DNA of 64,000 nucleotides from Haladaptatus sp. DJG-WS-42 (GTDB lineage: Archaea; Halobacteriota; Halobacteria; Halobacteriales; Halococcaceae). A program made the translations under genes and the position numbers. Where the stretch lies: contig NZ_CP147243.1 in assembly GCF_037198285.1 (NCBI RefSeq), positions 1,178,001 to 1,242,000 of the forward strand, in the 5' to 3' direction. Under the pieces are notes generated by a model, which was not told the origin of the DNA, did no database searches, and was given only the letters and a program-made list of their open reading frames with translations. Below, in pieces: positions 1-64,000 of the stretch (positions are counted from its first letter, which is position 1; every line of letters begins with the position of its first letter).

Positions 1-1
1 A

Positions 2-334
2 ACCGGCGGCCTCGTTACGATGCAGTGGGGCCCACACCCGCTCGTGGACGCGGGTGAGCCGCTCTTTACCATCTCTGATCACTTCAAGAACACCGTCGAG
101 ACGGTTCGTGCGCCGTCGACCGGCCTCGTCGTTGGCGTCCTCGAAAACGCAGTCGCGAACCCTGGCCACCCGCTATGTCACTTCGTGAGCATCGACGAGA
201 AAACCGCCGACATCATCCGCGACGATATCGAGTGTGGCGTTTTCGACGTGTACCACGAAGGCGGCTTCCAGTGGCCCAAACCGCACTGGTACGCAGAACA
301 CAGCCACCCATCTGGAACCAACCGAAATGACTGA
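2..334 (+). CDS. AstE/AspA-type hydrolase, C-terminal part (5' end outside window)
   Basis: The frame is open to the left edge, so this is the end of a longer gene. The visible 110 residues resemble the C-terminal beta-rich domain of the succinylglutamate desuccinylase/aspartoacylase family: an AG-x-P-L-F segment, then an APSTGLVVG loop and a 'NPGHPLCHFV' strand. The family is zinc-dependent deacylases of the carboxypeptidase fold; the zinc ligands lie in the missing N-terminal domain, so activity cannot be judged. The tail after about residue 85 (WPKPHWYAEHS) is hydrophilic and poorly conserved. The apparent ATG at position 20 is internal. Confidence 0.75.
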   Translation, partial: TGGLVTMQWGPHPLVDAGEPLFTISDHFKNTVETVRAPSTGLVVGVLENAVANPGHPLCHFVSIDEKTADIIRDDIECGVFDVYHEGGFQWPKPHWYAEHSHPSGTNRND

Positions 335-443
335 GCTGACACGCCGTCACCTCACGACCACCGTATGTCGTTCTCCTTGTGTGGAAGTGCCCGAGCCGGT
401 TCGAACACCGTCGAACAGTTGGTTCACAGAGTGCGTGAGACGC

Positions 444-857
444 TCACAGCTCCTCTGTGAAGATGAGATAGCCCAGAATCGCAATGAGGGTGACTTGCGC
501 CACCTTGTCGAGGAGGCCAAAGTTCTGGAGGTGTGCCAGCCCTTCGAGAACCCAGAGCGGAATCTGGAGTGCGGTAAAGGCGATGCCTGCCAGATAGAGA
601 ACACGGCGATTGATTCCTGCGAAAAACAGGCCAATCCCTCCGAGAAAGCCCAATCCAGCGGGGAGCATCACCAACGTCCCGTGTTCAAGGAACAAGTACA
701 GGTGAACGGCCGCACTGAAGACGGCGAGAAGGGCTGCAGCTTGATGCACTGGCGTAATTTCAGCCGTTTCATGCGCGTCCATCCGTCGGTATGCAGGGAC
801 GGTAACCACAGAGCCGAGGAGGAACAATCCACCGACCAGGGCATACCAGCTCCCCAA
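444..857 (-). CDS. Small membrane protein resembling haloarchaeal DUF7475, possibly 5'-truncated
   Basis: From residue 26 of this reading (ATG at 782) the protein looks like the four-helix haloarchaeal family I know as DUF7475: a VHLYLFLEHG helix, GFLGGIGLFF, the RRVLYLAGIAFTALQIPLW segment and a terminal DKVAQVTLIAILGYLIF helix. Upstream of that ATG the frame stays hydrophobic (YALVGGLFLLGSVV) back to a TTG at 857. I give the longer form; the 112-residue form from 782 is equally possible. Only 15 bp separate the TTG from the first plausible start of the opposite-strand gene, leaving no room for ordinary promoters. Further upstream this frame merely mirrors the plus-strand gene. Confidence 0.55.
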   Translation of the reverse strand: MGSWYALVGGLFLLGSVVTVPAYRRMDAHETAEITPVHQAAALLAVFSAAVHLYLFLEHGTLVMLPAGLGFLGGIGLFFAGINRRVLYLAGIAFTALQIPLWVLEGLAHLQNFGLLDKVAQVTLIAILGYLIFTEEL

Positions 858-872
858 TATTCCGCCCGAGTC

Positions 873-1157
873 GTGACTATCGGCGCCCTCATTGCAATCG
901 AAGGCTATCGTGCCTATCTCCGAGAAACTAACGCACGGATGCTCTTTGTCGCAGTTGGCTTTCTCCTCTTGAGCGTCGGGTCGGTGCTCGAAGGCATCTT
1001 CTATGATGTGCTCCACTTCGCGGTGTTTCTCGCCGGGATGATTCAAACACTGTTCGTCGCACTCGGAATAGCCCTCATTCTGTATTCGCTCTACGTGACG
1101 ACAGACACAACCGAAACTGCCACGCAAAAGCCGGATACGTCACACGAATTATCCTGA
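873..1157 (+). pseudogene. 5'-truncated DUF7521-like membrane protein
   Basis: Coherent protein begins abruptly at a GTG (873) and runs 94 residues: an amphipathic YRAYLRE segment, then two hydrophobic helices ending in ALILYSLYV and a hydrophilic tail. As I recall the haloarchaeal DUF7521 family, an additional N-terminal helix precedes the YRAY motif; here it is missing and the upstream codons only mirror the minus-strand gene. I infer a remnant whose 5' end was lost at the junction near 860. It could still be expressed as a short protein. Confidence 0.5.
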
Positions 1158-1264
1158 ATCAGAACCGCAGCGGTTAACAGCCTGGTTTGCCGTGAGCCAC
1201 CATTCGGCCGCAATGGCGGTTACACCCCGACACTCGCTCCGCGTGCACCCCGTCTGACAAATGA

Positions 1265-1271
1265 TTAAATA
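1265..1271 (+). promoter_or_regulatory. TATA box of the ribbon-helix-helix gene
   Basis: TTAAATA lies 24-30 bp before the ATG at 1295, the spacing expected for a leaderless haloarchaeal transcript. Confidence 0.5.
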
Positions 1272-1294
1272 GTCTGGACGTTGACCTTCGGTTA

Positions 1295-1711
1295 ATGGGC
1301 AACAAGAACAAAACCATCTCGTTTCGCGTCAACGAAGACGCCTTCGAGACGCTTCGGGAGATAGCCGAAGAGCGCGATATCTCGTTGTCTGCGGTGTTTC
1401 GCGACTACGTCCAGACGCTCGTCGCCCACGACGGCCAGGTCCGCGTCATCCCCGAACACGAACTCGCCGACCAGACGACAGACCAAGCAACGTTCCCGCC
1501 GCGCGTGGAAGTGCCAAAGAGCCTCATCCACGACCACGAACGCCTCGAACTGGAGAACAAGCACCTGCGCGACCAACTCGACGACTACAAGCAGTATATC
1601 ACGGAGCTCCACCAGCGAATTGACGAGCTGAATCAAGACGACGATGACGAGGTCATCCTCCTCGACGACTTAGACGACGACCTTGACAGCGAAACGTTCC
1701 ACCTGAGTTAG
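1295..1711 (+). CDS. Ribbon-helix-helix (CopG-like) DNA-binding protein with coiled coil and acidic tail
   Basis: Residues about 5-45 (KTISFRVNEDAFETLREIAE then ISLSAVFRDYVQTL) form a typical ribbon-helix-helix fold: a short beta strand followed by two helices. It should bind DNA as a dimer. Residues about 78-112 have heptad-like leucines and charges (LELENKHLRDQLDDYKQYI), suggesting a coiled coil; residues 115-134 are almost purely Asp/Glu/Leu. The ATG at 1295 fits the TATA box 24-30 bp upstream. The gene converges on the next one with a 4-bp overlap. Target genes are unknown; no obvious operator stands out at its own promoter. Confidence 0.8.
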   Translation: MGNKNKTISFRVNEDAFETLREIAEERDISLSAVFRDYVQTLVAHDGQVRVIPEHELADQTTDQATFPPRVEVPKSLIHDHERLELENKHLRDQLDDYKQYITELHQRIDELNQDDDDEVILLDDLDDDLDSETFHLS

Positions 1712-2163
1712 CGAGATAAGTCGCGCTTTGCCTGACTGAGTGTTTCTTCGATCTCTCGGTTGTTTTCAACCCCCGCGAGTTCTTCGGCCGCTTCGAGCGT
1801 CCGCACCGAGTCATCGAGAAACGAGAGAATGTCGCCAGCGTAGGCGTAGAGCATGTAATCGTCGCCCATCACGTCCACGATGGAATCCGGGCCGAGTCCC
1901 TGCGCCCGGAGTTCGAGCAAATACGTGATGAACTTGCGCTCAGGATGGCCACAGTACGGATTCGTCTCACAGCCACAATCGAGGAAGTCTTCGGCGAAAT
2001 CGAGGACGCGCTCTTGGGTGGCGTCATCGAGTTTCATCAGCCCCTCGCCCTGAAAGAGAATATCGAGAGTCGCACCGCTAAACGCGCTCTTTGGGATGTT
2101 CGTCCCCAACTGAGAGGCAATCTGGCGGTGGTTCTTCAGATAGATTTTGTCCGTGATGGCCAC
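1708..2163 (-). CDS. Conserved haloarchaeal protein of unknown function, Cys-rich centre
   Basis: A 151-residue soluble acidic protein, read from GTG at 2163 because the family I recall starts with M-A-I-T-D-K-I-Y; an ATG at 2193 would add ten unconvincing residues. The middle carries CGCETNPYCGHPE, a compact Cys/His cluster that could bind zinc, followed by a helical ERKFITYLLELRAQGLGP segment. The C-terminus is helical and charged. I recognise it as a widespread haloarchaeal family but do not recall a function. The gene converges on the ribbon-helix-helix gene. Confidence 0.7.
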   Translation of the reverse strand: MAITDKIYLKNHRQIASQLGTNIPKSAFSGATLDILFQGEGLMKLDDATQERVLDFAEDFLDCGCETNPYCGHPERKFITYLLELRAQGLGPDSIVDVMGDDYMLYAYAGDILSFLDDSVRTLEAAEELAGVENNREIEETLSQAKRDLSR

Positions 2164-2260
2164 GCGTGCTCGGTCGTAGGCGGTTCGAGGCAAAAAGCCA
2201 CACGGAGTCAGTCCGGAGTCGTAACGTATTTGAGCAAACCGGAGTTAGAAAGAGGTGCGT

Positions 2261-2334
2261 GTCCGGGTTGGGGTAGTGGACTATCCTTCAGCCTTGTGGA
2301 GGCTGAGACGCGGGTTCGATTCTCGCACCTGGAC
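2261..2334 (+). tRNA. tRNA-His (anticodon GTG)
   Basis: Full cloverleaf with an encoded G-1 (2261) facing C73 (2334), the tRNA-His identity pair. Acceptor TCCGGGT pairs with ACCTGGA (one G-T); D stem GGGT/ATCC; anticodon stem CAGCC/GGCTG with loop TTGTGGA, anticodon GTG at 2296-2298; T stem GCGGG/CTCGC around TTCGATT. No intron and no encoded CCA. Confidence 0.93.
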
Positions 2335-2451
2335 CTTCTTTCCGTTCTTAATTCGTGAGCGTTTGCTCTCGTCAGAGAACACCGCGAGTAATTGTGAGAC
2401 CGAGAGAAGTCAGTTAGAGGAGAATCGAAGTGAGGAGCGATAGTGACTGGA

Positions 2452-2475
2452 GTTCGATTCTCGCACCTGAACCTT
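2452..2475 (+). repeat. Displaced copy of the tRNA-His 3' end
   Basis: 24 bp match tRNA positions 2314-2337 (T loop, T-stem 3' strand, acceptor 3' strand and five bases beyond) with one mismatch (A for G at the acceptor). It is in direct orientation 138 bp downstream. Such 3'-end copies are what attachment sites of tRNA-targeting integrases leave; the interval is too short to hold an element. Confidence 0.75.
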
Positions 2476-2571
2476 TCTGTCTCCGAACAACGCGAGGAGA
2501 CGAAAGTCCAAACGGCGAGGGCGAGCCACGAACAGAGAAGCGTTGAAGCCGACTCTCCCCCACTGGTCAGT

Positions 2572-2787
2572 ATGGGCGCGTACACCGGGACGACCGCGCT
2601 TCGCGAGGCACTCGACGACTGGCAGCGCAACGTGGCTGCGTTTCTCGTCGCCGCCGCTGTCGTTGGGGGTGCCTCAGTAATCGGGTCGAAAGAGGCCTAC
2701 TACGCCGCGGCGCTGATCATTTTCACCGTCTGGATGGTCTGGTTCGTCCTGACTGCCGTCGAGTGGTTGAAGCGGGCAGATTTTTAA
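2572..2787 (+). CDS. Small two-helix membrane protein
   Basis: 71 residues starting MGAYTGTTALREAL. Two hydrophobic helices are visible: VAAFLVAAAVVGGASVIG and AALIIFTVWMVWFVLTAV, followed by a short charged tail (EWLKRADF). The ATG at 2572 is chosen because the same frame further upstream is low-complexity charged sequence running through the displaced tRNA fragment. I do not recognise the family. It converges on the PadR gene with a 9-bp gap. Confidence 0.6.
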   Translation: MGAYTGTTALREALDDWQRNVAAFLVAAAVVGGASVIGSKEAYYAAALIIFTVWMVWFVLTAVEWLKRADF

Positions 2788-2796
2788 CGTGATGTG

Positions 2797-3096
2797 TCAG
2801 AGCATCGGTGAGGACAGTTCTGCGTGATAGCCCTCACGCCAGTCTGCGTATTCCACCAGCGCGTTGCGACCAGTCTCAGACAGCTCGTAGTAGTTCGTGC
2901 GACGGTCGATTGCACCTTTTTCGACGAGCTCTAGCTCGACCAGTGTATCTAAGTTGGGGTAGAGCCTGCCGTGGTTGATGTCGCCGAGGTGGGCTTCGAG
3001 GTCTGACTTGATGTCTTGGCCCGAGGGTTTTGCGTGTCCCGCGATGACGGTCAGCAGATCGCGTTGAAAGCCCGTGAGACTGTGCATTTGCACCAT
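2797..3096 (-). CDS. PadR-family winged-helix transcriptional regulator
   Basis: 99 residues with the PadR signature: LTGFQRDLLTVIAG, then the recognition region GDINHGRLYPNLDTLVELEL and the wing GAIDRRTNYYELSETGR. It is the short, single-domain form, lacking the long C-terminal dimerisation helix of larger PadRs. The ATG at 3096 is preferred; a GTG at 3105 and an ATG at 3087 are alternatives. A TTAA-type TATA box at about 3124-3135 would start transcription next to the ATG. A 20-bp palindrome at 3167-3186 just upstream is a natural candidate for its operator. Confidence 0.82.
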   Translation of the reverse strand: MVQMHSLTGFQRDLLTVIAGHAKPSGQDIKSDLEAHLGDINHGRLYPNLDTLVELELVEKGAIDRRTNYYELSETGRNALVEYADWREGYHAELSSPML

Positions 3097-3166
3097 GGTA
3101 CCCACTCATTGGTAATGACGCTGCTTTGTTAAGAGGGGATTTCGAGAGCAGTGGGTGTGTTCCATT

Positions 3167-3186
3167 CCGTTCCACAGGTGGAACGG
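3167..3186. promoter_or_regulatory. Perfect 20-bp palindrome, candidate PadR operator
   Basis: CCGTTCCAC and GTGGAACGG form 9-bp arms around AG. It lies about 35 bp upstream of the putative PadR TATA box. The half-site sequence GGTGGAAC recurs at 3224-3231, and TTCCA also occurs at 3160-3164, so several sites may cluster in this divergent intergenic region. Confidence 0.55.
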
Positions 3187-3371
3187 TTAGTTGAGCTACA
3201 AGATGGGGTAAGTCGAACTTCGAGGTGGAACAAACAGCGCTAGCACTGGAAGTAACGCGGAACGAGGACGGTCCCGTCGTCTGGATAGTCTTTCTGTCGA
3301 TGGCAAATCGCCCAGATAAGAATTGTGACGGTTAAGCCCTCAGTAAGCGTCTAGGTTTGTGGGTGCCACAC

Positions 3372-3812
3372 ATGGCAATCAAACAAGCAGACACAGGAGT
3401 TCGGGCGGCGTCGGACAGATTCTACAAGGCGTTAGGGCAAATGGCAAGCGGCGACGCAGACTCGATGGAAGAAATCTGGTCACATCGAGAAGATGTCACG
3501 ACGATGCATCCGATTGGCGGTCGTGAAGTCGGCTGGGAAGCCGTCAAAGAGCCGTGGAAGGCCGTTGCCGGGCTTGCTGAGAAGGGTGAGGTGACGCGCA
3601 CAGATCAGTTCATTCGCGTCATGGGTGACGTGGCCTACGAACTCACAACTGAGGAGGTCTCGATGACGCTTGGGGGCGAGACGCTCGACTCTGCGTACCG
3701 GGCGACCAACATCTACTGTCTCGAAGATGGCGAGTGGAAAATCGTCCACCACCACGCAGACCTAGACCCGAAATTCATCGAACTCCTTCAGCGCCTAGAG
3801 GGCGCTGCATAA
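3372..3812 (+). CDS. NTF2-like (SnoaL/DUF4440-type) protein
   Basis: 146 residues from the ATG at 3372; a TTG 15 bp upstream is less likely. The fold pattern is that of the cone-shaped NTF2-like superfamily: an N-terminal helix (AASDRFYKALGQMASGD), a WSHREDVTTMHPIGG strand-turn, GWEAVKEPWKAV, and a C-terminal strand pair ending DGEWKIVHHHADLD. Family members are small ligand-binding or enzyme domains; the histidine-rich VHHHAD strand faces the pocket in relatives. It lies divergent from padR, sharing the region that holds the palindrome, which suggests but does not prove common control. Confidence 0.75.
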   Translation: MAIKQADTGVRAASDRFYKALGQMASGDADSMEEIWSHREDVTTMHPIGGREVGWEAVKEPWKAVAGLAEKGEVTRTDQFIRVMGDVAYELTTEEVSMTLGGETLDSAYRATNIYCLEDGEWKIVHHHADLDPKFIELLQRLEGAA

Positions 3813-3926
3813 GCGCGGTGTGAGTGGACAAAACGACGGACTATTTTTCGTGCTGACTGAGCGGGCGCGGCGAGCCAAACTGTAGATTCAAAACCATTAG
3901 GTGAGCGTCATGAGAAGCTTCGTGTG

Positions 3927-4775
3927 ATGAGTCTGCGCGCTGTCGCCAGAAAAGAATATTTTCAGTGTAGACGCTCCCCAACTGTCCTCTCGGTAATCGG
4001 CCTCTTTCTCCTCTCTGCAGTCTTTTTCGCCGTGATTCAGTGGGTACCGAACGTCGGTCAACCCGGATACGACGGCACACCAACATCCACGCTCGCGCTG
4101 CTAAACAGTCTCGGGCAGCCCGGGGCCATTTTCATTCCGCTGCTTGGATTGCTGGTTGGCTATCACACAATCGCCGGAGAGCGCGAGAGCGGCGCGCTCA
4201 AAATGATGCTCGCGCTGCCCCACACCCGCCGCGATGTCGTCTTCGGAAAGTTCCTCGGTCGGGTGGCCGTCGTCATGGCCGCCACGGCGCTCGCCGGCGT
4301 TGCCGTTGGAATCATCGCCGCGGTTTCGTACGCGGTCTTCGACGTCGAGGCGTTTCTCCTCAACACGACGCTGATGGTGGCGTACGGGGCGGTGTACGTC
4401 GCCATCGCGGTTGGTTTCTCCGCGTGGATGGACTCACGGTCGAAGGCACTGGTCGGGACGGTTTCGCTGTACGCGTTGTTCATGCTCGGCTGGGACGCCC
4501 TCATGCTCTTGCTCCAACTCATCTTCATCGGGCCGACGCTCCCGGCGGGCACCAAGCTTCCCGATTGGCTCCAGTTTATCGCCGTGTTGAACCCGTCTCG
4601 GGCGTTCATGTACGCCACCAGGTCAGTCCTGCCGTCGTACTACGAACTCACCGTCTCTGCACAATCAGACGCAGCCTTCCTCCAAGATGGGGTTGGGTTC
4701 CTCATTCTCGCCGGCTGGATCGTGCTTCCGCTTTGTCTTGGCTTCCTTCGATTCACCAGGACGGATATTCAGTAA
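3927..4775 (+). CDS. ABC-2 type transporter permease (orphan)
   Basis: 282 residues with a cytoplasmic N-terminus (VARKEYFQCRRSPT) and about six membrane helices, including the family's GERESGALKMMLALPHTRRDVVFGK coupling region between the second and third helices (residues about 85-110). This is the NosY/ABC-2 permease type that exports drugs, lipids or copper-related substrates, or acts in multi-protein complexes. No ATP-binding partner is next to it: an NTF2-like gene precedes and a small membrane gene follows. ATG at 3927 is chosen over the adjacent GTG at 3924. Confidence 0.85.
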   Translation: MSLRAVARKEYFQCRRSPTVLSVIGLFLLSAVFFAVIQWVPNVGQPGYDGTPTSTLALLNSLGQPGAIFIPLLGLLVGYHTIAGERESGALKMMLALPHTRRDVVFGKFLGRVAVVMAATALAGVAVGIIAAVSYAVFDVEAFLLNTTLMVAYGAVYVAIAVGFSAWMDSRSKALVGTVSLYALFMLGWDALMLLLQLIFIGPTLPAGTKLPDWLQFIAVLNPSRAFMYATRSVLPSYYELTVSAQSDAAFLQDGVGFLILAGWIVLPLCLGFLRFTRTDIQ

Positions 4776-4858
4776 CCAACCAGCGATTCACGCAGCCGTA
4801 TCGAGAGTGCCACAGACAACCCGAATGATTTTCAGTCTCGAAATGCAGATTTTTTTAC

Positions 4859-5107
4859 ATGCAGTCGCTCTTGATTGACGTTCTCAAAAGCCTCTTTGTA
4901 GACCCCTTCGTTGACTATTTTTATCACGGTCTGACGCTTTGGCGAGTCGCCACACGGCTTCTCTCTGGAATCGCACTCATCGCGGGCATCTACCTCGCAC
5001 TGCTTCAGCCAGCACCGCTCTCGTACGTCGGCTGGTTGCTCGCCGTTCCCGCGTCATTGTTTGTCCTCTACGACACGCTCACGGTCAATCAACACACGCG
5101 AGACTAG
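4859..5107 (+). CDS. Small membrane protein, two helices
   Basis: 82 residues: an amphipathic N-terminal helix (LLIDVLKSLFVDPFVDYFYHGLT is the region, mostly aromatic and acidic), then hydrophobic helices around LLSGIALIAGIYLALL and VGWLLAVPASLFVLY, and a short polar tail. A run of seven T lies immediately before the ATG. I do not recognise a family. It follows the ABC permease on the same strand after 83 bp and may be co-expressed. Confidence 0.55.
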   Translation: MQSLLIDVLKSLFVDPFVDYFYHGLTLWRVATRLLSGIALIAGIYLALLQPAPLSYVGWLLAVPASLFVLYDTLTVNQHTRD

Positions 5108-5191
5108 CGCTCGCATCGGTGCCACTAGCCTCAATCGGACCGGTACGTTCTCAGGCGTGAAATGCACAGAAAAGTCGTCCACCCGACGTGT

Positions 5192-6373
5192 CTAGGCGGA
5201 GGCGACCAGTTCATCAGGTGAGTCGTGCGTGCGTGCCGCTGATGCGCGGGGGAGTTCGATGACGAACGTGGCTCCGTGTGGTTCGGTGTCTTGTATTTCG
5301 ATGGAGCCGCCATAGACAGTTATCATTGAATCAACGAAAAAGAGGCCAAAGCCACTGCCCGTCGATTTCACGTGTCCAGTTTCGCCCCGGCGGAAGACGG
5401 CTTTCTTTCGGTCGTCTGGGATCCCCGAACCGGTGTCGGCGATGCGGGTCGTGACCGTGTCGTCGTCGGCTTCGGTGGTGATGGTCACGTGTAGGCCATC
5501 AGGGTCGTTGTGCTCGACGGCGTTCGTGAGCAGGTTTCCGAACACTTCGTTCACAAGTTCGTCTGCCTTGACGACCACTTCGTCGTCGACGTGAACCTCG
5601 AAGGTTGTGGTGGGATACGTCGAACTGAGGCGTTCGACTTCTGTGCGAATCGTCTCCGAGAGGTTGATTGCGGTGAGTTGGGGCTCGATGTCGGAGGTGA
5701 GCGCGTTGAGAATCGACCGAACGCGTTGGACGATTGCGACGACATCGTCGCTCCACTTGAGAATCGTCTCCGCCTGTCTGCGGTGGTCACCATCGTCTAA
5801 CTCCTCGTAGAGGATTCCTGCCCGCCCACTGACGACGGTCATGCCGTTTAACACGTCGTGGCGAAGGATGCTGTTGAAAAACTCGAGTTGGTCGTTTTGA
5901 TACTCCAGTTGCTCTGCGCGAATGACCGCCCGCTCTGCTGCGCGTTCGCGTTCGATGGTGCGTGCCTCGATGACGCCGATGAAGAGGCCACCGCCTGCAC
6001 CGAGACACGCCATAAATCGGCCCCATTGGATGTATCCACTGGCCTCGGTAAGTGGCGGGGTGATAAACATGACGATGATATTGAGCCCGAGGATGACTGC
6101 CATGCTAGAAAAACACCACAGCGCGATTCGCCTGTGGCGTTGTGGGTCTAGCCAACCCCGCTTGAGCCAGTAGCCACCGAAAAATATACCCGCCACCACT
6201 GGCATCGTAATCGCCACATTCGTGATAAGTAGATAGGTTGGCTGCGTTTCCCCAATGACGTTTACAATCGCCCATTCGGCAGGAAACGAGAGGAGCAGAC
6301 CCACACTAAGTCCCATGATGAGATACGGGACCTTCGTACCGTGAGAGGATTCAGAAGGTGGAGAAGGTGACAT
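5192..6373 (-). CDS. Membrane-bound sensor histidine kinase
   Basis: 393 residues. Four membrane helices occupy about residues 16-136, followed by a coiled-coil linker (ERERAAERAVIRAEQLEYQN). The dimerisation/phosphoacceptor helix carries ILRHDVLNGM with His172. The ATPase domain shows the N box GNLLTNAVEHND (Asn280), G1 DTGSGIPD (313-320) and G2 STGSGFGLFF (338-346), all intact. The short loops leave no large external sensor domain, so the signal is probably sensed in or near the membrane. As often in haloarchaea no receiver gene is adjacent. Confidence 0.88.
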   Translation of the reverse strand: MSPSPPSESSHGTKVPYLIMGLSVGLLLSFPAEWAIVNVIGETQPTYLLITNVAITMPVVAGIFFGGYWLKRGWLDPQRHRRIALWCFSSMAVILGLNIIVMFITPPLTEASGYIQWGRFMACLGAGGGLFIGVIEARTIERERAAERAVIRAEQLEYQNDQLEFFNSILRHDVLNGMTVVSGRAGILYEELDDGDHRRQAETILKWSDDVVAIVQRVRSILNALTSDIEPQLTAINLSETIRTEVERLSSTYPTTTFEVHVDDEVVVKADELVNEVFGNLLTNAVEHNDPDGLHVTITTEADDDTVTTRIADTGSGIPDDRKKAVFRRGETGHVKSTGSGFGLFFVDSMITVYGGSIEIQDTEPHGATFVIELPRASAARTHDSPDELVASA

Positions 6374-6545
6374 TCTATCTCATAATTATCGGTCTGAAAC
6401 ATGTACTTTTCCACTATTGTGAAGTTCAGAATAGTTTGAATTAACACGTGCTAAATGAACGAATGCTACAATCGGCAAGTGAGACGGCGACAGCACTCAA
6501 AGAGAGCGAGAAATTGCCAGAGAGGTTTTATGCGACGAATTGCTT

Positions 6546-7202
6546 ATGTCGAGTGTGGCGTCCCCGTTCGATATTCTCGGGATTGAGTCGGATGCAAACG
6601 AGGCGGAGATTGTCGACGCATACAGAGCGCGAGTCAAAGAGGTCCACCCAGACCGCGGTGGCTCTGTGCGTGAGTTCAAAGCCGTCCAGACAGCGTACGC
6701 ACAGATTGAGGCTGGCTACGACCCCGCAACCGAGACAGCCGAGGAGCAGACGCCAGAACCCGTCGAAGACGAGCGCGAAGAGGCGAAAGTCGAGTTTCTC
6801 AACTACGAAGTGTTCGACGACTTCGGCTGGGAGATTACCGACGAGGAACTGTTCTCGAAAGCCGCAGGCGAGCGTCTCACGCCCGCAGATTACGGCGAGC
6901 TACTCGCCCACCCGCGCGATTCGCTCTTAGAAAGTGCAGAGGAAGTCGGCTTCTCGTGGCCGTTCGCGTGTCGGGGCGGCGCCTGTGCGAACTGCGCGGT
7001 CGCGGTCATCGAAGGCGACATGGAGATGCCACCAAACCACGTCCTCTCGCCGTCGATGATGGAAAACGGCATCCGCCTCTCGTGTGTGGGGCGGCCGTGT
7101 TCTGACGAACTCAAAGTTGTGTTCAACGTCAAACACCTGCCCGGACTCGACGAACTTAAACTGCCCTCTCAGCGCTTCGAGACTGCGAAAGCAGAGGAGT
7201 GA
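6546..7202 (+). CDS. J-domain / plant-type [2Fe-2S] ferredoxin fusion
   Basis: 218 residues. Residues 6-57 form a J domain with the Hsp70-stimulating HPD at 34-36 and the helix IVDAYRARVKEV. A Glu-rich linker (60-82) leads to a halophilic-type ferredoxin domain: VEFLNYEVFDDFGW, then Cys142, Cys147, Cys150 (CRGGACANC) and Cys180 for the cluster. The domain parallels the stand-alone ferredoxin at 62641-63030, including the haloarchaeal N-terminal insertion. The fusion suggests a redox protein that recruits DnaK, perhaps for Fe-S assembly or repair; that role is inference. ATG 6546 is preferred over TTG 6540. Confidence 0.85.
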   Translation: MSSVASPFDILGIESDANEAEIVDAYRARVKEVHPDRGGSVREFKAVQTAYAQIEAGYDPATETAEEQTPEPVEDEREEAKVEFLNYEVFDDFGWEITDEELFSKAAGERLTPADYGELLAHPRDSLLESAEEVGFSWPFACRGGACANCAVAVIEGDMEMPPNHVLSPSMMENGIRLSCVGRPCSDELKVVFNVKHLPGLDELKLPSQRFETAKAEE

Positions 7203-7208
7203 AAATGG

Positions 7209-8207
7209 TTATGCGTCGGTTCGGGTGCTATCTTTTACGTGCTGGCGCAGGCCGTAGAGGAACGGTGCGCCGAGGACGGTTGCGACCCCACCGGTGACGA
7301 CTTTCCCAAGCGGCGAGAGCACGGGGTCTGGACCGTTTCCGACGAGGACGACGCCACGCATGCCCTGTTCGCCGTAGGCCGTACACTCGTAGGTGCTGAG
7401 ACCGTGGCCGCCGAACTCGACGGCAAAGCGGTTGCCCACGCCCGTGAGGAGGTCGCTGTGATATCCGAGGTCAGGGTCGACGACGTCGTATTCGTTGTCG
7501 CTCACCCACTCCCAGATGACCGTCGTCCCGGGGTCAACGTGGATGGCCGCGGGTTCGAAGGCGAACGCGCCACCGTTTCCGTCTGCGCCGACTTCGACGG
7601 TCACCTGTTCTTTGCCGCGCATATCGACCACCTCGTCGTAGTTGTCCGTCTTGGAAAGCCACCCGTCGAATGTCTCTGTTGGGCTGGAGTCGCCGTTTTC
7701 GCCAGCGGTCGCGCCGAGTGCGGCGTCTGCGTCGCCAACGACGAGCGCGCCTTTCATCCCCATCATCTCGTGGGGCGCACAGGCGTAGCGAGTCACGCCC
7801 GCGGCGTCGGGGGCGAACTCGAACGTCTCGCCTGCCTTCGAATAGAATTCAGACTCGAACGAGCCGTCCTTTGCGACCACGTTGTGCATCCCGCCTTCGC
7901 CCGTCCACGTCCAGCGAACGGTGGTGCCGGGGTCGACGCGAACGGCCGCCGGTTCGAAACCGAACGACCCCCCGTTTCCGGCTGTCCCGACGGCTATTTC
8001 GACCGTCCCTTGGCCGCGCAAATCGACGAGCTCAGTCACGTTATCGGTGTTCGCAAACCACGATTCGAGACCGTCTGACTGGGCGACGGCTGGCTGGCTG
8101 AGCAAGTTCACGCCGAGCGCGCTTCCGGCCGCGACCCCCGCGGTTGCGGCGAGAAAGCGACGCCGAGCAACGGGCAGCTGCGTGTCGTCATACGCCATCT
8201 CCGTCAC
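7209..8207 (-). CDS. Tandem halocyanin-domain protein, Tat-exported, second copper site lost
   Basis: 332 residues. A twin-arginine signal (ARRRFLAATAG, 14-24) leads to two blue-copper domains of the halocyanin type and a C-terminal membrane helix (about 303-321), so the domains should face outside. Domain 1 has all type 1 copper ligands: His108 (GGMHNVV), Cys143, His146 and Met151 (YACAPHEMMGMKG). Domain 2 keeps the fold and Cys275 but has Tyr240 and Tyr278 where the histidines belong. The GTG start overlaps the stop of the upstream multicopper oxidase (GTGA), implying translational coupling; ATG 8198 is an alternative start. Confidence 0.88.
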   Translation of the reverse strand: MTEMAYDDTQLPVARRRFLAATAGVAAGSALGVNLLSQPAVAQSDGLESWFANTDNVTELVDLRGQGTVEIAVGTAGNGGSFGFEPAAVRVDPGTTVRWTWTGEGGMHNVVAKDGSFESEFYSKAGETFEFAPDAAGVTRYACAPHEMMGMKGALVVGDADAALGATAGENGDSSPTETFDGWLSKTDNYDEVVDMRGKEQVTVEVGADGNGGAFAFEPAAIHVDPGTTVIWEWVSDNEYDVVDPDLGYHSDLLTGVGNRFAVEFGGHGLSTYECTAYGEQGMRGVVLVGNGPDPVLSPLGKVVTGGVATVLGAPFLYGLRQHVKDSTRTDA

Positions 8208-9352
8208 CCCTCGTACCCCGCGTACTCCATCAGGTTGCGGAAGATGTCGGTGTCCATCGCGTCGGTGTAGACGATGCCGGTGAGCATCCCGCCGGGGTAG
8301 CTGTCACCGTTTCTGATGTGGTCGACTTTGTGACAGTGGACGAGGTAGATGCCGGGGTCTGCGTCGGCTTCAAACTCGATGGTGTAGCGCTCTGCGGGCG
8401 CGACGTTCACCACGTCTTGGAGGAACTGAAGCGCCTCTGGCATCGGGCTGCCGTCTTTCTCAACGATTTTGAACCGGTGGTTGTGGATGTGCAGCGGGTG
8501 GCTCATGAAGCCCGCGTTCACCCAGTGGATGCGCACGGTGTCGCCGGGTTCGACGATGAGCGGTGACCCCGTCTCGGGGTGGAGTGTCGCAGGCGCGGAC
8601 TTGCCGTTGATGGTGAAGGCGTCTGCGTGGCGCGAGGAAAGCGAGTACTGGACGTCCTCACCGCCGTGCTGGCGCGAGAGACGGGTGTCCCACTCCTTGA
8701 CCGTCATGAAGTACTCCTTGTCGGCCTCCTCGTACCCCTTCGGGTCGACGCGGAGGATGCCGTACATCCCCATCTCCATGTGCATCGGCGTCTGGTAGTG
8801 GCAGTGATAGAGGTGGGTACCGGGAACGTTCGCCGGGATGGTGTAGGTGTGGGACTCACCCGGCATGACCGTCACGCCTGTGGTCGTCGGCACGCCGTCG
8901 TTCTCCCACGATTTGCGCACGCCGTGGAAGTGGAGCGTGTGGGGAACCTGCATCTCCGAGTTGTCGAGCGTAATCTTCAGCTCTGCACCCTCGGTACAGC
9001 GCAGGATGGGGCCAGGGACGCTCGGAACGCCGTCATCGGCCTGAAACGCCCACGTGACGGGGAGCGTGATGGGGCCGTTCATCGTCTCGCCGGGGTGAAT
9101 GTGGTGGCGCGCCATGACGGATTTGATGGTTACCTCGTGGCCGCGTTCGTCAAGATTCACCACTTCGGGTTTGCCCGTCTCCGGGAGGTCGGGCAACGAG
9201 GTCGTCTGCGAGCCTGAGAGCGGAACTGTCCGCGCAGTTGGCTGTGAAATCGCCGTACAACCCGCGGTGGCAAACAGCCCGGCGCTGCCGGTCGCAGCGA
9301 GGAATTTTCGACGGGAGATGCCAGTTCCAGGTGCACCAATTCTGTCACTCAT
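8204..9352 (-). CDS. Two-domain multicopper oxidase, Tat lipoprotein
   Basis: 382 residues. SRRKFLAATGS followed by the lipobox ATAGC (Cys32) marks a Tat-exported lipoprotein. Two cupredoxin domains follow. Domain 1: HFHG (141-144), YHCHYQTPMHMEMGM (His183, Cys184, His185, His191, Met196). Domain 2: HPLHIHNH (285-292) and VHCHKVDH (His339, Cys340, His341, His345), later Met356. Both domains thus keep a Cys flanked by His, as in two-domain laccase-like oxidases with copper in each domain. It is not a standard NirK nitrite reductase. Electron exchange with the co-transcribed halocyanin is likely; substrate unknown. Confidence 0.85.
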   Translation of the reverse strand: MSDRIGAPGTGISRRKFLAATGSAGLFATAGCTAISQPTARTVPLSGSQTTSLPDLPETGKPEVVNLDERGHEVTIKSVMARHHIHPGETMNGPITLPVTWAFQADDGVPSVPGPILRCTEGAELKITLDNSEMQVPHTLHFHGVRKSWENDGVPTTTGVTVMPGESHTYTIPANVPGTHLYHCHYQTPMHMEMGMYGILRVDPKGYEEADKEYFMTVKEWDTRLSRQHGGEDVQYSLSSRHADAFTINGKSAPATLHPETGSPLIVEPGDTVRIHWVNAGFMSHPLHIHNHRFKIVEKDGSPMPEALQFLQDVVNVAPAERYTIEFEADADPGIYLVHCHKVDHIRNGDSYPGGMLTGIVYTDAMDTDIFRNLMEYAGYEG

Positions 9353-9448
9353 ACAAGTGGTTCTACGAAGAAGACCGTCTTAATCAGGGAAACCAATTCT
9401 CAGCACCTGAGACTCGGGAAAAGCGTGACTGGCTCTTGCATAGAAGTT

Positions 9449-9464
9449 CGAGAGAATGCTCTCG
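9449..9464. other. Short hairpin in the divergent MCO/acs intergenic region
   Basis: CGAGAG and CTCTCG pair around AATG. It lies between the leftward oxidase operon and the rightward acs gene, about 100 bp from either start, so it may be an operator or an mRNA hairpin; no function is shown. Confidence 0.3.
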
Positions 9465-9576
9465 ATTTGTAGGCGGAGTTGGTCGTGCTACGTGGGTCTC
9501 TCACGCGCTCAGAGATGTAAGATGAATTGCTGGTAGCAGTACAGTTTTTGTGACCCTCCACACTGATGTAACGCAC

Positions 9577-11514
9577 ATGGACAACGGCGAGAATCGGTCG
9601 GGGAAAACGTTGTCATCGCCCAGCGAGTGGGTCGCGCCACCGAGCGCGTTCGTCGCGCAGGCGAACGTCGCAGACGAGGGCATCTACGAGGAGTTCGAAG
9701 AGAACTGGCCTGCGTGCTGGGCTCGTGCAGCGGGGCTTCTCGACTGGAACCAGCCCTACGAGCGCGTCCTCGACGACAGCGACGGATTTCACTGGTTTTC
9801 GGGCGGGAAGCTGAACGCCTCGTACAACTGCCTCGACCGCCACATCGAAGCCGGTCGGAAAAATCAGGCGGCGCTCACGTGGGAGGGCGAACTCGGCGAA
9901 ACGCGAACCTACACGTATCAGGCGCTTTCGCGTGAGGTGAACGCATTTGCGGCGGCGCTGCGGGAGTTGGGCGTCGAAGAAGACGACGTTGTCACCCTCT
10001 ACATGCCGATGATTCCCGAGTTGCCGATTGCGATGCTCGCCTGTGCCCGTCTCGGGGCACCGCATTCGGTGGTGTTCGCGGGCTTTTCGGCCGACGCCCT
10101 CGCCACGCGGATGGAAGCATCCGGCTCAGAACTCATCGTCACCTGCGACGGCTACTACCGCCGAGGCAACGCCATCACGATGAAAAATACGACGGACAAC
10201 GCTTGTCTCACCGTCTCACAGGAAGTCGAGCAGGTCGTGGTCAACCGCCTCGGGAGCGCCGGAAATCTCGACCACCACCACGACTACACCTCGCTCGTCG
10301 AAGCCCACGAAGGCGAGCGCGTCGAACCCGTCGCCCGCGACGCAGACGACCTCCTCTTTTACATCTACACCTCGGGGACGACCGGCGAGCCAAAAGAGGT
10401 GCGCCACACCACTGGTGGCTATCTCGCACACGTCGCGTGGACCGCACGCTCGGTGCTCGATATCAAACCCGAAGATACCGTCTTCTGCGCGGCGGATATT
10501 GGCTGGATTACCGGCCATTCGTACATCGTCTACGGCCCGCTCGCGCTCGGGGCGACCACCGTCCTCTACGAAGGCACGCCGAATCAGGCCGAAAAAGACC
10601 GCCTCTGGGAGATTATCGAACGCAACGCCGTGGACATCTTCTACACCGCCTCGACGTCCATTCGGACGTTCGTGAAGTGGGGGGCGTCACATCCCAAAAG
10701 CCACGACCTCTCCTCGCTGCGCCTGCTCGGGACGGTCGGCGAACGAATCGACGCGAGCGCGTGGCACTGGTATTACGAACACGTCGGCGGTGGCGAGTGC
10801 CCCATCGTGGACACGTGGTGGCAGACCGAGACCGGCGGCATGATGGTCACCACGCTGCCGGGCGTAGACCGGATGAAGCCCGGCACAGTCGGGCGACCGT
10901 TGCCGGGTATCGACGCCGACATCGTGGACGGGCGGGGGGTGGCAGCCGCACCCGGCGAGCCCGGACGCCTGCTCATCACGAAGCCGTGGCCCGCGATGCC
11001 ACAGGGCTTTTGCGACGACGAGTGGGTGGTCACCGACCACGCCGCCTACGAAGCGGGCGAGTGGCACTACGTCACCGGCGACCGCGCGGTCGAAACCGAC
11101 TACATCCAGTTGCTCGGCCGCGAAGACGACGTGGTGAACGTTTCGGGCCATCGAATCGGGACGAAAGAAATCGAGTCGGCCATCGTCGATGTCGAAGGCG
11201 TCGCCGAAGCCGCCGCGGTGGGCGGCCGACGCGACGTAAAGGGGCGAACCATCCACGTCTACGTCACCCCGGAACGGAACGTCGTCGGCGACGAGCAATT
11301 AGAGCAGGCGGTCAGGGACGCCGTGAACGAGGCAATCGGTGAGATTGCTGTCCCAGAGCGGATTACGTTCGCACCCGCACTCCCCAAAACACGCTCGGGG
11401 AAGATTATGCGGCGTCACTTAGAAGCCATCGCCAATGGCGAGCAACTCGGCGATACGAGCGCGCTTCGCAATCCCGAAATCGTCGGGGAACTCGAATCCA
11501 TCGTTGACGAGTGA
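9577..11514 (+). CDS. acs: Acetyl-CoA synthetase-like protein, divergent copy
   Basis: 645 residues, AMP-forming ligase of the Acs type and clearly paralogous to the gene at 13621. Intact: WWQTETGG, the SGHRIGTKEIES hinge region and the catalytic-lysine motif PKTRSGKIMRR. Unusual: the phosphate-binding loop reads YTSGTTGEPKEV (264-275), with Glu274 in place of the near-invariant Gly, and LGTVGERIDASAW replaces the usual GEPINPRAW. A stretch present in the paralog (around 15090-15160) is replaced here by unrelated, shorter sequence. It may act on another short acid or have weak activity. ATG 9577 follows an in-frame GTG at 9550; the ATG gives the usual N-terminus. Confidence 0.85.
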   Translation: MDNGENRSGKTLSSPSEWVAPPSAFVAQANVADEGIYEEFEENWPACWARAAGLLDWNQPYERVLDDSDGFHWFSGGKLNASYNCLDRHIEAGRKNQAALTWEGELGETRTYTYQALSREVNAFAAALRELGVEEDDVVTLYMPMIPELPIAMLACARLGAPHSVVFAGFSADALATRMEASGSELIVTCDGYYRRGNAITMKNTTDNACLTVSQEVEQVVVNRLGSAGNLDHHHDYTSLVEAHEGERVEPVARDADDLLFYIYTSGTTGEPKEVRHTTGGYLAHVAWTARSVLDIKPEDTVFCAADIGWITGHSYIVYGPLALGATTVLYEGTPNQAEKDRLWEIIERNAVDIFYTASTSIRTFVKWGASHPKSHDLSSLRLLGTVGERIDASAWHWYYEHVGGGECPIVDTWWQTETGGMMVTTLPGVDRMKPGTVGRPLPGIDADIVDGRGVAAAPGEPGRLLITKPWPAMPQGFCDDEWVVTDHAAYEAGEWHYVTGDRAVETDYIQLLGREDDVVNVSGHRIGTKEIESAIVDVEGVAEAAAVGGRRDVKGRTIHVYVTPERNVVGDEQLEQAVRDAVNEAIGEIAVPERITFAPALPKTRSGKIMRRHLEAIANGEQLGDTSALRNPEIVGELESIVDE

Positions 11515-11659
11515 GCGTTTCGAGAAAATCGAAAGAGGTGAAAGAATTTTCCGGAGAAGTTCGAGAGCGGTTACGCGGACAGTCGCAAAACTCGACTATT
11601 CTCCCACAGAATCAGGGAAAGAATTAACTGCAGCTCTTTTGAAAAAGGCGAATGATAGC

Positions 11660-13414
11660 ATGTCCCGCACAGCGCGTTCGACGGTGCTCACACCCGAAGC
11701 GTTCGAGCGGCTGAAGCGAGCGACCGAGACCTACCGCGAAGACCTCGTCGTCACGCTGATGGGTGACGCGGGACTGCGGCCGAGTGAGGTCGCCTGCGTT
11801 CGTCCAGAAGACCTGTCCACGCGCGACCACGGCGGCGATTCACACACGTTGTTGACCGTGGGAACCGGCCGAGAGAGCCGAGACGTGTACCTGCGCCCGG
11901 CCGTGGCCCACGACCTCCGGAAGTTCATCTCGGTGAACGACATCGGCGAAGACGACCCGGTGTTCGACGTGAGCGCACGACGCATCCAGATGCTCGTCAC
12001 AGATGTGGCATCCCGGACGGATGACGCCAGTCTGCAGGCGGTTTCGTCGCGGAATTTGCGCCAGTACTTCGCCCATCGCTTGCTCAACAGAGAGCGCATC
12101 CACCCGCAAATCGTGCGGGCGGTCGGCGGGTGGAAGAGCCTTGAAAGCTTAGACTCGTACTTCGAACCGCCGAGCGAGGAAGCGATTATCGACGCCTTCA
12201 CCGCGACGACGGCGAGACAGCGCCAGCCCGACCGACGAGGCGCCGCGCCACCGTCTGGAAGGGGTGAGACGCTCCTTGAGTGCATGCAGACGCTTGGGAC
12301 TGAGTTGACAGCGGCGACGACGCGCACGGAGGTCGAACGAGCCACGTGCGAAGCGCTCGCGGGCGTCTACCACACGGCGTGGGTGTGTGACGAACAGGGC
12401 ATCCCGCGAACCTACGCAAACCACCGCGAGGAAGGCGACGTCGACTTACACGAGGTCGTAGACGAGGCGGGCGGGTTCGACAGTTTCGAGCAAGAAGAAG
12501 CGGCCGTCGTCCTGCGGAACGTCATGACCCACGTGAGTGGACGGTTGACCGGGTGTGCGCTCATCGTCACGCCGCTCAAGTCGAGCGACCGCGTCCACGG
12601 TCTGCTCTGTGTGGCCCATCAGACGGTCGAAGCCGTAGACCGCGAGTGTGTCGCAGACATTGGCAGACGGGTTGGCGAGACCATCACCTCGCTCGAACGC
12701 AAGCGGCTCTTGCTCGCGGATACGGGCGTCGAGTTGACGTTTCGCTCTACCGACACCGAGGACTTTCTGGTGGCGACCTCACACGACCTCGGCTGTCGTT
12801 TCGACCTCGAAGGCGCGGTGCCCGTCGAAGACGATGACTTGCTCTACTTCGTGACCGTCCGAGACGCCGACGTTCGGGCGGTACTCGACCGCATTTCAAG
12901 TGCGTCGGGCGTCACCGAAGGGCGGCTGATTGGCGACCATAGCTCGGGTGCGTTGCTCGAACTCGTCGTGCGCGACCAGACGTTCATCTCCGCACTCGTA
13001 GACCGCGGCGGAACCGCCCAGCAACTCACCGTCGAAGACGGCGTCGCGGAAATTGCAGGCGTGTTCTCTCGGCGGGTCGATATCCGCTCGGTGGTCGAAA
13101 CCCTCACAGCGGAGTTCCCCGGGTCAGAGCTGGTCGCAAAACGCGAGATAGAACTGCCAACCCAGACCACCGTCGGCGTACGACAGGTGATGGAAGACAA
13201 CCTCACCGAGAAACAGCGCTCGGTGCTCCGGGCGGCGTACTTTGCTGGCTACTTCGAGTGGCCGCGCGGCTCCACCGCAGAAGAACTCGCGGCGTCGATG
13301 GGCGTCTCCTCGCCGACGCTCCACAACCACCTGCGGAAAGCCCAACAGAAGGTGCTCACTGCGGTCATCGAGGACGCGGACACGACCGTCCGCGACGGTG
13401 CCGGAAACAGCTAG
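11660..13414 (+). CDS. Bat-type transcriptional regulator with recombinase-fold N-terminus, GAF-like centre and HTH_10
   Basis: 584 residues. N-terminal 1-175 has the core of a tyrosine-recombinase domain: GLRPSEVACVRPEDL (Arg40), SRNLRQYFAHRLL (Arg134), VGGWKSLESLDSYF (Trp158, Tyr167). The catalytic His before Arg134 is Arg131 and the beta-hairpin lysine is missing, so it is probably a DNA-binding or dimerisation relic. Residues about 205-350 look GAF-like; 355-500 match the Bat/Boa linker; 512-570 are the bacterio-opsin-activator HTH (LTEKQRSVLRAAYFAGYFEW). It sits between two acs genes on the same strand, so control of acetate genes is the simple inference. ATG 11660 is chosen because the frame upstream overlaps acs with no homology. 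Confidence 0.85.
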   Translation: MSRTARSTVLTPEAFERLKRATETYREDLVVTLMGDAGLRPSEVACVRPEDLSTRDHGGDSHTLLTVGTGRESRDVYLRPAVAHDLRKFISVNDIGEDDPVFDVSARRIQMLVTDVASRTDDASLQAVSSRNLRQYFAHRLLNRERIHPQIVRAVGGWKSLESLDSYFEPPSEEAIIDAFTATTARQRQPDRRGAAPPSGRGETLLECMQTLGTELTAATTRTEVERATCEALAGVYHTAWVCDEQGIPRTYANHREEGDVDLHEVVDEAGGFDSFEQEEAAVVLRNVMTHVSGRLTGCALIVTPLKSSDRVHGLLCVAHQTVEAVDRECVADIGRRVGETITSLERKRLLLADTGVELTFRSTDTEDFLVATSHDLGCRFDLEGAVPVEDDDLLYFVTVRDADVRAVLDRISSASGVTEGRLIGDHSSGALLELVVRDQTFISALVDRGGTAQQLTVEDGVAEIAGVFSRRVDIRSVVETLTAEFPGSELVAKREIELPTQTTVGVRQVMEDNLTEKQRSVLRAAYFAGYFEWPRGSTAEELAASMGVSSPTLHNHLRKAQQKVLTAVIEDADTTVRDGAGNS

Positions 13415-13582
13415 GAATCTCGACTTTATTTCAACTCGTGTTCGGACAGACACTAATTATTTAGAGACGCGACAGCGTGCGCGATGGGTGGGCTGTGGCG
13501 GCAAGGCACCACACTCGCCAAAACAACCGCGAGAGCGTCCCTCCCGGCCGTATATGAACAATTAGGATAGTTAGTTACACCA

Positions 13583-13589
13583 CTTATAG
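13583..13589 (+). promoter_or_regulatory. TATA box of the second acs gene
   Basis: CTTATAG lies 32-38 bp before the ATG at 13621, giving a very short leader. The 200-bp region before it is otherwise A/T-rich with no clear palindrome. Confidence 0.55.
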
Positions 13590-13620
13590 GGGAACGTGTA
13601 GCTTGTCAACTCGGCTCACC

Positions 13621-15607
<1,987 letters not shown>

Positions 15608-15609
<2 letters not shown>

Positions 15610-15628
15610 CTGACCAGTCGACCTTTTT
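15608..15628 (+). terminator. Hairpin plus T-run after acs
   Basis: GACTG and CAGTC can pair directly at the acs stop codon and are followed by five T at 15624-15628. It may attenuate rather than end transcription because the symporter genes follow closely. Confidence 0.35.
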
Positions 15629-15670
15629 CACACACAATCAGCTCACACGACCACAGCGCACAACCCATCC

Positions 15671-16129
15671 ATGCAAGAAACAGACACACATGATACAGCG
15701 GACTCGCCGCGGGTCGAACCCGATGGCGGGACACTCACGCAGGCTGCACGGAAACACCGAAACACGAACTACCTAAACGAGGAGGTGAACCTCCTGAAAC
15801 CGAGCACCCCGTTCATGCGAGACCACCTCAGAGTGGTCTGGACCAGTTTCGCCATCTGGGCGCTCATCGTCTTCGGCCCAGTGACGGCGACGGCACTCGC
15901 CCCCGACGCGATGACAGCGACGATGCCGATTCTCGGCTTCCCGCTGCACTACTTCCTCATCGCCTTCGGCGCGCCGACGGGCGCGCTCATCCTCGCGGCC
16001 GTCTACGCTCGCCAGCGGGACAAACTCGACGAGAAGTATGGTATCGAACACAGCACTACGGGGGCTGGACAGACGAAAAGTGGCCAGAAAAGCGACGCAA
16101 AGGCTGCTGATGGAGGGGTAGACCAATGA
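15671..16129 (+). CDS. Symporter small subunit (DUF4212-like)
   Basis: 152 residues: a hydrophilic N-terminus, the conserved RDHLRVVWTSFAIWALIVFG first helix, a second helix around FPLHYFLIAFGAPTGALI, then RQRDKLDEKYG and a polar tail. This is the small subunit that accompanies VC_2705-type sodium/solute symporters. Its last codons overlap the start of the large-subunit gene by four bases (ATGA), so the two are translationally coupled. Confidence 0.85.
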   Translation: MQETDTHDTADSPRVEPDGGTLTQAARKHRNTNYLNEEVNLLKPSTPFMRDHLRVVWTSFAIWALIVFGPVTATALAPDAMTATMPILGFPLHYFLIAFGAPTGALILAAVYARQRDKLDEKYGIEHSTTGAGQTKSGQKSDAKAADGGVDQ

Positions 16130-17805
16130 TACTGCCACTGCAAGCAGAAGCGCTCGATATCTCGTTCAAGCTCGTTCCGGCCATCATCGTCTTCCTGATG
16201 ATGGCGTCGTTCCTCGTCATCGGCTACATCTTCAAAGTGGCGGACACTGAGGGGATGTGGGTTGCTGGCCGTGGAATCGGGAACATCGAGAACGGGATGG
16301 CAATCGGTGCCAACTGGATGTCCGCGGCGTCCTATCTCGGCCTCGCCGGACTGGTCGCACTGGCTGGCTTTTACGGCCTCGCGTTCATCGTTGGCTGGAC
16401 AACTGGCTACTTCGTCCTGCTCATCTTCCTCGCCGCGCAGATGCGCCGGTTCGGGAAGTACACGGCACCTGACTTCGTCGCAGACCGGTTCAATTCGCCG
16501 ACAGCCCGTGCGCTCGCGGCGTTTACGACGCTCCTCATCGCGTACGTCTACTCGGTCGGACAGGCCCGCGGGATGGGACTGGTTGGCCAGTACGTCTTCG
16601 GCCTCGACATCATCCCGATGATCGTTGTGATGATGACCATCACCGTGGGCTATCTCGCGCTCTCGGGGATGCTGGGCGCGACGAAGAACATGGCCGTCCA
16701 GTACGTCATCCTCATCATCGCGTTCCTCGCGGGCGTGTACGTCGTCGGGTTCACACAGGGCTACTCGACGATTCTTCCGCAGATCGAGTACGGGATGCTC
16801 ATCAACGACCTCGGCCGGGAGTTCTCGGCACCATTCCAGAACGCCTCCTACTACATCTGGGTCGCGACGGCCTTCTCGCTCATCTTCGGCACCTGTGGCC
16901 TGCCACACGTCCTCGTGCGATTCTACACCGTCAAAAGCGAACGAACCGCCCGCTGGTCGACCGTGTGGGGACTATTCTTCATCCTCCTGCTGTACTGGGC
17001 TGCGCCCGCAATGGCGGCGTTCGGCGTCGACCTCTTCGCACAAGTAAACAACATCTCGCCTGATGCTGTCTTCAGCGGTTCACAGGCGATGTCCGGCGCA
17101 GAGGGTGACGTCATCGTCGTCCTCGCTGCACAGTTCGCAAACCTCCCGCGCTGGTTCGTCGGCCTCGTGGCCGCCGGTGCGATGGCCGCCGCGATTGCGA
17201 CCACCGCCGGGCTGTTCATCACGGCATCGTCAGCCGTTGCACACGACATCTACGCAGAACTCATCAACAAGGATGCGACCCAGCGCCAACAGGTGCTCAT
17301 TGGTCGCGCAACCATCATCGGCATCGGCGCGCTCGTGACCGTGACCGCGTTCAACCCACCGGCGCTCATCGGCGAACTCGTCGCGTACGCGTTCTCGCTC
17401 GCTGGAACCGTGTTGTTCCCGATGTTCTTCCTTGGACTCTGGTGGGAGAACACGAACAGAGAGGGCGCACTCGCCGGGATGACCGTCGGGCTGCTCCTCT
17501 GGATAACGTCGATTATCAACAGCGTGTTGCCCGCCTACGTGCCGTTCCTTGCCGACATCGCCGGTGGCTCCGGGCAGGCGCTCATCCCAATTTACGCCCA
17601 GTACGTGCCCCCGATTGGGGCCGCACTGGTCGGCACGCCACTCGTCTTCCTCGTCACCATCGCCGTCTCGCTGGTAACCCCAGAGCCGCCACTTGAGACC
17701 AAGCGGATGGTTCGTCAGTGTCATAGCCCAGAGCCAATGGGTCGCCAACAAAGCGCAGAAGACATCGTCTCGAACAGCGGTGGCAAAACGCCCGCTGACG
17801 ACTAA
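16126..17805 (+). CDS. Sodium/solute symporter, acetate-type (SSS family)
   Basis: 559 residues with about 13 membrane helices. SSS-family features include WVAGRGIGNIENGMAIGANW and MSAASYLGLAG near the N-terminus (sodium site region), FGTCGLPHVLVRFYTV (residues about 255-270) typical of the VC_2705/ActP branch, and ASSAVAHDIYAELI. The polar C-terminus is cytoplasmic. Position behind acs and its DUF4212 partner points to acetate or a similar short monocarboxylate as substrate; this is inferred from context. The stop lies 2 bp before the uspA-like start. Confidence 0.9.
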   Translation: MILPLQAEALDISFKLVPAIIVFLMMASFLVIGYIFKVADTEGMWVAGRGIGNIENGMAIGANWMSAASYLGLAGLVALAGFYGLAFIVGWTTGYFVLLIFLAAQMRRFGKYTAPDFVADRFNSPTARALAAFTTLLIAYVYSVGQARGMGLVGQYVFGLDIIPMIVVMMTITVGYLALSGMLGATKNMAVQYVILIIAFLAGVYVVGFTQGYSTILPQIEYGMLINDLGREFSAPFQNASYYIWVATAFSLIFGTCGLPHVLVRFYTVKSERTARWSTVWGLFFILLLYWAAPAMAAFGVDLFAQVNNISPDAVFSGSQAMSGAEGDVIVVLAAQFANLPRWFVGLVAAGAMAAAIATTAGLFITASSAVAHDIYAELINKDATQRQQVLIGRATIIGIGALVTVTAFNPPALIGELVAYAFSLAGTVLFPMFFLGLWWENTNREGALAGMTVGLLLWITSIINSVLPAYVPFLADIAGGSGQALIPIYAQYVPPIGAALVGTPLVFLVTIAVSLVTPEPPLETKRMVRQCHSPEPMGRQQSAEDIVSNSGGKTPADD

Positions 17806-17807
17806 CA

Positions 17808-18269
17808 ATGTACGAGAACATCCTCATCCCGACCGACGGAAGCGACACAGCGAACGTTGCGGTTTCCCACGCCGTTGACCTCGCCGCTACGTACGGTGCC
17901 CAACTCCACGCCCTGTACGTCGTCGACATCGACGCCGTGAACTTCGGACTCGGCACCGAACAGGTAGACCGCATCACGCAGGGCAACTTCGGCGAGATGA
18001 CCGAACTGCAAGAGAAGGCAGACAAGGCGACCGGAGCCGTCGCCGCGGCGGCCGCAGACCACGACGTCTCCGTCCACGAAGAGGTGCGCGTCGGCGCACC
18101 GCACGATGTCATCGCTGGCTATGCTGAGGCAAACGACATCGACCTCGTCGCGATGGGCAGCCACGGCCGGTCTGGCGTCAAGCGGGCGCTCCTCGGGAGT
18201 GTCACCGAGCGCGTCCTTCGAACGACGCACCGACCCGTACTCGTCGTTGACGAACGAGGTGACGACTGA
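17808..18269 (+). CDS. Universal stress protein (UspA family), ATP-binding type
   Basis: 153 residues, single Usp domain. The start MYENILIPTDGSDTA and the end MGSHGRSGVKRALLGSVTERV carry the G-2x-G-9x-G-(S/T) nucleotide-binding signature, so an ATP-binding form is expected. In haloarchaea Usp genes often follow transporter genes, and here it follows the acetate-type symporter after 2 bp, suggesting regulation of uptake by energy status. It overlaps the next start by one base. Confidence 0.9.
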   Translation: MYENILIPTDGSDTANVAVSHAVDLAATYGAQLHALYVVDIDAVNFGLGTEQVDRITQGNFGEMTELQEKADKATGAVAAAAADHDVSVHEEVRVGAPHDVIAGYAEANDIDLVAMGSHGRSGVKRALLGSVTERVLRTTHRPVLVVDERGDD

Positions 18270-18508
18270 TGAGCGAGGACGTCACGGCAAACGGTGGGCT
18301 CCTCGCCACCGTCCGAAACCACGTCCAGAACCACCGCGACGGGATGGTCGTTGACCTCGCGTTCGCGCTGTGCTGGGTCACCGGCGTGACCATCCTATTC
18401 GACGTGCTGCAGGGTCCGGAGTGGGCCTATCAGTTGTGCCTGCTCTCCGGCGTGATTGCCTACTTCGGCTTTTTCGCCTCGCTCTCGGTCGCAAAACAGA
18501 AGCAGTAA
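18269..18508 (+). CDS. Small membrane protein at the end of the acetate operon
   Basis: 79 residues. A polar N-terminus (about 25 residues) is followed by helices VVDLAFALCWVTGVTILFDV and LCLLSGVIAYFGFFASLSV and a KQKQ tail. The ATG overlaps the UspA stop (TGATG). I do not recognise a function; tight coupling suggests an accessory role for the symporter/Usp unit. A run of five T follows 16 bp after the stop. Confidence 0.65.
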   Translation: MSEDVTANGGLLATVRNHVQNHRDGMVVDLAFALCWVTGVTILFDVLQGPEWAYQLCLLSGVIAYFGFFASLSVAKQKQ

Positions 18509-18523
18509 CCACCACACTCTCGC

Positions 18524-18528
18524 TTTTT
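18524..18528 (+). terminator. T-run at the end of the acetate operon
   Basis: TTTTT 16 bp after the last stop codon, the simple T-tract type of archaeal terminator. Confidence 0.35.
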
Positions 18529-18611
18529 CGGCCGCATTCTCCACTGGAACCGAAGGGGTTTGCTGGCAGGTTCCCCAGACCGCTTAACCGCTCGCCGGAC
18601 CAGATGTGGGT

Positions 18612-19322
18612 ATGCAAGTCGCACTGTTGACCGTTGGCGACGAACTCCTCGCCGGCGACATCGACAACACGAACGCCTCGTGGCTGGCCCGCCAGTTGGG
18701 CGAACGAGGCGTCTCAGTCGTGCGGATTCTCGTCGTCCCGGACGACGAAGACGTGATTGCTTCGCAGATTCGCGAGTACAGCGACGCCTTCGACGCCGTC
18801 ATCGTGACCGGCGGCCTCGGCGGAACGCCTGACGACGTGACGATGGCGAGTCTCGCCCGCGCGTTCGGCCGCGACCTTGAAGTGAACGACGACGCCCTAG
18901 CCGCCGTTGAAGCGCGTCTCGCGGCGATAGCCGACAAATATCCTGACTTGGATATCGATGCGAGCGCAGAGGCGTCGATACCGGCCGGTTCGCGGGTGCT
19001 CGTAAACGACGCCGGACTCTCACCCGGGTGTGTCGTCAAAAACGTCTACGCCGTCCCCGGCATCCCCGCTGAGATGAAAGCCATGTTCGAACAGGTCGCA
19101 GCCGAGTTTTCAGGAGAAATGCAGACGCGGACGCTCTACACGCCAACACCGGAAGGACAGTTGCTCACGGTGCTGGCTGCGGTCAGAGACAAATTTGGGG
19201 TCGCAGTTGGGTGTTATCCGAACCGCAACGAAGGCCAAAATCGGCTGAAGCTCAGGGGAACGGACGAAGACGCGCTCGACGCGGCGGCGGCGTGGTTGCG
19301 CGAAGAAATCGAGACGGCCTGA
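18612..19322 (+). CDS. CinA-like molybdopterin-binding-fold protein
   Basis: 236 residues matching the N-terminal (COG1058) half of CinA: VALLTVGDELLAGDIDNTNA, GVSVVRILVVPDD, AVIVTGGLGGTPDDVT and VKNVYAVPGIPAEMKAMFE. Relatives hydrolyse ADP-ribose or act on nicotinamide mononucleotide; the C-terminal NMN deamidase domain of bacterial CinA is absent, as is common in archaea. ATG 18612 is chosen over GTG 18606. The gene abuts the convergent protease gene with no spacer. Confidence 0.85.
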   Translation: MQVALLTVGDELLAGDIDNTNASWLARQLGERGVSVVRILVVPDDEDVIASQIREYSDAFDAVIVTGGLGGTPDDVTMASLARAFGRDLEVNDDALAAVEARLAAIADKYPDLDIDASAEASIPAGSRVLVNDAGLSPGCVVKNVYAVPGIPAEMKAMFEQVAAEFSGEMQTRTLYTPTPEGQLLTVLAAVRDKFGVAVGCYPNRNEGQNRLKLRGTDEDALDAAAAWLREEIETA

Positions 19323-20522
19323 TTACTGGGAGGGGTCGTCGAACATCTGCGACGGTGGGTTGCCCGCAGACCGGCCGGGACTCACCTGCGTTGGCCCGCT
19401 CGACTGGATGATGTCGAAGGCAGTCATGAGGTCGGTCCGCGAGATGAGGCCGTGGAACGTGCCCACCTCGTCAACGACGAGCAGGCGGCCGATGCCGTGT
19501 TGTTGCATCATCTGGAGGGCGTCTAAGGCGTTGCTTTCGGGCGAAATCGTGTGGAGGTCGTCGCTCATCACATCGGACACCGTGTAGGCGTCGCGTTCGA
19601 CTTCCTTCACTTCGCGGGCATCAGAGAGCGTGACCATGCCGACGAGGTCGCCGTTTCGCATGACGGGGTAGCCCGTGTGGCGTTCTTCGAACATCCGCCG
19701 GAGCAGTTCCGTGACAGAGTTGTCTGGACTCACCGAATCGACGCGATTTTTCGGCGTCATGATGTCGCTCACGCGGACGCCCTCGAAGGCGGCCTTCATC
19801 GTCATCTGCTGGCTCTCTGAGGACGCGCCGATGTAGATGAAAAACGCGATGGCGACCATGAAGATGCCACCGCCACCAAAGAGGCCAATCAGGGCGAGGA
19901 AGATGGCGAACGCCTTACCCACCTCGGCGGCGATGCGGGTGGCTTGGGCGTAGGGGCGATTGCGCGCGAGGAGGGCACGGAGGACGCGCCCGCCGTCCAT
20001 CGGAAAGCCCGGCAAGAGGTTGAACGCCGCGAGCGCGAAATTGGTGAGTGCGAGGTAGCCAACGACGAACTTAACAGGGTCGCTGAAGCCGGGGATGAGG
20101 GTGAGAACGAGATAGAATATGACGCCCTGTGCGATGCTGACGATAGGGCCGGCAATCGCAATGAGGAGTTCTTGTTTCCAGTCCTCCGGCATCTCGGTGA
20201 GTTGGGCAACCCCGCCGAGCAACCAGAGTTTGATAGACTCGATGGGGTACCCAAACCGCATGGAGACGAGCGAGTGGCCGAGTTCGTGGAGGACGACGCC
20301 GACGAACAGGCCAATAGCGCTCACCGCGCCGAGAATCCACGGCAGCTGCGGTCCGTCGAGGTTTGCGGGGTCGATGGCCGTCCCCCAAAGGCTGTTCAGC
20401 GTCCCTGTCCACAGTCCGACCTGCGTCCCGATGAGCCACGCGAACACCGGAAGTACCAGCAGGAATGTCAGGTCGAGTTTGATCGGAATGCCAAACAGCC
20501 GCCCGATCTGAAAACTTCGCAT
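19323..20522 (-). CDS. Site-2 protease-type metalloprotease with two CBS domains
   Basis: 399 residues. Membrane part 1-230 carries the zinc motif VLHELGH (His79, Glu80, His83) and the second motif FNLLPGFPMDGGRVL (Asp176), the S2P/M50 hallmark for cleavage within the membrane. Two CBS domains follow (about 250-370: VSDIMTPKNRVDSV, then VSDVMSDDLHTI) that probably bind adenine nucleotides and gate activity. The Ser/Pro-rich tail is short. ATG 20522 is chosen because a TTAA TATA box lies 26-29 bp upstream; the frame extends further but without homology. The substrate is unknown. Confidence 0.88.
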   Translation of the reverse strand: MRSFQIGRLFGIPIKLDLTFLLVLPVFAWLIGTQVGLWTGTLNSLWGTAIDPANLDGPQLPWILGAVSAIGLFVGVVLHELGHSLVSMRFGYPIESIKLWLLGGVAQLTEMPEDWKQELLIAIAGPIVSIAQGVIFYLVLTLIPGFSDPVKFVVGYLALTNFALAAFNLLPGFPMDGGRVLRALLARNRPYAQATRIAAEVGKAFAIFLALIGLFGGGGIFMVAIAFFIYIGASSESQQMTMKAAFEGVRVSDIMTPKNRVDSVSPDNSVTELLRRMFEERHTGYPVMRNGDLVGMVTLSDAREVKEVERDAYTVSDVMSDDLHTISPESNALDALQMMQQHGIGRLLVVDEVGTFHGLISRTDLMTAFDIIQSSGPTQVSPGRSAGNPPSQMFDDPSQ

Positions 20523-20547
20523 GGCAGGGAGTAAGTGTGCAAGCCCC

Positions 20548-20580
20548 TTAAGAGCGCGTGCGGTGTGACCAATTCTTATC
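20548..20580. promoter_or_regulatory. Divergent promoter pair for protease and cupin genes
   Basis: On the minus strand CTTAA centred at about 20550 is 28 bp from the protease ATG (20522). On the plus strand TTCTTATC at 20573-20580 is 25-32 bp before the cupin ATG (20605). Both transcripts would be leaderless. Confidence 0.45.
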
Positions 20581-20604
20581 TCGCAGGCGCGGGTAGAGAG
20601 GGAT

Positions 20605-20979
20605 ATGACAGCCCACCCATCGCCACTCGTCCGCCGCGCCGAAGACATCACCTACGAACCTGTCGGAGCCGCAGACGGAATGGCAAAAGGCGTCCTCATC
20701 AGCGAGGCGGAGGGTGCGCCGCACTTCGCCATCCGCCGGTTCACGCTCGACCCCGGCGCGAGCGTCCCGAAACACACGAACGAGGTCGAACACGAGCAGT
20801 ACGTCTTAGCAGGCGAGTACGTCGTTGGCATCGGTGACGAGGAGTACACCGTCGCTGCGGGCGATTCGCTGTTGATTCCGGCCGGAACGGTTCACTGGTA
20901 CAGAAACGAGGGCGACGAACCGGGGGCGTTCCTCTGTGCGGTGCCAAACGGCGACGACACCATCTCCCTCACCGAGTAG
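20605..20979 (+). CDS. Single-domain cupin protein
   Basis: 124 residues. Cupin motif 1 (PGASVPKHTNEVEHEQYVLAG) supplies likely metal ligands His, His and Glu; motif 2 is GDSLLIPAGTVHWYRNEG with a further His. Small cupins of this type bind a metal and act as isomerases, dioxygenases or ligand sensors; nothing here tells which. The gene stands alone between a divergent protease and the helicase gene 38 bp downstream. Confidence 0.8.
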   Translation: MTAHPSPLVRRAEDITYEPVGAADGMAKGVLISEAEGAPHFAIRRFTLDPGASVPKHTNEVEHEQYVLAGEYVVGIGDEEYTVAAGDSLLIPAGTVHWYRNEGDEPGAFLCAVPNGDDTISLTE

Positions 20980-21017
20980 CGAGTGACTGAAGTACCCGGG
21001 CCTGCGTACATTCGACC

Positions 21018-23072
21018 GTGTCACAGCAGCTCGCCCGGGTCGACACGCTGTTCCTCCACGAGATTGGCGACTACTATCTCGTCTCCGTCATACGCGACGG
21101 CGAGCGGGTGTTTCGCGCCCGACTCGAACTCAAGGAGACGAATGCAGGCCCCAGACCCGCCCGCTTTCGGGTGATTCGCAACTCCAGCGAAGAGCCACGC
21201 AGCCCCGACCAGTTCGTTGAAATCGCCCGGCGAGCCACACGTATTCGCATCTCTGAGCAGTCCTCACCGCACGCCGTCTCGGAGCTGACGGAGATGCTCG
21301 ACGGCTACCAACTCGACGCCAAACGGGTTCGCACCTGCCGCATCTGCGCCGGTGAGGGACGCTATTCGCCGCTCACGAGCGAGACGGCCATCGAAACCGA
21401 CCGCGAGCACATCTGTCCAGAGTGTGCGAAACGCGAGCTAGAGCGCGAACTCTCCTTCCAAGGCGAGCTGACCGCGACGGCCGTTGACCGCCTCGAAGAA
21501 CTCCTCCTCTCAGTACAGAACTTAGAGCGGATCACGAATCTCCTGAAGGGGAACTTAGACCCCGACCTCACTAAATTCGACGAGATTTCGGCCACTGTCG
21601 AGGACGTAAATCCGGTCAAAACAGCGTCGCTCAAGCTGCATCCGGGCATCAAGAACCTGCTCACAGACCGGTTCGAAACGCTGCTACCAGTGCAAAGTCT
21701 GTCGGTGAAAAACGGCCTGCTCGACGGCAACGACCAACTCGTCGTGAGCGCAACTGCGACAGGAAAGACGCTCATCGGCGAGATGGCGGGCATCAACAAC
21801 CACCTCAACAACAAGGGGAAGCTACTGTTTCTCGTCCCCCTCGTTGCCCTTGCAAACCAGAAACACGAGGACTTCAAGAAGCGCTACGGCCACCTCGGGA
21901 AGGTCACGATTCGCGTTGGCGCGAGCAGGGTGCAGGATAATGGTAATCGCTTCGACCCGAACGCGGACGTCATCGTCGGCACCTACGAAGGCATCGACCA
22001 CGCGCTGCGGACGGGCAAGGACTTGGGCGACATCGGGACGGTTGTCATCGACGAAGTCCACATGCTAGAAGACGAAGGTCGGGGCCACCGCCTCGATGGC
22101 CTCATCTCCCGGCTGAAGTACTACTGCGACCAGCGCGCAAAACGCAAAAAGTCGTACGGAGGCGCGCAGTGGATTTACCTGTCTGCGACCGTCGGGAATC
22201 CGAAGTGGCTCGCTAAACGCTTGCGGGCGACGCTCATCGAGTTCGAAGAGCGGCCGGTTCCCATCGAGCGCCACGTCACGTTCGCGTCGGGGGCTGAAAA
22301 GCCGCGCATCGAGAACAAACTGGTGCGCCGAGCGTTCGACACCAAATCCTCGAAAGGCTATCGCGGGCAGACGATTATCTTCACCAACTCGCGGCGACGC
22401 TGTCACGAGATTACGCGGAAACTGGAATACAACGCCGCGCCGTACCACGCGGGACTCGACTACAAGCGCCGCAAGAAGGTCGAAAAGCTGTTCGCAGAGC
22501 AGGAGTTGGCCGCCGTGGTCACGACCGCGGCGCTTGCGGCGGGGGTTGACTTCCCGGCCTCGCAGGTTATCTTCGACTCGCTCGCCATGGGCATCGAGTG
22601 GCTCTCAGTACAGGAGTTCCACCAGATGCTCGGCCGTGCCGGCCGACCGGATTACCACGACAAGGGCGTGGTGTACCTGCTCGTCGAACCGGATGGCTCC
22701 TACCACGGCAGCATGGAACGCTCCGAGGACGAAGTCGCCTTCACACTCTTGAAAGACGAGATGGAACCCGTCGAAACACCGTACGACGAGGATGCGGCCG
22801 TCGAGGAGACGCTTGCGAACCTCGTCGTCGCCGGGAAGGGAGCAAAGCGGCTGAACGACCGCATGCTCGGCGACATTCCAACGAAACACGCGATTGGCAA
22901 ACTGTTGCAGTATAAGTTCATCGACGGGTTCGAACCGACACCCCTCGGGCGGGCGGTGGCGCGTCACTTCCTCTCGCCGGACGAGGCGTTCATCATGTTA
23001 GATGGGATCAGAAAGGGCCTCAATCCGTCAGCAATCGTGGCGAACATCGAGTTGCGCGACCCGGAATCCTGA
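21018..23072 (+). CDS. Ski2/Hel308-like DEAD-box helicase with N-terminal zinc finger
   Basis: 684 residues from GTG 21018. Residues 1-100 are a haloarchaeal N-terminal domain (I associate it with the DUF5814 label). A C4 zinc motif spans about 107-137 (CRICAGEG ... CPEC). The helicase core has Walker A SATATGKTLIGE (about 244-255), DEVHM (about 344), YLSATVG, FTNSRRRCHEI and QMLGRAGRPDY (about 536-546). A helical C-terminus follows. It should unwind nucleic acid in an ATP-dependent manner; DNA or RNA specificity is not evident. Five T follow 11 bp after the stop. Confidence 0.88.
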   Translation: MSQQLARVDTLFLHEIGDYYLVSVIRDGERVFRARLELKETNAGPRPARFRVIRNSSEEPRSPDQFVEIARRATRIRISEQSSPHAVSELTEMLDGYQLDAKRVRTCRICAGEGRYSPLTSETAIETDREHICPECAKRELERELSFQGELTATAVDRLEELLLSVQNLERITNLLKGNLDPDLTKFDEISATVEDVNPVKTASLKLHPGIKNLLTDRFETLLPVQSLSVKNGLLDGNDQLVVSATATGKTLIGEMAGINNHLNNKGKLLFLVPLVALANQKHEDFKKRYGHLGKVTIRVGASRVQDNGNRFDPNADVIVGTYEGIDHALRTGKDLGDIGTVVIDEVHMLEDEGRGHRLDGLISRLKYYCDQRAKRKKSYGGAQWIYLSATVGNPKWLAKRLRATLIEFEERPVPIERHVTFASGAEKPRIENKLVRRAFDTKSSKGYRGQTIIFTNSRRRCHEITRKLEYNAAPYHAGLDYKRRKKVEKLFAEQELAAVVTTAALAAGVDFPASQVIFDSLAMGIEWLSVQEFHQMLGRAGRPDYHDKGVVYLLVEPDGSYHGSMERSEDEVAFTLLKDEMEPVETPYDEDAAVEETLANLVVAGKGAKRLNDRMLGDIPTKHAIGKLLQYKFIDGFEPTPLGRAVARHFLSPDEAFIMLDGIRKGLNPSAIVANIELRDPES

Positions 23073-23083
23073 CGACCGCACTC

Positions 23084-23088
23084 TTTTT
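23084..23088 (+). terminator. T-run after the helicase gene
   Basis: TTTTT 11 bp after the stop codon, before the next start at 23113. Confidence 0.3.
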
Positions 23089-23112
23089 CCCAATTGCACA
23101 TGACATAGGGGT

Positions 23113-24924
23113 GTGGTACTTTCAGCGTTGACACCGGAAGCCATGGTGGTTTTTGCCATCATCCTCGTCGCACTCGTTCTGTTTGCGACCGAGCCCGTTC
23201 CCGTCGACATCACCGCAATCGGCATCATGGTCGCGCTGATGGTACTTGGGCCGGTGACTGGCATCACCCCAGAAGACGGGCTTTCCGGCTTTGCGAGCCC
23301 CGCAACCGTGACCGTCCTTGCGATGTTCATTCTGAGTTACGGCATCCAGCAAACCGGCGTCATCCAGATGCTCGGGGCGTGGATTGGGGGGTACACCCGC
23401 GAGAGCGAGAGCCGACAACTGTTCGCGACGGTCGGCATCGTCGGCCCGATTTCGGGGTTCATCAACAACACTGCGGCCGTGGCGATTCTCCTCCCGATGG
23501 TGACGGATTTAGCGCACAAAGGGCGCACCTCGCCGTCGAAACTCCTGATTCCGCTCTCGTATGCCTCGATGTTCGGCGGGATGTTGACCCTGATTGGGAC
23601 GTCGACGAGCATCCTCGCCTCAGACCTGTCTGCGCGACTGCTCGACCGGCCGTTTACGATGTTCGAGTTCACGCAACTGGGGGCAATTGTGACCGTGGTT
23701 GGCGTACTCTACTTGCTCACCATCGGGCGATTTCTGCTCCCAGAGCGCATCAAACCGGAAGAAGACCTCACCGAAGAGTACGAGATGGCCGAGTACCTGA
23801 CCGAAGTGGTCGTCCGGGAGGACTCACCAATCGTCGGCCAGACGGTGCAAGAAGCGCTCAAAGAGACCGACTTCGACGTTGACTTGATTCAGCTAATTCG
23901 CAACGACGCCGTCTTCTTAGAACCGCTCGGCCCGAAGATGATTCAGGCGGGAGATATTTTCGCGGTGCGTACCGACCGCCGGACGCTCGTCCAACTGATT
24001 GACGCAGAAGGGTTAGACCTCCTCCCAGAGATCAAAGTCACCGACGAGGAACTTGAGAAAATCGGCGAAGGGCGCAACCTCATCGAAGTCGTCATCGCGC
24101 CCTCGTCTGCGCTCGTCGGCGAGTCGCTCTCGACGGCGAACTTCCGCCAGCGCTACGACGCCACCGTGCTCGCCGTGCGACGTGGTGGCGAGGTCATTCG
24201 CCAGCGCATGGACAACTCGCCGCTGCGCGTGGGTGACACGCTGCTCGTGCAGGCGACCGCCGAGAGCATCAACCGTCTCAGTCGGAATCGAAACTTCATC
24301 ATCGCCCAGGAGGTCGAGCGGCCTGACTACCGCGAGTCGAAGATTCCGATAGCTGTGGGTATTGTGACCGGCGTCGTCGCGCTCGCCGCCCTCGGCGTGG
24401 TTCCCATCGTCGTTTCGGCACTCGGCGGGGCGATTGCGATGGTCGCAACCGGCTGTCTCCGCCCGCCCGAGGTGTACGAAGCGGTGCAGTGGGACGTCAT
24501 CTTCCTGCTTGCGGGCGTGATTCCACTCGGCATCGCCATGGAACGTACCGGCGCGGCGAAGCTGCTCGCAGACCTCATCGTGATGTCCGCAGACGTGCTG
24601 CCCGCGATTGGCGTGCTTGCGGTGTTCTACATCGGGACGGCGTTGCTGACGAACATTATCAGTAACAACGCGAGCGTCGTGCTCATGATTCCGGTTGCGA
24701 TTCAGGCCGCAGGCGACCTCGACGCGAACGCCTTTTCGTTCGTGCTCGCGGTGACGTTCGCCGCCTCGACGGCGTTCATGACGCCCGTTGGGTATCAAAC
24801 GAACCTGTTCGTCTACGGGCCGGGCGGCTACAAGTTCATGGACTACGTGAAAATCGGGACGCCCCTCCAACTCGTGTTCGCGGTCGTGACGACGGTGGGC
24901 ATCTACATGATTTGGGGCGTGTGA
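23113..24924 (+). CDS. SLC13/DASS-type anion transporter with two RCK-C (TrkA-C) domains
   Basis: 603 residues. Two membrane halves (about 1-205 and 405-600) enclose a soluble middle with two TrkA-C domains (about 220-300, VVREDSPIVGQTVQEALK; and 320-400, VVIAPSSALVGESLSTANF). Each half has the family's Asn-rich hairpin: GFINNTAAVAILLPM and TNIISNNASVVLMIPV, which form the sodium and carboxylate sites in related transporters. Relatives move sulfate or dicarboxylates with sodium. GTG 23113 is chosen since the first helix starts straight after it. A tRNA gene follows 66 bp downstream. Confidence 0.88.
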   Translation: MVLSALTPEAMVVFAIILVALVLFATEPVPVDITAIGIMVALMVLGPVTGITPEDGLSGFASPATVTVLAMFILSYGIQQTGVIQMLGAWIGGYTRESESRQLFATVGIVGPISGFINNTAAVAILLPMVTDLAHKGRTSPSKLLIPLSYASMFGGMLTLIGTSTSILASDLSARLLDRPFTMFEFTQLGAIVTVVGVLYLLTIGRFLLPERIKPEEDLTEEYEMAEYLTEVVVREDSPIVGQTVQEALKETDFDVDLIQLIRNDAVFLEPLGPKMIQAGDIFAVRTDRRTLVQLIDAEGLDLLPEIKVTDEELEKIGEGRNLIEVVIAPSSALVGESLSTANFRQRYDATVLAVRRGGEVIRQRMDNSPLRVGDTLLVQATAESINRLSRNRNFIIAQEVERPDYRESKIPIAVGIVTGVVALAALGVVPIVVSALGGAIAMVATGCLRPPEVYEAVQWDVIFLLAGVIPLGIAMERTGAAKLLADLIVMSADVLPAIGVLAVFYIGTALLTNIISNNASVVLMIPVAIQAAGDLDANAFSFVLAVTFAASTAFMTPVGYQTNLFVYGPGGYKFMDYVKIGTPLQLVFAVVTTVGIYMIWGV

Positions 24925-24957
24925 ACCACCCGCTAATCGCCCGACGCATAACGAAAC

Positions 24958-24964
24958 CCTTTAC
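24958..24964 (+). promoter_or_regulatory. TATA box of tRNA-Pro
   Basis: CTTTACA lies 27-33 bp upstream of G1 of the tRNA, the expected archaeal spacing. Confidence 0.5.
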
Positions 24965-24990
24965 AACTGCTGCCGATAAGCCTGTATTGC

Positions 24991-25063
24991 GGGACCATGG
25001 GGTAGCTTGGTATCCTTCAGCGTTTGGGACGCTGTGACCCTGGTTCAAATCCGGGTGGTCCCA
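24991..25063 (+). tRNA. tRNA-Pro (anticodon TGG)
   Basis: Acceptor GGGACCA pairs fully with TGGTCCC, discriminator A at 25063; D stem GGGT/ATCC; anticodon stem CAGCG/CGCTG with loop TTTGGGA, anticodon TGG at 25025-25027; T stem CCTGG/CCGGG (one T-G) around TTCAAAT. No intron and no encoded CCA. Confidence 0.95.
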
Positions 25064-25068
25064 TAATT

Positions 25069-25096
25069 CTCTCGCGAGCAAATTGGCGAGCGAGAG
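25069..25096 (+). terminator. Hairpin directly after tRNA-Pro
   Basis: CTCTCGC and GCGAGAG pair over a 14-base loop beginning six bases after the tRNA. It could act in termination or 3' processing; no strong T-run follows. Confidence 0.35.
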
Positions 25097-25140
25097 CCTT
25101 CTGATGAGCCGCGGATTTGAAGCAGAGAGCGAGAGCGAGC

Positions 25141-25162
25141 GACCGTGGTTCAAATCCGGGTG
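25141..25162 (+). repeat. Displaced copy of the tRNA-Pro T-arm
   Basis: 22 bp match tRNA positions 25036-25057 with one mismatch, in direct orientation 105 bp downstream; beyond it GAACTCCA loosely resembles the tRNA end GTCCCA. It is preceded by a GAGAGCGAG-rich tract. The arrangement repeats that seen after tRNA-His. Confidence 0.75.
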
Positions 25163-25215
25163 AACTCCAACCCTATCACCACAAAACTTCTACACATTGA
25201 ATCGAGAGAAGCCGT

Positions 25216-26295
25216 ATGACGACAGCGATGGGTGACAATTCTGCGGAAGTCTCGGAAACTGCGGTGCGTGGGATGGTGCATGCGCTAAAGCCAAACTGGG
25301 AGGTTGTGTCGGTCGAGCGCAGCGCTCACGGCACTGATTTTGTCGCGAAACTCGCTGTGAAAACACCAGCAGAACGCCGGTCGGTCGTGCTCAAGGCAAC
25401 AACGGCGGATTTCGTCGCGCCCGTCATCGCGAGGGCGGAACCGCGGTTGCTCGCACTGATGGGGCGCGAAACGACCATCCCTGTTCCGACAGTGTTTGGC
25501 TACTGTGATTACCACGAGACGTACCCCACGCCGTTTTATCTGATGGAGTACGTCGAAGGGGAGAACGACGAAGGACGGGCAGCAGACCTGTCGTTCGACG
25601 TACGCCAGACGGTTTTGCGAGAGGCAGGAGAGAATCTCGCACAACTCCACGAACTCGGGCCGCTCGACGGTGCGGGAAAGGTTGGAGTCCAGGACGGGGA
25701 GCTGGCCGTTCTGGACACGGACGACCAGCCGCGCTACGACGATTTTCGAGATAAAGTGCTGGCCGAGAGTGAGGAAACGCTCGACAGTCTGACCGAGGGC
25801 GGCTTTTTCCCGGATCTCGCAGAGCAGCCGACGCGCTTTGCAGACCTCGTGCCCGGGCTCAGAGCGCATCTCCGAGAGGCGATTCAGGAGATGTCGCCAC
25901 CCGAGCAACCGACCTACTGTCACTGGGATTATCGCTTCGGGAATCTGCTCATCGACACGGAGACGGGCGAGACGAAGGCCGTCCTCGACTGGGCAAACCT
26001 CTCGGCGGCTGAACCCGCGTACAACCTCGCACAAACGGAGTTCTATCTGTTGAGCCCGGAGACAGATGGCGCGAAACGGACGGACACCCACCGGGAGACG
26101 TTCAGAACCGCCTACGCCGAGGCGCGCGATGGGTGGGAGTTCGACGAGGCACTCCGCGCGCGGATGGAGGTGTACCGCCTCACCACTCGGTTGGGCGCGA
26201 TGGCCTGTCTTCCGCTCTGGTATCAGGATGCGTCGAGTGAGGAGCGCGACCAGCGGGCCACAGAGCACCGGGCGTTCGTCGAGCAGTATCTCTGA
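25216..26295 (+). CDS. APH-family phosphotransferase (small-molecule kinase)
   Basis: 359 residues with a protein-kinase-like fold. The catalytic loop is CHWDYRFGNLLID (about 234-246) with the His-x-Asp...Asn pattern, followed by the metal-binding VLDWANLSAAEP (about 256). The hinge LMEYVEGE and substrate-side helices match the aminoglycoside phosphotransferase/choline kinase group. Many archaeal members are of unknown substrate, and drug resistance should not be assumed. It starts at ATG 25216 after the tRNA region and is followed by a small membrane gene. Confidence 0.82.
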   Translation: MTTAMGDNSAEVSETAVRGMVHALKPNWEVVSVERSAHGTDFVAKLAVKTPAERRSVVLKATTADFVAPVIARAEPRLLALMGRETTIPVPTVFGYCDYHETYPTPFYLMEYVEGENDEGRAADLSFDVRQTVLREAGENLAQLHELGPLDGAGKVGVQDGELAVLDTDDQPRYDDFRDKVLAESEETLDSLTEGGFFPDLAEQPTRFADLVPGLRAHLREAIQEMSPPEQPTYCHWDYRFGNLLIDTETGETKAVLDWANLSAAEPAYNLAQTEFYLLSPETDGAKRTDTHRETFRTAYAEARDGWEFDEALRARMEVYRLTTRLGAMACLPLWYQDASSEERDQRATEHRAFVEQYL

Positions 26296-26363
26296 ACAGG
26301 AGAGGTCGGTCGTCCTCTGCGAAATTACTGCATACTTATTCTGAGAGAGAGGGAACTCAACCT

Positions 26364-26570
26364 ATGACAGACCCAGACCTTCTCATTCGACTCGATGTGC
26401 TCATCTCGCTGGTCGCCATTCTCGTGGTGTTGGTCACTGTCACGATGCTGTTCGTGGTGAACTTCTACGTCTGGGTGCTGACAGTGGTGTTCGTCGCTGG
26501 CATTGGCTACTATACGCTCAAATCATACAGAGTCGGGCTTGAGACGGGTGGGCGTGCGAGTCAGTCCTGA
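26364..26570 (+). CDS. Small two-helix membrane protein
   Basis: 68 residues: helices VLISLVAILVVLVTVTMLFV and FYVWVLTVVFVAGIGYYTL, then a Gly/Ser/Arg tail. A CTTATT TATA-like box near 26335 lies about 27 bp before the ATG. The 3' end overlaps the convergent acetyltransferase gene by 10 bp. Family not recognised. Confidence 0.6.
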   Translation: MTDPDLLIRLDVLISLVAILVVLVTVTMLFVVNFYVWVLTVVFVAGIGYYTLKSYRVGLETGGRASQS

Positions 26571-27097
26571 GCCGCTCGCCATTCGTCTTCGAGCACCCCG
26601 TACACCAGTAAATCGACGTACTCGTGGTCGATGAAGCCGCCGTCGCGGAGCAGGCCTTCCTGCTGGAAACCGAGTTTTTCGAGCACGCGTTTCGACCCCT
26701 CGTTGAACTCGTAGACGTAGGCGATGAGTTTGTGCAAGCGACGGTGGCCAAACCCGTAGTCGGTGAGAAGCGAGACGGCCTCGGTGGCGTAGCCGTTGCC
26801 CCAGTGGTCGGGCGCAATCCAGTAGCCGAGTTGGCCGGAGCCGTGGACTCTGTCGAAGTTGCTGAGGCTAATGAAGCCAACCGGGTCACCGTCCGTGCAG
26901 ATGAGGAGCCGAACATCGTCGCCGTCGCTCCACGACTCGTACCACTGTTCTTCCTGTAACTCGTTTACGGGTTCGGCTTTGGCGAGCGAGTGCCAGACTG
27001 CGGGGTCGTTCGCGTGTTGTTGGATGAAATAGAGGTCTGCGCGCGAGACGGTGTGCAACGAGACGGTGTCACCGGAGAGAAAGGCAGGGCCGGGCAT
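26561..27097 (-). CDS. GNAT acetyltransferase (RimJ/RimL type)
   Basis: 178 residues from ATG 27097 (a TTG lies one codon upstream). N-terminal SLHTVSRADLYFIQQHANDP, the middle FISLSNFDRVHGSGQLGYWI and the acetyl-CoA loop HWGNGYATEAVSLL fit the N-terminal/protein acetyltransferase group of GNATs; the end RVLEKLGFQQEGLLRDG is characteristic. It probably acetylates protein N-termini or small amines. Its promoter TATA (27128-27136) is framed by a 9-bp inverted repeat. Confidence 0.85.
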   Translation of the reverse strand: MPGPAFLSGDTVSLHTVSRADLYFIQQHANDPAVWHSLAKAEPVNELQEEQWYESWSDGDDVRLLICTDGDPVGFISLSNFDRVHGSGQLGYWIAPDHWGNGYATEAVSLLTDYGFGHRRLHKLIAYVYEFNEGSKRVLEKLGFQQEGLLRDGGFIDHEYVDLLVYGVLEDEWRAAQD

Positions 27098-27100
27098 CAA

Positions 27101-27145
27101 CGAATCACTGCATGTGGCGAGGTCGGCTTAATATATAGTGATTCG
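27101..27145. promoter_or_regulatory. 9-bp inverted repeat framing the acetyltransferase TATA box
   Basis: CGAATCACT (27101-27109) and AGTGATTCG (27137-27145) are perfect inverse copies. The spacer contains CTTAATATATA. On the minus strand one arm covers the likely transcription start and the other the BRE side, the layout of a repressor operator or of an mRNA hairpin. Confidence 0.5.
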
Positions 27146-27217
27146 CCCGGGTGAGGTTCACTTTCAGTCCGCCCTTTGCCAAACTACTTAGCCGATGGTG
27201 GGGTACATTTCAGTTGA

Positions 27218-30200
27218 ATGGCGCACGCGGAAAACGCAGAGCTCATAGACAGATTCGAAGAGTTCTACCGGAACTACTACCGCGACGCAATCGGGGAACT
27301 CGCACAGAAGTACCCAAACGAGCAGCGGTCGCTGTATCTCGACTATCAAGACCTCTATCGCTTCGACCCAGACCTCGCAGACGATTACCGGTCACAACCG
27401 GGTCAGCTCCAGCAGTACGCAGAAGAGGCGCTGCGGATGTACGACTTGCCGGTGGACGTGGGCCTTGGCCGGGCGCACATCCGCATCCGAAACCTCCCGG
27501 AGGCGACGGACATCCGGAAGATTCGGGCACGGCATCGCGGGCGGCTCATCGCGGTGCAGGGCATCGTCCGCAAGGCAACCGACGTGCGGCCGAAGATTCA
27601 GGAAGCCGCCTTCGAGTGTCTGCGCTGTGGGACGCTGTCGTTCATCCAGCAAGCGGGCGGGGATTTTCAGGAACCCCACGAGTGTCAGGGCTGTGAACGA
27701 CAGGGACCGTTTTCCATCAACTTCGACCAGTCTGAGTTCATCGACGCCCAGAAGCTCCGGGTACAGGAAAGCCCAGAGGGACTGCGCGGCGGTGAGACCC
27801 CCCAGAGCATCGACATCCACATCGAAGACGACATCACGGGCAAGGTCACGGCGGGCGACCACGTCCGCGTCACGGGGATTTTACACTTAGAACAGCAGGG
27901 GAACAACCAAGAGAAATCCCCGATGTTCGACGTGTACATGGAGGGCAGTTCCATCGTCATCGAAGACGAGCAGTTCGAGGACATGGACATCACTGAAGAG
28001 GACAAGAAAGCCATCATTGAACTCTCGCAGGACGCAGAGATTTACGACAAGATGGTCGGCTCGATTGCGCCCTCGATTTTCGGCTACGACCAAGAGAAAC
28101 TCGCGATGATTCTCCAGTTGTTCTCAGGGGTGACCAAGCACCTGCCCGATGGGTCGCGCATCCGCGGCGACCTGCACATGCTCCTCATTGGTGACCCGGG
28201 GACTGGTAAGTGCGTCAAAGGCGATACAAAAGTCACGCTCGCAGACGGTTCAGAGGTCGCGATTCGAGAGCTAGTCGAATCAAATCTCACGAACCCGAAA
28301 CCAATTGACGATGGCGTGTATCAAGAGGTTGATTTTCCAGTACCTTCGGTCGATATAGACGGAACCCTAACTCAAAAGCGAGCCACGAAAGTCTGGAAGC
28401 GCGAAGCACCTGATCGGATGTATCGAATCCAAACCGCGAGCGGAAGCGAGATAGAGGTGACCCCGTCTCACCCACTGTTTGTCCAATCGGACGGCAGATT
28501 CTCAGCTCGCAAGGCTGAAATGCTCTCCGAAGGGCAATTTATCGCGACACCTCGGCATATTCCGACCACGTGGGACGATAGGCTTTCTGTCGAGTATCGA
28601 CGGTCGAGAGCGAACAATGCCGTGCGTCTTTCCCTCCCAGAAACGTGGACGCCTTCACTTGCGCGACTCATCGGCTACATCATAGCAGAAGGACATGTGT
28701 ACCGAAATGACGAGAACAGCGGCTCTGTCACCATCACGAACAACGACCGCGAGATTCTCGATGACATTGCTGACGGATTCGAGCGATTGGGACTGACGTG
28801 GTCTGAACGTGAAGGGCGGCCGGACAAACAGGCGCAAGAAGTTGTCTGCTCAGCTAGTGAGTTTGTAAGCTTCCTCGAAGATCTGGAGCCCGCCATCCTC
28901 AAACGATCTGCCGAACAGCGCGTTCCACAGGCGCTATTCAGCACAAGTCCAGAGGTGAAAGCAGCGTTCCTGAAAGCCTATATCGAGGCTGAAGGTCACG
29001 TCTCAGCCACGCAACGAGAGATTACGGTCAGTTCGATGAGTCGTGAGCTTTTAGAGGGTGTGAAGTCGTTGCTCGCGTCGATTGGTATTCGCGCTCACCT
29101 GAAATCACGACACAACGGGAGTTACCGGCTCCGAGTCGGCGGTTCGGACTTCAGTGAGTACGTTGAACTAGTTGGGTTCGTAACCGAGCGAAAAACCGTT
29201 GCATCACAGGCATTTACCGACGTACCAGAGAATACCAACGTCGATGTAATTCCGGATATTGGAGACAAACTACAGGAAATACGTAACGCATTAGCACTGT
29301 CGCAGTTCGACTGTGGTGTTCCTCGGTCAACCTACCAGCACTACGAACGTGGCGACCGCAATCCCGGACGTGACACGCTTCGGCTCGTCATCGCGGCGTT
29401 TGAAACCCGACTGAACGAACTGCAAACACTCAGTGAAACGGTGCAACCCGAATGGGAAACCGTTAAAAACGCACGGCAAGACGTGAACATCTCCCAGCAG
29501 GCAATTGCTGACCACGTGGGTGTGTCACAGCGGACAGTGAGCCTTCACGAGCGTAACGAAGTCGTTTCAGACGGTGGCTATGTAACCGAGGCCCGCGACG
29601 TCATAGAAGAGCGAATCAAGAGTGGGCTGGCTGTTGCTGACGACATAGCTGCTCTCAAAGACCTCGTAAACGGAGACATCCGTTGGGACCGAATTGAGTC
29701 GATAGAACCCGTTGAGCCGGAGTACGACTGGGTGTATGACCTGGAAATCGAAGAAACCCACAACTACCTGACGAACAACATTGTATCGCACAACTCCGCG
29801 ATGCTCCAGTACATCCGGAACATCGCCCCGCGCTCGGTGTACACCTCCGGGAAAGGGTCGTCCTCTGCGGGTCTCACGGCCGCGGCAGTGCGCGACGACT
29901 TCGGCGACGGCCAGCAGTGGACGCTCGAAGCCGGTGCGCTCGTCCTCGCGGACAAGGGGATTGCAGCGGTGGACGAACTCGACAAGATGCGACCGGAAGA
30001 CCGCTCTGCGATGCACGAAGCCCTCGAACAGCAGAGCATTTCGGTTTCGAAAGCGGGCATCAACGCGACGCTCAAGTCGCGGTGTTCGCTGCTCGGGGCG
30101 GCGAACCCGAAGTACGGACGCTTTGACCCCTACGAGCCAATTGGCGAGCAAATCGAACTCGAACCGGCGCTCATCTCGCGGTTCGACCTCATCTTCACGG

Positions 30201-30898
30201 TGACGGACAAACCGGACGCCGACAAGGACACGGAACTCGCAGAACACATCATCCGGACGAACTACGCTGGCGAACTCCACACCCACCGCACGCACACCAA
30301 CTCCTCTAACTTCACCGAACAGCAGGTAAACGACGTGACCGAGGAGGTCGCGCCGGTCATCGATGCCGAGTTGCTTCGCAAGTACATCGCGTTCTCGAAG
30401 CGCACCTGTTATCCAACGATGAGCGACGAGGCAAAGCAGGCCATCCGCGATTTCTACGTTGACCTGCGCGCGAAAGGCGCAGACGAAGACGCGCCCGTGC
30501 CCGTGACCGCCCGGAAACTCGAAGGGTTGGTGCGCCTCGCGGAGGCGAGCGCGCGGGTTCGCCTCTCCGATACGGTCCACGAAGAGGACGCAGACCGCGT
30601 CATCGAACTCGTCCGGTCGTGCCTGCAGGACATTGGGGTTGACCCAGAAACCGGCCAGTTCGACGCGGACGTTGTCGAGACGGGGCGCTCGAAGACCCAG
30701 CGCGACCGCGTGAAGAACATCAAGAACCTCATCGCCGAGATCGAACAGGAGTACGAAGACGGCGCGCCAATCGACGTGGTGTTAGACCGCGCAGAGGAGA
30801 TCGGGATGGACCACTCGAAGGCCGAACACGAAATCGAGAAGTTAAAACAGAAAGGCGAGGTGTACGAACCGCGCACCGACCACCTCCGAACGACGTAG
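27218..30898 (+). CDS. mcm: Replicative MCM helicase, interrupted by an intein
   Basis: 1226 codons encode a 698-residue MCM after removal of 528 intein residues. N-terminal domain with zinc cysteines Cys134, Cys137, Cys156, Cys159 (CLRCG, CQGC) and OB fold; AAA+ core with Walker A GDPGTGK broken by the intein before its Ser, Walker B VDELDKM, the ANP sensor and SRFDLIF arginine finger; C-terminal winged helix. MCM forms the ring that unwinds DNA at replication forks. Since the insertion separates the P-loop Lys from Ser, no ATPase can form before splicing. A two-base-spaced gene follows and a run of co-directional genes continues to 34483. Confidence 0.97.
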   Translation: MAHAENAELIDRFEEFYRNYYRDAIGELAQKYPNEQRSLYLDYQDLYRFDPDLADDYRSQPGQLQQYAEEALRMYDLPVDVGLGRAHIRIRNLPEATDIRKIRARHRGRLIAVQGIVRKATDVRPKIQEAAFECLRCGTLSFIQQAGGDFQEPHECQGCERQGPFSINFDQSEFIDAQKLRVQESPEGLRGGETPQSIDIHIEDDITGKVTAGDHVRVTGILHLEQQGNNQEKSPMFDVYMEGSSIVIEDEQFEDMDITEEDKKAIIELSQDAEIYDKMVGSIAPSIFGYDQEKLAMILQLFSGVTKHLPDGSRIRGDLHMLLIGDPGTGKCVKGDTKVTLADGSEVAIRELVESNLTNPKPIDDGVYQEVDFPVPSVDIDGTLTQKRATKVWKREAPDRMYRIQTASGSEIEVTPSHPLFVQSDGRFSARKAEMLSEGQFIATPRHIPTTWDDRLSVEYRRSRANNAVRLSLPETWTPSLARLIGYIIAEGHVYRNDENSGSVTITNNDREILDDIADGFERLGLTWSEREGRPDKQAQEVVCSASEFVSFLEDLEPAILKRSAEQRVPQALFSTSPEVKAAFLKAYIEAEGHVSATQREITVSSMSRELLEGVKSLLASIGIRAHLKSRHNGSYRLRVGGSDFSEYVELVGFVTERKTVASQAFTDVPENTNVDVIPDIGDKLQEIRNALALSQFDCGVPRSTYQHYERGDRNPGRDTLRLVIAAFETRLNELQTLSETVQPEWETVKNARQDVNISQQAIADHVGVSQRTVSLHERNEVVSDGGYVTEARDVIEERIKSGLAVADDIAALKDLVNGDIRWDRIESIEPVEPEYDWVYDLEIEETHNYLTNNIVSHNSAMLQYIRNIAPRSVYTSGKGSSSAGLTAAAVRDDFGDGQQWTLEAGALVLADKGIAAVDELDKMRPEDRSAMHEALEQQSISVSKAGINATLKSRCSLLGAANPKYGRFDPYEPIGEQIELEPALISRFDLIFTVTDKPDADKDTELAEHIIRTNYAGELHTHRTHTNSSNFTEQQVNDVTEEVAPVIDAELLRKYIAFSKRTCYPTMSDEAKQAIRDFYVDLRAKGADEDAPVPVTARKLEGLVRLAEASARVRLSDTVHEEDADRVIELVRSCLQDIGVDPETGQFDADVVETGRSKTQRDRVKNIKNLIAEIEQEYEDGAPIDVVLDRAEEIGMDHSKAEHEIEKLKQKGEVYEPRTDHLRTT
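28211..29794 (+). mobile_element. Intein in MCM with LAGLIDADG endonuclease and two HTH motifs
   Basis: 528 residues from Cys (codon 28211) to Asn (29792-29794), followed by extein Ser. Intein residue numbers: block A CVKGDTKVTL at 1-10; block B EVTPSHPLF at 82-90; LAGLIDADG-type motifs LIGYIIAEGH (153-162) and LKAYIEAEGH (254-263), both retaining the acidic residue; block G NNIVSHN at the end. Residues 353-400 and 416-455 look like two XRE-type helix-turn-helix units (STYQHYERGDRNP; QQAIADHVGVSQRTVS). Splicing residues Cys1, His527, Asn528 and Ser+1 are all present. Base composition is visibly more A/T-rich than the flanking exteins, consistent with transfer. Confidence 0.93.
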
Positions 30899-31180
30899 AT
30901 GGACCGAATTTCTGCCCTGCGGAACATCGAAGACGCGCTCGCCGCCTTCGAGCAAGGCGAGACGGATTTGGCGACGATGGAACAGCGCGTCCGCGGCGTG
31001 TTGCGCACCTACGCGACCGAATTTGCAGATAATTCACTGGCCGCCTATCGAGCGTCCGGAGATACAGCAGTGGATGGACTTGTCGTGGTCGCCGAGTCGA
31101 GCGCACAGGCCCGCGAGCGCATCGGAGAGTTAGGTGGACAAGCGTCCACATTCACGGTAGAGCGGGTCGATTCCTCGTAA
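30899..31180 (+). CDS. Small haloarchaeal protein downstream of mcm
   Basis: 93 residues starting immediately after the mcm stop codon. Helical N-terminus (ALRNIEDALAAFEQGETDLATMEQRVRGVLRTY is the region, residues 5-40) and a mixed C-terminal part with VDGLVVVAESSAQARERIGEL. Soluble and acidic. I recognise no function. The contiguous arrangement suggests co-transcription with mcm. Confidence 0.7.
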   Translation: MDRISALRNIEDALAAFEQGETDLATMEQRVRGVLRTYATEFADNSLAAYRASGDTAVDGLVVVAESSAQARERIGELGGQASTFTVERVDSS

Positions 31181-31217
31181 TATCGGACATTGTGAGTGTC
31201 GTGAAACCCGCAACGAT

Positions 31218-31226
31218 TTTATATAT
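31218..31226 (+). promoter_or_regulatory. TATA box before the KaiC-like gene
   Basis: TTTATATAT lies 28-36 bp before a TTG at 31254. It supports that TTG as the start, because the next ATG (31335) would cut into the first conserved strand. Confidence 0.55.
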
Positions 31227-31253
31227 CCACGGTTATATTACTGAAGAACAAGT

Positions 31254-31880
31254 TTGAGCCAAAGAGAACCACAGGAGCAATCACTTCATCAGCAATTGTC
31301 AGATACTTCTAATATACTCCTGTGTACGCCACCGATGAGTCCGGCGGCGGAGGATTCGTGTATGGAGTTGCTGACGCCACCGGCTGAGACGGAGTTGAAC
31401 GTTCTTTGGGTTGCTTACTCTCGCACGCCGGACAGCTGTCTCACACAGTGGCGCCAGCATGGCACAACCCAACCGAACGATATCTCGATTATCAACGTCG
31501 GCGATAGCGTTCGCTCTGCTGTCGCTGCAAACGGCGCGAGTCACGGTGGGCCCGGCCCGATTCAGACAGTCCCGAGTGCCGGCGATCTGACTGGACTCGG
31601 AATTGCGATTAGTAACGTGCTCTCTCAATGGGCAGAAACGGACGCCCAAACTGTCGTCTGTTTCGATTCGCTCACGGCACTGCTCCAGTACGTCGAACCC
31701 GAGAAGTCCTACGAGTTTTTACACGTTCTCACCGGACGACTGTTCGCTGCGGACGCCATCGCCCACTTCCACATCAGTCCGGACGCCCACGACGACCAAA
31801 CGGTCGAAATGATTCGCTCACTGTTCGATGGCGAAGTCTCCATCACAGAAGACAGCGACCGAATCGTACTCACACGCTGA
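31254..31880 (+). CDS. KaiC/RecA-fold protein without a P-loop (DUF7504-like)
   Basis: 208 residues from TTG 31254. The layout is that of a RecA-superfamily domain: first strand NILLCTPPMSPAAEDSC where a Walker A should sit, but no GxxGxGK(S/T); then TELNVLWVAYSRTP, the Walker B-like strand TVVCFDSLTALLQYV, and HVLTGRLFAADAIAHFHI. I recall such KaiC-like, P-loop-less proteins as a haloarchaeal family (DUF7504). ATP binding is therefore doubtful and a regulatory or scaffold role likelier. It is co-directional with mcm and followed by three further conserved genes and a MinD. Confidence 0.7.
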   Translation: MSQREPQEQSLHQQLSDTSNILLCTPPMSPAAEDSCMELLTPPAETELNVLWVAYSRTPDSCLTQWRQHGTTQPNDISIINVGDSVRSAVAANGASHGGPGPIQTVPSAGDLTGLGIAISNVLSQWAETDAQTVVCFDSLTALLQYVEPEKSYEFLHVLTGRLFAADAIAHFHISPDAHDDQTVEMIRSLFDGEVSITEDSDRIVLTR

Positions 31881-31923
31881 CCAGTCGATAATTTTAACAA
31901 CCAATATTTCTGAAACGAGTAGT

Positions 31924-32262
31924 GTGCTCCTCGTCGTCACCTACTCGACTGCGGCTCGCCAGACGCTCAGAAACATCTGTCGAGCGCACGACGCCGTCGT
32001 GATTCGCCGGTTCGGGCGAGCCGCGCTGTTCGAGACGACTGAGTTGGGAGCCTTCCTTGCCTTGCGGCTGCTCGAAAAACACGGTCAAGACGTCCAGCTC
32101 GCAGAGACAACACCGTTCAACGAGTTCGAGGCGGTTCCAGACCGAGTGCGTGAGGCGGCGAGTGCGTACGAAGCTCGCCCGAATGCGAGTACGCCATATG
32201 CCAAATTCGCCGTTGGAACGGCCCATCCAACGCCTGAGGAGATGGCGACACGCGAGCTATGA
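31924..32262 (+). CDS. Small conserved haloarchaeal protein
   Basis: 112 residues from GTG 31924, beginning MLLVVTYSTAARQTLRNICRA, then AVVIRRFGRAALFETTELGAF, a helix ALRLLEKHG and a C-terminal YAKFAVGTAHPTPEEMA motif. Soluble, with a compact alpha/beta pattern. The GTG is chosen because the conserved strand starts there and an A/T-rich TATTTTAA-like box lies about 30 bp upstream. It overlaps the next gene by four bases (ATGA). No function recognised. Confidence 0.65.
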   Translation: MLLVVTYSTAARQTLRNICRAHDAVVIRRFGRAALFETTELGAFLALRLLEKHGQDVQLAETTPFNEFEAVPDRVREAASAYEARPNASTPYAKFAVGTAHPTPEEMATREL

Positions 32263-33056
32263 AACTGCGGGTAGATGGCGTCGTGTATTCGGGCCGTGCA
32301 ATTGACCTGTCGGCTGAGCCGGTCGGCGCTGAGGCGGTGTGTCGCGCTGTCTCGGGCGACGACTCTGAAATTTCGCTGTCGTGTCCTGACCCACAGCCTG
32401 TCTACGACCACGTCGGCTACATCCACCCGGACCTCTCGCTCTCTCGACGGAGCGCGCTGGCTGCGGCGGCACGGTCGTGTGGATACACTGCTCCGCAAGA
32501 TGAAGCGCTCAGCGAGATTCGAGCGAACCTCGAAGCCCACGATTCACCGGCGGTATCGGTCAGAGCAGCGCGCAAGCGAGCCGCGAAAGCCGGTGCTGAG
32601 TGCGAGCGACTTCAGGAATCGGTCGCCGCCCAGCGTGGTCGCGTGCAGGCGCTTCGCGCCCTCGGAGAAGACCCAAACGACGCGGAAACCCGCCTCAAAG
32701 AGACGATTGCGGCGCTTTCAGAGCAGGAAACAGAACGCATCGCGGCCGAGCAGACGCTCGCCCACGCAGAGCAACAGGCGCGAGCCGCACGAGACAGCCG
32801 AGAGCGACGCATGCGCCTCGAAGATCGGGAAGCAAACCTCAGACGCGCGGCGCGGCGGGCGCTTGCAGCGCAGGTGGAGGGCGAAGTTGAAAAGGCACGG
32901 GCACAGCTTCCAGCAGCGCACCCACAGGCGGTGGCGTCGGCGCTCGCGATTGCTCGAGTCGCATCGGTTCAGGCACCGGTTGTGCTCTCAGGGGAGTGGT
33001 TCGAGACGGCGACGGCGGCCGCAAACTGGCTCTGTGCCCCCGTGATTCGGCTGTAG
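32259..33056 (+). CDS. Coiled-coil haloarchaeal protein
   Basis: 265 residues. An N-terminal small domain (1-60, MKLRVDGVVYSGRAIDLSAE) precedes a long Ala/Arg/Glu-rich coiled coil (about 75-215) resembling SMC-type or filament linkers, then a short hydrophobic end WLCAPVIRL. It starts within the preceding stop codon, so it is coupled to it. A structural partner of the neighbouring MinD-type ATPase is conceivable; that is inference only. Confidence 0.65.
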   Translation: MKLRVDGVVYSGRAIDLSAEPVGAEAVCRAVSGDDSEISLSCPDPQPVYDHVGYIHPDLSLSRRSALAAAARSCGYTAPQDEALSEIRANLEAHDSPAVSVRAARKRAAKAGAECERLQESVAAQRGRVQALRALGEDPNDAETRLKETIAALSEQETERIAAEQTLAHAEQQARAARDSRERRMRLEDREANLRRAARRALAAQVEGEVEKARAQLPAAHPQAVASALAIARVASVQAPVVLSGEWFETATAAANWLCAPVIRL

Positions 33057-33086
33057 TTTAAGACACAAGCCGCGGCCAGTGGCCGC

Positions 33087-33824
33087 ATGGTCGAACTCGA
33101 TTGGACGCTGCGCGAAGCGAGGGGTGTGTGCCTTGTCGAACTCCGGGTTGAAAACCCACGGAAGACGGCGGTTCGCATCCGAATCGCGAACGAACTGCCA
33201 GCACCGCTCTGGCCGCCTCGATGCGAGGGCCTGCCAGTCACGGGGTGGGACGACGGTGGCTGGGAAGGCGTAATTCCATCCGAGACGGTGGTTGCGCTTG
33301 GCTATGCAGCTCCGACAGCACCGGTCGAACCACCAGTGACGGTGGCGTGGGAAGAACGCGCTGAATCACCAACAGCTGAGTACGACTCAGCGAGCGCCGT
33401 GGTACAGGCGCTTGGCGACGCCTCACCGCCGCGGGACGCGGTTCCCGTCGAAATATCGACTGCCCATGGAGAACAGGCTGGAGAAAGACTGGCAGGCAAG
33501 AAGCAAGCCTGCATGGAACAGTCACCAACAGAGAGTGCAGACGAGCAGGACCCTCCTGTTTCGCTCCCGCCCGCAGTCAGCGACTGGCTATCGACCGTCG
33601 AGCGCGACGTTGCCCGCGCAGAGCGACTCGCTGCGGTCGAAACCGTCCCCGAAGCGACAGCCGCGGTTTCTGCGGTTGGGGGACTCGACGGGGTACGAGA
33701 GCTCGCCGAGACAGTGGCAAAAACGGAGTCGCAACTCGAATCGCTCAGCGAGGCGGCAGAAACGCTCGAAACGCGACTCGATGAGGCTGCGATTCCAGTA
33801 GCAACCCTCGCGTCGCTCGCATGA
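33087..33824 (+). CDS. Haloarchaeal protein with N-terminal beta domain and C-terminal coiled coil
   Basis: 245 residues. The first 90 form a beta-rich domain (LVELRVENPRKTAVRIRIAN, WPPRCEGLPVTGWDDGGWEG). A low-complexity linker (about 90-170) leads to a helical C-terminus (RLAAVETVPEATAAV, KTESQLESLSEAAETLETRL). It has a TTTAAG box about 28 bp upstream and overlaps the MinD-type gene by four bases, suggesting joint production. Function not recognised. Confidence 0.65.
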   Translation: MVELDWTLREARGVCLVELRVENPRKTAVRIRIANELPAPLWPPRCEGLPVTGWDDGGWEGVIPSETVVALGYAAPTAPVEPPVTVAWEERAESPTAEYDSASAVVQALGDASPPRDAVPVEISTAHGEQAGERLAGKKQACMEQSPTESADEQDPPVSLPPAVSDWLSTVERDVARAERLAAVETVPEATAAVSAVGGLDGVRELAETVAKTESQLESLSEAAETLETRLDEAAIPVATLASLA

Positions 33825-34483
33825 TCCTCGCAGTCACAGGCGGGAAGGGTGGGGTTGGGAAATCGACAGTGGCGTACAACCTCGGCGCAGAACTCGATGC
33901 CGTCGTCGTGGACGCAGACCTCGGAATGGCAGACTTGCCACCGGGTCACGGGCCAGACCTCCACGACGTGTTGGCGGGGCGTGCAACACCACGCGATGCA
34001 ATCGACGACTCGGGTGACGTGACGCTCGTGCCGTGTGGGCGGAGCCTGAACGGCGCACGTGCGGCCGACCCGACCAATCTGGGAAGCGTGGTACGCGCAC
34101 TCGAAGCCGAGTTTGGCGAGGTGGTCATCGACTGTCCAGCAGGGCTGGCGAGCGATGCCGGGGTGCCGCTCTACGTTGCAGACTGCTGTCTCATCGTGAC
34201 GACTGCGGAGCCACCGGCACTCGCAGACGGGGTTAGGACGCGCGCACTCGCTCGGAAATTGGGTACTGGGCTGTGTGGCGTTACGCTCAATCGCAGCGGT
34301 GAGCGTGCACCGACCGACCGGGTTGCGCGGCTCTTTGGCGCACCAGTCGTGTCGCTGCCAGAAACGAGGGCTGCACAGGTCGCCTTCGATGCGTCAGTCG
34401 CGGTGAAAGCAGTCGAGCCAAACGGTGCATTTGCCACGCAGGTCAGAAAAGTTGCAAAACTCGTTCACTCCTGTACGGCGTGA
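33821..34483 (+). CDS. MinD/ParA-type P-loop ATPase
   Basis: 220 residues. Deviant Walker A GGKGGVGKSTVAYN (residues about 6-20) with both lysines present; switch I VVVDADLGMADLP; Walker B-like VVIDCPAGL. It lacks a clear C-terminal amphipathic membrane-targeting helix, ending KVAKLVHSCTA. Such ATPases dimerise on ATP to position division, chromosome or surface machinery. It is the last of five co-directional genes after mcm and its 3' end overlaps the convergent tfb gene. Confidence 0.88.
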   Translation: MILAVTGGKGGVGKSTVAYNLGAELDAVVVDADLGMADLPPGHGPDLHDVLAGRATPRDAIDDSGDVTLVPCGRSLNGARAADPTNLGSVVRALEAEFGEVVIDCPAGLASDAGVPLYVADCCLIVTTAEPPALADGVRTRALARKLGTGLCGVTLNRSGERAPTDRVARLFGAPVVSLPETRAAQVAFDASVAVKAVEPNGAFATQVRKVAKLVHSCTA

Positions 34484-35331
34484 AACGTGGTGCGGAGCGT
34501 GACCGGAGTGACGCCAGCCACGGCCGCGGCGTCGGCTTGGGTGAGGGTGCTGTCGTGCTCTTTTCCGGCAGTGTAGAGACACGCAGCCGCGATACCACTC
34601 GGATTTCTTCCACAGACGAGCCCCTGCTCGTGGGCTTCGGCGACGAGTTCCCGTGCGCGGCGTTCGACGGCGGCAGAAAGGTCGAGTTCGCTTGCGAATC
34701 GCGGCAGGTACTCGGTCGGGTCGATTGGCCCCGTCGGTAAGCCGAGTTCGCGGTTGAGGGCATCGTAGGCGGCTTTGAGCTCGGCTTCGGTCGCCCGCGC
34801 GTGGGAGACGACTTCCGTGAGCGTCCGCGAGATGGTTGCCGTCCGGCAAGTCGCGTACACTGCGGCGGCGGCGAAGCCTTCGAGTGAACGACCCTGCAGT
34901 AAATCAGCAGACTGCGCAGATTTGAACAACACACACGACTGGTCGCGGAGGCTTTCTGGCAGGCTGAGTTGGCTCACGAGCCGCCGGATTTCCGTGAACG
35001 CGTAGACGCGATTTCGGTCGCGCTTCGAGGAGATTTTCGCCCGGTTGTGCTGGCGACGCATCCGAGCGACGCGACGGCGCTTGCGACCTTTCAGACGGGT
35101 CGAGTAGCCAATCTCGGTCGAGAGGCCGCGGTCGTGACGCGAGCGAGTGAGCGGCGCGCCGGTGCGCTTTCGCGTCTCCTCGTTTTCGGTGAACGCCCGC
35201 CACTCGGGACCGCGGTCGATGCGGTCTTCTGCGACGACGAGCCCACAGCTGGGACAGAACGTTTCGTCCGATTCAGTGCGGAGATGTTCGCTACATTCGG
35301 GGCAAGCCTGCGTTGATTGTGCCGAACTCAT
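34465..35331 (-). CDS. tfb: Transcription initiation factor TFB (TFIIB homologue)
   Basis: 288 residues. N-terminal zinc ribbon (CPECSEH ... CPSCGLVV), B-finger region with RGPEWRAFTENEETRKRTG, and two cyclin repeats (about 95-185 and 190-288), including YTAGKEHDSTLTQADAAAV. TFB binds TBP-TATA complexes and recruits RNA polymerase; haloarchaea carry several paralogs with different promoter preferences. ATG 35331 is used; a TTTAAATA box at 35359-35367 gives a leader of only a few bases. The 3' end overlaps the MinD-type gene by 19 bp. Confidence 0.93.
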   Translation of the reverse strand: MSSAQSTQACPECSEHLRTESDETFCPSCGLVVAEDRIDRGPEWRAFTENEETRKRTGAPLTRSRHDRGLSTEIGYSTRLKGRKRRRVARMRRQHNRAKISSKRDRNRVYAFTEIRRLVSQLSLPESLRDQSCVLFKSAQSADLLQGRSLEGFAAAAVYATCRTATISRTLTEVVSHARATEAELKAAYDALNRELGLPTGPIDPTEYLPRFASELDLSAAVERRARELVAEAHEQGLVCGRNPSGIAAACLYTAGKEHDSTLTQADAAAVAGVTPVTLRTTFHAVQE

Positions 35332-35358
35332 CACATTTCGAACTTGGTTCCGAATGGG

Positions 35359-35367
35359 TATTTAAAG
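35359..35367 (-). promoter_or_regulatory. tfb: TATA box of tfb
   Basis: On the minus strand CTTTAAATA lies 28-36 bp from the ATG at 35331. Confidence 0.55.
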
Positions 35368-35410
35368 ACGGGACGATTTGCCGAAAACCGTCCGCAAGCG
35401 GTGGTGTAAA

Positions 35411-35429
35411 CCTACCGGTCACCGGTAGG
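35411..35429. promoter_or_regulatory. 19-bp palindrome midway between divergent promoters
   Basis: CCTACCGGT and ACCGGTAGG surround a single C. Its centre (35420) is about 57 bp from the tfb TATA centre and about 56 bp from the TATA centre of the rightward gene, so it sits symmetrically between both promoters. It is a strong candidate for a shared operator. Confidence 0.6.
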
Positions 35430-35471
35430 CTTTCTCGGCGAACGCGATTGATTTTACAAATACGTGGAAAA

Positions 35472-35479
35472 TTTTTAAC
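35472..35479 (+). promoter_or_regulatory. TATA box of the gene at 35504
   Basis: TTTTTAAC lies 25-32 bp before the ATG, giving a leaderless mRNA. Confidence 0.5.
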
Positions 35480-35503
35480 TATGATAGGTCAGAACTTACA
35501 CGT

Positions 35504-36016
35504 ATGGCGCTCTCAGACATCGCCGCCGGGTTGGAGGTGACGACCGAACAGCACCACCGCGGGGTTGCAACGGTCGATACCACCGAGACGGCGCTCGCAG
35601 ACCGGCTCGAACCCGTGGCAGACGACCTGCCCTGTTCGGCCGCCGCGGCGGCGACTGTCATAGAGACATACGCAACCGGCGCGAGTGTGGGCGACTGTGG
35701 GGTAGAGGCAGGCGTTGCACCCGTCACCGCCGCGAAGGTGTTACACCTCGCGGGCGAGGCGACGACGCCGCTCAGCCCACAGGGTCGCCAGTTCGTCCGC
35801 GATTGGTTGGCTGCAACCCTCTCCCGAGCAGACGCACTCGCACTCTCGGGCGCGAGCGATGCCGAGTTCGCACTCGCGGCGTACTGTGAGACACACGACC
35901 CCCTCGCGGCGGTGTGTGAAGCTGCAGAAGGGGCACTCTCGCCGACTGGGTCTGCAAGCGTGGCGAAACGCGACGCGCTCGCAGAGACAATGAGTGAGAG
36001 CGGCGAGTTCTTCTAG
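35504..36016 (+). CDS. Conserved haloarchaeal helical protein divergent from tfb
   Basis: 170 residues, mostly Ala-rich helices (CSAAAAATVIETYATGASVG, VTAAKVLHLAGEATTPL, RQFVRDWLAATL). The middle 'GASVGDCGVEAGVAPVTAAKVLHLAG' region (about 60-85) has the look of a helix-turn-helix with a short turn at VAPVTAAK. A DNA-binding role is therefore possible but not shown. It shares its intergenic region, with the 19-bp palindrome, with tfb and converges on the second MinD-like gene with a 4-bp overlap. Confidence 0.65.
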   Translation: MALSDIAAGLEVTTEQHHRGVATVDTTETALADRLEPVADDLPCSAAAAATVIETYATGASVGDCGVEAGVAPVTAAKVLHLAGEATTPLSPQGRQFVRDWLAATLSRADALALSGASDAEFALAAYCETHDPLAAVCEAAEGALSPTGSASVAKRDALAETMSESGEFF

Positions 36017-36762
36017 CGAGAAAGCGAGTACTTTTCGAGCAGCCCGGGGTCTTCGAACTCGATGCCGAGGTCGGTGTCGAACAGCGTCTCTGCAACGTCG
36101 ACGACCGACGGTGCAAGCGCACCATCTTCGGCGGTCGCACACGTTGGTGAGTCGGGGTCGGCATTTGCGCTTTCTGGAATCAACAACTCCGTTTCACGGG
36201 CGAACAGCGAGCCGTCTGCGCGATTGGCGAGGAGGTGGTCGCCACTCGCACCAACGTCCTGAAGGCGGCCGCGAATGGGTGAAATCGCGTCGAGGCCGCG
36301 TTCGGTTGCGGGCGCGACGAGCGCGACCGCGTCGGCCGCGGTGACCGCGGCAACCGCCGGGTTCGTGGCGAGCGGTGGCGTGTCGATGAGCACGATGTCG
36401 AACCCGCGTGTGAGGTCGGTGACGTAGTTCGAGAGCTGTTCTGCGGCGGCGGGCGCTTTCGCGCGAGCCAGTTGCTCGAACGTTGCGTGCGACGGGACGG
36501 CAGAAAGTCGTCCGTCGAGGTCGAGGGGAAGGTCGTAGATGGCGGCTTCAATCGGTTTTTCACCAGTCACAGCATCGGTCACGTCCGTCTCGAGTGGGCC
36601 TGAGACGTACCGTGCCAAACCTTGTGTTCCGTAGGCGGCATCGAGGAGTACGACATCGTGGCCACCGCGGGCGAGCGTCGCACCGAGTTCGAGCGTGAGG
36701 CGTGTCGTTCCGGCACCACCCACGACGCCACAAAGCGCGAGCGACTGCGTCTTCGTATCCAT
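36013..36762 (-). CDS. MinD/ParA-like protein with degenerate Walker A
   Basis: 249 residues. The SIMIBI fold is recognisable: GGHDVVLLDAAYGTQGLA (strand 2/switch I) and FDIVLIDTPPLATNPAV (Walker B/switch II), VTAADAVALVAPATERG. The nucleotide loop reads CGVVGGAGTTRLTLELG, where a MinD would have KGGVGKTT: both the signature lysine and the P-loop lysine are absent. ATP hydrolysis is thus unlikely, although the Walker B aspartate remains. It lies close to an intact MinD-type gene, so it may be a non-catalytic partner. A hydrophilic variable C-terminus ends LLEKYSLSR. Confidence 0.75.
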   Translation of the reverse strand: MDTKTQSLALCGVVGGAGTTRLTLELGATLARGGHDVVLLDAAYGTQGLARYVSGPLETDVTDAVTGEKPIEAAIYDLPLDLDGRLSAVPSHATFEQLARAKAPAAAEQLSNYVTDLTRGFDIVLIDTPPLATNPAVAAVTAADAVALVAPATERGLDAISPIRGRLQDVGASGDHLLANRADGSLFARETELLIPESANADPDSPTCATAEDGALAPSVVDVAETLFDTDLGIEFEDPGLLEKYSLSR

Positions 36763-36805
36763 ATTTTGAACTACTCAGGTCATCGTACAAAAAAGACAGG
36801 GAGGG

Positions 36806-37234
36806 TTAGTCGGTGGCCGCGCGAATCCCGGCTGCGATGTCGTCGAACTCCTCGTCTGTTAGTTCTGGCATCGTCCTGATGATGGAGTGGACGGCCCCGC
36901 CGCCGTCACCCTCGAAGCGCGGGACGATGTGGGCGTGGACGTGTTGCACCTCTTGGCCAGCGGCCGTGCCGTTGTTGACGCCGATGTTCGACCCGTCTGC
37001 GGAGACCGCCTGTTCTACGGCCGGTGTGAGGTGATACAGCGCCTCGAATACCGCTTCGCCGAGGCCTGCGGGCAGATCGGCGATAGTCTGGTGGTGGGCT
37101 TTCGGGATGACGAGCGTGTGCCCTTTCGTGAGCGGATTCACGTCGAGAAACGCCAGCACGTTGTCGTCTTCGTACACCGTTCGGCTCGGAATCTCTCCGG
37201 CGATAATCTTACAGAAAATACAATCGTCGGCCAT
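36806..37234 (-). CDS. HIT-family nucleotide hydrolase
   Basis: 142 residues from ATG 37234. The start DCIFCKIIAGEIPSRTVYED and the catalytic triad motif QHVHAHIVPR identify the HINT/HIT branch, which cleaves nucleoside phosphoramidates or dinucleotides. The N-terminal CxxC can bind zinc. The frame runs further upstream without homology. A typical housekeeping gene; its 3' end lies 43 bp from the MinD-like gene start. Confidence 0.92.
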   Translation of the reverse strand: MADDCIFCKIIAGEIPSRTVYEDDNVLAFLDVNPLTKGHTLVIPKAHHQTIADLPAGLGEAVFEALYHLTPAVEQAVSADGSNIGVNNGTAAGQEVQHVHAHIVPRFEGDGGGAVHSIIRTMPELTDEEFDDIAAGIRAATD

Positions 37235-37390
37235 GCGTTGTGTGTCGCGCGCAGATTTGAAGTAAGTTTCCCGTCTGCAGATTGGTCGCGAAATGAATCG
37301 TTTTGTCGAATAATTTGGTAAATTTGTAAATTCGAGAGAGTGGCCCTCAGAATTTAAAATCCACGGAGGGTAGCGGCACATATCTGACCG

Positions 37391-37428
37391 AAATATATAA
37401 CACCACACATTACAACATTGTTCAGGAG
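37391..37428 (+). promoter_or_regulatory. TATA box and Shine-Dalgarno site of the Liv-type operon
   Basis: AAATATATA at 37391-37399 and AGGAG at 37424-37428 precede the ATG at 37434 (or 37437). This is one of few genes here with both a clear TATA box and an SD site, so its leader should be about 15 bases. Confidence 0.55.
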
Positions 37429-37433
37429 TAATA

Positions 37434-38711
37434 ATGATGAATGGTCACATGAACCAGAGTACCGATTCTCAAGACCAACCGGGCAACGGACAGACGCGAC
37501 GCCGATTCATGCAGGCCGCGGGTGCCGCGGGCCTCCTCAGTGTTGCTGGCTGCCTCGGCGGTGGCGGCGGCGGTGGCGGCGAAGGCTCGCTTTCGATTCC
37601 CGGCCTGTACGACCAAAGTGGCCCCACCTCAGACGTAGGTCGCCCGACCGCGCTTGGCTCACGAGACGCGTTCAAATGGATTAACGAGGAAGGACTGCTC
37701 GACCAAGAGATCAATCACAACGGCGTCGATTATGCCTACGACGTCGCACAGGCAAACCAACAGTACGACGAATTTACCTCAGACGGAACGCCCCCAATCA
37801 TCATTGGCTGGGGGACGGCAGACACCGAGGCACTCGCGCCGAAAGTCGCCCGCGACCAGATTGTGTACATTTCGGCGTCCTACTCCGCGAAATTGCTCAC
37901 GGAGGAAGCGCCGTACAACTTCTTCGGCAACTTAGACTACACGAGTCAGGCCCGAGCACACCTGAAGTGGATTGCGGACAACGACCCCGACGGTAAGGTC
38001 GCGTTCATCTTCTCTAACACCTCGTTCGGGAAGGCTCCCGTCGAAGGCGGGAAGGCCTACGCAGAGGAGTTGGGCTTAGAAGTCGGCGACGACATCGACC
38101 TGCCGCTGACCGCGAACTCGGCGACGACGCAACTTCGCAAGGCAAAGGACGAACAAATCGACTACCTCATCCACCAGAACACGGCCGCACCGATGCAGGT
38201 GTTGCTCAAAGACCGCCAAGACGTCTACCCAGAGGTCAACGTCATGGGCCTGACCTACACCGTAGACGAACTCCGCGTCCAAGAGTCCCCAGAGACGTTC
38301 GAGGGCGTGCGCTACGCGAGTGGGTTCAAGACGTTCGCCGAGGTCATGGAAGGCAGCGGGCAGGGCAAAGACGCCATCGAAGCCTCCTTCGAGCGCGAAG
38401 GGCGGTCGATGGACGACCCGAGCGTGGCGAACTTAAACTACGTCCGCGGGGTCATCCACGCGATGGTCGCACTCAAGGGCATCCAAGAAGCAGGCAACTT
38501 AGACTTAGACCCATCCGCGGGTGAGAACATCCGCTCTGGAATGTTCGAAATCAGCGACTGGGACGTGTTCGGCCTCGCAGAGCCGTTCACCTACGAAGAG
38601 GACGACCGCCGCCCAACCATGACCGGACGCATCTATCAGGTCGAAGACGGCGAGATGAAGTTCGACTCCAAAGCCGAGCTCCCCCGCCGCGACGACTGGA
38701 TTGGCCTCTAA
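37434..38711 (+). CDS. ABC transporter substrate-binding lipoprotein (LivK type)
   Basis: 425 residues. Tat signal TRRRFMQAAGAAGLLSVAGC with lipobox cysteine, then a Gly-rich linker and two periplasmic-binding lobes: SIPGLYDQSGPTSDVGRP, GWGTADTEALAPKVARDQIV, GKVAFIFSNTSFGKAPVEGG, VRYASGFKTF. The protein is of the branched-chain amino acid/amide/aromatic acid binding group and should be anchored outside the membrane. With two ATPases and two permeases of the same operon it makes a complete importer. Substrate not fixed by sequence; neighbouring enzymes suggest a carboxylic acid. Confidence 0.9.
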   Translation: MMNGHMNQSTDSQDQPGNGQTRRRFMQAAGAAGLLSVAGCLGGGGGGGGEGSLSIPGLYDQSGPTSDVGRPTALGSRDAFKWINEEGLLDQEINHNGVDYAYDVAQANQQYDEFTSDGTPPIIIGWGTADTEALAPKVARDQIVYISASYSAKLLTEEAPYNFFGNLDYTSQARAHLKWIADNDPDGKVAFIFSNTSFGKAPVEGGKAYAEELGLEVGDDIDLPLTANSATTQLRKAKDEQIDYLIHQNTAAPMQVLLKDRQDVYPEVNVMGLTYTVDELRVQESPETFEGVRYASGFKTFAEVMEGSGQGKDAIEASFEREGRSMDDPSVANLNYVRGVIHAMVALKGIQEAGNLDLDPSAGENIRSGMFEISDWDVFGLAEPFTYEEDDRRPTMTGRIYQVEDGEMKFDSKAELPRRDDWIGL

Positions 38712-38713
38712 CG

Positions 38714-39559
38714 ATGACGGCAAGCGAGGCCGAGACGACAGACCGGGCCGCCGAAACGGGCCCCCCGCCAGTCGTCGAACTCGACAACGCAGAAATCGTC
38801 TACGACCGCCACTTCCTCGCCGTCCAAGGGGTGTCGCTCGAAGCGAACGAAGGCGACATCATCGCACTCCTCGGGCCGAACGGCGCGGGCAAGAGTACCA
38901 TCTTAAAGATGATTTCCGGCATCGGCCGCACCGAGCGCGGCGAGGTGTCTCGCGGACGCATTTACTTCGATGGCGATGACGTCACCAACTTCGGCACGAA
39001 CGAGATGGTCTCCCGCGGTGTGACCCACATCCTCGAAGGACGGCGGTCGTTTCGCGACCTGACGGTCGAAGAGAACCTCCGGTGTGGCCTCTACAGACAG
39101 GGCCGCCGGTTGAATTTCAGCGAAGAAGACTACGAACTCGCGTTCTCGTATTTCCCGCAGTTACAGGAGATTATGAACCTGAAAGCGGGGTACGCAAGCG
39201 GTGGCGAACAGCAGATGCTCGTGATTGCACGCGCCTTGCTCCACCGCCCGCGACTCCTCTTGCTCGACGAGCCGTCGCTCGGCCTCGCGCCGAAACTGGT
39301 GCGCGACATCTTCGAGACGCTCAAAGAAATCAACGAAAAGGAGAACATCACGATGGTCATCGCAGACCAAAACGCCAAACGAACCCTCGATATCGCAGAC
39401 TATGGCTATGTTATGGAAAACGGGCAAATCGAGCTTCACGACCCGGCAGACAGCCTCAAGAACCGCGAGGAAATCAAGGAGTTTTACCTCGGGACGAGTC
39501 GTGAGGAGGGGCGGTATACGGACATCCGCCACTACAAGATTCGCAAACGGTGGACCTGA
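38714..39559 (+). CDS. ABC transporter ATPase (LivF-like)
   Basis: 281 residues. Walker A LLGPNGAGKSTILK, signature YASGGEQQMLVIARAL (a variation on LSGGQ), Walker B RLLLLDEPSLGLAPKLV, and H-loop replaced by ADQN, as in LivF proteins. N-terminal 25 residues are a polar extension. It starts two bases after the binding-protein stop. Confidence 0.92.
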   Translation: MTASEAETTDRAAETGPPPVVELDNAEIVYDRHFLAVQGVSLEANEGDIIALLGPNGAGKSTILKMISGIGRTERGEVSRGRIYFDGDDVTNFGTNEMVSRGVTHILEGRRSFRDLTVEENLRCGLYRQGRRLNFSEEDYELAFSYFPQLQEIMNLKAGYASGGEQQMLVIARALLHRPRLLLLDEPSLGLAPKLVRDIFETLKEINEKENITMVIADQNAKRTLDIADYGYVMENGQIELHDPADSLKNREEIKEFYLGTSREEGRYTDIRHYKIRKRWT

Positions 39560-39561
39560 TG

Positions 39562-39569
39562 GGAGGTGA
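39562..39569 (+). promoter_or_regulatory. Perfect Shine-Dalgarno site of the LivG-like gene
   Basis: GGAGGTGA, complementary to the haloarchaeal 16S 3' end, three bases before GTG 39573. It fixes the GTG start. Confidence 0.6.
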
Positions 39570-39572
39570 CTC

Positions 39573-40388
39573 GTGAGCCACTCATCGTTCGACGTGCGAG
39601 GCGGCCCACCCGTCCCCCCAGAGGAGGCTGCCCTCGGCTGTAAAAACATCACCAAAACCTTCGGCGCGGTGACGGCCGTAGACGACGTCTCCATCTCCAT
39701 CCAGAAAGGCGAGTGGGTATCGATTGTCGGCCCGAACGGCGCGGGAAAAACGAGCCTGCTCAACGTCATCAACGGCTTTTACGAACCAGACCCCGGCGGA
39801 CAGGTGTTCCTCGACGGGCAGGACGTGACGGACATGCGCTCGTACCAACGGGCGCGCCACGGCCTCGGGCGGACGTTCCAAGGCCTCGAACTGTTCGAGA
39901 GCGAAGACGTCATCGAGAACGTCATCACGGTCAAGTCCATCAGCCGTCGCCCCAACCTGCTCGAAGCCATGCTGTTCTACTGGCGGGGCCGGGACATCGA
40001 GGAGAAAAATATGCGCGAGGTCGAGGAAATCATCGATTACCTCGAACTCTGGGAGTACCGCCACAGCCCGATTTCGAGCCTCCCGCTCGGCATCCGCCGG
40101 CGGGTGGACTTGGCGCGGGCGCTCGCGCTCGACCCGGACGTCATCCTCCTCGACGAGGCCATGAGCGGCCTCACCTTCGAGGAGAAGTACGACATGGTGC
40201 GGTTCCTGACCGACCTCTACGAGGAACGCGGCCTGACCGTCGTCATGATCGAACACGACTTGGAGGTCGTGACGGACGTTTCAGACCGGATGATTGTACT
40301 CCAAGAGGGTGCGGTCATCGCCCGCGGGCCGCCGGAGGCGGTCACCGCAGACTCGCTCGTCGCAGAAGTGTACACGGGGGTTGACTAA
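39573..40388 (+). CDS. ABC transporter ATPase (LivG-like)
   Basis: 271 residues. Walker A VGPNGAGKTSLLN, Q-loop GLGRTFQGLELF, a family-typical degenerate signature SSLPLGIRRRVDLARAL, Walker B VILLDEAMSGL and H-loop MIEHDLEVV. The C-terminus lacks a long LivG extension. GTG start with a perfect SD site. Stop and next start overlap by one base (TAATG). Confidence 0.92.
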   Translation: MSHSSFDVRGGPPVPPEEAALGCKNITKTFGAVTAVDDVSISIQKGEWVSIVGPNGAGKTSLLNVINGFYEPDPGGQVFLDGQDVTDMRSYQRARHGLGRTFQGLELFESEDVIENVITVKSISRRPNLLEAMLFYWRGRDIEEKNMREVEEIIDYLELWEYRHSPISSLPLGIRRRVDLARALALDPDVILLDEAMSGLTFEEKYDMVRFLTDLYEERGLTVVMIEHDLEVVTDVSDRMIVLQEGAVIARGPPEAVTADSLVAEVYTGVD

Positions 40389-42415
40389 TGGCCCAAGACG
40401 AACTCTCGACCGGCGTGAGCGTCGACCGCGTGGCGAGCGCGCCCGAAGGCGACATCGACATCGTCTCAGACCGCTCGCTGCCCGAGATTCTGTTAGACCA
40501 CGTCGAAAAACACGGCGACGACATCGCCCTTCGCTGGAAGCAGTTCGGCGTCTGGCAAGAGTTCAATTGGACGGCGTACTACGACCGCGTCCGGTGGTTT
40601 GCGCTTGGCTTAGAAGAGTACGGCTTTGACGTCGGCGACGTGCTGTTCACGATTGGCTACAACCGCCCCCACCAGCTCTGGGCGTGGCTCGGCGCACAGT
40701 CGCTCGGTGGGATGGCCGCGCCGAACTATCAGGACATGCTTCCCGAGGAAATCGGCAAGCAACTCGACCTCCTTCGCCCGCGCATCGTTTTCGCAGAAGA
40801 CCAGGAGATGGTCGACAAGGTGCTCTCGGTCGCAGACGACGCACCCGGCCTCGAAACCATCATCTACCGCGACGAACGCGGGATGTTCCGCTACGAGCAA
40901 GACGACCCGAAAATCGTCAGTTACGCGGAGGTAGAGGCGCGTGGACGCGAACGCTTAGAAAACGGCGAGGTCGATGGCGACTACGTCGCAGAACGCATCC
41001 GCGCGATTGACCCGAACACGCCAGCGATGCTCTCACCGACGAGTGGGACGACGGGCACGCCAAAGCGCGTGCAACTGTCGCACTTTAACTTCGTGAACCT
41101 CGCGAACGCGGCCATCGAAATCGACCCACTGCCCAAAGAGTCAGACTACTTCTCGTACCTGCCGATGGCGTGGGTTGGTGAGCAGATGATTCTGATTGCG
41201 GCCGCATTCGTTGGCGGGTGGACGGCCAATTTCCCCGAACAGGAGGAAACCGAACGCGAAGATCTGCGGGAAATCGGCCCGGAAATCATCTTCTCGTCGC
41301 CGCGCACCTACGAGGCATGGGTCGCAGACATCAAGGCGAAAATCGAAAACACCACGCGACTGAAGCGGTGGACCTACGAGAAGGCGATGGCCATCGGCCA
41401 GGAGTACACGGAGTACATCACTGGCGAGAAGGCTGGTCAGACCCCACCCGCAACACTGCGGGCGAAAAACTGGCTCGCCTACTGGGTGGCTTACCGCCCG
41501 ATTCTCGACAAAATCGGGCTGAAACGCGCGAAAAACGTCTACACCGGCGGCGGCCCGCTCGGTGAAGAGCACTTCGAGTACTACCACGCCCTCGGCGTGC
41601 GCCTCAAACAGATTTGGGGCCAGTCTGAGGTGTGTGGCTTCGTGACGATGCACCGCGACGGCGACATTCAGGCTGACACCGTTGGCCAAGTGTTCCCGAA
41701 CGTGGAAGTCGGACTCACGCCCGGCGGCGAACTCGTGGTTCGCGGCCCGGTTGTCACCTCTGGATACTACAACCAGCCAGAGAAGACGGCTTCTGCCATC
41801 GAAGACGGTTGGCTTCACACCGACGACTTCGGCGACATCACCGACGACGGCCACGTCAAGGTGTTCGACCGGATGGACGACGTACTCGAACTCGCAGACG
41901 GGACGGCAATCGCGCCCATCAGCGTCGAGACGAAGCTCAAGTTCAACCCGTACATCAAAGAGGCGATGGTCGTCGGTGACGGCCGCGACTACCTCGCCGC
42001 AGTGCTCAACATTCGCTTTGACAACGTCGCAGAGTGGGCAGACCAGCGCGACATCCAGTACGCTGGCTACCGTGATTTGACGCAGAAACCCGACGTACTG
42101 GACCTCATCACTGGCGTGGTCGAGGAGACCAACGCCCGCTTAGAAGGCAACGAGATTCGAAAGTTCATCGTCCTGTTCAAGGAGTTCGACCCCGACGACG
42201 GCGAACTCACGCGGACGGGGAAGATTCGCCGCAAGGTGGTTGGCGAACGCTACGCCTCGCTCGTGGAGGACATCTACAGCGACAAAGAAGACTGTGAAAT
42301 CGACATCACCATCACGTATCAGGACGGCCGCGAGACGCGCGAACACGGCGAAATGGCGATTATCGACCTCGACTCTGTCGGGGAAGAGGTCGCCGCAAAC
42401 GGAGGGGCAGAGTAA
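40388..42415 (+). CDS. AMP-forming acyl-CoA ligase, encoded inside the transporter operon
   Basis: 675 residues. P-loop SPTSGTTGTPKRVQLSH (about 216-232), GGGPLGEEHFEYY, the WGQSEVCG adenylate motif, HTDDFGDITDDGHVKV and the terminal catalytic lysine RTGKIRRK. It resembles the long-chain acyl-CoA synthetase group. Lying between the ATPase and permease genes with one-base overlaps on both sides, it most likely activates the imported acid to its CoA thioester, trapping it in the cell. The last 60 residues are an acidic extension. Actual acid unknown. Confidence 0.9.
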   Translation: MAQDELSTGVSVDRVASAPEGDIDIVSDRSLPEILLDHVEKHGDDIALRWKQFGVWQEFNWTAYYDRVRWFALGLEEYGFDVGDVLFTIGYNRPHQLWAWLGAQSLGGMAAPNYQDMLPEEIGKQLDLLRPRIVFAEDQEMVDKVLSVADDAPGLETIIYRDERGMFRYEQDDPKIVSYAEVEARGRERLENGEVDGDYVAERIRAIDPNTPAMLSPTSGTTGTPKRVQLSHFNFVNLANAAIEIDPLPKESDYFSYLPMAWVGEQMILIAAAFVGGWTANFPEQEETEREDLREIGPEIIFSSPRTYEAWVADIKAKIENTTRLKRWTYEKAMAIGQEYTEYITGEKAGQTPPATLRAKNWLAYWVAYRPILDKIGLKRAKNVYTGGGPLGEEHFEYYHALGVRLKQIWGQSEVCGFVTMHRDGDIQADTVGQVFPNVEVGLTPGGELVVRGPVVTSGYYNQPEKTASAIEDGWLHTDDFGDITDDGHVKVFDRMDDVLELADGTAIAPISVETKLKFNPYIKEAMVVGDGRDYLAAVLNIRFDNVAEWADQRDIQYAGYRDLTQKPDVLDLITGVVEETNARLEGNEIRKFIVLFKEFDPDDGELTRTGKIRRKVVGERYASLVEDIYSDKEDCEIDITITYQDGRETREHGEMAIIDLDSVGEEVAANGGAE

Positions 42416-43350
42416 TGGTTGACGTTCCGGCCCTGTTCGCGACGATCGTCGCGGGCATCGGCATCGGCGCAATCTACGCGCTCGTCGCGATGGGCTTTTC
42501 GCTCATCTACAAGGTGACGGGCGTGCTCAACTTCGCGCAAGGACAGTTGGCGCTCGTCGGGGCGTACTTCGTGGCGATTTTCGCTGCCCCTTCGATTATC
42601 TGGTTCGTCCCGGCAGGCGCGTTGCCGACGCTCGGCGGCGTCGTCGCGCTCGTCGCGACCATCCTCGTCGGCGTGTTGCTTGGCGTGCTGTTAGAACGGG
42701 CTATCTTCCGCTTCTTCATCGGAGAACCCGTGTTGTCGGTGATTATCGTCACGCTCGCACTGGGTGGCATTTTCAGCGGCTTCATCCAGTTCCTCGTCGG
42801 CCCGAACTTCCGCGCCTACCCGGAATCGCTGTTGCCAAACTGGAGCGTGCCACTCCCGTTCGGAACGGAGATTAGCGGTCCCTTCGCCATCGGCGTCGTG
42901 CTCTCGCTGGTCGTCGTCATCGCGCTCATGGTGTTCTTCCGGTACACCGTCACGGGGTCGATTCTCCGGGCGGCGGCCTCAGACCAGCAGGCGGCGATGG
43001 CGCTCGGCGTCTCCATCGAACGGACGATTATCATCGCGTGGACGCTCTCGATTACGATTACCGCAATCGGAGGCATCCTGCTCGCCATGGCGAACGGCGG
43101 GGCGGGCTTCGCCATCGAGACGACGGGCATCATCATCCTCGTGGCGGTGGTGTTCGGCGGCCTCGACAGCGTTCCGGGGGCGTTCCTCGGGGCGATTGTC
43201 GTAGGCCTGCTGCGGGAACTCGGGCGGTTTTACGTCGAGGATTTCGTCGGCGCTGGCTTCGCTGAAATCCTCCCGCTCATCTTTCTGCTGTTCATCATCG
43301 TCGTGAAACCGTACGGCCTGTTCGGCACCGAACGCATCGAGAGAATCTAA
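42415..43350 (+). CDS. ABC transporter permease (LivH-like)
   Basis: 311 residues with about eight membrane helices. The motif GIGAIYALVAMGFSLIYKVTG and NFAQGQLALVGAY near the N-terminus and the EAA-like VFGGLDSVPGAFLGAIVVGL close to the C-terminus are standard for LivH. Overlaps the ligase gene by one base. Confidence 0.92.
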   Translation: MVDVPALFATIVAGIGIGAIYALVAMGFSLIYKVTGVLNFAQGQLALVGAYFVAIFAAPSIIWFVPAGALPTLGGVVALVATILVGVLLGVLLERAIFRFFIGEPVLSVIIVTLALGGIFSGFIQFLVGPNFRAYPESLLPNWSVPLPFGTEISGPFAIGVVLSLVVVIALMVFFRYTVTGSILRAAASDQQAAMALGVSIERTIIIAWTLSITITAIGGILLAMANGGAGFAIETTGIIILVAVVFGGLDSVPGAFLGAIVVGLLRELGRFYVEDFVGAGFAEILPLIFLLFIIVVKPYGLFGTERIERI

Positions 43351-43353
43351 CCC

Positions 43354-43419
43354 ATGTACGAAATCCAAACTCATCGGTCGCTCGTTTCCACTGCGGAGGT
43401 GCCAGATGCCCTGCGGTGA
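43354..43419 (+). other. Short ORF, possibly the frameshifted N-terminus of the LivM-like gene
   Basis: A 21-codon frame starts at ATG 43354, three bases after the LivH stop, and ends VPDALR-stop at TGA 43417-43419. Removing the single T at 43417 would join it to the LivM frame as ...DALR-EYFTDYGSRM. In its present form LivM must start at 43406 or 43445. Confidence 0.4.
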
Positions 43420-44437
43420 GTACTTCACGGACTATGGCTCGCGGATGGGGCTGTTTCGCTGGCGCACCCAGCGAATCGCACTCGTTCTCGGCCTGCCGAT
43501 TCCGTTCCTCCTGCCGTTCGTCATCGGCGGCGGGACGCTGAATCTGTTCGCCCAGATTTACATCTTTGCGATTGCCGTCCTCGGCTTGAACGTCATTCTC
43601 GGCTACGCCGGGGAAATCGTGCTCGCACAGGGGGCGTTCATGGCAATCGGGGCCTACAGCACCTCGCGGATGCTCGGGACGGGCGCGGGCTTACTGCCCG
43701 CCATGATCGTCGGCGGGTTCATCGCCGCGGGCGTGTCGGTGGCCTTTGGCCTCCCCGCGGTTCGCGTCAAAGGCTTCTACATCGCCATTTCGACGCTCGC
43801 GTTACAGTTCATCGCAGAATGGTTCTTCCTGAACGACAAGGCAGCGTTCATCCACGGCGGCGTCCAGCAGACGGTTCCGGTTGACGTTGGCCTCCTCGGG
43901 AGTTTCATTCGGATTAGCTCGCGGACGGACATCTACTTCCTCGCGCTCGTCTCGATGCTGGTGTTCGCGCTGTTGTCGCTGAACTTCAGTCGGACTGGTA
44001 TCGGGCGGTCGTTCCGCGCGGTCCACGAAAACGACCTCGCCGCCGCCGTCCTCGGCATCAACGTGTTCCGCAACAAACTGCTCGCATTCGCCATCGGCGG
44101 GTTCATGATTGGCTTTTCGGGCGGCCTCTACGCCGTCTTGATTGGCTTCTTAGACCCGAGCTTCTTCACCATCGAGTTGACGCTCCAACACTACGTCATG
44201 CTCCTGTTCGGCGGGCTTGGCCGCGTCTGGGGCGCGCTGCTCGGGGTGGCAATGGTGTCGATTCTCCTCGACAACCTCCAAGAGTTCTTCAACACCTACG
44301 CACCCGACGCGACGTCGCTGATTCCGGTTCTCTTCGGAGCCATCATCATCGTCGTGCTCGCCGTCGAGCCAAAGGGGGTGTTGGCTGCGCTCGGCCAACT
44401 CAAGGAATACCTGCGTAAGTGGCCATACGCCTATTAG
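43406..44437 (+). CDS. ABC transporter permease (LivM-like)
   Basis: 343 residues with eight to nine helices. AVLGLNVILGYAGEIVLAQGAFMAIGAY and VKGFYIAISTLALQF are LivM hallmarks; the coupling region is MLLFGGLGRVWGALLGV. The N-terminus is uncertain: ATG 43406 gives MPCGEYFTDYG, ATG 43445 gives MGLFRWRTQR, and a single-base frameshift may have removed a longer original start at 43354. It completes the importer. Confidence 0.9.
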   Translation: MPCGEYFTDYGSRMGLFRWRTQRIALVLGLPIPFLLPFVIGGGTLNLFAQIYIFAIAVLGLNVILGYAGEIVLAQGAFMAIGAYSTSRMLGTGAGLLPAMIVGGFIAAGVSVAFGLPAVRVKGFYIAISTLALQFIAEWFFLNDKAAFIHGGVQQTVPVDVGLLGSFIRISSRTDIYFLALVSMLVFALLSLNFSRTGIGRSFRAVHENDLAAAVLGINVFRNKLLAFAIGGFMIGFSGGLYAVLIGFLDPSFFTIELTLQHYVMLLFGGLGRVWGALLGVAMVSILLDNLQEFFNTYAPDATSLIPVLFGAIIIVVLAVEPKGVLAALGQLKEYLRKWPYAY

Positions 44438-44459
44438 CGGATGGCCACAATCTGAGCGC

Positions 44460-44858
44460 ATGAATCGGACGCAAACCGCCCGCTCTCTTCTCGATAGTCT
44501 GCCGTTCCACGAAGTCCACGGTATCGAAATCGTCGAGGTGACCGAAGCCACCGCAACGACGCGTATCCCGTTCGCCGACGACCTCGTTGGCAACCCGGAC
44601 GTGCCCGCCATCCACGGCGGCGTTCTCGCCGCACTCGTCGACCTGACCGGCGCGGCGCTGTTCGTTGGCAACCTCGGCCGCTACACCCCGACCATCGACA
44701 TGCGCATCGACTATCTCACCCACGCCGGAGCGGAGACGCTCGTCGGAACCGCCACCCGCGTGCGCGAAGGCGGGTCGATTGGCGTCGCAGACATCGAGAT
44801 TCGCGTCGGAGACACGGTCTGTGCCACCGGAATGGGCACGTACAAACTCTCGACATGA
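44460..44858 (+). CDS. PaaI-type hotdog thioesterase
   Basis: 132 residues with the single hotdog fold. The catalytic region VPAIHGGVLAALVDLTGAAL carries the HGG motif and Asp typical of PaaI thioesterases, which release CoA from stalled aromatic or cyclic acyl-CoA. TIDMRIDYLTHA is the second conserved strand. It starts 22 bp after LivM and overlaps the amidohydrolase gene by four bases, so it belongs to the catabolic operon. Confidence 0.88.
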   Translation: MNRTQTARSLLDSLPFHEVHGIEIVEVTEATATTRIPFADDLVGNPDVPAIHGGVLAALVDLTGAALFVGNLGRYTPTIDMRIDYLTHAGAETLVGTATRVREGGSIGVADIEIRVGDTVCATGMGTYKLST

Positions 44859-45688
44859 CGTTTGCGCCCGCAACCGACGCCCACGTCCATCTGATGCCAG
44901 ACAGCCTCATGTCCGCCATCCGCGGGGCGCTGTATGACGCCGCCGAGTGGGAAATCGACCACCCGACCGACCGCGAAACAATGGAAGCAGAACTCACAGA
45001 TGCTGGCGTGGAGAAGTACATCGCGCTCCCCTACGCCCACAAGCCGGACATTGCGGCCGACTTAAACGACTGGGTGCTCGCCCAGTGTTCTGAGTCAGAA
45101 ATGGCCGTCCCCTTCGCCACCGTCCACGGTGACGACGACGTAGAGAGGGTGGTTCGCCGGGCATTCGACGCGGGCGCTCGCGGCCTCAAGTTCCAGTGTC
45201 CGGTGCAGGGCTGTGGTCCCGCAGACCCACGGCTCGACCCGGCCTTTGAACTGGCCGCAGCATACGACCGGCCCATCATGTTCCACGCGGGAACCGCGCC
45301 AATGTTCCGCGACAACCCCGCCGTCGGCTTCGACCAGTTCGCCCAGTTCGTCGAAACTTACCCCGAGGTGCGGGCATGCTGTGCGCACATGGGAACCTAC
45401 GAACACGAGGCGTTCATCGAATGCGCCCGCGAGAACGAACAAGTATTCTTGGATACGACCGTCGCCATGTCCGCCTCCGCACCCGAGTACATGCACTTCG
45501 ACCCGACGGTGATTGCTGACGACGTGTTCGAAGCCCTCGCTGGCTCCATCATGTACGGCTCAGACTACCCGAACATTCCGTATCCCTACGAAGACGAACG
45601 GACGCACCTGCTCTCGCGTGACCTTTCGGATGAAGCGTTCGAGCAGTTGTTCAGAGGCGCGGCAGAACGATTCGTGGGAGAGAATTAG
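44855..45688 (+). CDS. Metal-dependent amidohydrolase-family hydrolase or decarboxylase
   Basis: 277 residues, TIM-barrel type. Metal ligands: DAHVHL (His-x-His) near the N-terminus, FHAGTAP, CCAHMGTYEHEAF and the C-terminal YGSDYPNIPYPYEDE aspartate. This matches the amidohydrolase-2 group (PF04909 type), which includes carboxymuconate semialdehyde decarboxylase and lactone hydrolases. In this operon, hydrolysis or decarboxylation of a ring-derived intermediate is a reasonable guess. Ends in a 4-bp overlap with the convergent crotonase gene. Confidence 0.8.
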   Translation: MTFAPATDAHVHLMPDSLMSAIRGALYDAAEWEIDHPTDRETMEAELTDAGVEKYIALPYAHKPDIAADLNDWVLAQCSESEMAVPFATVHGDDDVERVVRRAFDAGARGLKFQCPVQGCGPADPRLDPAFELAAAYDRPIMFHAGTAPMFRDNPAVGFDQFAQFVETYPEVRACCAHMGTYEHEAFIECARENEQVFLDTTVAMSASAPEYMHFDPTVIADDVFEALAGSIMYGSDYPNIPYPYEDERTHLLSRDLSDEAFEQLFRGAAERFVGEN

Positions 45689-46500
45689 TCGCGCGTCCGC
45701 GGCTGTGTGCCGGTAAATTCGCGCGGTTTCAGTTCTTCGCGTTTGAGGAAGGCGTTTGCGCGTTCGGTGAACTCGTCTGAAGCCCAGACGTTCGCGGTCA
45801 TGTCGCGGGCCATCTCTTCTGCGAGGAGGCCAAAGTTCGTCCACGGCTTGAGGATGGTTTTGATGGTGCGGTAGGCTTGGGGACTCTTGGTATCCACAAT
45901 CGTCTGGAGCAGTTCGACCGCTTGGTCCTCTGCGTCACCATCGTCTACGACGCGGTTGATGAGGCCGATGCGTTCGGCTTCCGGCGCGGAGAGGAGCGAC
46001 CCGATGAGGAGCATCTCGCGGGCGCGTTTCTCGCCGACGATGAGCGGAAGGAGTTGGACGCCGCCGCCTGCAGCCGTCGAGCCGACGCCGACTTCCGGCT
46101 GGCCGAAGCGCGCAGACCGCCCGGCGACGATGAGGTCACAGCCCATCACGAGTTCGTTACCGCCCGCGACGCAGGTGCCTTCGATGGCGGCGACGGCGGG
46201 TTTACCCGTGTCTCTGAGCATGTCGATGGCTTCGAAGTAGGTGGTGAGCCAGCGCGCGCCCTCCTCGAAGGTGAGGCCGTTGAGTTCGCCCAAGTCCGCC
46301 CCGGCACAGAACGTGTCGCTCGTGGAGGTGAGGAGAATTCCCTGTATGGACGAATCCTGGTCTGCGCGGTCGAATGCATCGTACAGTTCGAGGACCATCC
46401 GCTCGTCTAAGACGTTGTGGCGCTCTGGGTTGTCGAGGCGGATGGCGGCGAGGCGGTCGTCGTCGGCGTGCGTCTCGTACACGATTCGCTCGTAAGACAT
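45685..46500 (-). CDS. Crotonase-family enzyme, BadI-like
   Basis: 271 residues from ATG 46500. Crotonase fold with oxyanion-hole segments TFCAGADLGELNG and GTCVAGGNELVMGCDL. The stretch RFGQPEVGVGSTAAGGGVQL then VGEKRAREMLL resembles BadI (2-ketocyclohexanecarboxyl-CoA hydrolase) and the related naphthoyl-CoA synthase branch more than ordinary enoyl-CoA hydratases. It is divergent from a BadH-like dehydrogenase, the preceding enzyme in the known alicyclic acid route. Ring-opening hydrolase is my preferred guess; enoyl-CoA hydratase is the alternative. Confidence 0.75.
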   Translation of the reverse strand: MSYERIVYETHADDDRLAAIRLDNPERHNVLDERMVLELYDAFDRADQDSSIQGILLTSTSDTFCAGADLGELNGLTFEEGARWLTTYFEAIDMLRDTGKPAVAAIEGTCVAGGNELVMGCDLIVAGRSARFGQPEVGVGSTAAGGGVQLLPLIVGEKRAREMLLIGSLLSAPEAERIGLINRVVDDGDAEDQAVELLQTIVDTKSPQAYRTIKTILKPWTNFGLLAEEMARDMTANVWASDEFTERANAFLKREELKPREFTGTQPRTRD

Positions 46501-46519
46501 GGGAAATGCAAACACACCC

Positions 46520-46530
46520 CAATAGTATAA
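46520..46530. promoter_or_regulatory. Shared A/T-rich promoter between the BadI-like and BadH-like genes
   Basis: AATAGTATAA lies 26-36 bp before the plus-strand ATG (46556) and about 20-30 bp from the minus-strand ATG (46500). The 55-bp gap leaves room for only one TATA region on each strand, so the two genes are probably controlled together. Confidence 0.4.
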
Positions 46531-46555
46531 CTCCTCTGCGGGAGTCGATTTCAGC

Positions 46556-47326
46556 ATGCGCGGACTCACCGGAAAAACGGCGTTTGTGACGGGAAGCGGC
46601 GGCGGTATCGGGCGAGCGATTGCGACACGGTTGGCTGAAGAAGGGGCGACGGTAGCGGTCAACGATATTGATGAAGCCAAAGCCGACGAAACGGTCGAGA
46701 TAATCACCAACGCGGGCGGCGAGGCGTTCGCTGCCGTTGCGGACGTGACCGACCTCGATGCGGTGCGTGCGGCCATGCAAGCAACGATCGAGCAAACGGG
46801 CAGCCTCGACGTGCTCGTGAACAACGCCGGGTGGGACCGCATCGAGTGGTTCATGAGCCAAGACCCCACCGTCTGGGACCGCATCATCGACATCAACCTG
46901 AAGGGACAAATCTACTGCTCGCGGGCGGCGGCCGAAGTCATGACCGACCGCGACGAGGGTGGGCGCATCATCAACATCGCCTCCGACGCGGGGCGGGTCG
47001 GGAGTTCCGGCGAAGCCGTCTACGCCGGGGCGAAAGGCGGCGTGATCGCGTTCACGAAAACGCTCGCCCGCGAACTCGCCCGCAATCAGATTACGTGCAA
47101 CGTCGTCGCCCCCGGCCCCGCAGACACGCCGCTCACGCGCACCATGCGCGAAGAATCAGAGTTGGCGGCGAAGATTCTCGGGAGCATGGCAACACAGATT
47201 CCACTCGGACGGATGACCGAACCAGAAGACGTGGCGGCAGCAGTCGCGTTTTTCGCCTCCGACGATGCGAGTTTCGTGACCGGACAGGTGCTGTCGGTGT
47301 CGGGCGGTTTGACGATGGCTGGGTAA
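46556..47326 (+). CDS. Short-chain dehydrogenase, BadH-like
   Basis: 256 residues, Rossmann fold. Cofactor motif TGSGGGIGRAIA (12-23), NNAGWDRIEWFM, catalytic Ser-Tyr-Lys in ASDAGRVGSSGEAVYAGAKG, ending FVTGQVLSVSGGLTMAG. From memory, the segments NNAGWD, SDAxRVGSSGEAVYA and GQVLSVSGGLTM match BadH, the 2-hydroxycyclohexanecarboxyl-CoA dehydrogenase of Rhodopseudomonas, more closely than typical FabG. Acidic residue NDID after the second strand implies NAD rather than NADP. It sits divergent from the BadI-like gene. Confidence 0.82.
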   Translation: MRGLTGKTAFVTGSGGGIGRAIATRLAEEGATVAVNDIDEAKADETVEIITNAGGEAFAAVADVTDLDAVRAAMQATIEQTGSLDVLVNNAGWDRIEWFMSQDPTVWDRIIDINLKGQIYCSRAAAEVMTDRDEGGRIINIASDAGRVGSSGEAVYAGAKGGVIAFTKTLARELARNQITCNVVAPGPADTPLTRTMREESELAAKILGSMATQIPLGRMTEPEDVAAAVAFFASDDASFVTGQVLSVSGGLTMAG

Positions 47327-47332
47327 CCCGAC

Positions 47333-48499
47333 TCAGTACCGTTCGTCAACCACCGACGGGCCGTCTTCCAGCGCTTCGACGCACTCGACCGCGTTTGGCT
47401 TGATGAGCAGACGGTCTGCGAGCGCGGCGCGGAGTTTCTCAGTGTCAGCCTCGCCCTCGCAGACGATGGCGAGGTGGTCGGTCGATTCGGGTCGCGAGAC
47501 GGTGAGCCGATAGTTCCCAGTGAGGCCGTCGAACCCGGCGAGAACGAGGCCGATGGCTTCGGGGTAGAGTTTCACGCCCTTGACCTTCAGGCGGCCGTCG
47601 GTGCGCCCGATGACCCCGTTCGGGAGCACGACTTTGCCGTCGCGCACGTCTACGTCTGCGAGGTCGCCGGTGCGGTACCGGACGAGCGGCGCGCCCTCTT
47701 TTTTGACGTGCGTGACGACGAGTTCGCCGCGGTTGCCGGGTTCTAACACCTCGCCCGTGTCCGGGTCGATGAGTTCGACCAGCGCGTAGTCAGAGGCGAC
47801 GTACAACCCGTCTTCTGCGGCGGTCTCTGCGGCGACCGGGAGGATTTGGCGTGACCCGAAGTAGTCACATGCCGTCTCACAACCGAGGGCGTCTTTGACC
47901 TGTTCGCGCATGCCCGGAATCGACGTGAACGGCTCGCCCGCACCGACGAATCGGTCTACCTGTCCGCCCGCTGCGCCGATTTTGAGCGCGTAGCTCGGGT
48001 TGCCGATGAGTGCGTCCACGTCGAACTCCTGGATGACACTCGCGGCCTGTTCTGAGTCGCCCGGCCCGAGCGGGATGACTTCCGCGCCGAGTTGTTCTAA
48101 GCCGCGGTGGATGAGCAGCCCAGTCCCGAACAAATGATAGCCGAAGGTGTTGAGCACGCGGTCGCCCCGTGAGATGCCCGCCTGCTCGAAGAGGGTGGCG
48201 TTGACCGCGGCCATGTGACGGAGGTCTTCTTGCGTGTCGAAAACCGGTTTCAAGTCGTCGCCCATCGGCGTAAAGCAAATCATCGACTCGCCGGGGTAGC
48301 ACGAGCCTTCGGGTGGATTTTCCGCAAAATCGGCTTCGAGGTCCTCACCCGAGGTAAAGGGAAGATTTCGGAACTCCTCCCACGAGGATACGGCTTCGGG
48401 GTCGATGCCCGCCTCCGCGTAGGTGTCTGCGTAAAAGTCGTACGCCGCCACGCGGGAGAGTTGTGCGCGAACCGCCGCAAGCGTCTCGTCGTCGTACAT
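47333..48499 (-). CDS. PaaK-like phenylacetate-CoA ligase family protein
   Basis: 388 residues from ATG 48499. Features of the PaaK branch of AMP-forming ligases: YAEAGIDPEAVSSWEEFRNL, the shortened substrate-loop region FTPMGDDLKPVFDTQED (without a normal SSGTTG loop), YFGSRQILPVAAE, RYRTGDLADV and the C-terminal LKVKGVKLYPEAI. The usual phosphate loop SSGTTGKP appears replaced by TPMGDDLKP, so it may be inactive as an adenylator or use altered chemistry. Convergent with the dehydrogenase, co-directional with a thioesterase 31 bp upstream. Confidence 0.75.
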   Translation of the reverse strand: MYDDETLAAVRAQLSRVAAYDFYADTYAEAGIDPEAVSSWEEFRNLPFTSGEDLEADFAENPPEGSCYPGESMICFTPMGDDLKPVFDTQEDLRHMAAVNATLFEQAGISRGDRVLNTFGYHLFGTGLLIHRGLEQLGAEVIPLGPGDSEQAASVIQEFDVDALIGNPSYALKIGAAGGQVDRFVGAGEPFTSIPGMREQVKDALGCETACDYFGSRQILPVAAETAAEDGLYVASDYALVELIDPDTGEVLEPGNRGELVVTHVKKEGAPLVRYRTGDLADVDVRDGKVVLPNGVIGRTDGRLKVKGVKLYPEAIGLVLAGFDGLTGNYRLTVSRPESTDHLAIVCEGEADTEKLRAALADRLLIKPNAVECVEALEDGPSVVDERY

Positions 48500-48530
48500 A
48501 GTGAGAGATGTGTGGCCATTCCGCATAAAG

Positions 48531-48980
48531 TCAGAGGGAGGCGCGAAACTGCTCGCGGTCGACGACGCGGAAAACGAGGTCGACCTCCCCGAGCACGCGC
48601 CCCTCACTCGAGACGGTTGCATCGAGAAAGAGCTTCGGCCCATCGACATCTGTGAGTAGAGTTTCGACGGTGACGGTCGCGCCGACGGGGGCGGCGCTCC
48701 GGTGGTTGAGCCCGACGTATTCGCCGACGGTTCCGGTTCCTTTCGGAAGCAACCCGTGGAGCGATTCGCGGCCCGTGAACTCGGCAAACGAGACGACGAA
48801 CGGCGAGCCGAGCACGTTGACGGCTTCGTCGGAGGCGGCGTCCGCAGCGGCGGGTTTTCCGGCGGGGTCTGTCTGTTCGCCGAAGACGGTCGTCGTGTGG
48901 TGGGGTTCGACTGTGAACTCGCGGGTGTGGGTGATGTCCTGTTCGCGGAGACGAGCCAGCGCGTCGTAATCGACGGACAT
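48531..48980 (-). CDS. Hotdog-fold thioesterase-like protein
   Basis: 149 residues. Hotdog pattern: TREFTVEPHHTTTVFG, then the helix SPFVVSFAEFTGRESLHGLLP and strands TVGEYVGLNHRSAAPVGATV and GEVDLVFRVVDREQF. It resembles the fluoroacetyl-CoA thioesterase-like branch, where a Glu/Thr/His set catalyses hydrolysis. It lies upstream of the PaaK-like gene on the same strand and is the second hotdog protein of the cluster. Confidence 0.75.
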   Translation of the reverse strand: MSVDYDALARLREQDITHTREFTVEPHHTTTVFGEQTDPAGKPAAADAASDEAVNVLGSPFVVSFAEFTGRESLHGLLPKGTGTVGEYVGLNHRSAAPVGATVTVETLLTDVDGPKLFLDATVSSEGRVLGEVDLVFRVVDREQFRASL

Positions 48981-49022
48981 TGTGCGGAGAGACGCCCGCG
49001 GGTGAGAAAAGTGCGCGGGCGC

Positions 49023-49643
49023 TCAGCGCCCGGCGACCTGCTCGCGGATGGCATCGAGATATTCGTCGTAGGTGTAGCCAAGCCGTGAGAGCCAGACTTC
49101 TTGATAGGACGGGTGGAGGAGTGGGAGCACCGTGACGCCGAGACCCGGGCAGTCGATGGGCGTGAGCACCGCATCGAGAAACCCATCGAGGCGGCGTGAT
49201 TCCATGGCGAGAACGGTCTTCGTCGCGTGTTTTCCAGTCGTCAAAACGGCACGCGGTTGGATAGTCGAAAGCTCGGTTTCGAGGTGCGACCGACAGGCTT
49301 CGAGTTCCACCTCGGTCGGCGCGCGATTCGAGTCACCATCTTTCGGGTAGCACTTGACCGCGTTCGTGTAGTAGCACGACTCAGCGTAGCCGAGGGCTGC
49401 GATGAGCCGGCGGACTTTCTGCCCGGAATGTTTCGACGTGTAGGCCATCCCCGTCCAGTTGCCGCCGCTCCACACGTCGGCGTCAGGGTCGCCCGCAGCG
49501 GGCGCTTCTCCGACGACGATGAGGTCTGCGTCGAGCGGGCCGTTGCCCCACGAGATGCACGTTCTGGCTTCGACGAGCGCCGGACAGCGCAGACACGTCG
49601 CTGCGAGTTCGTTACGCATCGCCGGGTCTGGAAACGCCACCAT
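49023..49643 (-). CDS. Uracil-DNA glycosylase superfamily protein, Fe-S type
   Basis: 206 residues. CLRCPALVEARTC provides N-terminal cysteines typical of family 4/5 enzymes with a [4Fe-4S] cluster; the catalytic loop is VVGEAPAAGDPDAD; TNAVKCYP and the uracil-site motif LLHPSY are present. It removes uracil from DNA to start base-excision repair. The motif-1 region deviates (GEAPAAG rather than GEAPGxxED), so a variant substrate range is possible. ATG 49643. Confidence 0.85.
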   Translation of the reverse strand: MVAFPDPAMRNELAATCLRCPALVEARTCISWGNGPLDADLIVVGEAPAAGDPDADVWSGGNWTGMAYTSKHSGQKVRRLIAALGYAESCYYTNAVKCYPKDGDSNRAPTEVELEACRSHLETELSTIQPRAVLTTGKHATKTVLAMESRRLDGFLDAVLTPIDCPGLGVTVLPLLHPSYQEVWLSRLGYTYDEYLDAIREQVAGR

Positions 49644-49675
49644 ACGTCGGTGTACGTTCGGATGCGCGTTAACTC

Positions 49676-50095
49676 CTACAGGTGCAGTTCACAATCGTCG
49701 ATAAAGCCCCGCAGAATCCGGGCTGCGTCCGTGTCGAAGCCCGCGGCAACCCCACAGGAGTTGCCCTGCGGTAAGTGTAGTACGACAGCATCTTCGAACA
49801 GTTGTACCGTCGCTCTGAGTGCGTCGTACGGCGACGACAACGTCGTCGTCCGTGTGATGTCGCCGCGAAGCTGTGCGACGATGTCTGGAACGTTCGTCTC
49901 ACCAGTCTCCGCGGTCGAATGCAGATACAGCGTCTCGTCGCCGTCGTCGTAGGCCGCGACCCACGACAACGAATTTCCTGCCCGCTGGCGCAGAAATTCG
50001 ACGAGTTCGAGCGGCTCCACTCGGACGTCGTGTGCGTAATTCAGCTCAGAAGCGATTCGCTCCGCAAGTCCCCCATCCCCCATCTCTGTGTTCAT
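49676..50095 (-). CDS. Conserved haloarchaeal protein of unknown function
   Basis: 139 residues from ATG 50095. Mixed alpha/beta: AERIASELNYAHDVRVEPLEL, LSWVAAYDDGDETLYLHSTA, a VQLFEDAVVLHLPQG strand, then GVAAGFDTDAARILRGFIDDC. Soluble and acidic. I recognise this pattern from haloarchaeal hypothetical proteins (possibly DUF7522) without known role. A TATAA-like sequence lies shortly upstream of the start. Confidence 0.6.
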   Translation of the reverse strand: MNTEMGDGGLAERIASELNYAHDVRVEPLELVEFLRQRAGNSLSWVAAYDDGDETLYLHSTAETGETNVPDIVAQLRGDITRTTTLSSPYDALRATVQLFEDAVVLHLPQGNSCGVAAGFDTDAARILRGFIDDCELHL

Positions 50096-50172
50096 CTCCC
50101 CACTACTATAACAACTGGAAAGACTATCAAAGTAGCTGGAATATACAGATTGTCTGACAGTGTGGGCGGCGA

Positions 50173-50400
50173 TTACTCGGTCAGCGGCAGGATGATGCCG
50201 AAAAACAGCGGCACGAGCAGTGCGCCGAGGACGCCAATCACTTCGAGGTTGAAAAACAGCGTCTCTTCCCACGCGGGCAGCGAGGCGTACAGCGCGTGGC
50301 CAATGAGTTCGCCGCCCGCACCGACCGCAAAGAGGCCAATGCTTGCCAGAAAGCCGAATTTCGTCACAACGGAATAATCAATCTTCCCGTAGCGTCCCAT
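50173..50400 (-). CDS. Small membrane protein
   Basis: 75 residues starting MGRYGKIDYSVVTKFGF, with helices FLASIGLFAVGAGGELIG and VIGVLGALLVPLFFGIILPL. Divergent from another small membrane gene across about 100 bp. Haloarchaeal type, function unknown. Confidence 0.65.
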   Translation of the reverse strand: MGRYGKIDYSVVTKFGFLASIGLFAVGAGGELIGHALYASLPAWEETLFFNLEVIGVLGALLVPLFFGIILPLTE

Positions 50401-50498
50401 ACCCGCAACTCGTCGGTCTCAAGCTAAAGTGTTCTGCGAAGGAGTGTGACATACCACCACGAAAAGTAGATAATAGCGGCACCGAGTTGTGTGGGTAT

Positions 50499-50750
50499 AT
50501 GAGAGAACTTATCGTCGATATGGCGGCTGAGTTGTTCGCGGTACTTATCTACGCCGTGAGCGCGGGTGCGATTACGACGCTCAGCCTCGCCGCTGAGTTC
50601 ACGGGCATCGAAAACCTCACCACGGGTCACCTCACGATGGGGCTGTGGTTCGCGTACATGGGCCTCGTGCTTGGCTACCTCGGCATCGCGTTGCTCGGTC
50701 GCCAGAAGCTGCTGCCGGCGCTTTACGCCCTCGGAACGAGCGACAACTGA
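50499..50750 (+). CDS. Small membrane protein
   Basis: 83 residues from ATG 50499 (MRELIVDMAAELFAVLIYAV). Two helices, the second LTMGLWFAYMGLVLGYLGIA, then RQKLLPALYALGTSDN. The frame upstream is unsupported. Function unknown. Confidence 0.65.
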   Translation: MRELIVDMAAELFAVLIYAVSAGAITTLSLAAEFTGIENLTTGHLTMGLWFAYMGLVLGYLGIALLGRQKLLPALYALGTSDN

Positions 50751-50847
50751 GATTGTTTGTGAAGAAGGGTGGCCGGGGCATCCAGCGGGCCACAGGCCGA
50801 ACAGTCTAACCGATTCTCCTTTAATGCCTGAGAGGGTTCACCACTGT

Positions 50848-53800
50848 ATGAGCAGGTTTGCTGACGTCGACGACCAGTACGACCCCGACGCCGTCGAAGA
50901 GCGGGTTTTCTCTTACTGGGACGACGTCGACGCCTACGAGCAGACGAAACAGCACCGAAAGGAGGCTGAGACGTTCTTCTTCGTCGACGGCCCACCGTAC
51001 ACCTCTGGGGCCGCCCACATGGGGACGACGTGGAACAAGACGCTGAAAGACGCCACCATCCGCCACAAGCGAATGTGCGGCTACGACGTCACTGACCGCC
51101 CCGGCTACGACATGCACGGGCTTCCCATCGAGACGAAAGTCGAGGAGAAACTCGGCTTCGAGAACAAGAAAGACATCGAGGCGTTCGGCATCGAGAACTT
51201 CATCGACGAGTGCAAGGAGTTCGCAGACGACAACTTAGAAGGCCTCCAGAACGACTTCAAGTCCTTCGGCGTCTGGATGGACTGGGACAACCCGTATCGG
51301 ACGGTTTCCCCCGAGTACATGGAAGCCGCGTGGTGGGGCTTCAAGCAGGCCGCCGAACGCGGCCTCGTCGAACTCGGCAAGCGTTCCATCAACCAGTGTC
51401 CACGCTGTGAGACGGCCATCGCGGACGCCGAGGTGGAGTACGACGAAATCGAATCGCCCTCTATCTACGTGAAATTCCCCCTCCGCGACCGCGAGGGTTA
51501 CCTCGTCATCTGGACGACCACGCCGTGGACCATCCCGGCGAACACCTTCGTCGCGGTCGGCGAAGAGATGACCTATCAGGCCGTGAAAGCGACGAAAGAC
51601 GGCGAGAGCGAAGTGCTCTATCTGGCAGAGCCGTGTGTCGAAGGCGCGCTCAAGCAGGGCCGCTACGACGACTTCGAGGTTCTCGAAGAAGTCACTGGCG
51701 CAGACATGGTCGGCTGGGAGTACGACCACCCACTCGCCGACGAAGTGCCTGACCATGCCTCCTTCGAGGGTGCCGGACAGGTGTACACCGCAGACTACGT
51801 CGAAGCAGACCGCACGGGGCTCGTCCACTCCGCACCCGGCCACGGTCAAGAGGACTTCGAGCGCGGTGACGAACTCGGCCTCGACATCTTCTGCCCAGTT
51901 GCCGGTGACGGGACGTTCACCGAACAGGGTGGCAAGTACGAAGGCCAGTTCGTCCGCGACGCGAACGAGACCGTCATCGCCGACTTGGAAGCGAAGAACC
52001 TGCTCCTCGCTTCGGACACACACCGCCACCGATACGGCCACTGTTGGCGCTGTGACACGGACATCGTCTTCCTCGCCACCGACCAGTGGTTCATCACGGT
52101 CAGCGACATCAAAGACGAACTCCTCGAGAACATCGAAGACTCCGAGTGGCACCCAGACTGGGCCCGCGACAACCGCTTCCGTGACTGGGTGGAGAACGCC
52201 CGCGACTGGAACGTCTCGCGCCAGCGCTACTGGGGCATCCCCATCCCAATCTGGATGTGCGACGACGCCTCCTGTGGGCACCTGAACGTCATCGGCACGC
52301 GCGAAGAACTCGCAGCGCGCGTCCACGAGGACATCGACCCGAGCGACGTTGACCTCCATCGTCCGGCGGTTGACCCACTCACGATGTCGTGTGAAGAGTG
52401 TGGCTCTGACGCCCACCGCGTCCCCGACGTGTTCGACGTGTGGCTCGACTCCTCGGTCGCCTCATGGGGCACGCTCGACTATCCGTCTGAAACAGAGCAG
52501 TTCGAAGAGCTCTGGCCGGCAGACCTCATCATGGAGGCCCACGACCAGACCCGCGGCTGGTTCTGGTCGCAACTCGGCATGGGCACCGCCGCTCTCGGTG
52601 AGATTCCGTACAAGGAAGTGCTCATGCACGGCTTCGCGAACGACAAGGACGGCCGCAAAATGTCGAAATCCGTCGGCAACGTCGTCGAGCCACACGAGGC
52701 CATCGACCGCCACGGCTCCGACGCGATGCGCCTGTTCCTCCTATCTGTGAACCCACAGGGTGAGGACATGCGCTTCTCGTGGGACGAGATGGCGACCATG
52801 CAGCGCCACCTCAACATCCTCTGGAACGTCTTCCGGTTCCCGCTGCCGTACATGCGGATGGACGGCTTCGACCCAGAAGCCCAGACCGTCGCAGACGTGA
52901 ATCTGGACCAGGAAGACCGCTGGCTCCTCTCCCGGCTCCAGTCGGTCAAGCAGACCATGGCCGCGTCGATGGATGACTTCCGCTACGACCGTGCCGTTGG
53001 CACGCTCATCGACTTTATCGTCGAGGACGTCTCCCGGTTCTACATTCAGGTCGTCCGCGAGCGCATGTGGGACGAAGCAGAATCCGACTCGAAGACGGCG
53101 GCGTACACGACGTTCTATCACGCCCTCTCGGAGGTCGTCGCGCTGCTCTCGCCGTTCGCGCCGTTCATCACCGAAGAAATCTATCAGAATCTCACTGGGG
53201 ACGAAGGCTACGACACCGTCCACATGTGCGACTGGCCGGAGTACGACGAAGCCCTCCACAACGAGCAGTTGGAGTGGGAGATGAAAGTCGTCCGCGCCGT
53301 CGAAGAGGCCGGGTCGAACGCCCGCCAACAGGCAGAGCGCAAACTCCGCTGGCCGGTCACGCGCATCGTCGTCGACGCCGGTGACGACAGCATCGCAGAA
53401 GCGGTTCGCTCGCAGGCCACCCTTGTCGCAGACCGCCTGAACGCCCGTACCATCGAGGTCATCGACCCCGAGGAGTCGTGGGGCGAACTCCACTACAGCG
53501 CGGAAGCCGACATGAGCCTCTTGGGTCCGGCCTTCGGCGGCGACGCCGGAAAGGTCATGAACGCGCTGAACGAGGCGCGCATCGAAGTGCCGTCGCTGTC
53601 GGTGCTCGAAGACGCCGTGAGCGACCAACTCGGCGAGGACATTTCCCTCGAAGAAGACATGGTCACTTTCGTCACGAAGACGCCGGAGGGCACGAGCGCC
53701 GCGCCCTTCTCACTCGAAGGCGGCGCACACGGGACGGTGTACGTAGACACCACGCTCACCGAGGATATCGAGAGCGAGGGCTACGCTCGCGAAGTCATCC

Positions 53801-54030
53801 GCCGTGTCCAGGAGATGCGAAAGGAGATGGACCTCGACTTAGACGCCTCCATTCGCCTCGACTACGACATCGCAGACGAGCGCATCGCAGACCTCGTCTC
53901 GGTGCATCGAGACCTCATCGCAAACGAGGTTCGCGCCACCGACGTGGGCGCGGTCGAAGACGGCCACCGCAAGGAATGGGACGTCGAAGGCGTCACCATG
54001 ACGCTCGCAATCGAGAAGGCAGACGCCTAA
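50848..54030 (+). CDS. ileS: Isoleucyl-tRNA synthetase
   Basis: 1060 residues, class I synthetase. Signature motifs HMGT (57-60) in PPYTSGAAHMGTTWN and KMSKS in DGRKMSKSVGN (about 604); CP1 editing domain with WTTTPWTIPAN; zinc-binding CRCD-like segments (CWRCDTD, CEECGSD); C-terminal anticodon-binding domain. The enzyme charges tRNA-Ile and hydrolyses Val-tRNA. A TTTAAT box 23-28 bp before ATG 50848 indicates a leaderless mRNA; the frame upstream of it overlaps the previous gene and is not coding. Confidence 0.97.
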   Translation: MSRFADVDDQYDPDAVEERVFSYWDDVDAYEQTKQHRKEAETFFFVDGPPYTSGAAHMGTTWNKTLKDATIRHKRMCGYDVTDRPGYDMHGLPIETKVEEKLGFENKKDIEAFGIENFIDECKEFADDNLEGLQNDFKSFGVWMDWDNPYRTVSPEYMEAAWWGFKQAAERGLVELGKRSINQCPRCETAIADAEVEYDEIESPSIYVKFPLRDREGYLVIWTTTPWTIPANTFVAVGEEMTYQAVKATKDGESEVLYLAEPCVEGALKQGRYDDFEVLEEVTGADMVGWEYDHPLADEVPDHASFEGAGQVYTADYVEADRTGLVHSAPGHGQEDFERGDELGLDIFCPVAGDGTFTEQGGKYEGQFVRDANETVIADLEAKNLLLASDTHRHRYGHCWRCDTDIVFLATDQWFITVSDIKDELLENIEDSEWHPDWARDNRFRDWVENARDWNVSRQRYWGIPIPIWMCDDASCGHLNVIGTREELAARVHEDIDPSDVDLHRPAVDPLTMSCEECGSDAHRVPDVFDVWLDSSVASWGTLDYPSETEQFEELWPADLIMEAHDQTRGWFWSQLGMGTAALGEIPYKEVLMHGFANDKDGRKMSKSVGNVVEPHEAIDRHGSDAMRLFLLSVNPQGEDMRFSWDEMATMQRHLNILWNVFRFPLPYMRMDGFDPEAQTVADVNLDQEDRWLLSRLQSVKQTMAASMDDFRYDRAVGTLIDFIVEDVSRFYIQVVRERMWDEAESDSKTAAYTTFYHALSEVVALLSPFAPFITEEIYQNLTGDEGYDTVHMCDWPEYDEALHNEQLEWEMKVVRAVEEAGSNARQQAERKLRWPVTRIVVDAGDDSIAEAVRSQATLVADRLNARTIEVIDPEESWGELHYSAEADMSLLGPAFGGDAGKVMNALNEARIEVPSLSVLEDAVSDQLGEDISLEEDMVTFVTKTPEGTSAAPFSLEGGAHGTVYVDTTLTEDIESEGYAREVIRRVQEMRKEMDLDLDASIRLDYDIADERIADLVSVHRDLIANEVRATDVGAVEDGHRKEWDVEGVTMTLAIEKADA

Positions 54031-54051
54031 AACAGAACCATCGGCTCTGTT
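54031..54051 (+). terminator. Hairpin directly after ileS
   Basis: AACAGA and TCTGTT pair over nine bases, starting one base after the ileS stop; a run of five T lies about 21 bp further on. Confidence 0.35.
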
Positions 54052-54085
54052 GGAATACGCAGTCGGTGATAGTTTTTCAAGACCG

Positions 54086-54112
54086 TGCTGAATAGAGGGC
54101 GCATATTCAGCA
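54086..54112 (-). repeat. Palindromic repeat copy 1 (inverted orientation)
   Basis: TGCTGAATA and TATTCAGCA are 9-bp perfect arms around GAGGGCGCA. The core GAGGG is the reverse complement of the CCCTC/CCCTT core of copies 2 and 3, so this copy is inverted relative to them. Confidence 0.75.
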
Positions 54113-54195
54113 AAGGCGGTCGGGTCACTCCGGAACTTGACCCCATCTGCGTGCCTGCGGGATACTCTTATCAAATGCTGGTGTGTGGTGCGTAT

Positions 54196-54696
54196 ATGGC
54201 CCTCCAGGACACGCGTTCAATGGGTAAGTCGATACTTCGTCGGTACTGGACAAGTCGAGGCCTCGCGGTCTGGTTGGCGGTGACGTTCCTGGTTGTGGGA
54301 TACGTATATCAAAGTGTCCTCGATGTGATCTCGGCCAGGATACTGCTGTTTGGGTTCCTTCGGGTTACGCCCCTCTTGCTGGGGGTGGTGTTGACACTTG
54401 TCGGTGGTGTTGTCTTTGCAGTATGGTCTGATCGGCCCAGGTATGCAGTCGGTGGGGTCGCGCTCGTGGGCCTTGCTGCCCTGCCGGTTACCCAACAACT
54501 CGGTTGTCCCGGCGTCGGCTGTTCCGGCGTCGAACACTTCCAGATATTTCTGGACTGGACGCTGCTTGGCCCGGCAGTGAGTGCCGGCTTCGGTGCTGGC
54601 CGTTGTGTCTATATCTGCCCCCACACTGTCCACCTCCTCCCCCTCATCCTCGGCTACCTCCTCATCGCTGAGGCGGTTACCAATACCACCTTCTAA
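54196..54696 (+). CDS. Membrane protein of unknown function in the repeat-bounded cassette
   Basis: 166 residues from ATG 54196 with a TCTTATC box about 27-33 bp upstream. Four or five helices (LAVWLAVTFLVVGYVYQSV, VTPLLLGVVLTLVGGVVFAV, YAVGGVALVGLAALPVTQQ, LPLILGYLLIAEAV). Four cysteines stand in two pairs (GCPGVGC and CVYIC), which could form disulfides or bind a metal. Codon use looks less G/C-biased than in neighbours. I know no homologous family. It is bracketed by repeat copies 1 and 2. Confidence 0.55.
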   Translation: MALQDTRSMGKSILRRYWTSRGLAVWLAVTFLVVGYVYQSVLDVISARILLFGFLRVTPLLLGVVLTLVGGVVFAVWSDRPRYAVGGVALVGLAALPVTQQLGCPGVGCSGVEHFQIFLDWTLLGPAVSAGFGAGRCVYICPHTVHLLPLILGYLLIAEAVTNTTF

Positions 54697-54720
54697 CAGT
54701 GGATTGCGGAGAACTTACCG

Positions 54721-54747
54721 TGCTGACTACACCCTCTACCTTCAGCA
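54721..54747 (+). repeat. Palindromic repeat copy 2
   Basis: TGCTGACTACACC followed by CTCTACCTTCAGCA: outer arms TGCTGA/TCAGCA, core CCCTCT. Direct orientation relative to copy 3. Confidence 0.7.
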
Positions 54748-54769
54748 AACATCGTCTGACAGTACTCAG

Positions 54770-55144
54770 TCACTCGTCTTGGACTGTCTTCAAGTCAAGT
54801 CGTGGAGCAAACGATTCGTAGGTCTCGTCGCTCGAAACGATAGTGTCACCATCGGATTCCACGAGATGGAGTGCATCGAAAGGTGTGAATCCGTGGTCTT
54901 CGACGTAGGTTGCAGCTGCGACGACCGTATCCACGTCACCACGCACTTCCAGCAGGGACGCCGCGTTTATGATGACTCGTTCGGTGTCTCGCCCCTCACG
55001 ATACGCAACCATGAGGAGTTCGATGAGTGTGAATTGAGACGTCCACAGTTCGTCCCGGTGGTCACGGTATATGGCCTCTGCGGCGTCACCAAGCCAGTCT
55101 TCGTCCTTGATCAGGGCAAGAAGGAAGTCTGTTTCTGCGTACAT
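54770..55144 (-). CDS. PIN-domain ribonuclease, toxin of a toxin-antitoxin pair
   Basis: 124 residues of the VapC type. Acidic catalytic residues are visible at AETDFLLALIKDED (first Asp), TLIELL (Glu), TPFDALHL (Asp) and IVSSDETYESF (Asp). PIN toxins cleave tRNA or rRNA. The ATG directly follows the stop codon of the upstream AbrB-type antitoxin gene, so translation is coupled. Confidence 0.85.
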   Translation of the reverse strand: MYAETDFLLALIKDEDWLGDAAEAIYRDHRDELWTSQFTLIELLMVAYREGRDTERVIINAASLLEVRGDVDTVVAAATYVEDHGFTPFDALHLVESDGDTIVSSDETYESFAPRLDLKTVQDE

Positions 55145-55375
55145 TCAGCGTCCAGCAGCGTCTAGCGCAGCGTTACGTGCGTCTTGGCGGAGTTCTTCCA
55201 CTGTCTTCTCGACGTCCGCGAACTCAGAACGGAGCGCAGAAAGCGGATCATCCTCGACTGGAATCAACTTGATACCGTCGTGAAGTTGGACGATGTGATA
55301 GCGGTCACCATATCGCTCTCGGATCTCTTTCGGGAGCGTGAGACGGCCACGACCATCCAGCGTTGCCTCAGACAT
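55145..55375 (-). CDS. AbrB/SpoVT-type antitoxin
   Basis: 76 residues. The swapped-hairpin DNA-binding domain is in LDGRGRLTLPKEIRERYG and YHIVQLHDGIKLIPVED; the C-terminal helix (SEFADVEKTVEELRQDARN) should bind and block the PIN toxin. Antitoxin gene first, toxin directly after, as usual. It probably represses its own promoter. Confidence 0.85.
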   Translation of the reverse strand: MSEATLDGRGRLTLPKEIRERYGDRYHIVQLHDGIKLIPVEDDPLSALRSEFADVEKTVEELRQDARNAALDAAGR

Positions 55376-55454
55376 ACGCTCACATAAGGTGGGTAGGGAT
55401 AAGAATATTCCCCAAAAATCGACTGTTTACCCACTCGGAGGGGAGTCTCCCGTT

Positions 55455-55482
55455 TGCTGACTATACCCTTCTATATTCAGCA
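55455..55482 (+). repeat. Palindromic repeat copy 3
   Basis: 28 bp: TGCTGACTATACCC followed by TTCTATATTCAGCA, with TGCTGA/TCAGCA arms that extend through TATA/TATA-like steps. Marks the right end of the A/T-richer segment. Confidence 0.75.
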
Positions 55483-55525
55483 CGCCAATCGGTCACATTC
55501 AGAGGGTTTCAACAGAGCCGAAACG

Positions 55526-56380
55526 TCAGTTTTCGAGCGCCTCGGCAATCGCCGGGGCCACCGTCACGCTGCTCACCGCGCGTTCGATGGTGTCCGTGCC
55601 GTAAATCGCTTCGACGCCGACGCGCGCGAGTTTCGTCTGGGCGTTACTGGCGAGCATCGGGTGGACGCAGGTGACGAAGACGCGATTTGGGGAGCGCCCC
55701 TGGAGGATTTCGATGGACTCGCTCATGGTCGAACCGGTGGCGATGATGTCGTCGACGAGCACCACGTCGCGCCCCGACACGTCGGTGTCGCTCGGGGTGA
55801 TGTCCACTTCGCTCCCCGAGAGGCGCTTTTTGACGAAGTAGTCGGTGTCGCCTGTGCCGTGGGCGTCGCGCACGGATGCGGCGAGGTCGATGGCTCCCTC
55901 GTCGGGCGCGAGGAAGACGGGATTTTCGAGGTCTGCGGGCAGGGCGTTTGCGAGTTGCGGCGCGGCGTCCACGGAGGTACAGGGAACGGAGAAAAAGTCA
56001 CAGAGAAGTTGTTCGTGCGGGTTGACGGTGATGACCCGGTCGGTTCCGGTGGAGATAGCGCGGGCCATCGCGCGGGCGGAGACGGGTTGGCCCGGTTTGA
56101 ACGACTGGTCTTGTCGGCCGTAGCCCATGTACGGGATGACGGTGACGATTTCTGTCGCCCCGGCTTCGCGGGCGGCGTCTTGGAGTTGGAGCAGTTCGAC
56201 GTGTGCGTCGCTCGATACGGTTGAAGAGACGATGATGGCGCGTTCAGCGTCGAAGTCGCCGACAGACGCGAGCAGTTCACCGTCCGGGAAGTGTTCGGTC
56301 GCGGACATCGCAAGTGGTTCGCCCAGCTCGGCTGCGAGTGCCGCTGCGAGCGCCTGCGACGCCGACCCACTGACAATCAT
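55526..56380 (-). CDS. prs: Ribose-phosphate pyrophosphokinase (PRPP synthetase)
   Basis: 284 residues from ATG 56380, archaeal short form. Conserved parts: FPDGELLASVGD, ATP loop TVIPYMGYGRQDQSF, metal site TVNPHEQLLCDFF, and the PRPP-binding loop DVVLVDDIIATGSTM (205-219). It makes PRPP for nucleotide and histidine synthesis (hisI is at 61165). The coding frame extends upstream of the ATG without homology. Confidence 0.95.
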   Translation of the reverse strand: MIVSGSASQALAAALAAELGEPLAMSATEHFPDGELLASVGDFDAERAIIVSSTVSSDAHVELLQLQDAAREAGATEIVTVIPYMGYGRQDQSFKPGQPVSARAMARAISTGTDRVITVNPHEQLLCDFFSVPCTSVDAAPQLANALPADLENPVFLAPDEGAIDLAASVRDAHGTGDTDYFVKKRLSGSEVDITPSDTDVSGRDVVLVDDIIATGSTMSESIEILQGRSPNRVFVTCVHPMLASNAQTKLARVGVEAIYGTDTIERAVSSVTVAPAIAEALEN

Positions 56381-56423
56381 AGTCGAAGGGTACACCCAGG
56401 GCATCAACCCATTTTCGGTCCCG

Positions 56424-57203
56424 CTACAGCACGCAGAGTGCGTGCACGTCACGCAGGCCAAGCGGGTAGGTGCGCCAGCCGTCGCCCGCATCGAGGAGGA
56501 AGGTTCCGTCTACCGTGGCCGCGTAGGTGGCCGCGTCGTAGGCTACATCAGCCACCTGTCCCGAGACGGGAAGCGAGACGGGTTCCCACTCGTCGTTGTG
56601 GGCGTAAAACTGGTCTGCGGTGGCGGCGTGCGCCCGGCCGTCTGCGGCGGTGGCGACCATGGAGAAATCACCGGAAAGCGCGTCCATCCAACCGTTTCCG
56701 AGATAGTAGAGCCCATCTGCGGTGGCGGCGTGGGGCGTCCCGTCGGTGCTCACGTCGCGCACCGAGGTGAGGCCGGCTTCGATGCAGTCTGCGGTGGTGA
56801 CCTGACAGACGCCCGCGTCGGTGGCGACGAGGTTGCTCGAAATCGCGTTGATTCGGGCGTCGAGTTTCGCGATGACCGTCCAGCCGGCGTCGAAGCGCGC
56901 GAGCGTCCCGTCTGGAGCGCCGGCGAGCAGGACACCGTCGCTGAATCGGACGGCGGTTGCAGGGCCGAAGTCGGTTCCCTCGAAGTCGTCACCGTCGTGG
57001 AGCAGTACGTCTTCGTCAGTGGCGACCGCCACCTGTTCGTCGCTCGTCGCTACGTCGCGGGCGGTACACTGCGCGAAGAGTTCTATCTGCCCGACCTGTT
57101 CGCCCGCAAGAGAGACGGCAGCAACGCCAATGTCGGTGGCCGCGAGGACGACGGTCTTGCCCGTCTTTTCCCCAAACACTCGTTTTTCCTCGAGGCTTTG
57201 CAT
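56424..57203 (-). CDS. Beta-propeller-like protein (HVO_0234 family)
   Basis: 259 residues from ATG 57203. Repeating short beta units each ending in variants of VATDxGVxxV or AATADGLYYLG can be seen at least five times, as in a beta propeller (TVVLAATDIGVAAVS, VAVATDEDVLLHDG, VLLAGAPDGTLARF, LVATDAGVCQV, AATVDGTFLLD). I recognise it as the haloarchaeal HVO_0234-type family next to prs. No signal peptide, so cytoplasmic. Role unknown. Confidence 0.8.
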   Translation of the reverse strand: MQSLEEKRVFGEKTGKTVVLAATDIGVAAVSLAGEQVGQIELFAQCTARDVATSDEQVAVATDEDVLLHDGDDFEGTDFGPATAVRFSDGVLLAGAPDGTLARFDAGWTVIAKLDARINAISSNLVATDAGVCQVTTADCIEAGLTSVRDVSTDGTPHAATADGLYYLGNGWMDALSGDFSMVATAADGRAHAATADQFYAHNDEWEPVSLPVSGQVADVAYDAATYAATVDGTFLLDAGDGWRTYPLGLRDVHALCVL

Positions 57204-57248
57204 ACCTGACACACGAACCGGCGGCAGTGAAAACGGTTGTGGAACGGG

Positions 57249-57359
57249 TCAGAACGCCATGATGACGAGCATGACGGCGAAAAACGCCGGGTCGCGGAGG
57301 ACGAGTACGCCCAGTCCGGCGAACAGGAGTCCCGCGAGAACGAGGCCGAAGTTGACCAT
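57249..57359 (-). CDS. Tiny membrane protein, 36 residues
   Basis: Starting ATG 57359: one long or two short helices (FGLVLAGLLFAGLGVLVL and FFAVMLVIMAF) around RDPA. A short protein of this type next to the propeller gene is common in haloarchaea as I recall. The frame further upstream is unsupported. Confidence 0.5.
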   Translation of the reverse strand: MVNFGLVLAGLLFAGLGVLVLRDPAFFAVMLVIMAF

Positions 57360-57433
57360 GCGCCGACTGCTCGCGGTGTCGTGTCGAATCTGAGACACCA
57401 CGCTTCTTTGTACTGGTCGTGTGATAGTCGGGT

Positions 57434-57622
57434 ATGGCAAACACCCCGACGTTCGAACTGTTCAAAGACGCCGCAGGTGAGTGGCGCTGGCGGCTCGTCG
57501 CCTCGAACGGCAACATCATCGCAGACAGCGGCGAAGGCTACCAAACCAAACAGGGGGCAGAGCGCGGGATTGAGAGCGTGAAGAAAAACGCCGCTCGCGC
57601 GAACATCGACGTACTCGATTGA
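57434..57622 (+). CDS. DUF1508 (YegP-like, HVO_2922-type) small protein
   Basis: 62 residues: FELFKDAAGEWRWRLVASNG, then NIIADSGEGYQTKQGAERGIESVKKNA. This is a single DUF1508 unit of one beta sheet and a helix, known across bacteria and haloarchaea; function unknown. Confidence 0.88.
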   Translation: MANTPTFELFKDAAGEWRWRLVASNGNIIADSGEGYQTKQGAERGIESVKKNAARANIDVLD

Positions 57623-57669
57623 GCAATCTATGCCCAATTCCGCAGAAAACAGCCGTTTGAGCGGTTCTT

Positions 57670-57713
57670 CCCCTCGAACAGGCGAACACCCGGAAAACCA
57701 CCAATTCGAGGGG
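57670..57713. other. 9-bp inverted repeat in the leader-side intergenic region
   Basis: CCCCTCGAA (57670-57678) and TTCGAGGGG (57705-57713) pair perfectly over 26 bases. It lies after the DUF1508 gene and about 50 bp before the exchanger TATA box; it may terminate the former or regulate the latter. Confidence 0.4.
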
Positions 57714-57762
57714 TTCAGCGCTGCTCGCTTCTGAAATTGGCAGGAACACCGATAGCTTGTGG

Positions 57763-57770
57763 ATTATATA
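57763..57770 (+). promoter_or_regulatory. TATA box of the cation exchanger
   Basis: ATTATATA; transcription would begin near 57790-57795, giving a leader of about 85 bases, long for a haloarchaeon. Confidence 0.5.
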
Positions 57771-57815
57771 CGAGACGCCCCTCGACACGGACGAGACACA
57801 CTACTCGAGACAGAC

Positions 57816-57881
57816 ATGATACGCGTATCACCCGCGTGCCAGTGGAAGGCAGGCGACGAGGAGGAACGAATCGACAGATGA
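57816..57881 (+). CDS. Possible 21-codon leader ORF coupled to the exchanger
   Basis: Starts ATG 57816 inside the predicted leader and stops at TGA 57879-57881, overlapping the exchanger ATG as ATGA. The peptide would be hydrophilic and acidic near its end. The overlap and position suggest translational coupling; expression is not shown. Confidence 0.4.
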   Translation: MIRVSPACQWKAGDEEERIDR

Positions 57882-59206
57882 AACGACAAGCACTCGGTGC
57901 GATCGCAGCAACCGTCGCGCTCACGCTGCCGTGGGTCGCGGTGTGGCTGGGCGTGATTCCGTCGCTCTCGACGATGGCGACCGTCGCCGTGAGCGGCCTC
58001 GCCGTCCTCGGCGCGTCCTTCCTGCTCGCGTGGGGGGCAGAAACCGCAGAGAAAGACGTGCCCCGGGCGTTCGCCATCGCCATCTTGGCGGTGCTCGCCG
58101 TTGCGCCCGAATACGCGGTTGACGCCCTTTATGCGTGGAACGCAGGTGTGTTTGCGGGCACCGAACGCGGTATCGAAGCCGGGAACCTCGCCGTGGCGAA
58201 CATGACCGGTGCGAACCGCATCCTCATTGGCCTCGGCTGGGCCGGGATTGCGCTGTTCACTATCTTCCGCAGTGGCTCTGACAAAGACCCCGCCGTCGAG
58301 CGTCGCAGCGGCTTCCTCACAGACGTCGTGAAACTCGACCGCGACATCGGCCTCGAAATCGTTTTCCTGCTCGCCGCGACGATGTGGGCATTCCTCGTCC
58401 CACTCGGCGGCGGCATCGACATCTTCGACATGGCATTCCTCGTTGGCCTCTACATCGCCTACATCCTCATCGTCCTCAAAGGCGACATAGAGACCGAAGA
58501 GCACGACGTGGGCGTGCCCGCCTACCTCCAAACATTCCCGAAGGGAAAGCGCATCGCGGCGGTCATCACACTGTTCGCGTTCTCCGGCTTGATGATTTTC
58601 ACCGCCGTTGAACCGTTCGCCCACGGGCTTGAGGAACTCGGCACCTCCATTGGCATCCCGTCGTTCTTCATGATTCAGTGGATTGCGCCGCTCGCCTCTG
58701 AGTCGCCGGAACTCATCGTCGTCGCCTACCTCGTGAACAAGGCGCGTTCGACCGCTGGGTTCAACGCGCTCATCTCCTCGAAACTCAACCAGTGGACGCT
58801 CCTTATCGGGACGCTCGTGGTCGTCTACTCCATCGCGCTTGGCACCTACGGCGCGCTCCCATTCGACCAGAAGCAGTCGGGCGAAATCTGGCTGACCGCA
58901 GCCCAGTCATTCTTCGCCATCGCGCTGCTCGTGAACTTCGAGATTTCGGTGCGCGAAGCGATTGCCCTGCTCGTGTTGTTCGTCTCGCAGGTCGTCATCG
59001 AGTTCCTGCTCATCCGTGAGGCCATCACGCTCTCGATTTCGAGCTACGAACTCCTGCTTGCCTACACGGGGCTCTACATCGTCCTCGGCGTTGGCCTGTT
59101 CGTCGCCCGGCGGAGGGCCTTCCGCGGCATTCTCCAGCAGACCGCTGGCACGGTTGGTGAGGCGCTCGGAAGCGGGAGCAGCGCTCCGGTGAGTTCGGAC
59201 GACTGA
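57878..59206 (+). CDS. Sodium/calcium exchanger family (CaCA) antiporter
   Basis: 442 residues, about ten to eleven helices. The two alpha repeats are seen at VAPEYAVDALYAWN with NMTGANRILIGLGW, and at ASESPELIVVAYLV with FNALISSKLNQWTLLIG, acidic and Asn/Ser residues that form the cation site. A polar loop in the middle (GDIETEEHDVGVPAYLQTFPKG) is cytoplasmic. ATG 57878 fits a GGAGG site upstream and the leader-ORF overlap. A T-run follows the stop. Confidence 0.85.
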   Translation: MKRQALGAIAATVALTLPWVAVWLGVIPSLSTMATVAVSGLAVLGASFLLAWGAETAEKDVPRAFAIAILAVLAVAPEYAVDALYAWNAGVFAGTERGIEAGNLAVANMTGANRILIGLGWAGIALFTIFRSGSDKDPAVERRSGFLTDVVKLDRDIGLEIVFLLAATMWAFLVPLGGGIDIFDMAFLVGLYIAYILIVLKGDIETEEHDVGVPAYLQTFPKGKRIAAVITLFAFSGLMIFTAVEPFAHGLEELGTSIGIPSFFMIQWIAPLASESPELIVVAYLVNKARSTAGFNALISSKLNQWTLLIGTLVVVYSIALGTYGALPFDQKQSGEIWLTAAQSFFAIALLVNFEISVREAIALLVLFVSQVVIEFLLIREAITLSISSYELLLAYTGLYIVLGVGLFVARRRAFRGILQQTAGTVGEALGSGSSAPVSSDD

Positions 59207-59213
59207 GAATCGC

Positions 59214-59218
59214 TTTTT
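59214..59218 (+). terminator. T-run after the exchanger gene
   Basis: TTTTT eight bases after the stop codon. Confidence 0.35.
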
Positions 59219-59245
59219 CTAGTATCCAAGCGTCAGATATGCGAA

Positions 59246-59623
59246 TCAGCGCGACGAAATCCACTTTCGAATCGCGCGATGTTCGATGATGGTAAATCCG
59301 AGGCAGACGACGAAGCCAGCGACCGTGTGCAGTTCCAGTCCTTCTCCTAACAGTAGAAAGCCAGCGACGCCCGCGATGACGGGGTCTAAGTACGCAAGCA
59401 GGGTCGTTCGGTTCGACCCAATCCGTCGGATGAGTTCGAAGTAGAGCACGTAGCCGCCGACGGAGACGGCCGTCCCGAGATAGAGCAGCGAGACAATCGC
59501 GCTCTGTGTCCACACGATATCGGAAGCGCGCTCACCAGCGAGGAAGCTCGTCGCGTAGATGCCGAGACCACCGAGCGCCATTACCAACGTCGTGTGGGGA
59601 ACTATCTTCAAACCTCTCTCCAA
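59246..59623 (-). pseudogene. Truncated EamA/DMT-family transporter
   Basis: Only the last 125 codons of a drug/metabolite transporter remain: four helices including GTAVSVGGYVLYFELIRR, NRTTLLAYLDPVIAGVAGFLL and LHTVAGFVVCLGF, matching the second EamA repeat. A functional DMT protein needs about ten helices (around 300 residues). Upstream of 59600 the homology stops and no matching N-terminal half is found in any frame. I infer a deletion remnant. Confidence 0.75.
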
Positions 59624-59776
59624 GGCGCCGAGGGACTCAGCTGTTCGGCGTTTTATATCCCGACTACTAGTTTATCACCACGCTCGCAAGCTGCTGTCGA
59701 ATCCTGCCCGAGACTGCCACACACCCGCCGGAGAACGTCGCAAGGCTTTCAATCCGCCCGTGCTACAGTTCAGTCA

Positions 59777-61171
59777 ATGAAAGTATTCGGGTCGAGTGGC
59801 ACCCGTGGGGTGGCGAACATCGAACTCACGCCCTCGTTTGCCCTGCGCGTCGCCGCGGCCGCTGGAACGGTCTGGAGCGCAGACCGCGTCGCCGTGGGCC
59901 GAGACACACGAACCACCGGACGCATGCTCGCAGACGCCGCCGCGAGCGGCCTTGCGAGCACCGGGGCGAACGTAGACCGCCTCGGTATCATCCCGACGCC
60001 GGGCTTACAGGCATATGCCGAGCGCGAGGGCGTCCCCGCGCTCATGATTACGGCGAGCCACAACCCGCCAGAGTACAACGGCATCAAACTCATCGGCGAC
60101 GACGGCGTTGAACTCTCGAGACACCAACTCGAACGCGTCGAAGGAACCATTCTCGGCGAGAAGTTCGACAAGATTTCGTGGGACGAAACGGGAACCACCC
60201 GCGTCGTCGATGGGGCACGCGAGGCCTACGTCGAAGAACTCCTCGACTCGGTTAACCGCGAGGCAATCGCCGAGGCCAATCTGACCGTCGCGCTCGACCC
60301 GGGCCACGGGGCGGGTTCGCTCACGAGCCCCGACTTCTTCCGCGAACTCGGCTGTGAGGTCGTGACCGTAAACGCCCAACCGGACGGCTTCTTCCCCGGG
60401 CGCGACCCCGAGCCAATCCCCGAAAATCTCGCAGACCTCGGCCGCCTCGTCCGCGCAGCGGAGGCGGACATCGGCATCGCCCACGACGGCGACGCAGACC
60501 GCGCCATCTTCTACGACGAAAAAGGGCGCTACATCGAAGGCGACGCAACGCTCGCCGCACTCGCAGGGGCCGAACTCACGCCCGAAGACGCCACTGTTTC
60601 TGCGGTGAACGTCTCCCAGCGCCTCGTCGACTTGACCACCGAAATTGGGGCGACTCTCGAGCTCACGCCCGTTGGCAGTACGAACATCATCACGCGCATC
60701 GAAGAACTCCAGCGCGGCGACGTCCACGTCCCGGTCGCTGGTGAGGGCAACGGCGGCGTGTTGTTCCCCGACTACCGACTCGCCCGCGACGGCGCGTACA
60801 CCGCCGCGAAGTTCCTCGAACTGCTCACAGACAGCACCGCGAGCGAGGTCGTAAAACGCTTCGAGGGCTACGAAAACATCCGGACGAAGATTCACTACGA
60901 CTCGGACGCCGAGTACGACGCGATGCTGTACGCCGCAGAACAGCAGGCAGAGAAAGCGTCTGCGGAGCTTTCGACCATCGACGGCTTCCGTCTCGATTAC
61001 GGCGATGCGTGGGTGCTCGTCCGACCGAGCGGCACGGAACCACTCATCCGCATCTACGCCGAAGCCCGCGGCATTCACCGCGCACAAGAGCTCGCAGACG
61101 GGATGTACGACGCGCTGATTGCGGCGAAAGCAGAAGCCACGGCAGACGAGAAAGAAGAAGCGGCTCAGTAA
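59777..61171 (+). CDS. glmM: Phosphoglucosamine mutase (GlmM-type phosphohexomutase)
   Basis: 464 residues from ATG 59777. [11 protein letters not shown] at the N-terminus, catalytic serine loop [11 protein letters not shown] (Ser94), metal loop DGDADRA (237-243), sugar loop GEGNGG and phosphate loop RPSGTEP. Interconverts glucosamine-6-P and -1-P for UDP-GlcNAc; archaeal members can also act on glucose or mannose phosphates. The C-terminus is Glu/Lys-rich. The last 7 bp overlap hisI on the other strand. Confidence 0.9.
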
Positions 61172-61524
61172 ACCTCGTCCGGGTCGAACGCCTTTTCGCC
61201 GACCACCTCACCCGAGAGCGTGCGGTAAAAACAGGATTTGTAGCCCGTGTGGCACGCCCCGCCGCCGTCTTGCTGGACGAGGTAGAGCAGCGTGTCGCCG
61301 TCACAATCGACGCGAATCTCGGAGACGTGCTGGACGTGCCCGCTGGTTCCCCCCTTCTTCCAGAGTTCGTCGCGAGAGCGCGAGTAGTAGTGGGCGAGCC
61401 CGGTTTCGTCGGTTTTGGCGACAGCTTCTTCGGTGACGTAGGCGAGCATCAGCACCTCGCCGGTGTCGTCGTCCTGCGCGATGGCGGGGAGCAACTCGTT
61501 GTCGTCGAACGCGAGGTCAATCAT
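61165..61524 (-). CDS. hisI: Phosphoribosyl-AMP cyclohydrolase
   Basis: 119 residues, stand-alone His[14 protein letters not shown], the Mg site VDCDGDTLL and zinc/catalytic motif [13 protein letters not shown] are all present. Third step of histidine synthesis. ATG 61524. Convergent overlap with glmM. Confidence 0.95.
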
Positions 61525-61559
61525 AGTCGGGAGAAGGGAGGAAGTGGCTTTGAGTCTTT

Positions 61560-62543
61560 TCACGCGAGGCCAAGCGCCTGGAGCAACGAGTAGAGCACGT
61601 CGCCGTAGGTAAGCGCCACGAGCAGGCCGACGAACAGTGGGACGATGAACGGGACGCCCGGGGAAATCCACACCTCGTCTGCGTCCACGAGTAAATCGAG
61701 TCCCTCGCGCAGTTGGGCGGGCGTCGTGCCGTAGGCCGAGTGGTCGATGTCGTCCAAGAAGGCCTGTGCGCCCCACGGGTCGTTGGCTTCTGGGTCTGCG
61801 GGGTCGGGTTCCTCGCCTGCTTCGAGTTCGACGCCGCCGTCGGTGAGCGCGCCGTCGCCCGGATGATTCGGCTCTGCGGGGAGCGAGCGCGGGTCGCGGT
61901 AGGTGTCAGGGTCGGCTCTGACGGCTTCGAGCGAAAGCCCGCGATAGCGCAGGTACATTCGCAGGGCGTCGATGTCGAGGCCGCCGCGGGTGAACCCCGC
62001 GGGCGTTTCGAGCAGGCGGCCGTACGACTGGGTGACTCCCTGCCACCTGACGGGCCTGCCAACGAACATCACTTTCGAGACGTTACCAGAGAGGGCGTTT
62101 CTGAGCGTGAGCACCACCGGATAAAAGAGGCCGATGATGACGGTGTTCGTGAGGATGGTGAGCGAGAAGACGCCAATTGGCGTCCAGACGTAGGGGAGGA
62201 CCGTGTCTGCGATTCGATAAACGGGAAACGTCGGGAACAGGACGGCGAGGACGAACATGGCTTTCGCGTCCGCGCCGCCAAAGCCGCCAATGCGCCAGAA
62301 CAGGTAGCTGAGCGGGATGACGAGGCCGACGCTGAGCCCGGCACGGACGAGGAACAGTTGGCGGGCAAATGCGCTGCTGGTGAACGCGGCGTAGCCGTCC
62401 CACGCGAACAGGGCGACCGCGAGGAGTGCGAGCGGAATCCACGTCGCGTTTGGCACCCGGCGCGTCTTGATGTCGCGCCACGCCGCCCACCCGAGAACCG
62501 GAATGATGAGAAGCCGCAGGAGGTCTGGAATCGAAGCGAACAC
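61560..62543 (-). CDS. A24-family prepilin/archaellin peptidase
   Basis: 327 residues from GTG 62543. Aspartic-protease motifs: [16 protein letters not shown] and [12 protein letters not shown] (a GxGD-type site), among about seven helices. A soluble acidic loop (about residues 190-290) separates the last helix pair. Such enzymes cut class III signal peptides of pilins and archaellins. Start chosen because the minus-strand CTTATC box at 62569-62574 is 26-31 bp away; the TTG at 62564 is too close to it. Confidence 0.85.
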
Positions 62544-62568
62544 TGACAGAATACGGACACTCAAGCGA

Positions 62569-62574
62569 GATAAG
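62569..62574 (-). promoter_or_regulatory. TATA box deciding the prepilin peptidase start
   Basis: CTTATC on the minus strand, centred 28 bp before GTG 62543, supports a leaderless mRNA from that codon. Confidence 0.45.
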
Positions 62575-62640
62575 CGTTTGTGGTCAGCGAGTGCTGTGGC
62601 TCACGGCTGAAGCGATGCGGAAAAGATTGCAGAGCGGCGT

Positions 62641-63030
62641 TTAGATGACGCGGTTCTGCAGGTAGTCGAGATGCTTTGCGTTGTAGACGATTTTAATCTC
62701 GTCTGCAGCCGGGCTGCCAATGCAGGTCAGGCGGACGCCTTTCTCCTCGACTTCTTCGTCGGAGAGAATCTGCTGCATGTCCATCTCGAGTTCACCTTCT
62801 TTGATGATGGCTGCGCAGTTTGCACAGGCACCGGCACGGCACGAGAATGGCCAGTCGTAGCCCTGTGCCTCTGCGGCTTCGAGGACGTACTCGCCCTGGT
62901 TGACTTCGAGGGAACCGTAGTCCTCTGCGTCGAGACCGGCGTCTGCGGCGTTCTCGAAGAGGTCGTCGTCGTCAATGTCCCAGCCGTTGTCGTCCAGTAC
63001 TTCGTAGTTGAGGTATTCTACCGTGGGCAT
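62641..63030 (-). CDS. Halophilic [2Fe-2S] ferredoxin
   Basis: 129 residues, the standard haloarchaeal ferredoxin with the acidic N-terminal insertion ([20 protein letters not shown]). Cluster cysteines Cys64, Cys69, Cys72 and Cys103. Main electron carrier for 2-oxoacid oxidoreductases. ATG 63030; a GTG one codon upstream is unlikely. Confidence 0.97.
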
Positions 63031-63101
63031 CACAGGTCGGTTGGGTCGCCTGCTTGTTAGACCTTGCTGTTTGCGAAGTCACGATAACTGAGGTGCGATG
63101 C

Positions 63102-64000
63102 TCAGAGGAACGGGGCAAACCGGAAAAGCAGGTACGACGCGACGGCGGCGAGCGTTGGCGTGAGCAACCAGAGCATGATGACCTTCCCCGTCGCCTGCGG
63201 GTCGAACAGCTCGCTCGCGGTGATGGAGTCGGGTTGCTGTTCGCCAATTTTCGGCACCGTATCCTCACGCTCTGCGGCGAGAGAGCTCACCGAGACACCG
63301 CCGTCTTCTGCGGCTCCTTTGGGTCCTTTGACCGCGACGCTCGCGGCTTGCGAGATAGTGACCGTCCGCGTGGCGCGCCCCCAACCGAGGCCAATGATGC
63401 ACATCGTCGCGCTCACGGCGAGACTCGCGGGGATGCCGAGGTACGAAAGCCCCGTAATCAGGCTCGCGCTCACGACTTCGACGATGAGCGCGGCGAGAAT
63501 CGGGAGGTCGGTCAGGTCGTTGCCAACGGTATCGAGGGTACGCCGGGCAATAGTGAACGCCCCGAGGCCGATGGCTCCCCCGGCGAGCAAAATCCCCTGA
63601 TTCATCGTGATTGCGCCGTTGCCGTAGAGCGGTGCGATGGCGTTTGCGACGTTCGACGCGCCCGCAGAGAAGGCCATGTAACAGCCGATGGTGATGACGA
63701 GGACGCCCCCGATGACGTTCTGGCGGCTCACGTTGTCGCCGAAGTGCGGGCGGGGGACGACCCCCGAACGGTCGAGTTCGATGAACGCGCCGTCACTGCG
63801 GTCTAAGGCAAACCAGTGGTCGAGATAGGGGTAGAGATAGCGCCCGATGACCGCACACACCCAGAAGGCGAGAATGGGCGCGACGAGCCACCAACTAACG
63901 ATGTGCCCCATCACGGCCCAGTCGAGGCTGCCAGTGGCGACGCCGAGGCCTGCAATCGCGCCGACCGCGGTCATCGAGGTCGAGGCTGGCACGCCAAACA
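63102..64000 (-). CDS. PiT-family inorganic phosphate permease (5' part outside window)
   Basis: The C-terminal 299 residues are present; the frame continues past the right edge (F-G-V-P-A-S-T-S-M). Conserved PiT segments: VPASTSMTAVGAIAG and, in the second half, FSAGASNVANAIAPLYG and ASLAVSATMCIIGLGWGRA. About seven helices and one long loop (GPKGAAEDGGVSV region) are visible. Transports phosphate with sodium or protons. Confidence 0.9.
   Translation of the reverse strand, partial: FGVPASTSMTAVGAIAGLGVATGSLDWAVMGHIVSWWLVAPILAFWVCAVIGRYLYPYLDHWFALDRSDGAFIELDRSGVVPRPHFGDNVSRQNVIGGVLVITIGCYMAFSAGASNVANAIAPLYGNGAITMNQGILLAGGAIGLGAFTIARRTLDTVGNDLTDLPILAALIVEVVSASLITGLSYLGIPASLAVSATMCIIGLGWGRATRTVTISQAASVAVKGPKGAAEDGGVSVSSLAAEREDTVPKIGEQQPDSITASELFDPQATGKVIMLWLLTPTLAAVASYLLFRFAPFL

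Follow-up and report, generated by a model that had tools for sequence, protein, structure and literature searches.

The replicative helicase gene mcm of a haloarchaeal chromosome is followed by a run of small genes whose products include a MinD-type ATPase, a MinD-like protein deprived of both its lysines and putative coiled-coil proteins. Do these products form one machine, and what would it do? The original prediction, made from the DNA letters, took them for a single complex acting in chromosome positioning or in the coupling of replication to division. The window, by which we mean the whole 64,000-nucleotide stretch that was analysed, covers positions 1178001-1242000 of the 2.78-Mb chromosome. 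Every gene named in that prediction was found at its position, and the locus reads as follows (sets A and B are defined below).

27218-30898, + strand: mcm, replicative helicase (Pfam MCM, MCM_OB, intein and LAGLIDADG matches)
30899-31180, + strand: DUF7854, 93 aa, first after mcm and in the same place in most loci (Pfam PF25252, E 4.5e-38)
31254-31880, + strand: DUF7504 protein, optional member, P-loop-less and weakly KaiC-like (Pfam PF24336, E 3.7e-41)
31924-32262, + strand: DUF7855, about 112 aa, probable GTG start (Pfam PF25253, E 7.6e-54)
32259-33056, + strand: DUF7856, set A (Pfam PF25254)
33087-33824, + strand: DUF7857, set B (Pfam PF25256)
33821-34483, + strand: MinD-type ATPase (MinD1, probable counterpart of HVO_0225), set B, intact deviant Walker A
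34465-35334, - strand: tfb, transcription factor B (Pfam TFIIB)
35504-36016, + strand: DUF7858, set A (Pfam PF25257)
36013-36762, - strand: pseudo-MinD, set A, MinD-like with both deviant-Walker-A lysines lost

As predicted, the genes between 30899 and 34483 are co-directional with mcm and end in the MinD-type ATPase. There is a 0-bp gap between the end of mcm (30898) and the start of DUF7854 (30899). Overlaps of 4 bp join DUF7855 to DUF7856 (32259-32262), DUF7857 to MinD (33821-33824) and DUF7858 to pseudo-MinD (36013-36016), and the ends of tfb and the MinD gene overlap convergently (34465-34483). The start of DUF7855 is most likely the GTG at 31924, judging from a conserved M1 column in the alignment, so that DUF7855 would not overlap the DUF7504 gene. 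No transmembrane-like segment was found in the median member of any block family. Apart from TFIIB and MinD/ParA-type matches, Pfam assigns the block to DUF families that are already named and are uncharacterised; a literature search found no paper naming them or HVO_0224/0227/0228. mcm itself is interrupted by an intein at about aa 339-859 (window 28215-29791), in which Pfam recognises LAGLIDADG and HTH domains. A genome of the same genus (G124) has an mcm without intein at this site and a further MCM gene that lies on a different contig, perhaps a plasmid (G124:C4:8095-8763).

To see whether the gene order is conserved, profiles of the window proteins were searched against 55 class-wide loci and 80 loci from named genomes (including Haloferax, Halorubrum, Halobellus and Halorientalis), and genome contigs were scanned with the MinD alignment as seed. 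The order mcm > DUF7854 > (DUF7504) > DUF7855 > DUF7856 > DUF7857 > MinD, < tfb, DUF7858 >, < pseudo-MinD was found in most loci sampled and was seen again in at least six haloarchaeal families. The conservation expected by the original prediction is thus real. DUF7504 is an optional member, present in about 17 of the 55 class-wide loci. Joint relocation of tfb, DUF7858 and pseudo-MinD is seen in some groups, among them the genus-level group g7. The window's sister genus (g2) and most of the f4 family members sampled have lost the block mostly or wholly, and there tfb comes after mcm. mcm is retained where the block is lost, tfb often is too, and the mcm-tfb junction is found in block-less families. 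One locus (L186, genome G123) reads mcm-DUF7857-MinD-tfb-pseudo-MinD; lacking both DUF7856 and DUF7858, it is an intermediate of the two sets that occurs in nature.

The MinD of the window carries the deviant Walker A motif KGGxGK[ST] of MinD/ParA ATPases. In the ortholog alignment the signature lysine K9 is kept in 112/112 sequences, the P-loop lysine K14 in 111/112, and D31, D33 and D104, which include the Walker B aspartate, in 112/112. Its profile found the archaeal MinD 1hyq of A. fulgidus as the best match in the PDB (E 6e-39, nearly full length). Fold and intact motif are common to 1hyq, to P. furiosus 1g3q and to MinD1 of H. volcanii (HVO_0225), although the window protein scores 123.6 against the NCBI minD_arch family, under its cut-off of 201.75. 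The C-termini of the orthologs are variable, several stop at the last helix of the fold, and by eye no conserved tail is seen where bacterial-type MinD carries its amphipathic membrane-targeting helix. In H. volcanii, mcm is HVO_0220 (PMC3972481), MinD1 is HVO_0225 (PMC11588486) and TFB is HVO_0226 (PMC7714728); by locus-tag order HVO_0225 therefore lies downstream of mcm and beside tfb, as the window MinD does. On the basis of gene order in the Haloferax loci L088, L089 and L099 and of the locus-tag numbers, MinD1 very probably has its counterpart in the window MinD.

This identification brings genetic results to bear on the locus. According to the available portions of PMC11588486 and PMC11621097, H. 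volcanii from which the four minD genes, minD1 included, have been deleted shows no effect on division, growth or FtsZ positioning, and MinD2 and MinD4 affect motility, the archaellum and CetZ1 positioning. The same portion of PMC11621097 states that MinD1-3 had no described function and that a clear MinE-like partner had yet to be identified; it also reports that the quadruple mutant has the motility of the minD2/minD4 double mutant. A phenotype of the minD1 deletion alone was found in neither portion, and neither speaks of ploidy or of DNA positioning. The normal division and growth of the four-minD deletion argue against a role in coupling replication to division, and the lack of a division phenotype was among the outcomes that the original prediction itself had named as counting against it.

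Both lysine sites of the second MinD homolog carry other residues in 60/60 orthologs, just as had been read from the single window sequence, so the deviant-Walker-A lysines of MinD/ParA ATPases are absent from every ortholog aligned. The Walker A glycines are kept, together with the following Arg21 (59/60) and the Walker B Asp127 (60/60), and the profile still finds 1hyq (E 1.5e-8), which places the protein in the MinD/ParA fold. With the lysines gone and these other features kept, pseudo-MinD is, as judged by sequence, a conserved pseudo-ATPase.

To examine whether the genes are inherited as one unit, co-occurrence was counted over 194 genomes as both, first only, second only and neither. The counts were 141/5/1/47 for DUF7857 and MinD, the sole MinD-only genome (G128) having DUF7857 by the window-based profile; 119/0/1/74 for DUF7856 and DUF7858, the exception (G056) being a 36-residue remnant; and 117/2/3/72 for DUF7856 and pseudo-MinD. 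The Fisher tests on these tables take no account of phylogeny. The associations persist with the genes more than 60 kb apart. Between DUF7856 and DUF7858 lie about 257 kb (G006), 332 kb (G128) and 768 kb (G135). The distance from pseudo-MinD to DUF7858 exceeds 100 kb in G016 and G058. A single genus-level group accounts for most of the genomes with unlinked genes. The block behaves as two separable sets, MinD with DUF7857 (set B) and pseudo-MinD with DUF7856 and DUF7858 (set A). About 30 genomes have DUF7857-MinD and lack DUF7856. In G018, G182, G054 and the g21 group, set A is kept although no MinD match reached the cut-off applied, which indicates that the two sets are not obligately coupled. 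Within set A, pseudo-MinD is retained where DUF7856 and DUF7858 are lost or truncated (G056, G099, G123, G189). Co-inheritance and, as predicted, a coupled set of active and inactive MinD homologs are supported; a single complex is rejected, since each set is found alone.

The block has also been lost repeatedly. On a tree of MCM, its presence changes at least eight times on supported branches, and mcm is retained. DUF7856 and DUF7858 were concordant in 8/8 independent contrasts on this tree (p 0.0078), with DUF7858 states entered by hand from genome-wide calls and truncated remnants scored as absent. In G124, a deletion of about 4.65 kb runs from window position ~32,030 (DUF7855) to ~36,690 (pseudo-MinD start), tfb included, and the joint shares the sequence GTTCGAG; a separate deletion in G012 extends from DUF7854 to pseudo-MinD. 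The scars themselves (L073:8817-8890 and L079:7389-7432) fuse DUF7855 or DUF7854 to the pseudo-MinD start, with a short shared sequence at the joint. In G099, a truncated DUF7856 runs into the end of DUF7858. The scars in G124, G012 and G099 indicate that the block is dispensable. Because co-loss consists largely of single deletions of linked genes, it does not count as independent evidence.

ParA/MinD ATPases work with a partner as an ATP switch, and DUF7857 is proposed as the partner of MinD1. As in the positioning systems with ParB, MinE or McdB partners, the ATPase gene adjoins a dedicated gene, and the two are almost always present together. The system differs from those in that a non-catalytic MinD paralogue joins the set and that the DUF7857 profile gave no significant match to any solved protein in the PDB. 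DUF7857 has a conserved N-terminal domain and a C-terminal part whose sequence suggests that it is helical. The C-terminal part is absent from 10/10 loci of genomes lacking set A and present in 87/101 loci with set A; it is short or missing in the other 14, and it was therefore rejected as a strict marker of set A. In some genomes of families f4, f3 and f8 a DUF7857-MinD pair stands at a second locus, where the two genes are again together, and in the second copies (3/3) the C-terminal part is likewise lacking. Since they consist of the N-terminal domain only, it is likely this domain that contacts MinD. The association with MinD and the known behaviour of ParA/MinD ATPases together make DUF7857 the best candidate for the missing partner of MinD1.

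A MinD domain that looks active, fused to the KaiC-like domain DUF7125, is encoded nearby at 8 of the 11 second loci (L171:4768-6072, L172:7029-8333, L174:6863-8290 and five more). DUF7125 has a KaiC-like start with the P-loop replaced, and these fusions support a functional tie between MinD ATPases and P-loop-less KaiC-like domains. The DUF7504 protein of the window had been described as such a P-loop-less KaiC-like protein. The P-loop (Walker A) is indeed absent in 17/17 aligned orthologs; kinship to KaiC is weak, KaiC being the best PDB match at E 0.077 and Pfam giving DUF7504/DUF7090 only. The resemblance to KaiC/RadA-type proteins of the RecA fold is that of the DUF7125 domain in the fusions; in the window's DUF7504 protein it is weak. 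Some MinD-DUF7125 fusions match DUF7504 weakly; the profile comparison of DUF7504 with DUF7125 was not convincing. Beside two second-locus pairs lie large surface proteins of the CARDB/PGF-CTERM type (L171:9422-14122, L172:9486-11843), and HerA-like ATPases occur near the pairs at two loci.

Taken together, these results lead us to a tentative reading, which we hold at somewhat less than an even chance: MinD1 would be a switch with DUF7857 as its partner, pseudo-MinD with DUF7856 and DUF7858 would form a second, co-inherited module, and the two would position or tether something. MinD1 would bind ATP, dimerise and bind a surface, as ParA/MinD switches do, and would hydrolyse ATP when engaged by its partner. 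DUF7857 would act as a dedicated partner or adaptor in a role like that of MinE or ParB, its N-terminal domain touching MinD and its C-terminal helical part possibly coupling to set A. Pseudo-MinD may be a non-hydrolysing scaffold or a modulator of MinD1, DUF7856 a rigid spacer made of a coiled-coil hairpin, and DUF7858 a small HTH-like protein that possibly contacts DNA.

An alternative is that MinD1, pseudo-MinD and the hairpin and HTH-like proteins position the chromosome or the replisome, and are expressed with mcm to match replication. The 0-bp gap and 4-bp overlaps of the co-directional block, the adjacency to mcm kept across families and the lack of a conserved MinD tail past the last helix are consistent with it. 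Predicted structures provide further hints. The AF2 model of DUF7856 (pLDDT 97.4) has a small alpha/beta head and a long coiled-coil hairpin, in line with the predicted coiled coil. Its order of N-terminal strands, hairpin and C-terminal strands is that of SMC/Rad50/SbcC proteins, and SMC/Rad50 heads lead its Foldseek list, with Smc5/6, Rad50 and Smc in the top rows. However, the best E was 0.09, the TM-scores were low and none was significant. The DUF7856 alignments contain no P-loop, so that the Walker A and signature motifs of an ABC-type SMC/Rad50 head are not both there, and DUF7856 is not a demonstrated member of that family. The model of DUF7858 is all-helical with an HTH-like core (core pLDDT mostly above 94); its Foldseek list consists mostly of HTH proteins, including weak ParB-type ones, but the best E was 0.75 and none was significant, and the protein is acidic overall. 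For neither model did Foldseek give a match at E 0.001 or better, and PDB profile searches with DUF7855, DUF7856 and DUF7858 found nothing significant. The SMC-like and HTH-like resemblances therefore serve as leads only.

A role in replication or in division is not supported, and several observations are difficult to reconcile with such a replication machine. The sole link to replication is the adjacency to mcm, yet mcm stays through all the changes of the block on the tree; set B or pseudo-MinD lies far from mcm in some lineages; and H. volcanii without MinD1-4 divides and grows normally (PMC11588486). Therefore, it seems unlikely that the block positions the chromosome or replisome in step with replication. 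A more elaborate scheme for DNA or replisome positioning is very unlikely; in it, MinD and pseudo-MinD would make a mixed switch, DUF7857 its activator, DUF7856 a miniature SMC-like bridge and DUF7858 a DNA-contacting cargo adaptor.

MinD1 and its partners might instead position archaella, chemotaxis arrays or CetZ, as do MinD2 and MinD4, and the TFB encoded by HVO_0226 appears in a model of motility regulation (PMC13286277). The distribution of archaellin does not support motility as the function of the block: 104 genomes have both, 15 the block only, 54 archaellin only and 21 neither (p 0.013, a value that carries no correction for phylogeny), and the window's own genome is one of the 15 with no archaellin match. 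Since archaellin does not track the block, and since cells without all four minD genes move as the minD2/minD4 double mutant does, a role in motility or polarity appears rather improbable, and a purely motility role is argued against.

It is also conceivable that MinD-DUF7857 pairs organise proteins of the cell surface and that the copy linked to mcm acts similarly, as the surface-protein and HerA-like neighbours of second-locus pairs might suggest; such neighbours are not common to all second-locus copies and no surface gene lies within the mcm block, which makes an envelope function highly improbable. That these are simply dispensable genes in a conserved housekeeping region, co-lost purely by large deletions, would agree with the two losses traced at nucleotide resolution and with the fact that order conservation can by itself be passive, but it too is hardly probable because DUF7856/DUF7858/pseudo-MinD and DUF7857/MinD are jointly kept even where they have moved apart in the genome.

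The reading as two co-inherited sets provides MinD1 with a specific candidate partner, DUF7857, and adds a second set built on a conserved pseudo-MinD. Natural deletion strains exist across the haloarchaea, including one of the genus to which the window's organism belongs, and the question of the MinD1 partner thereby becomes testable. For the ParA/MinD family it would be unusual to have a conserved pseudo-ATPase kept beside such a switch.
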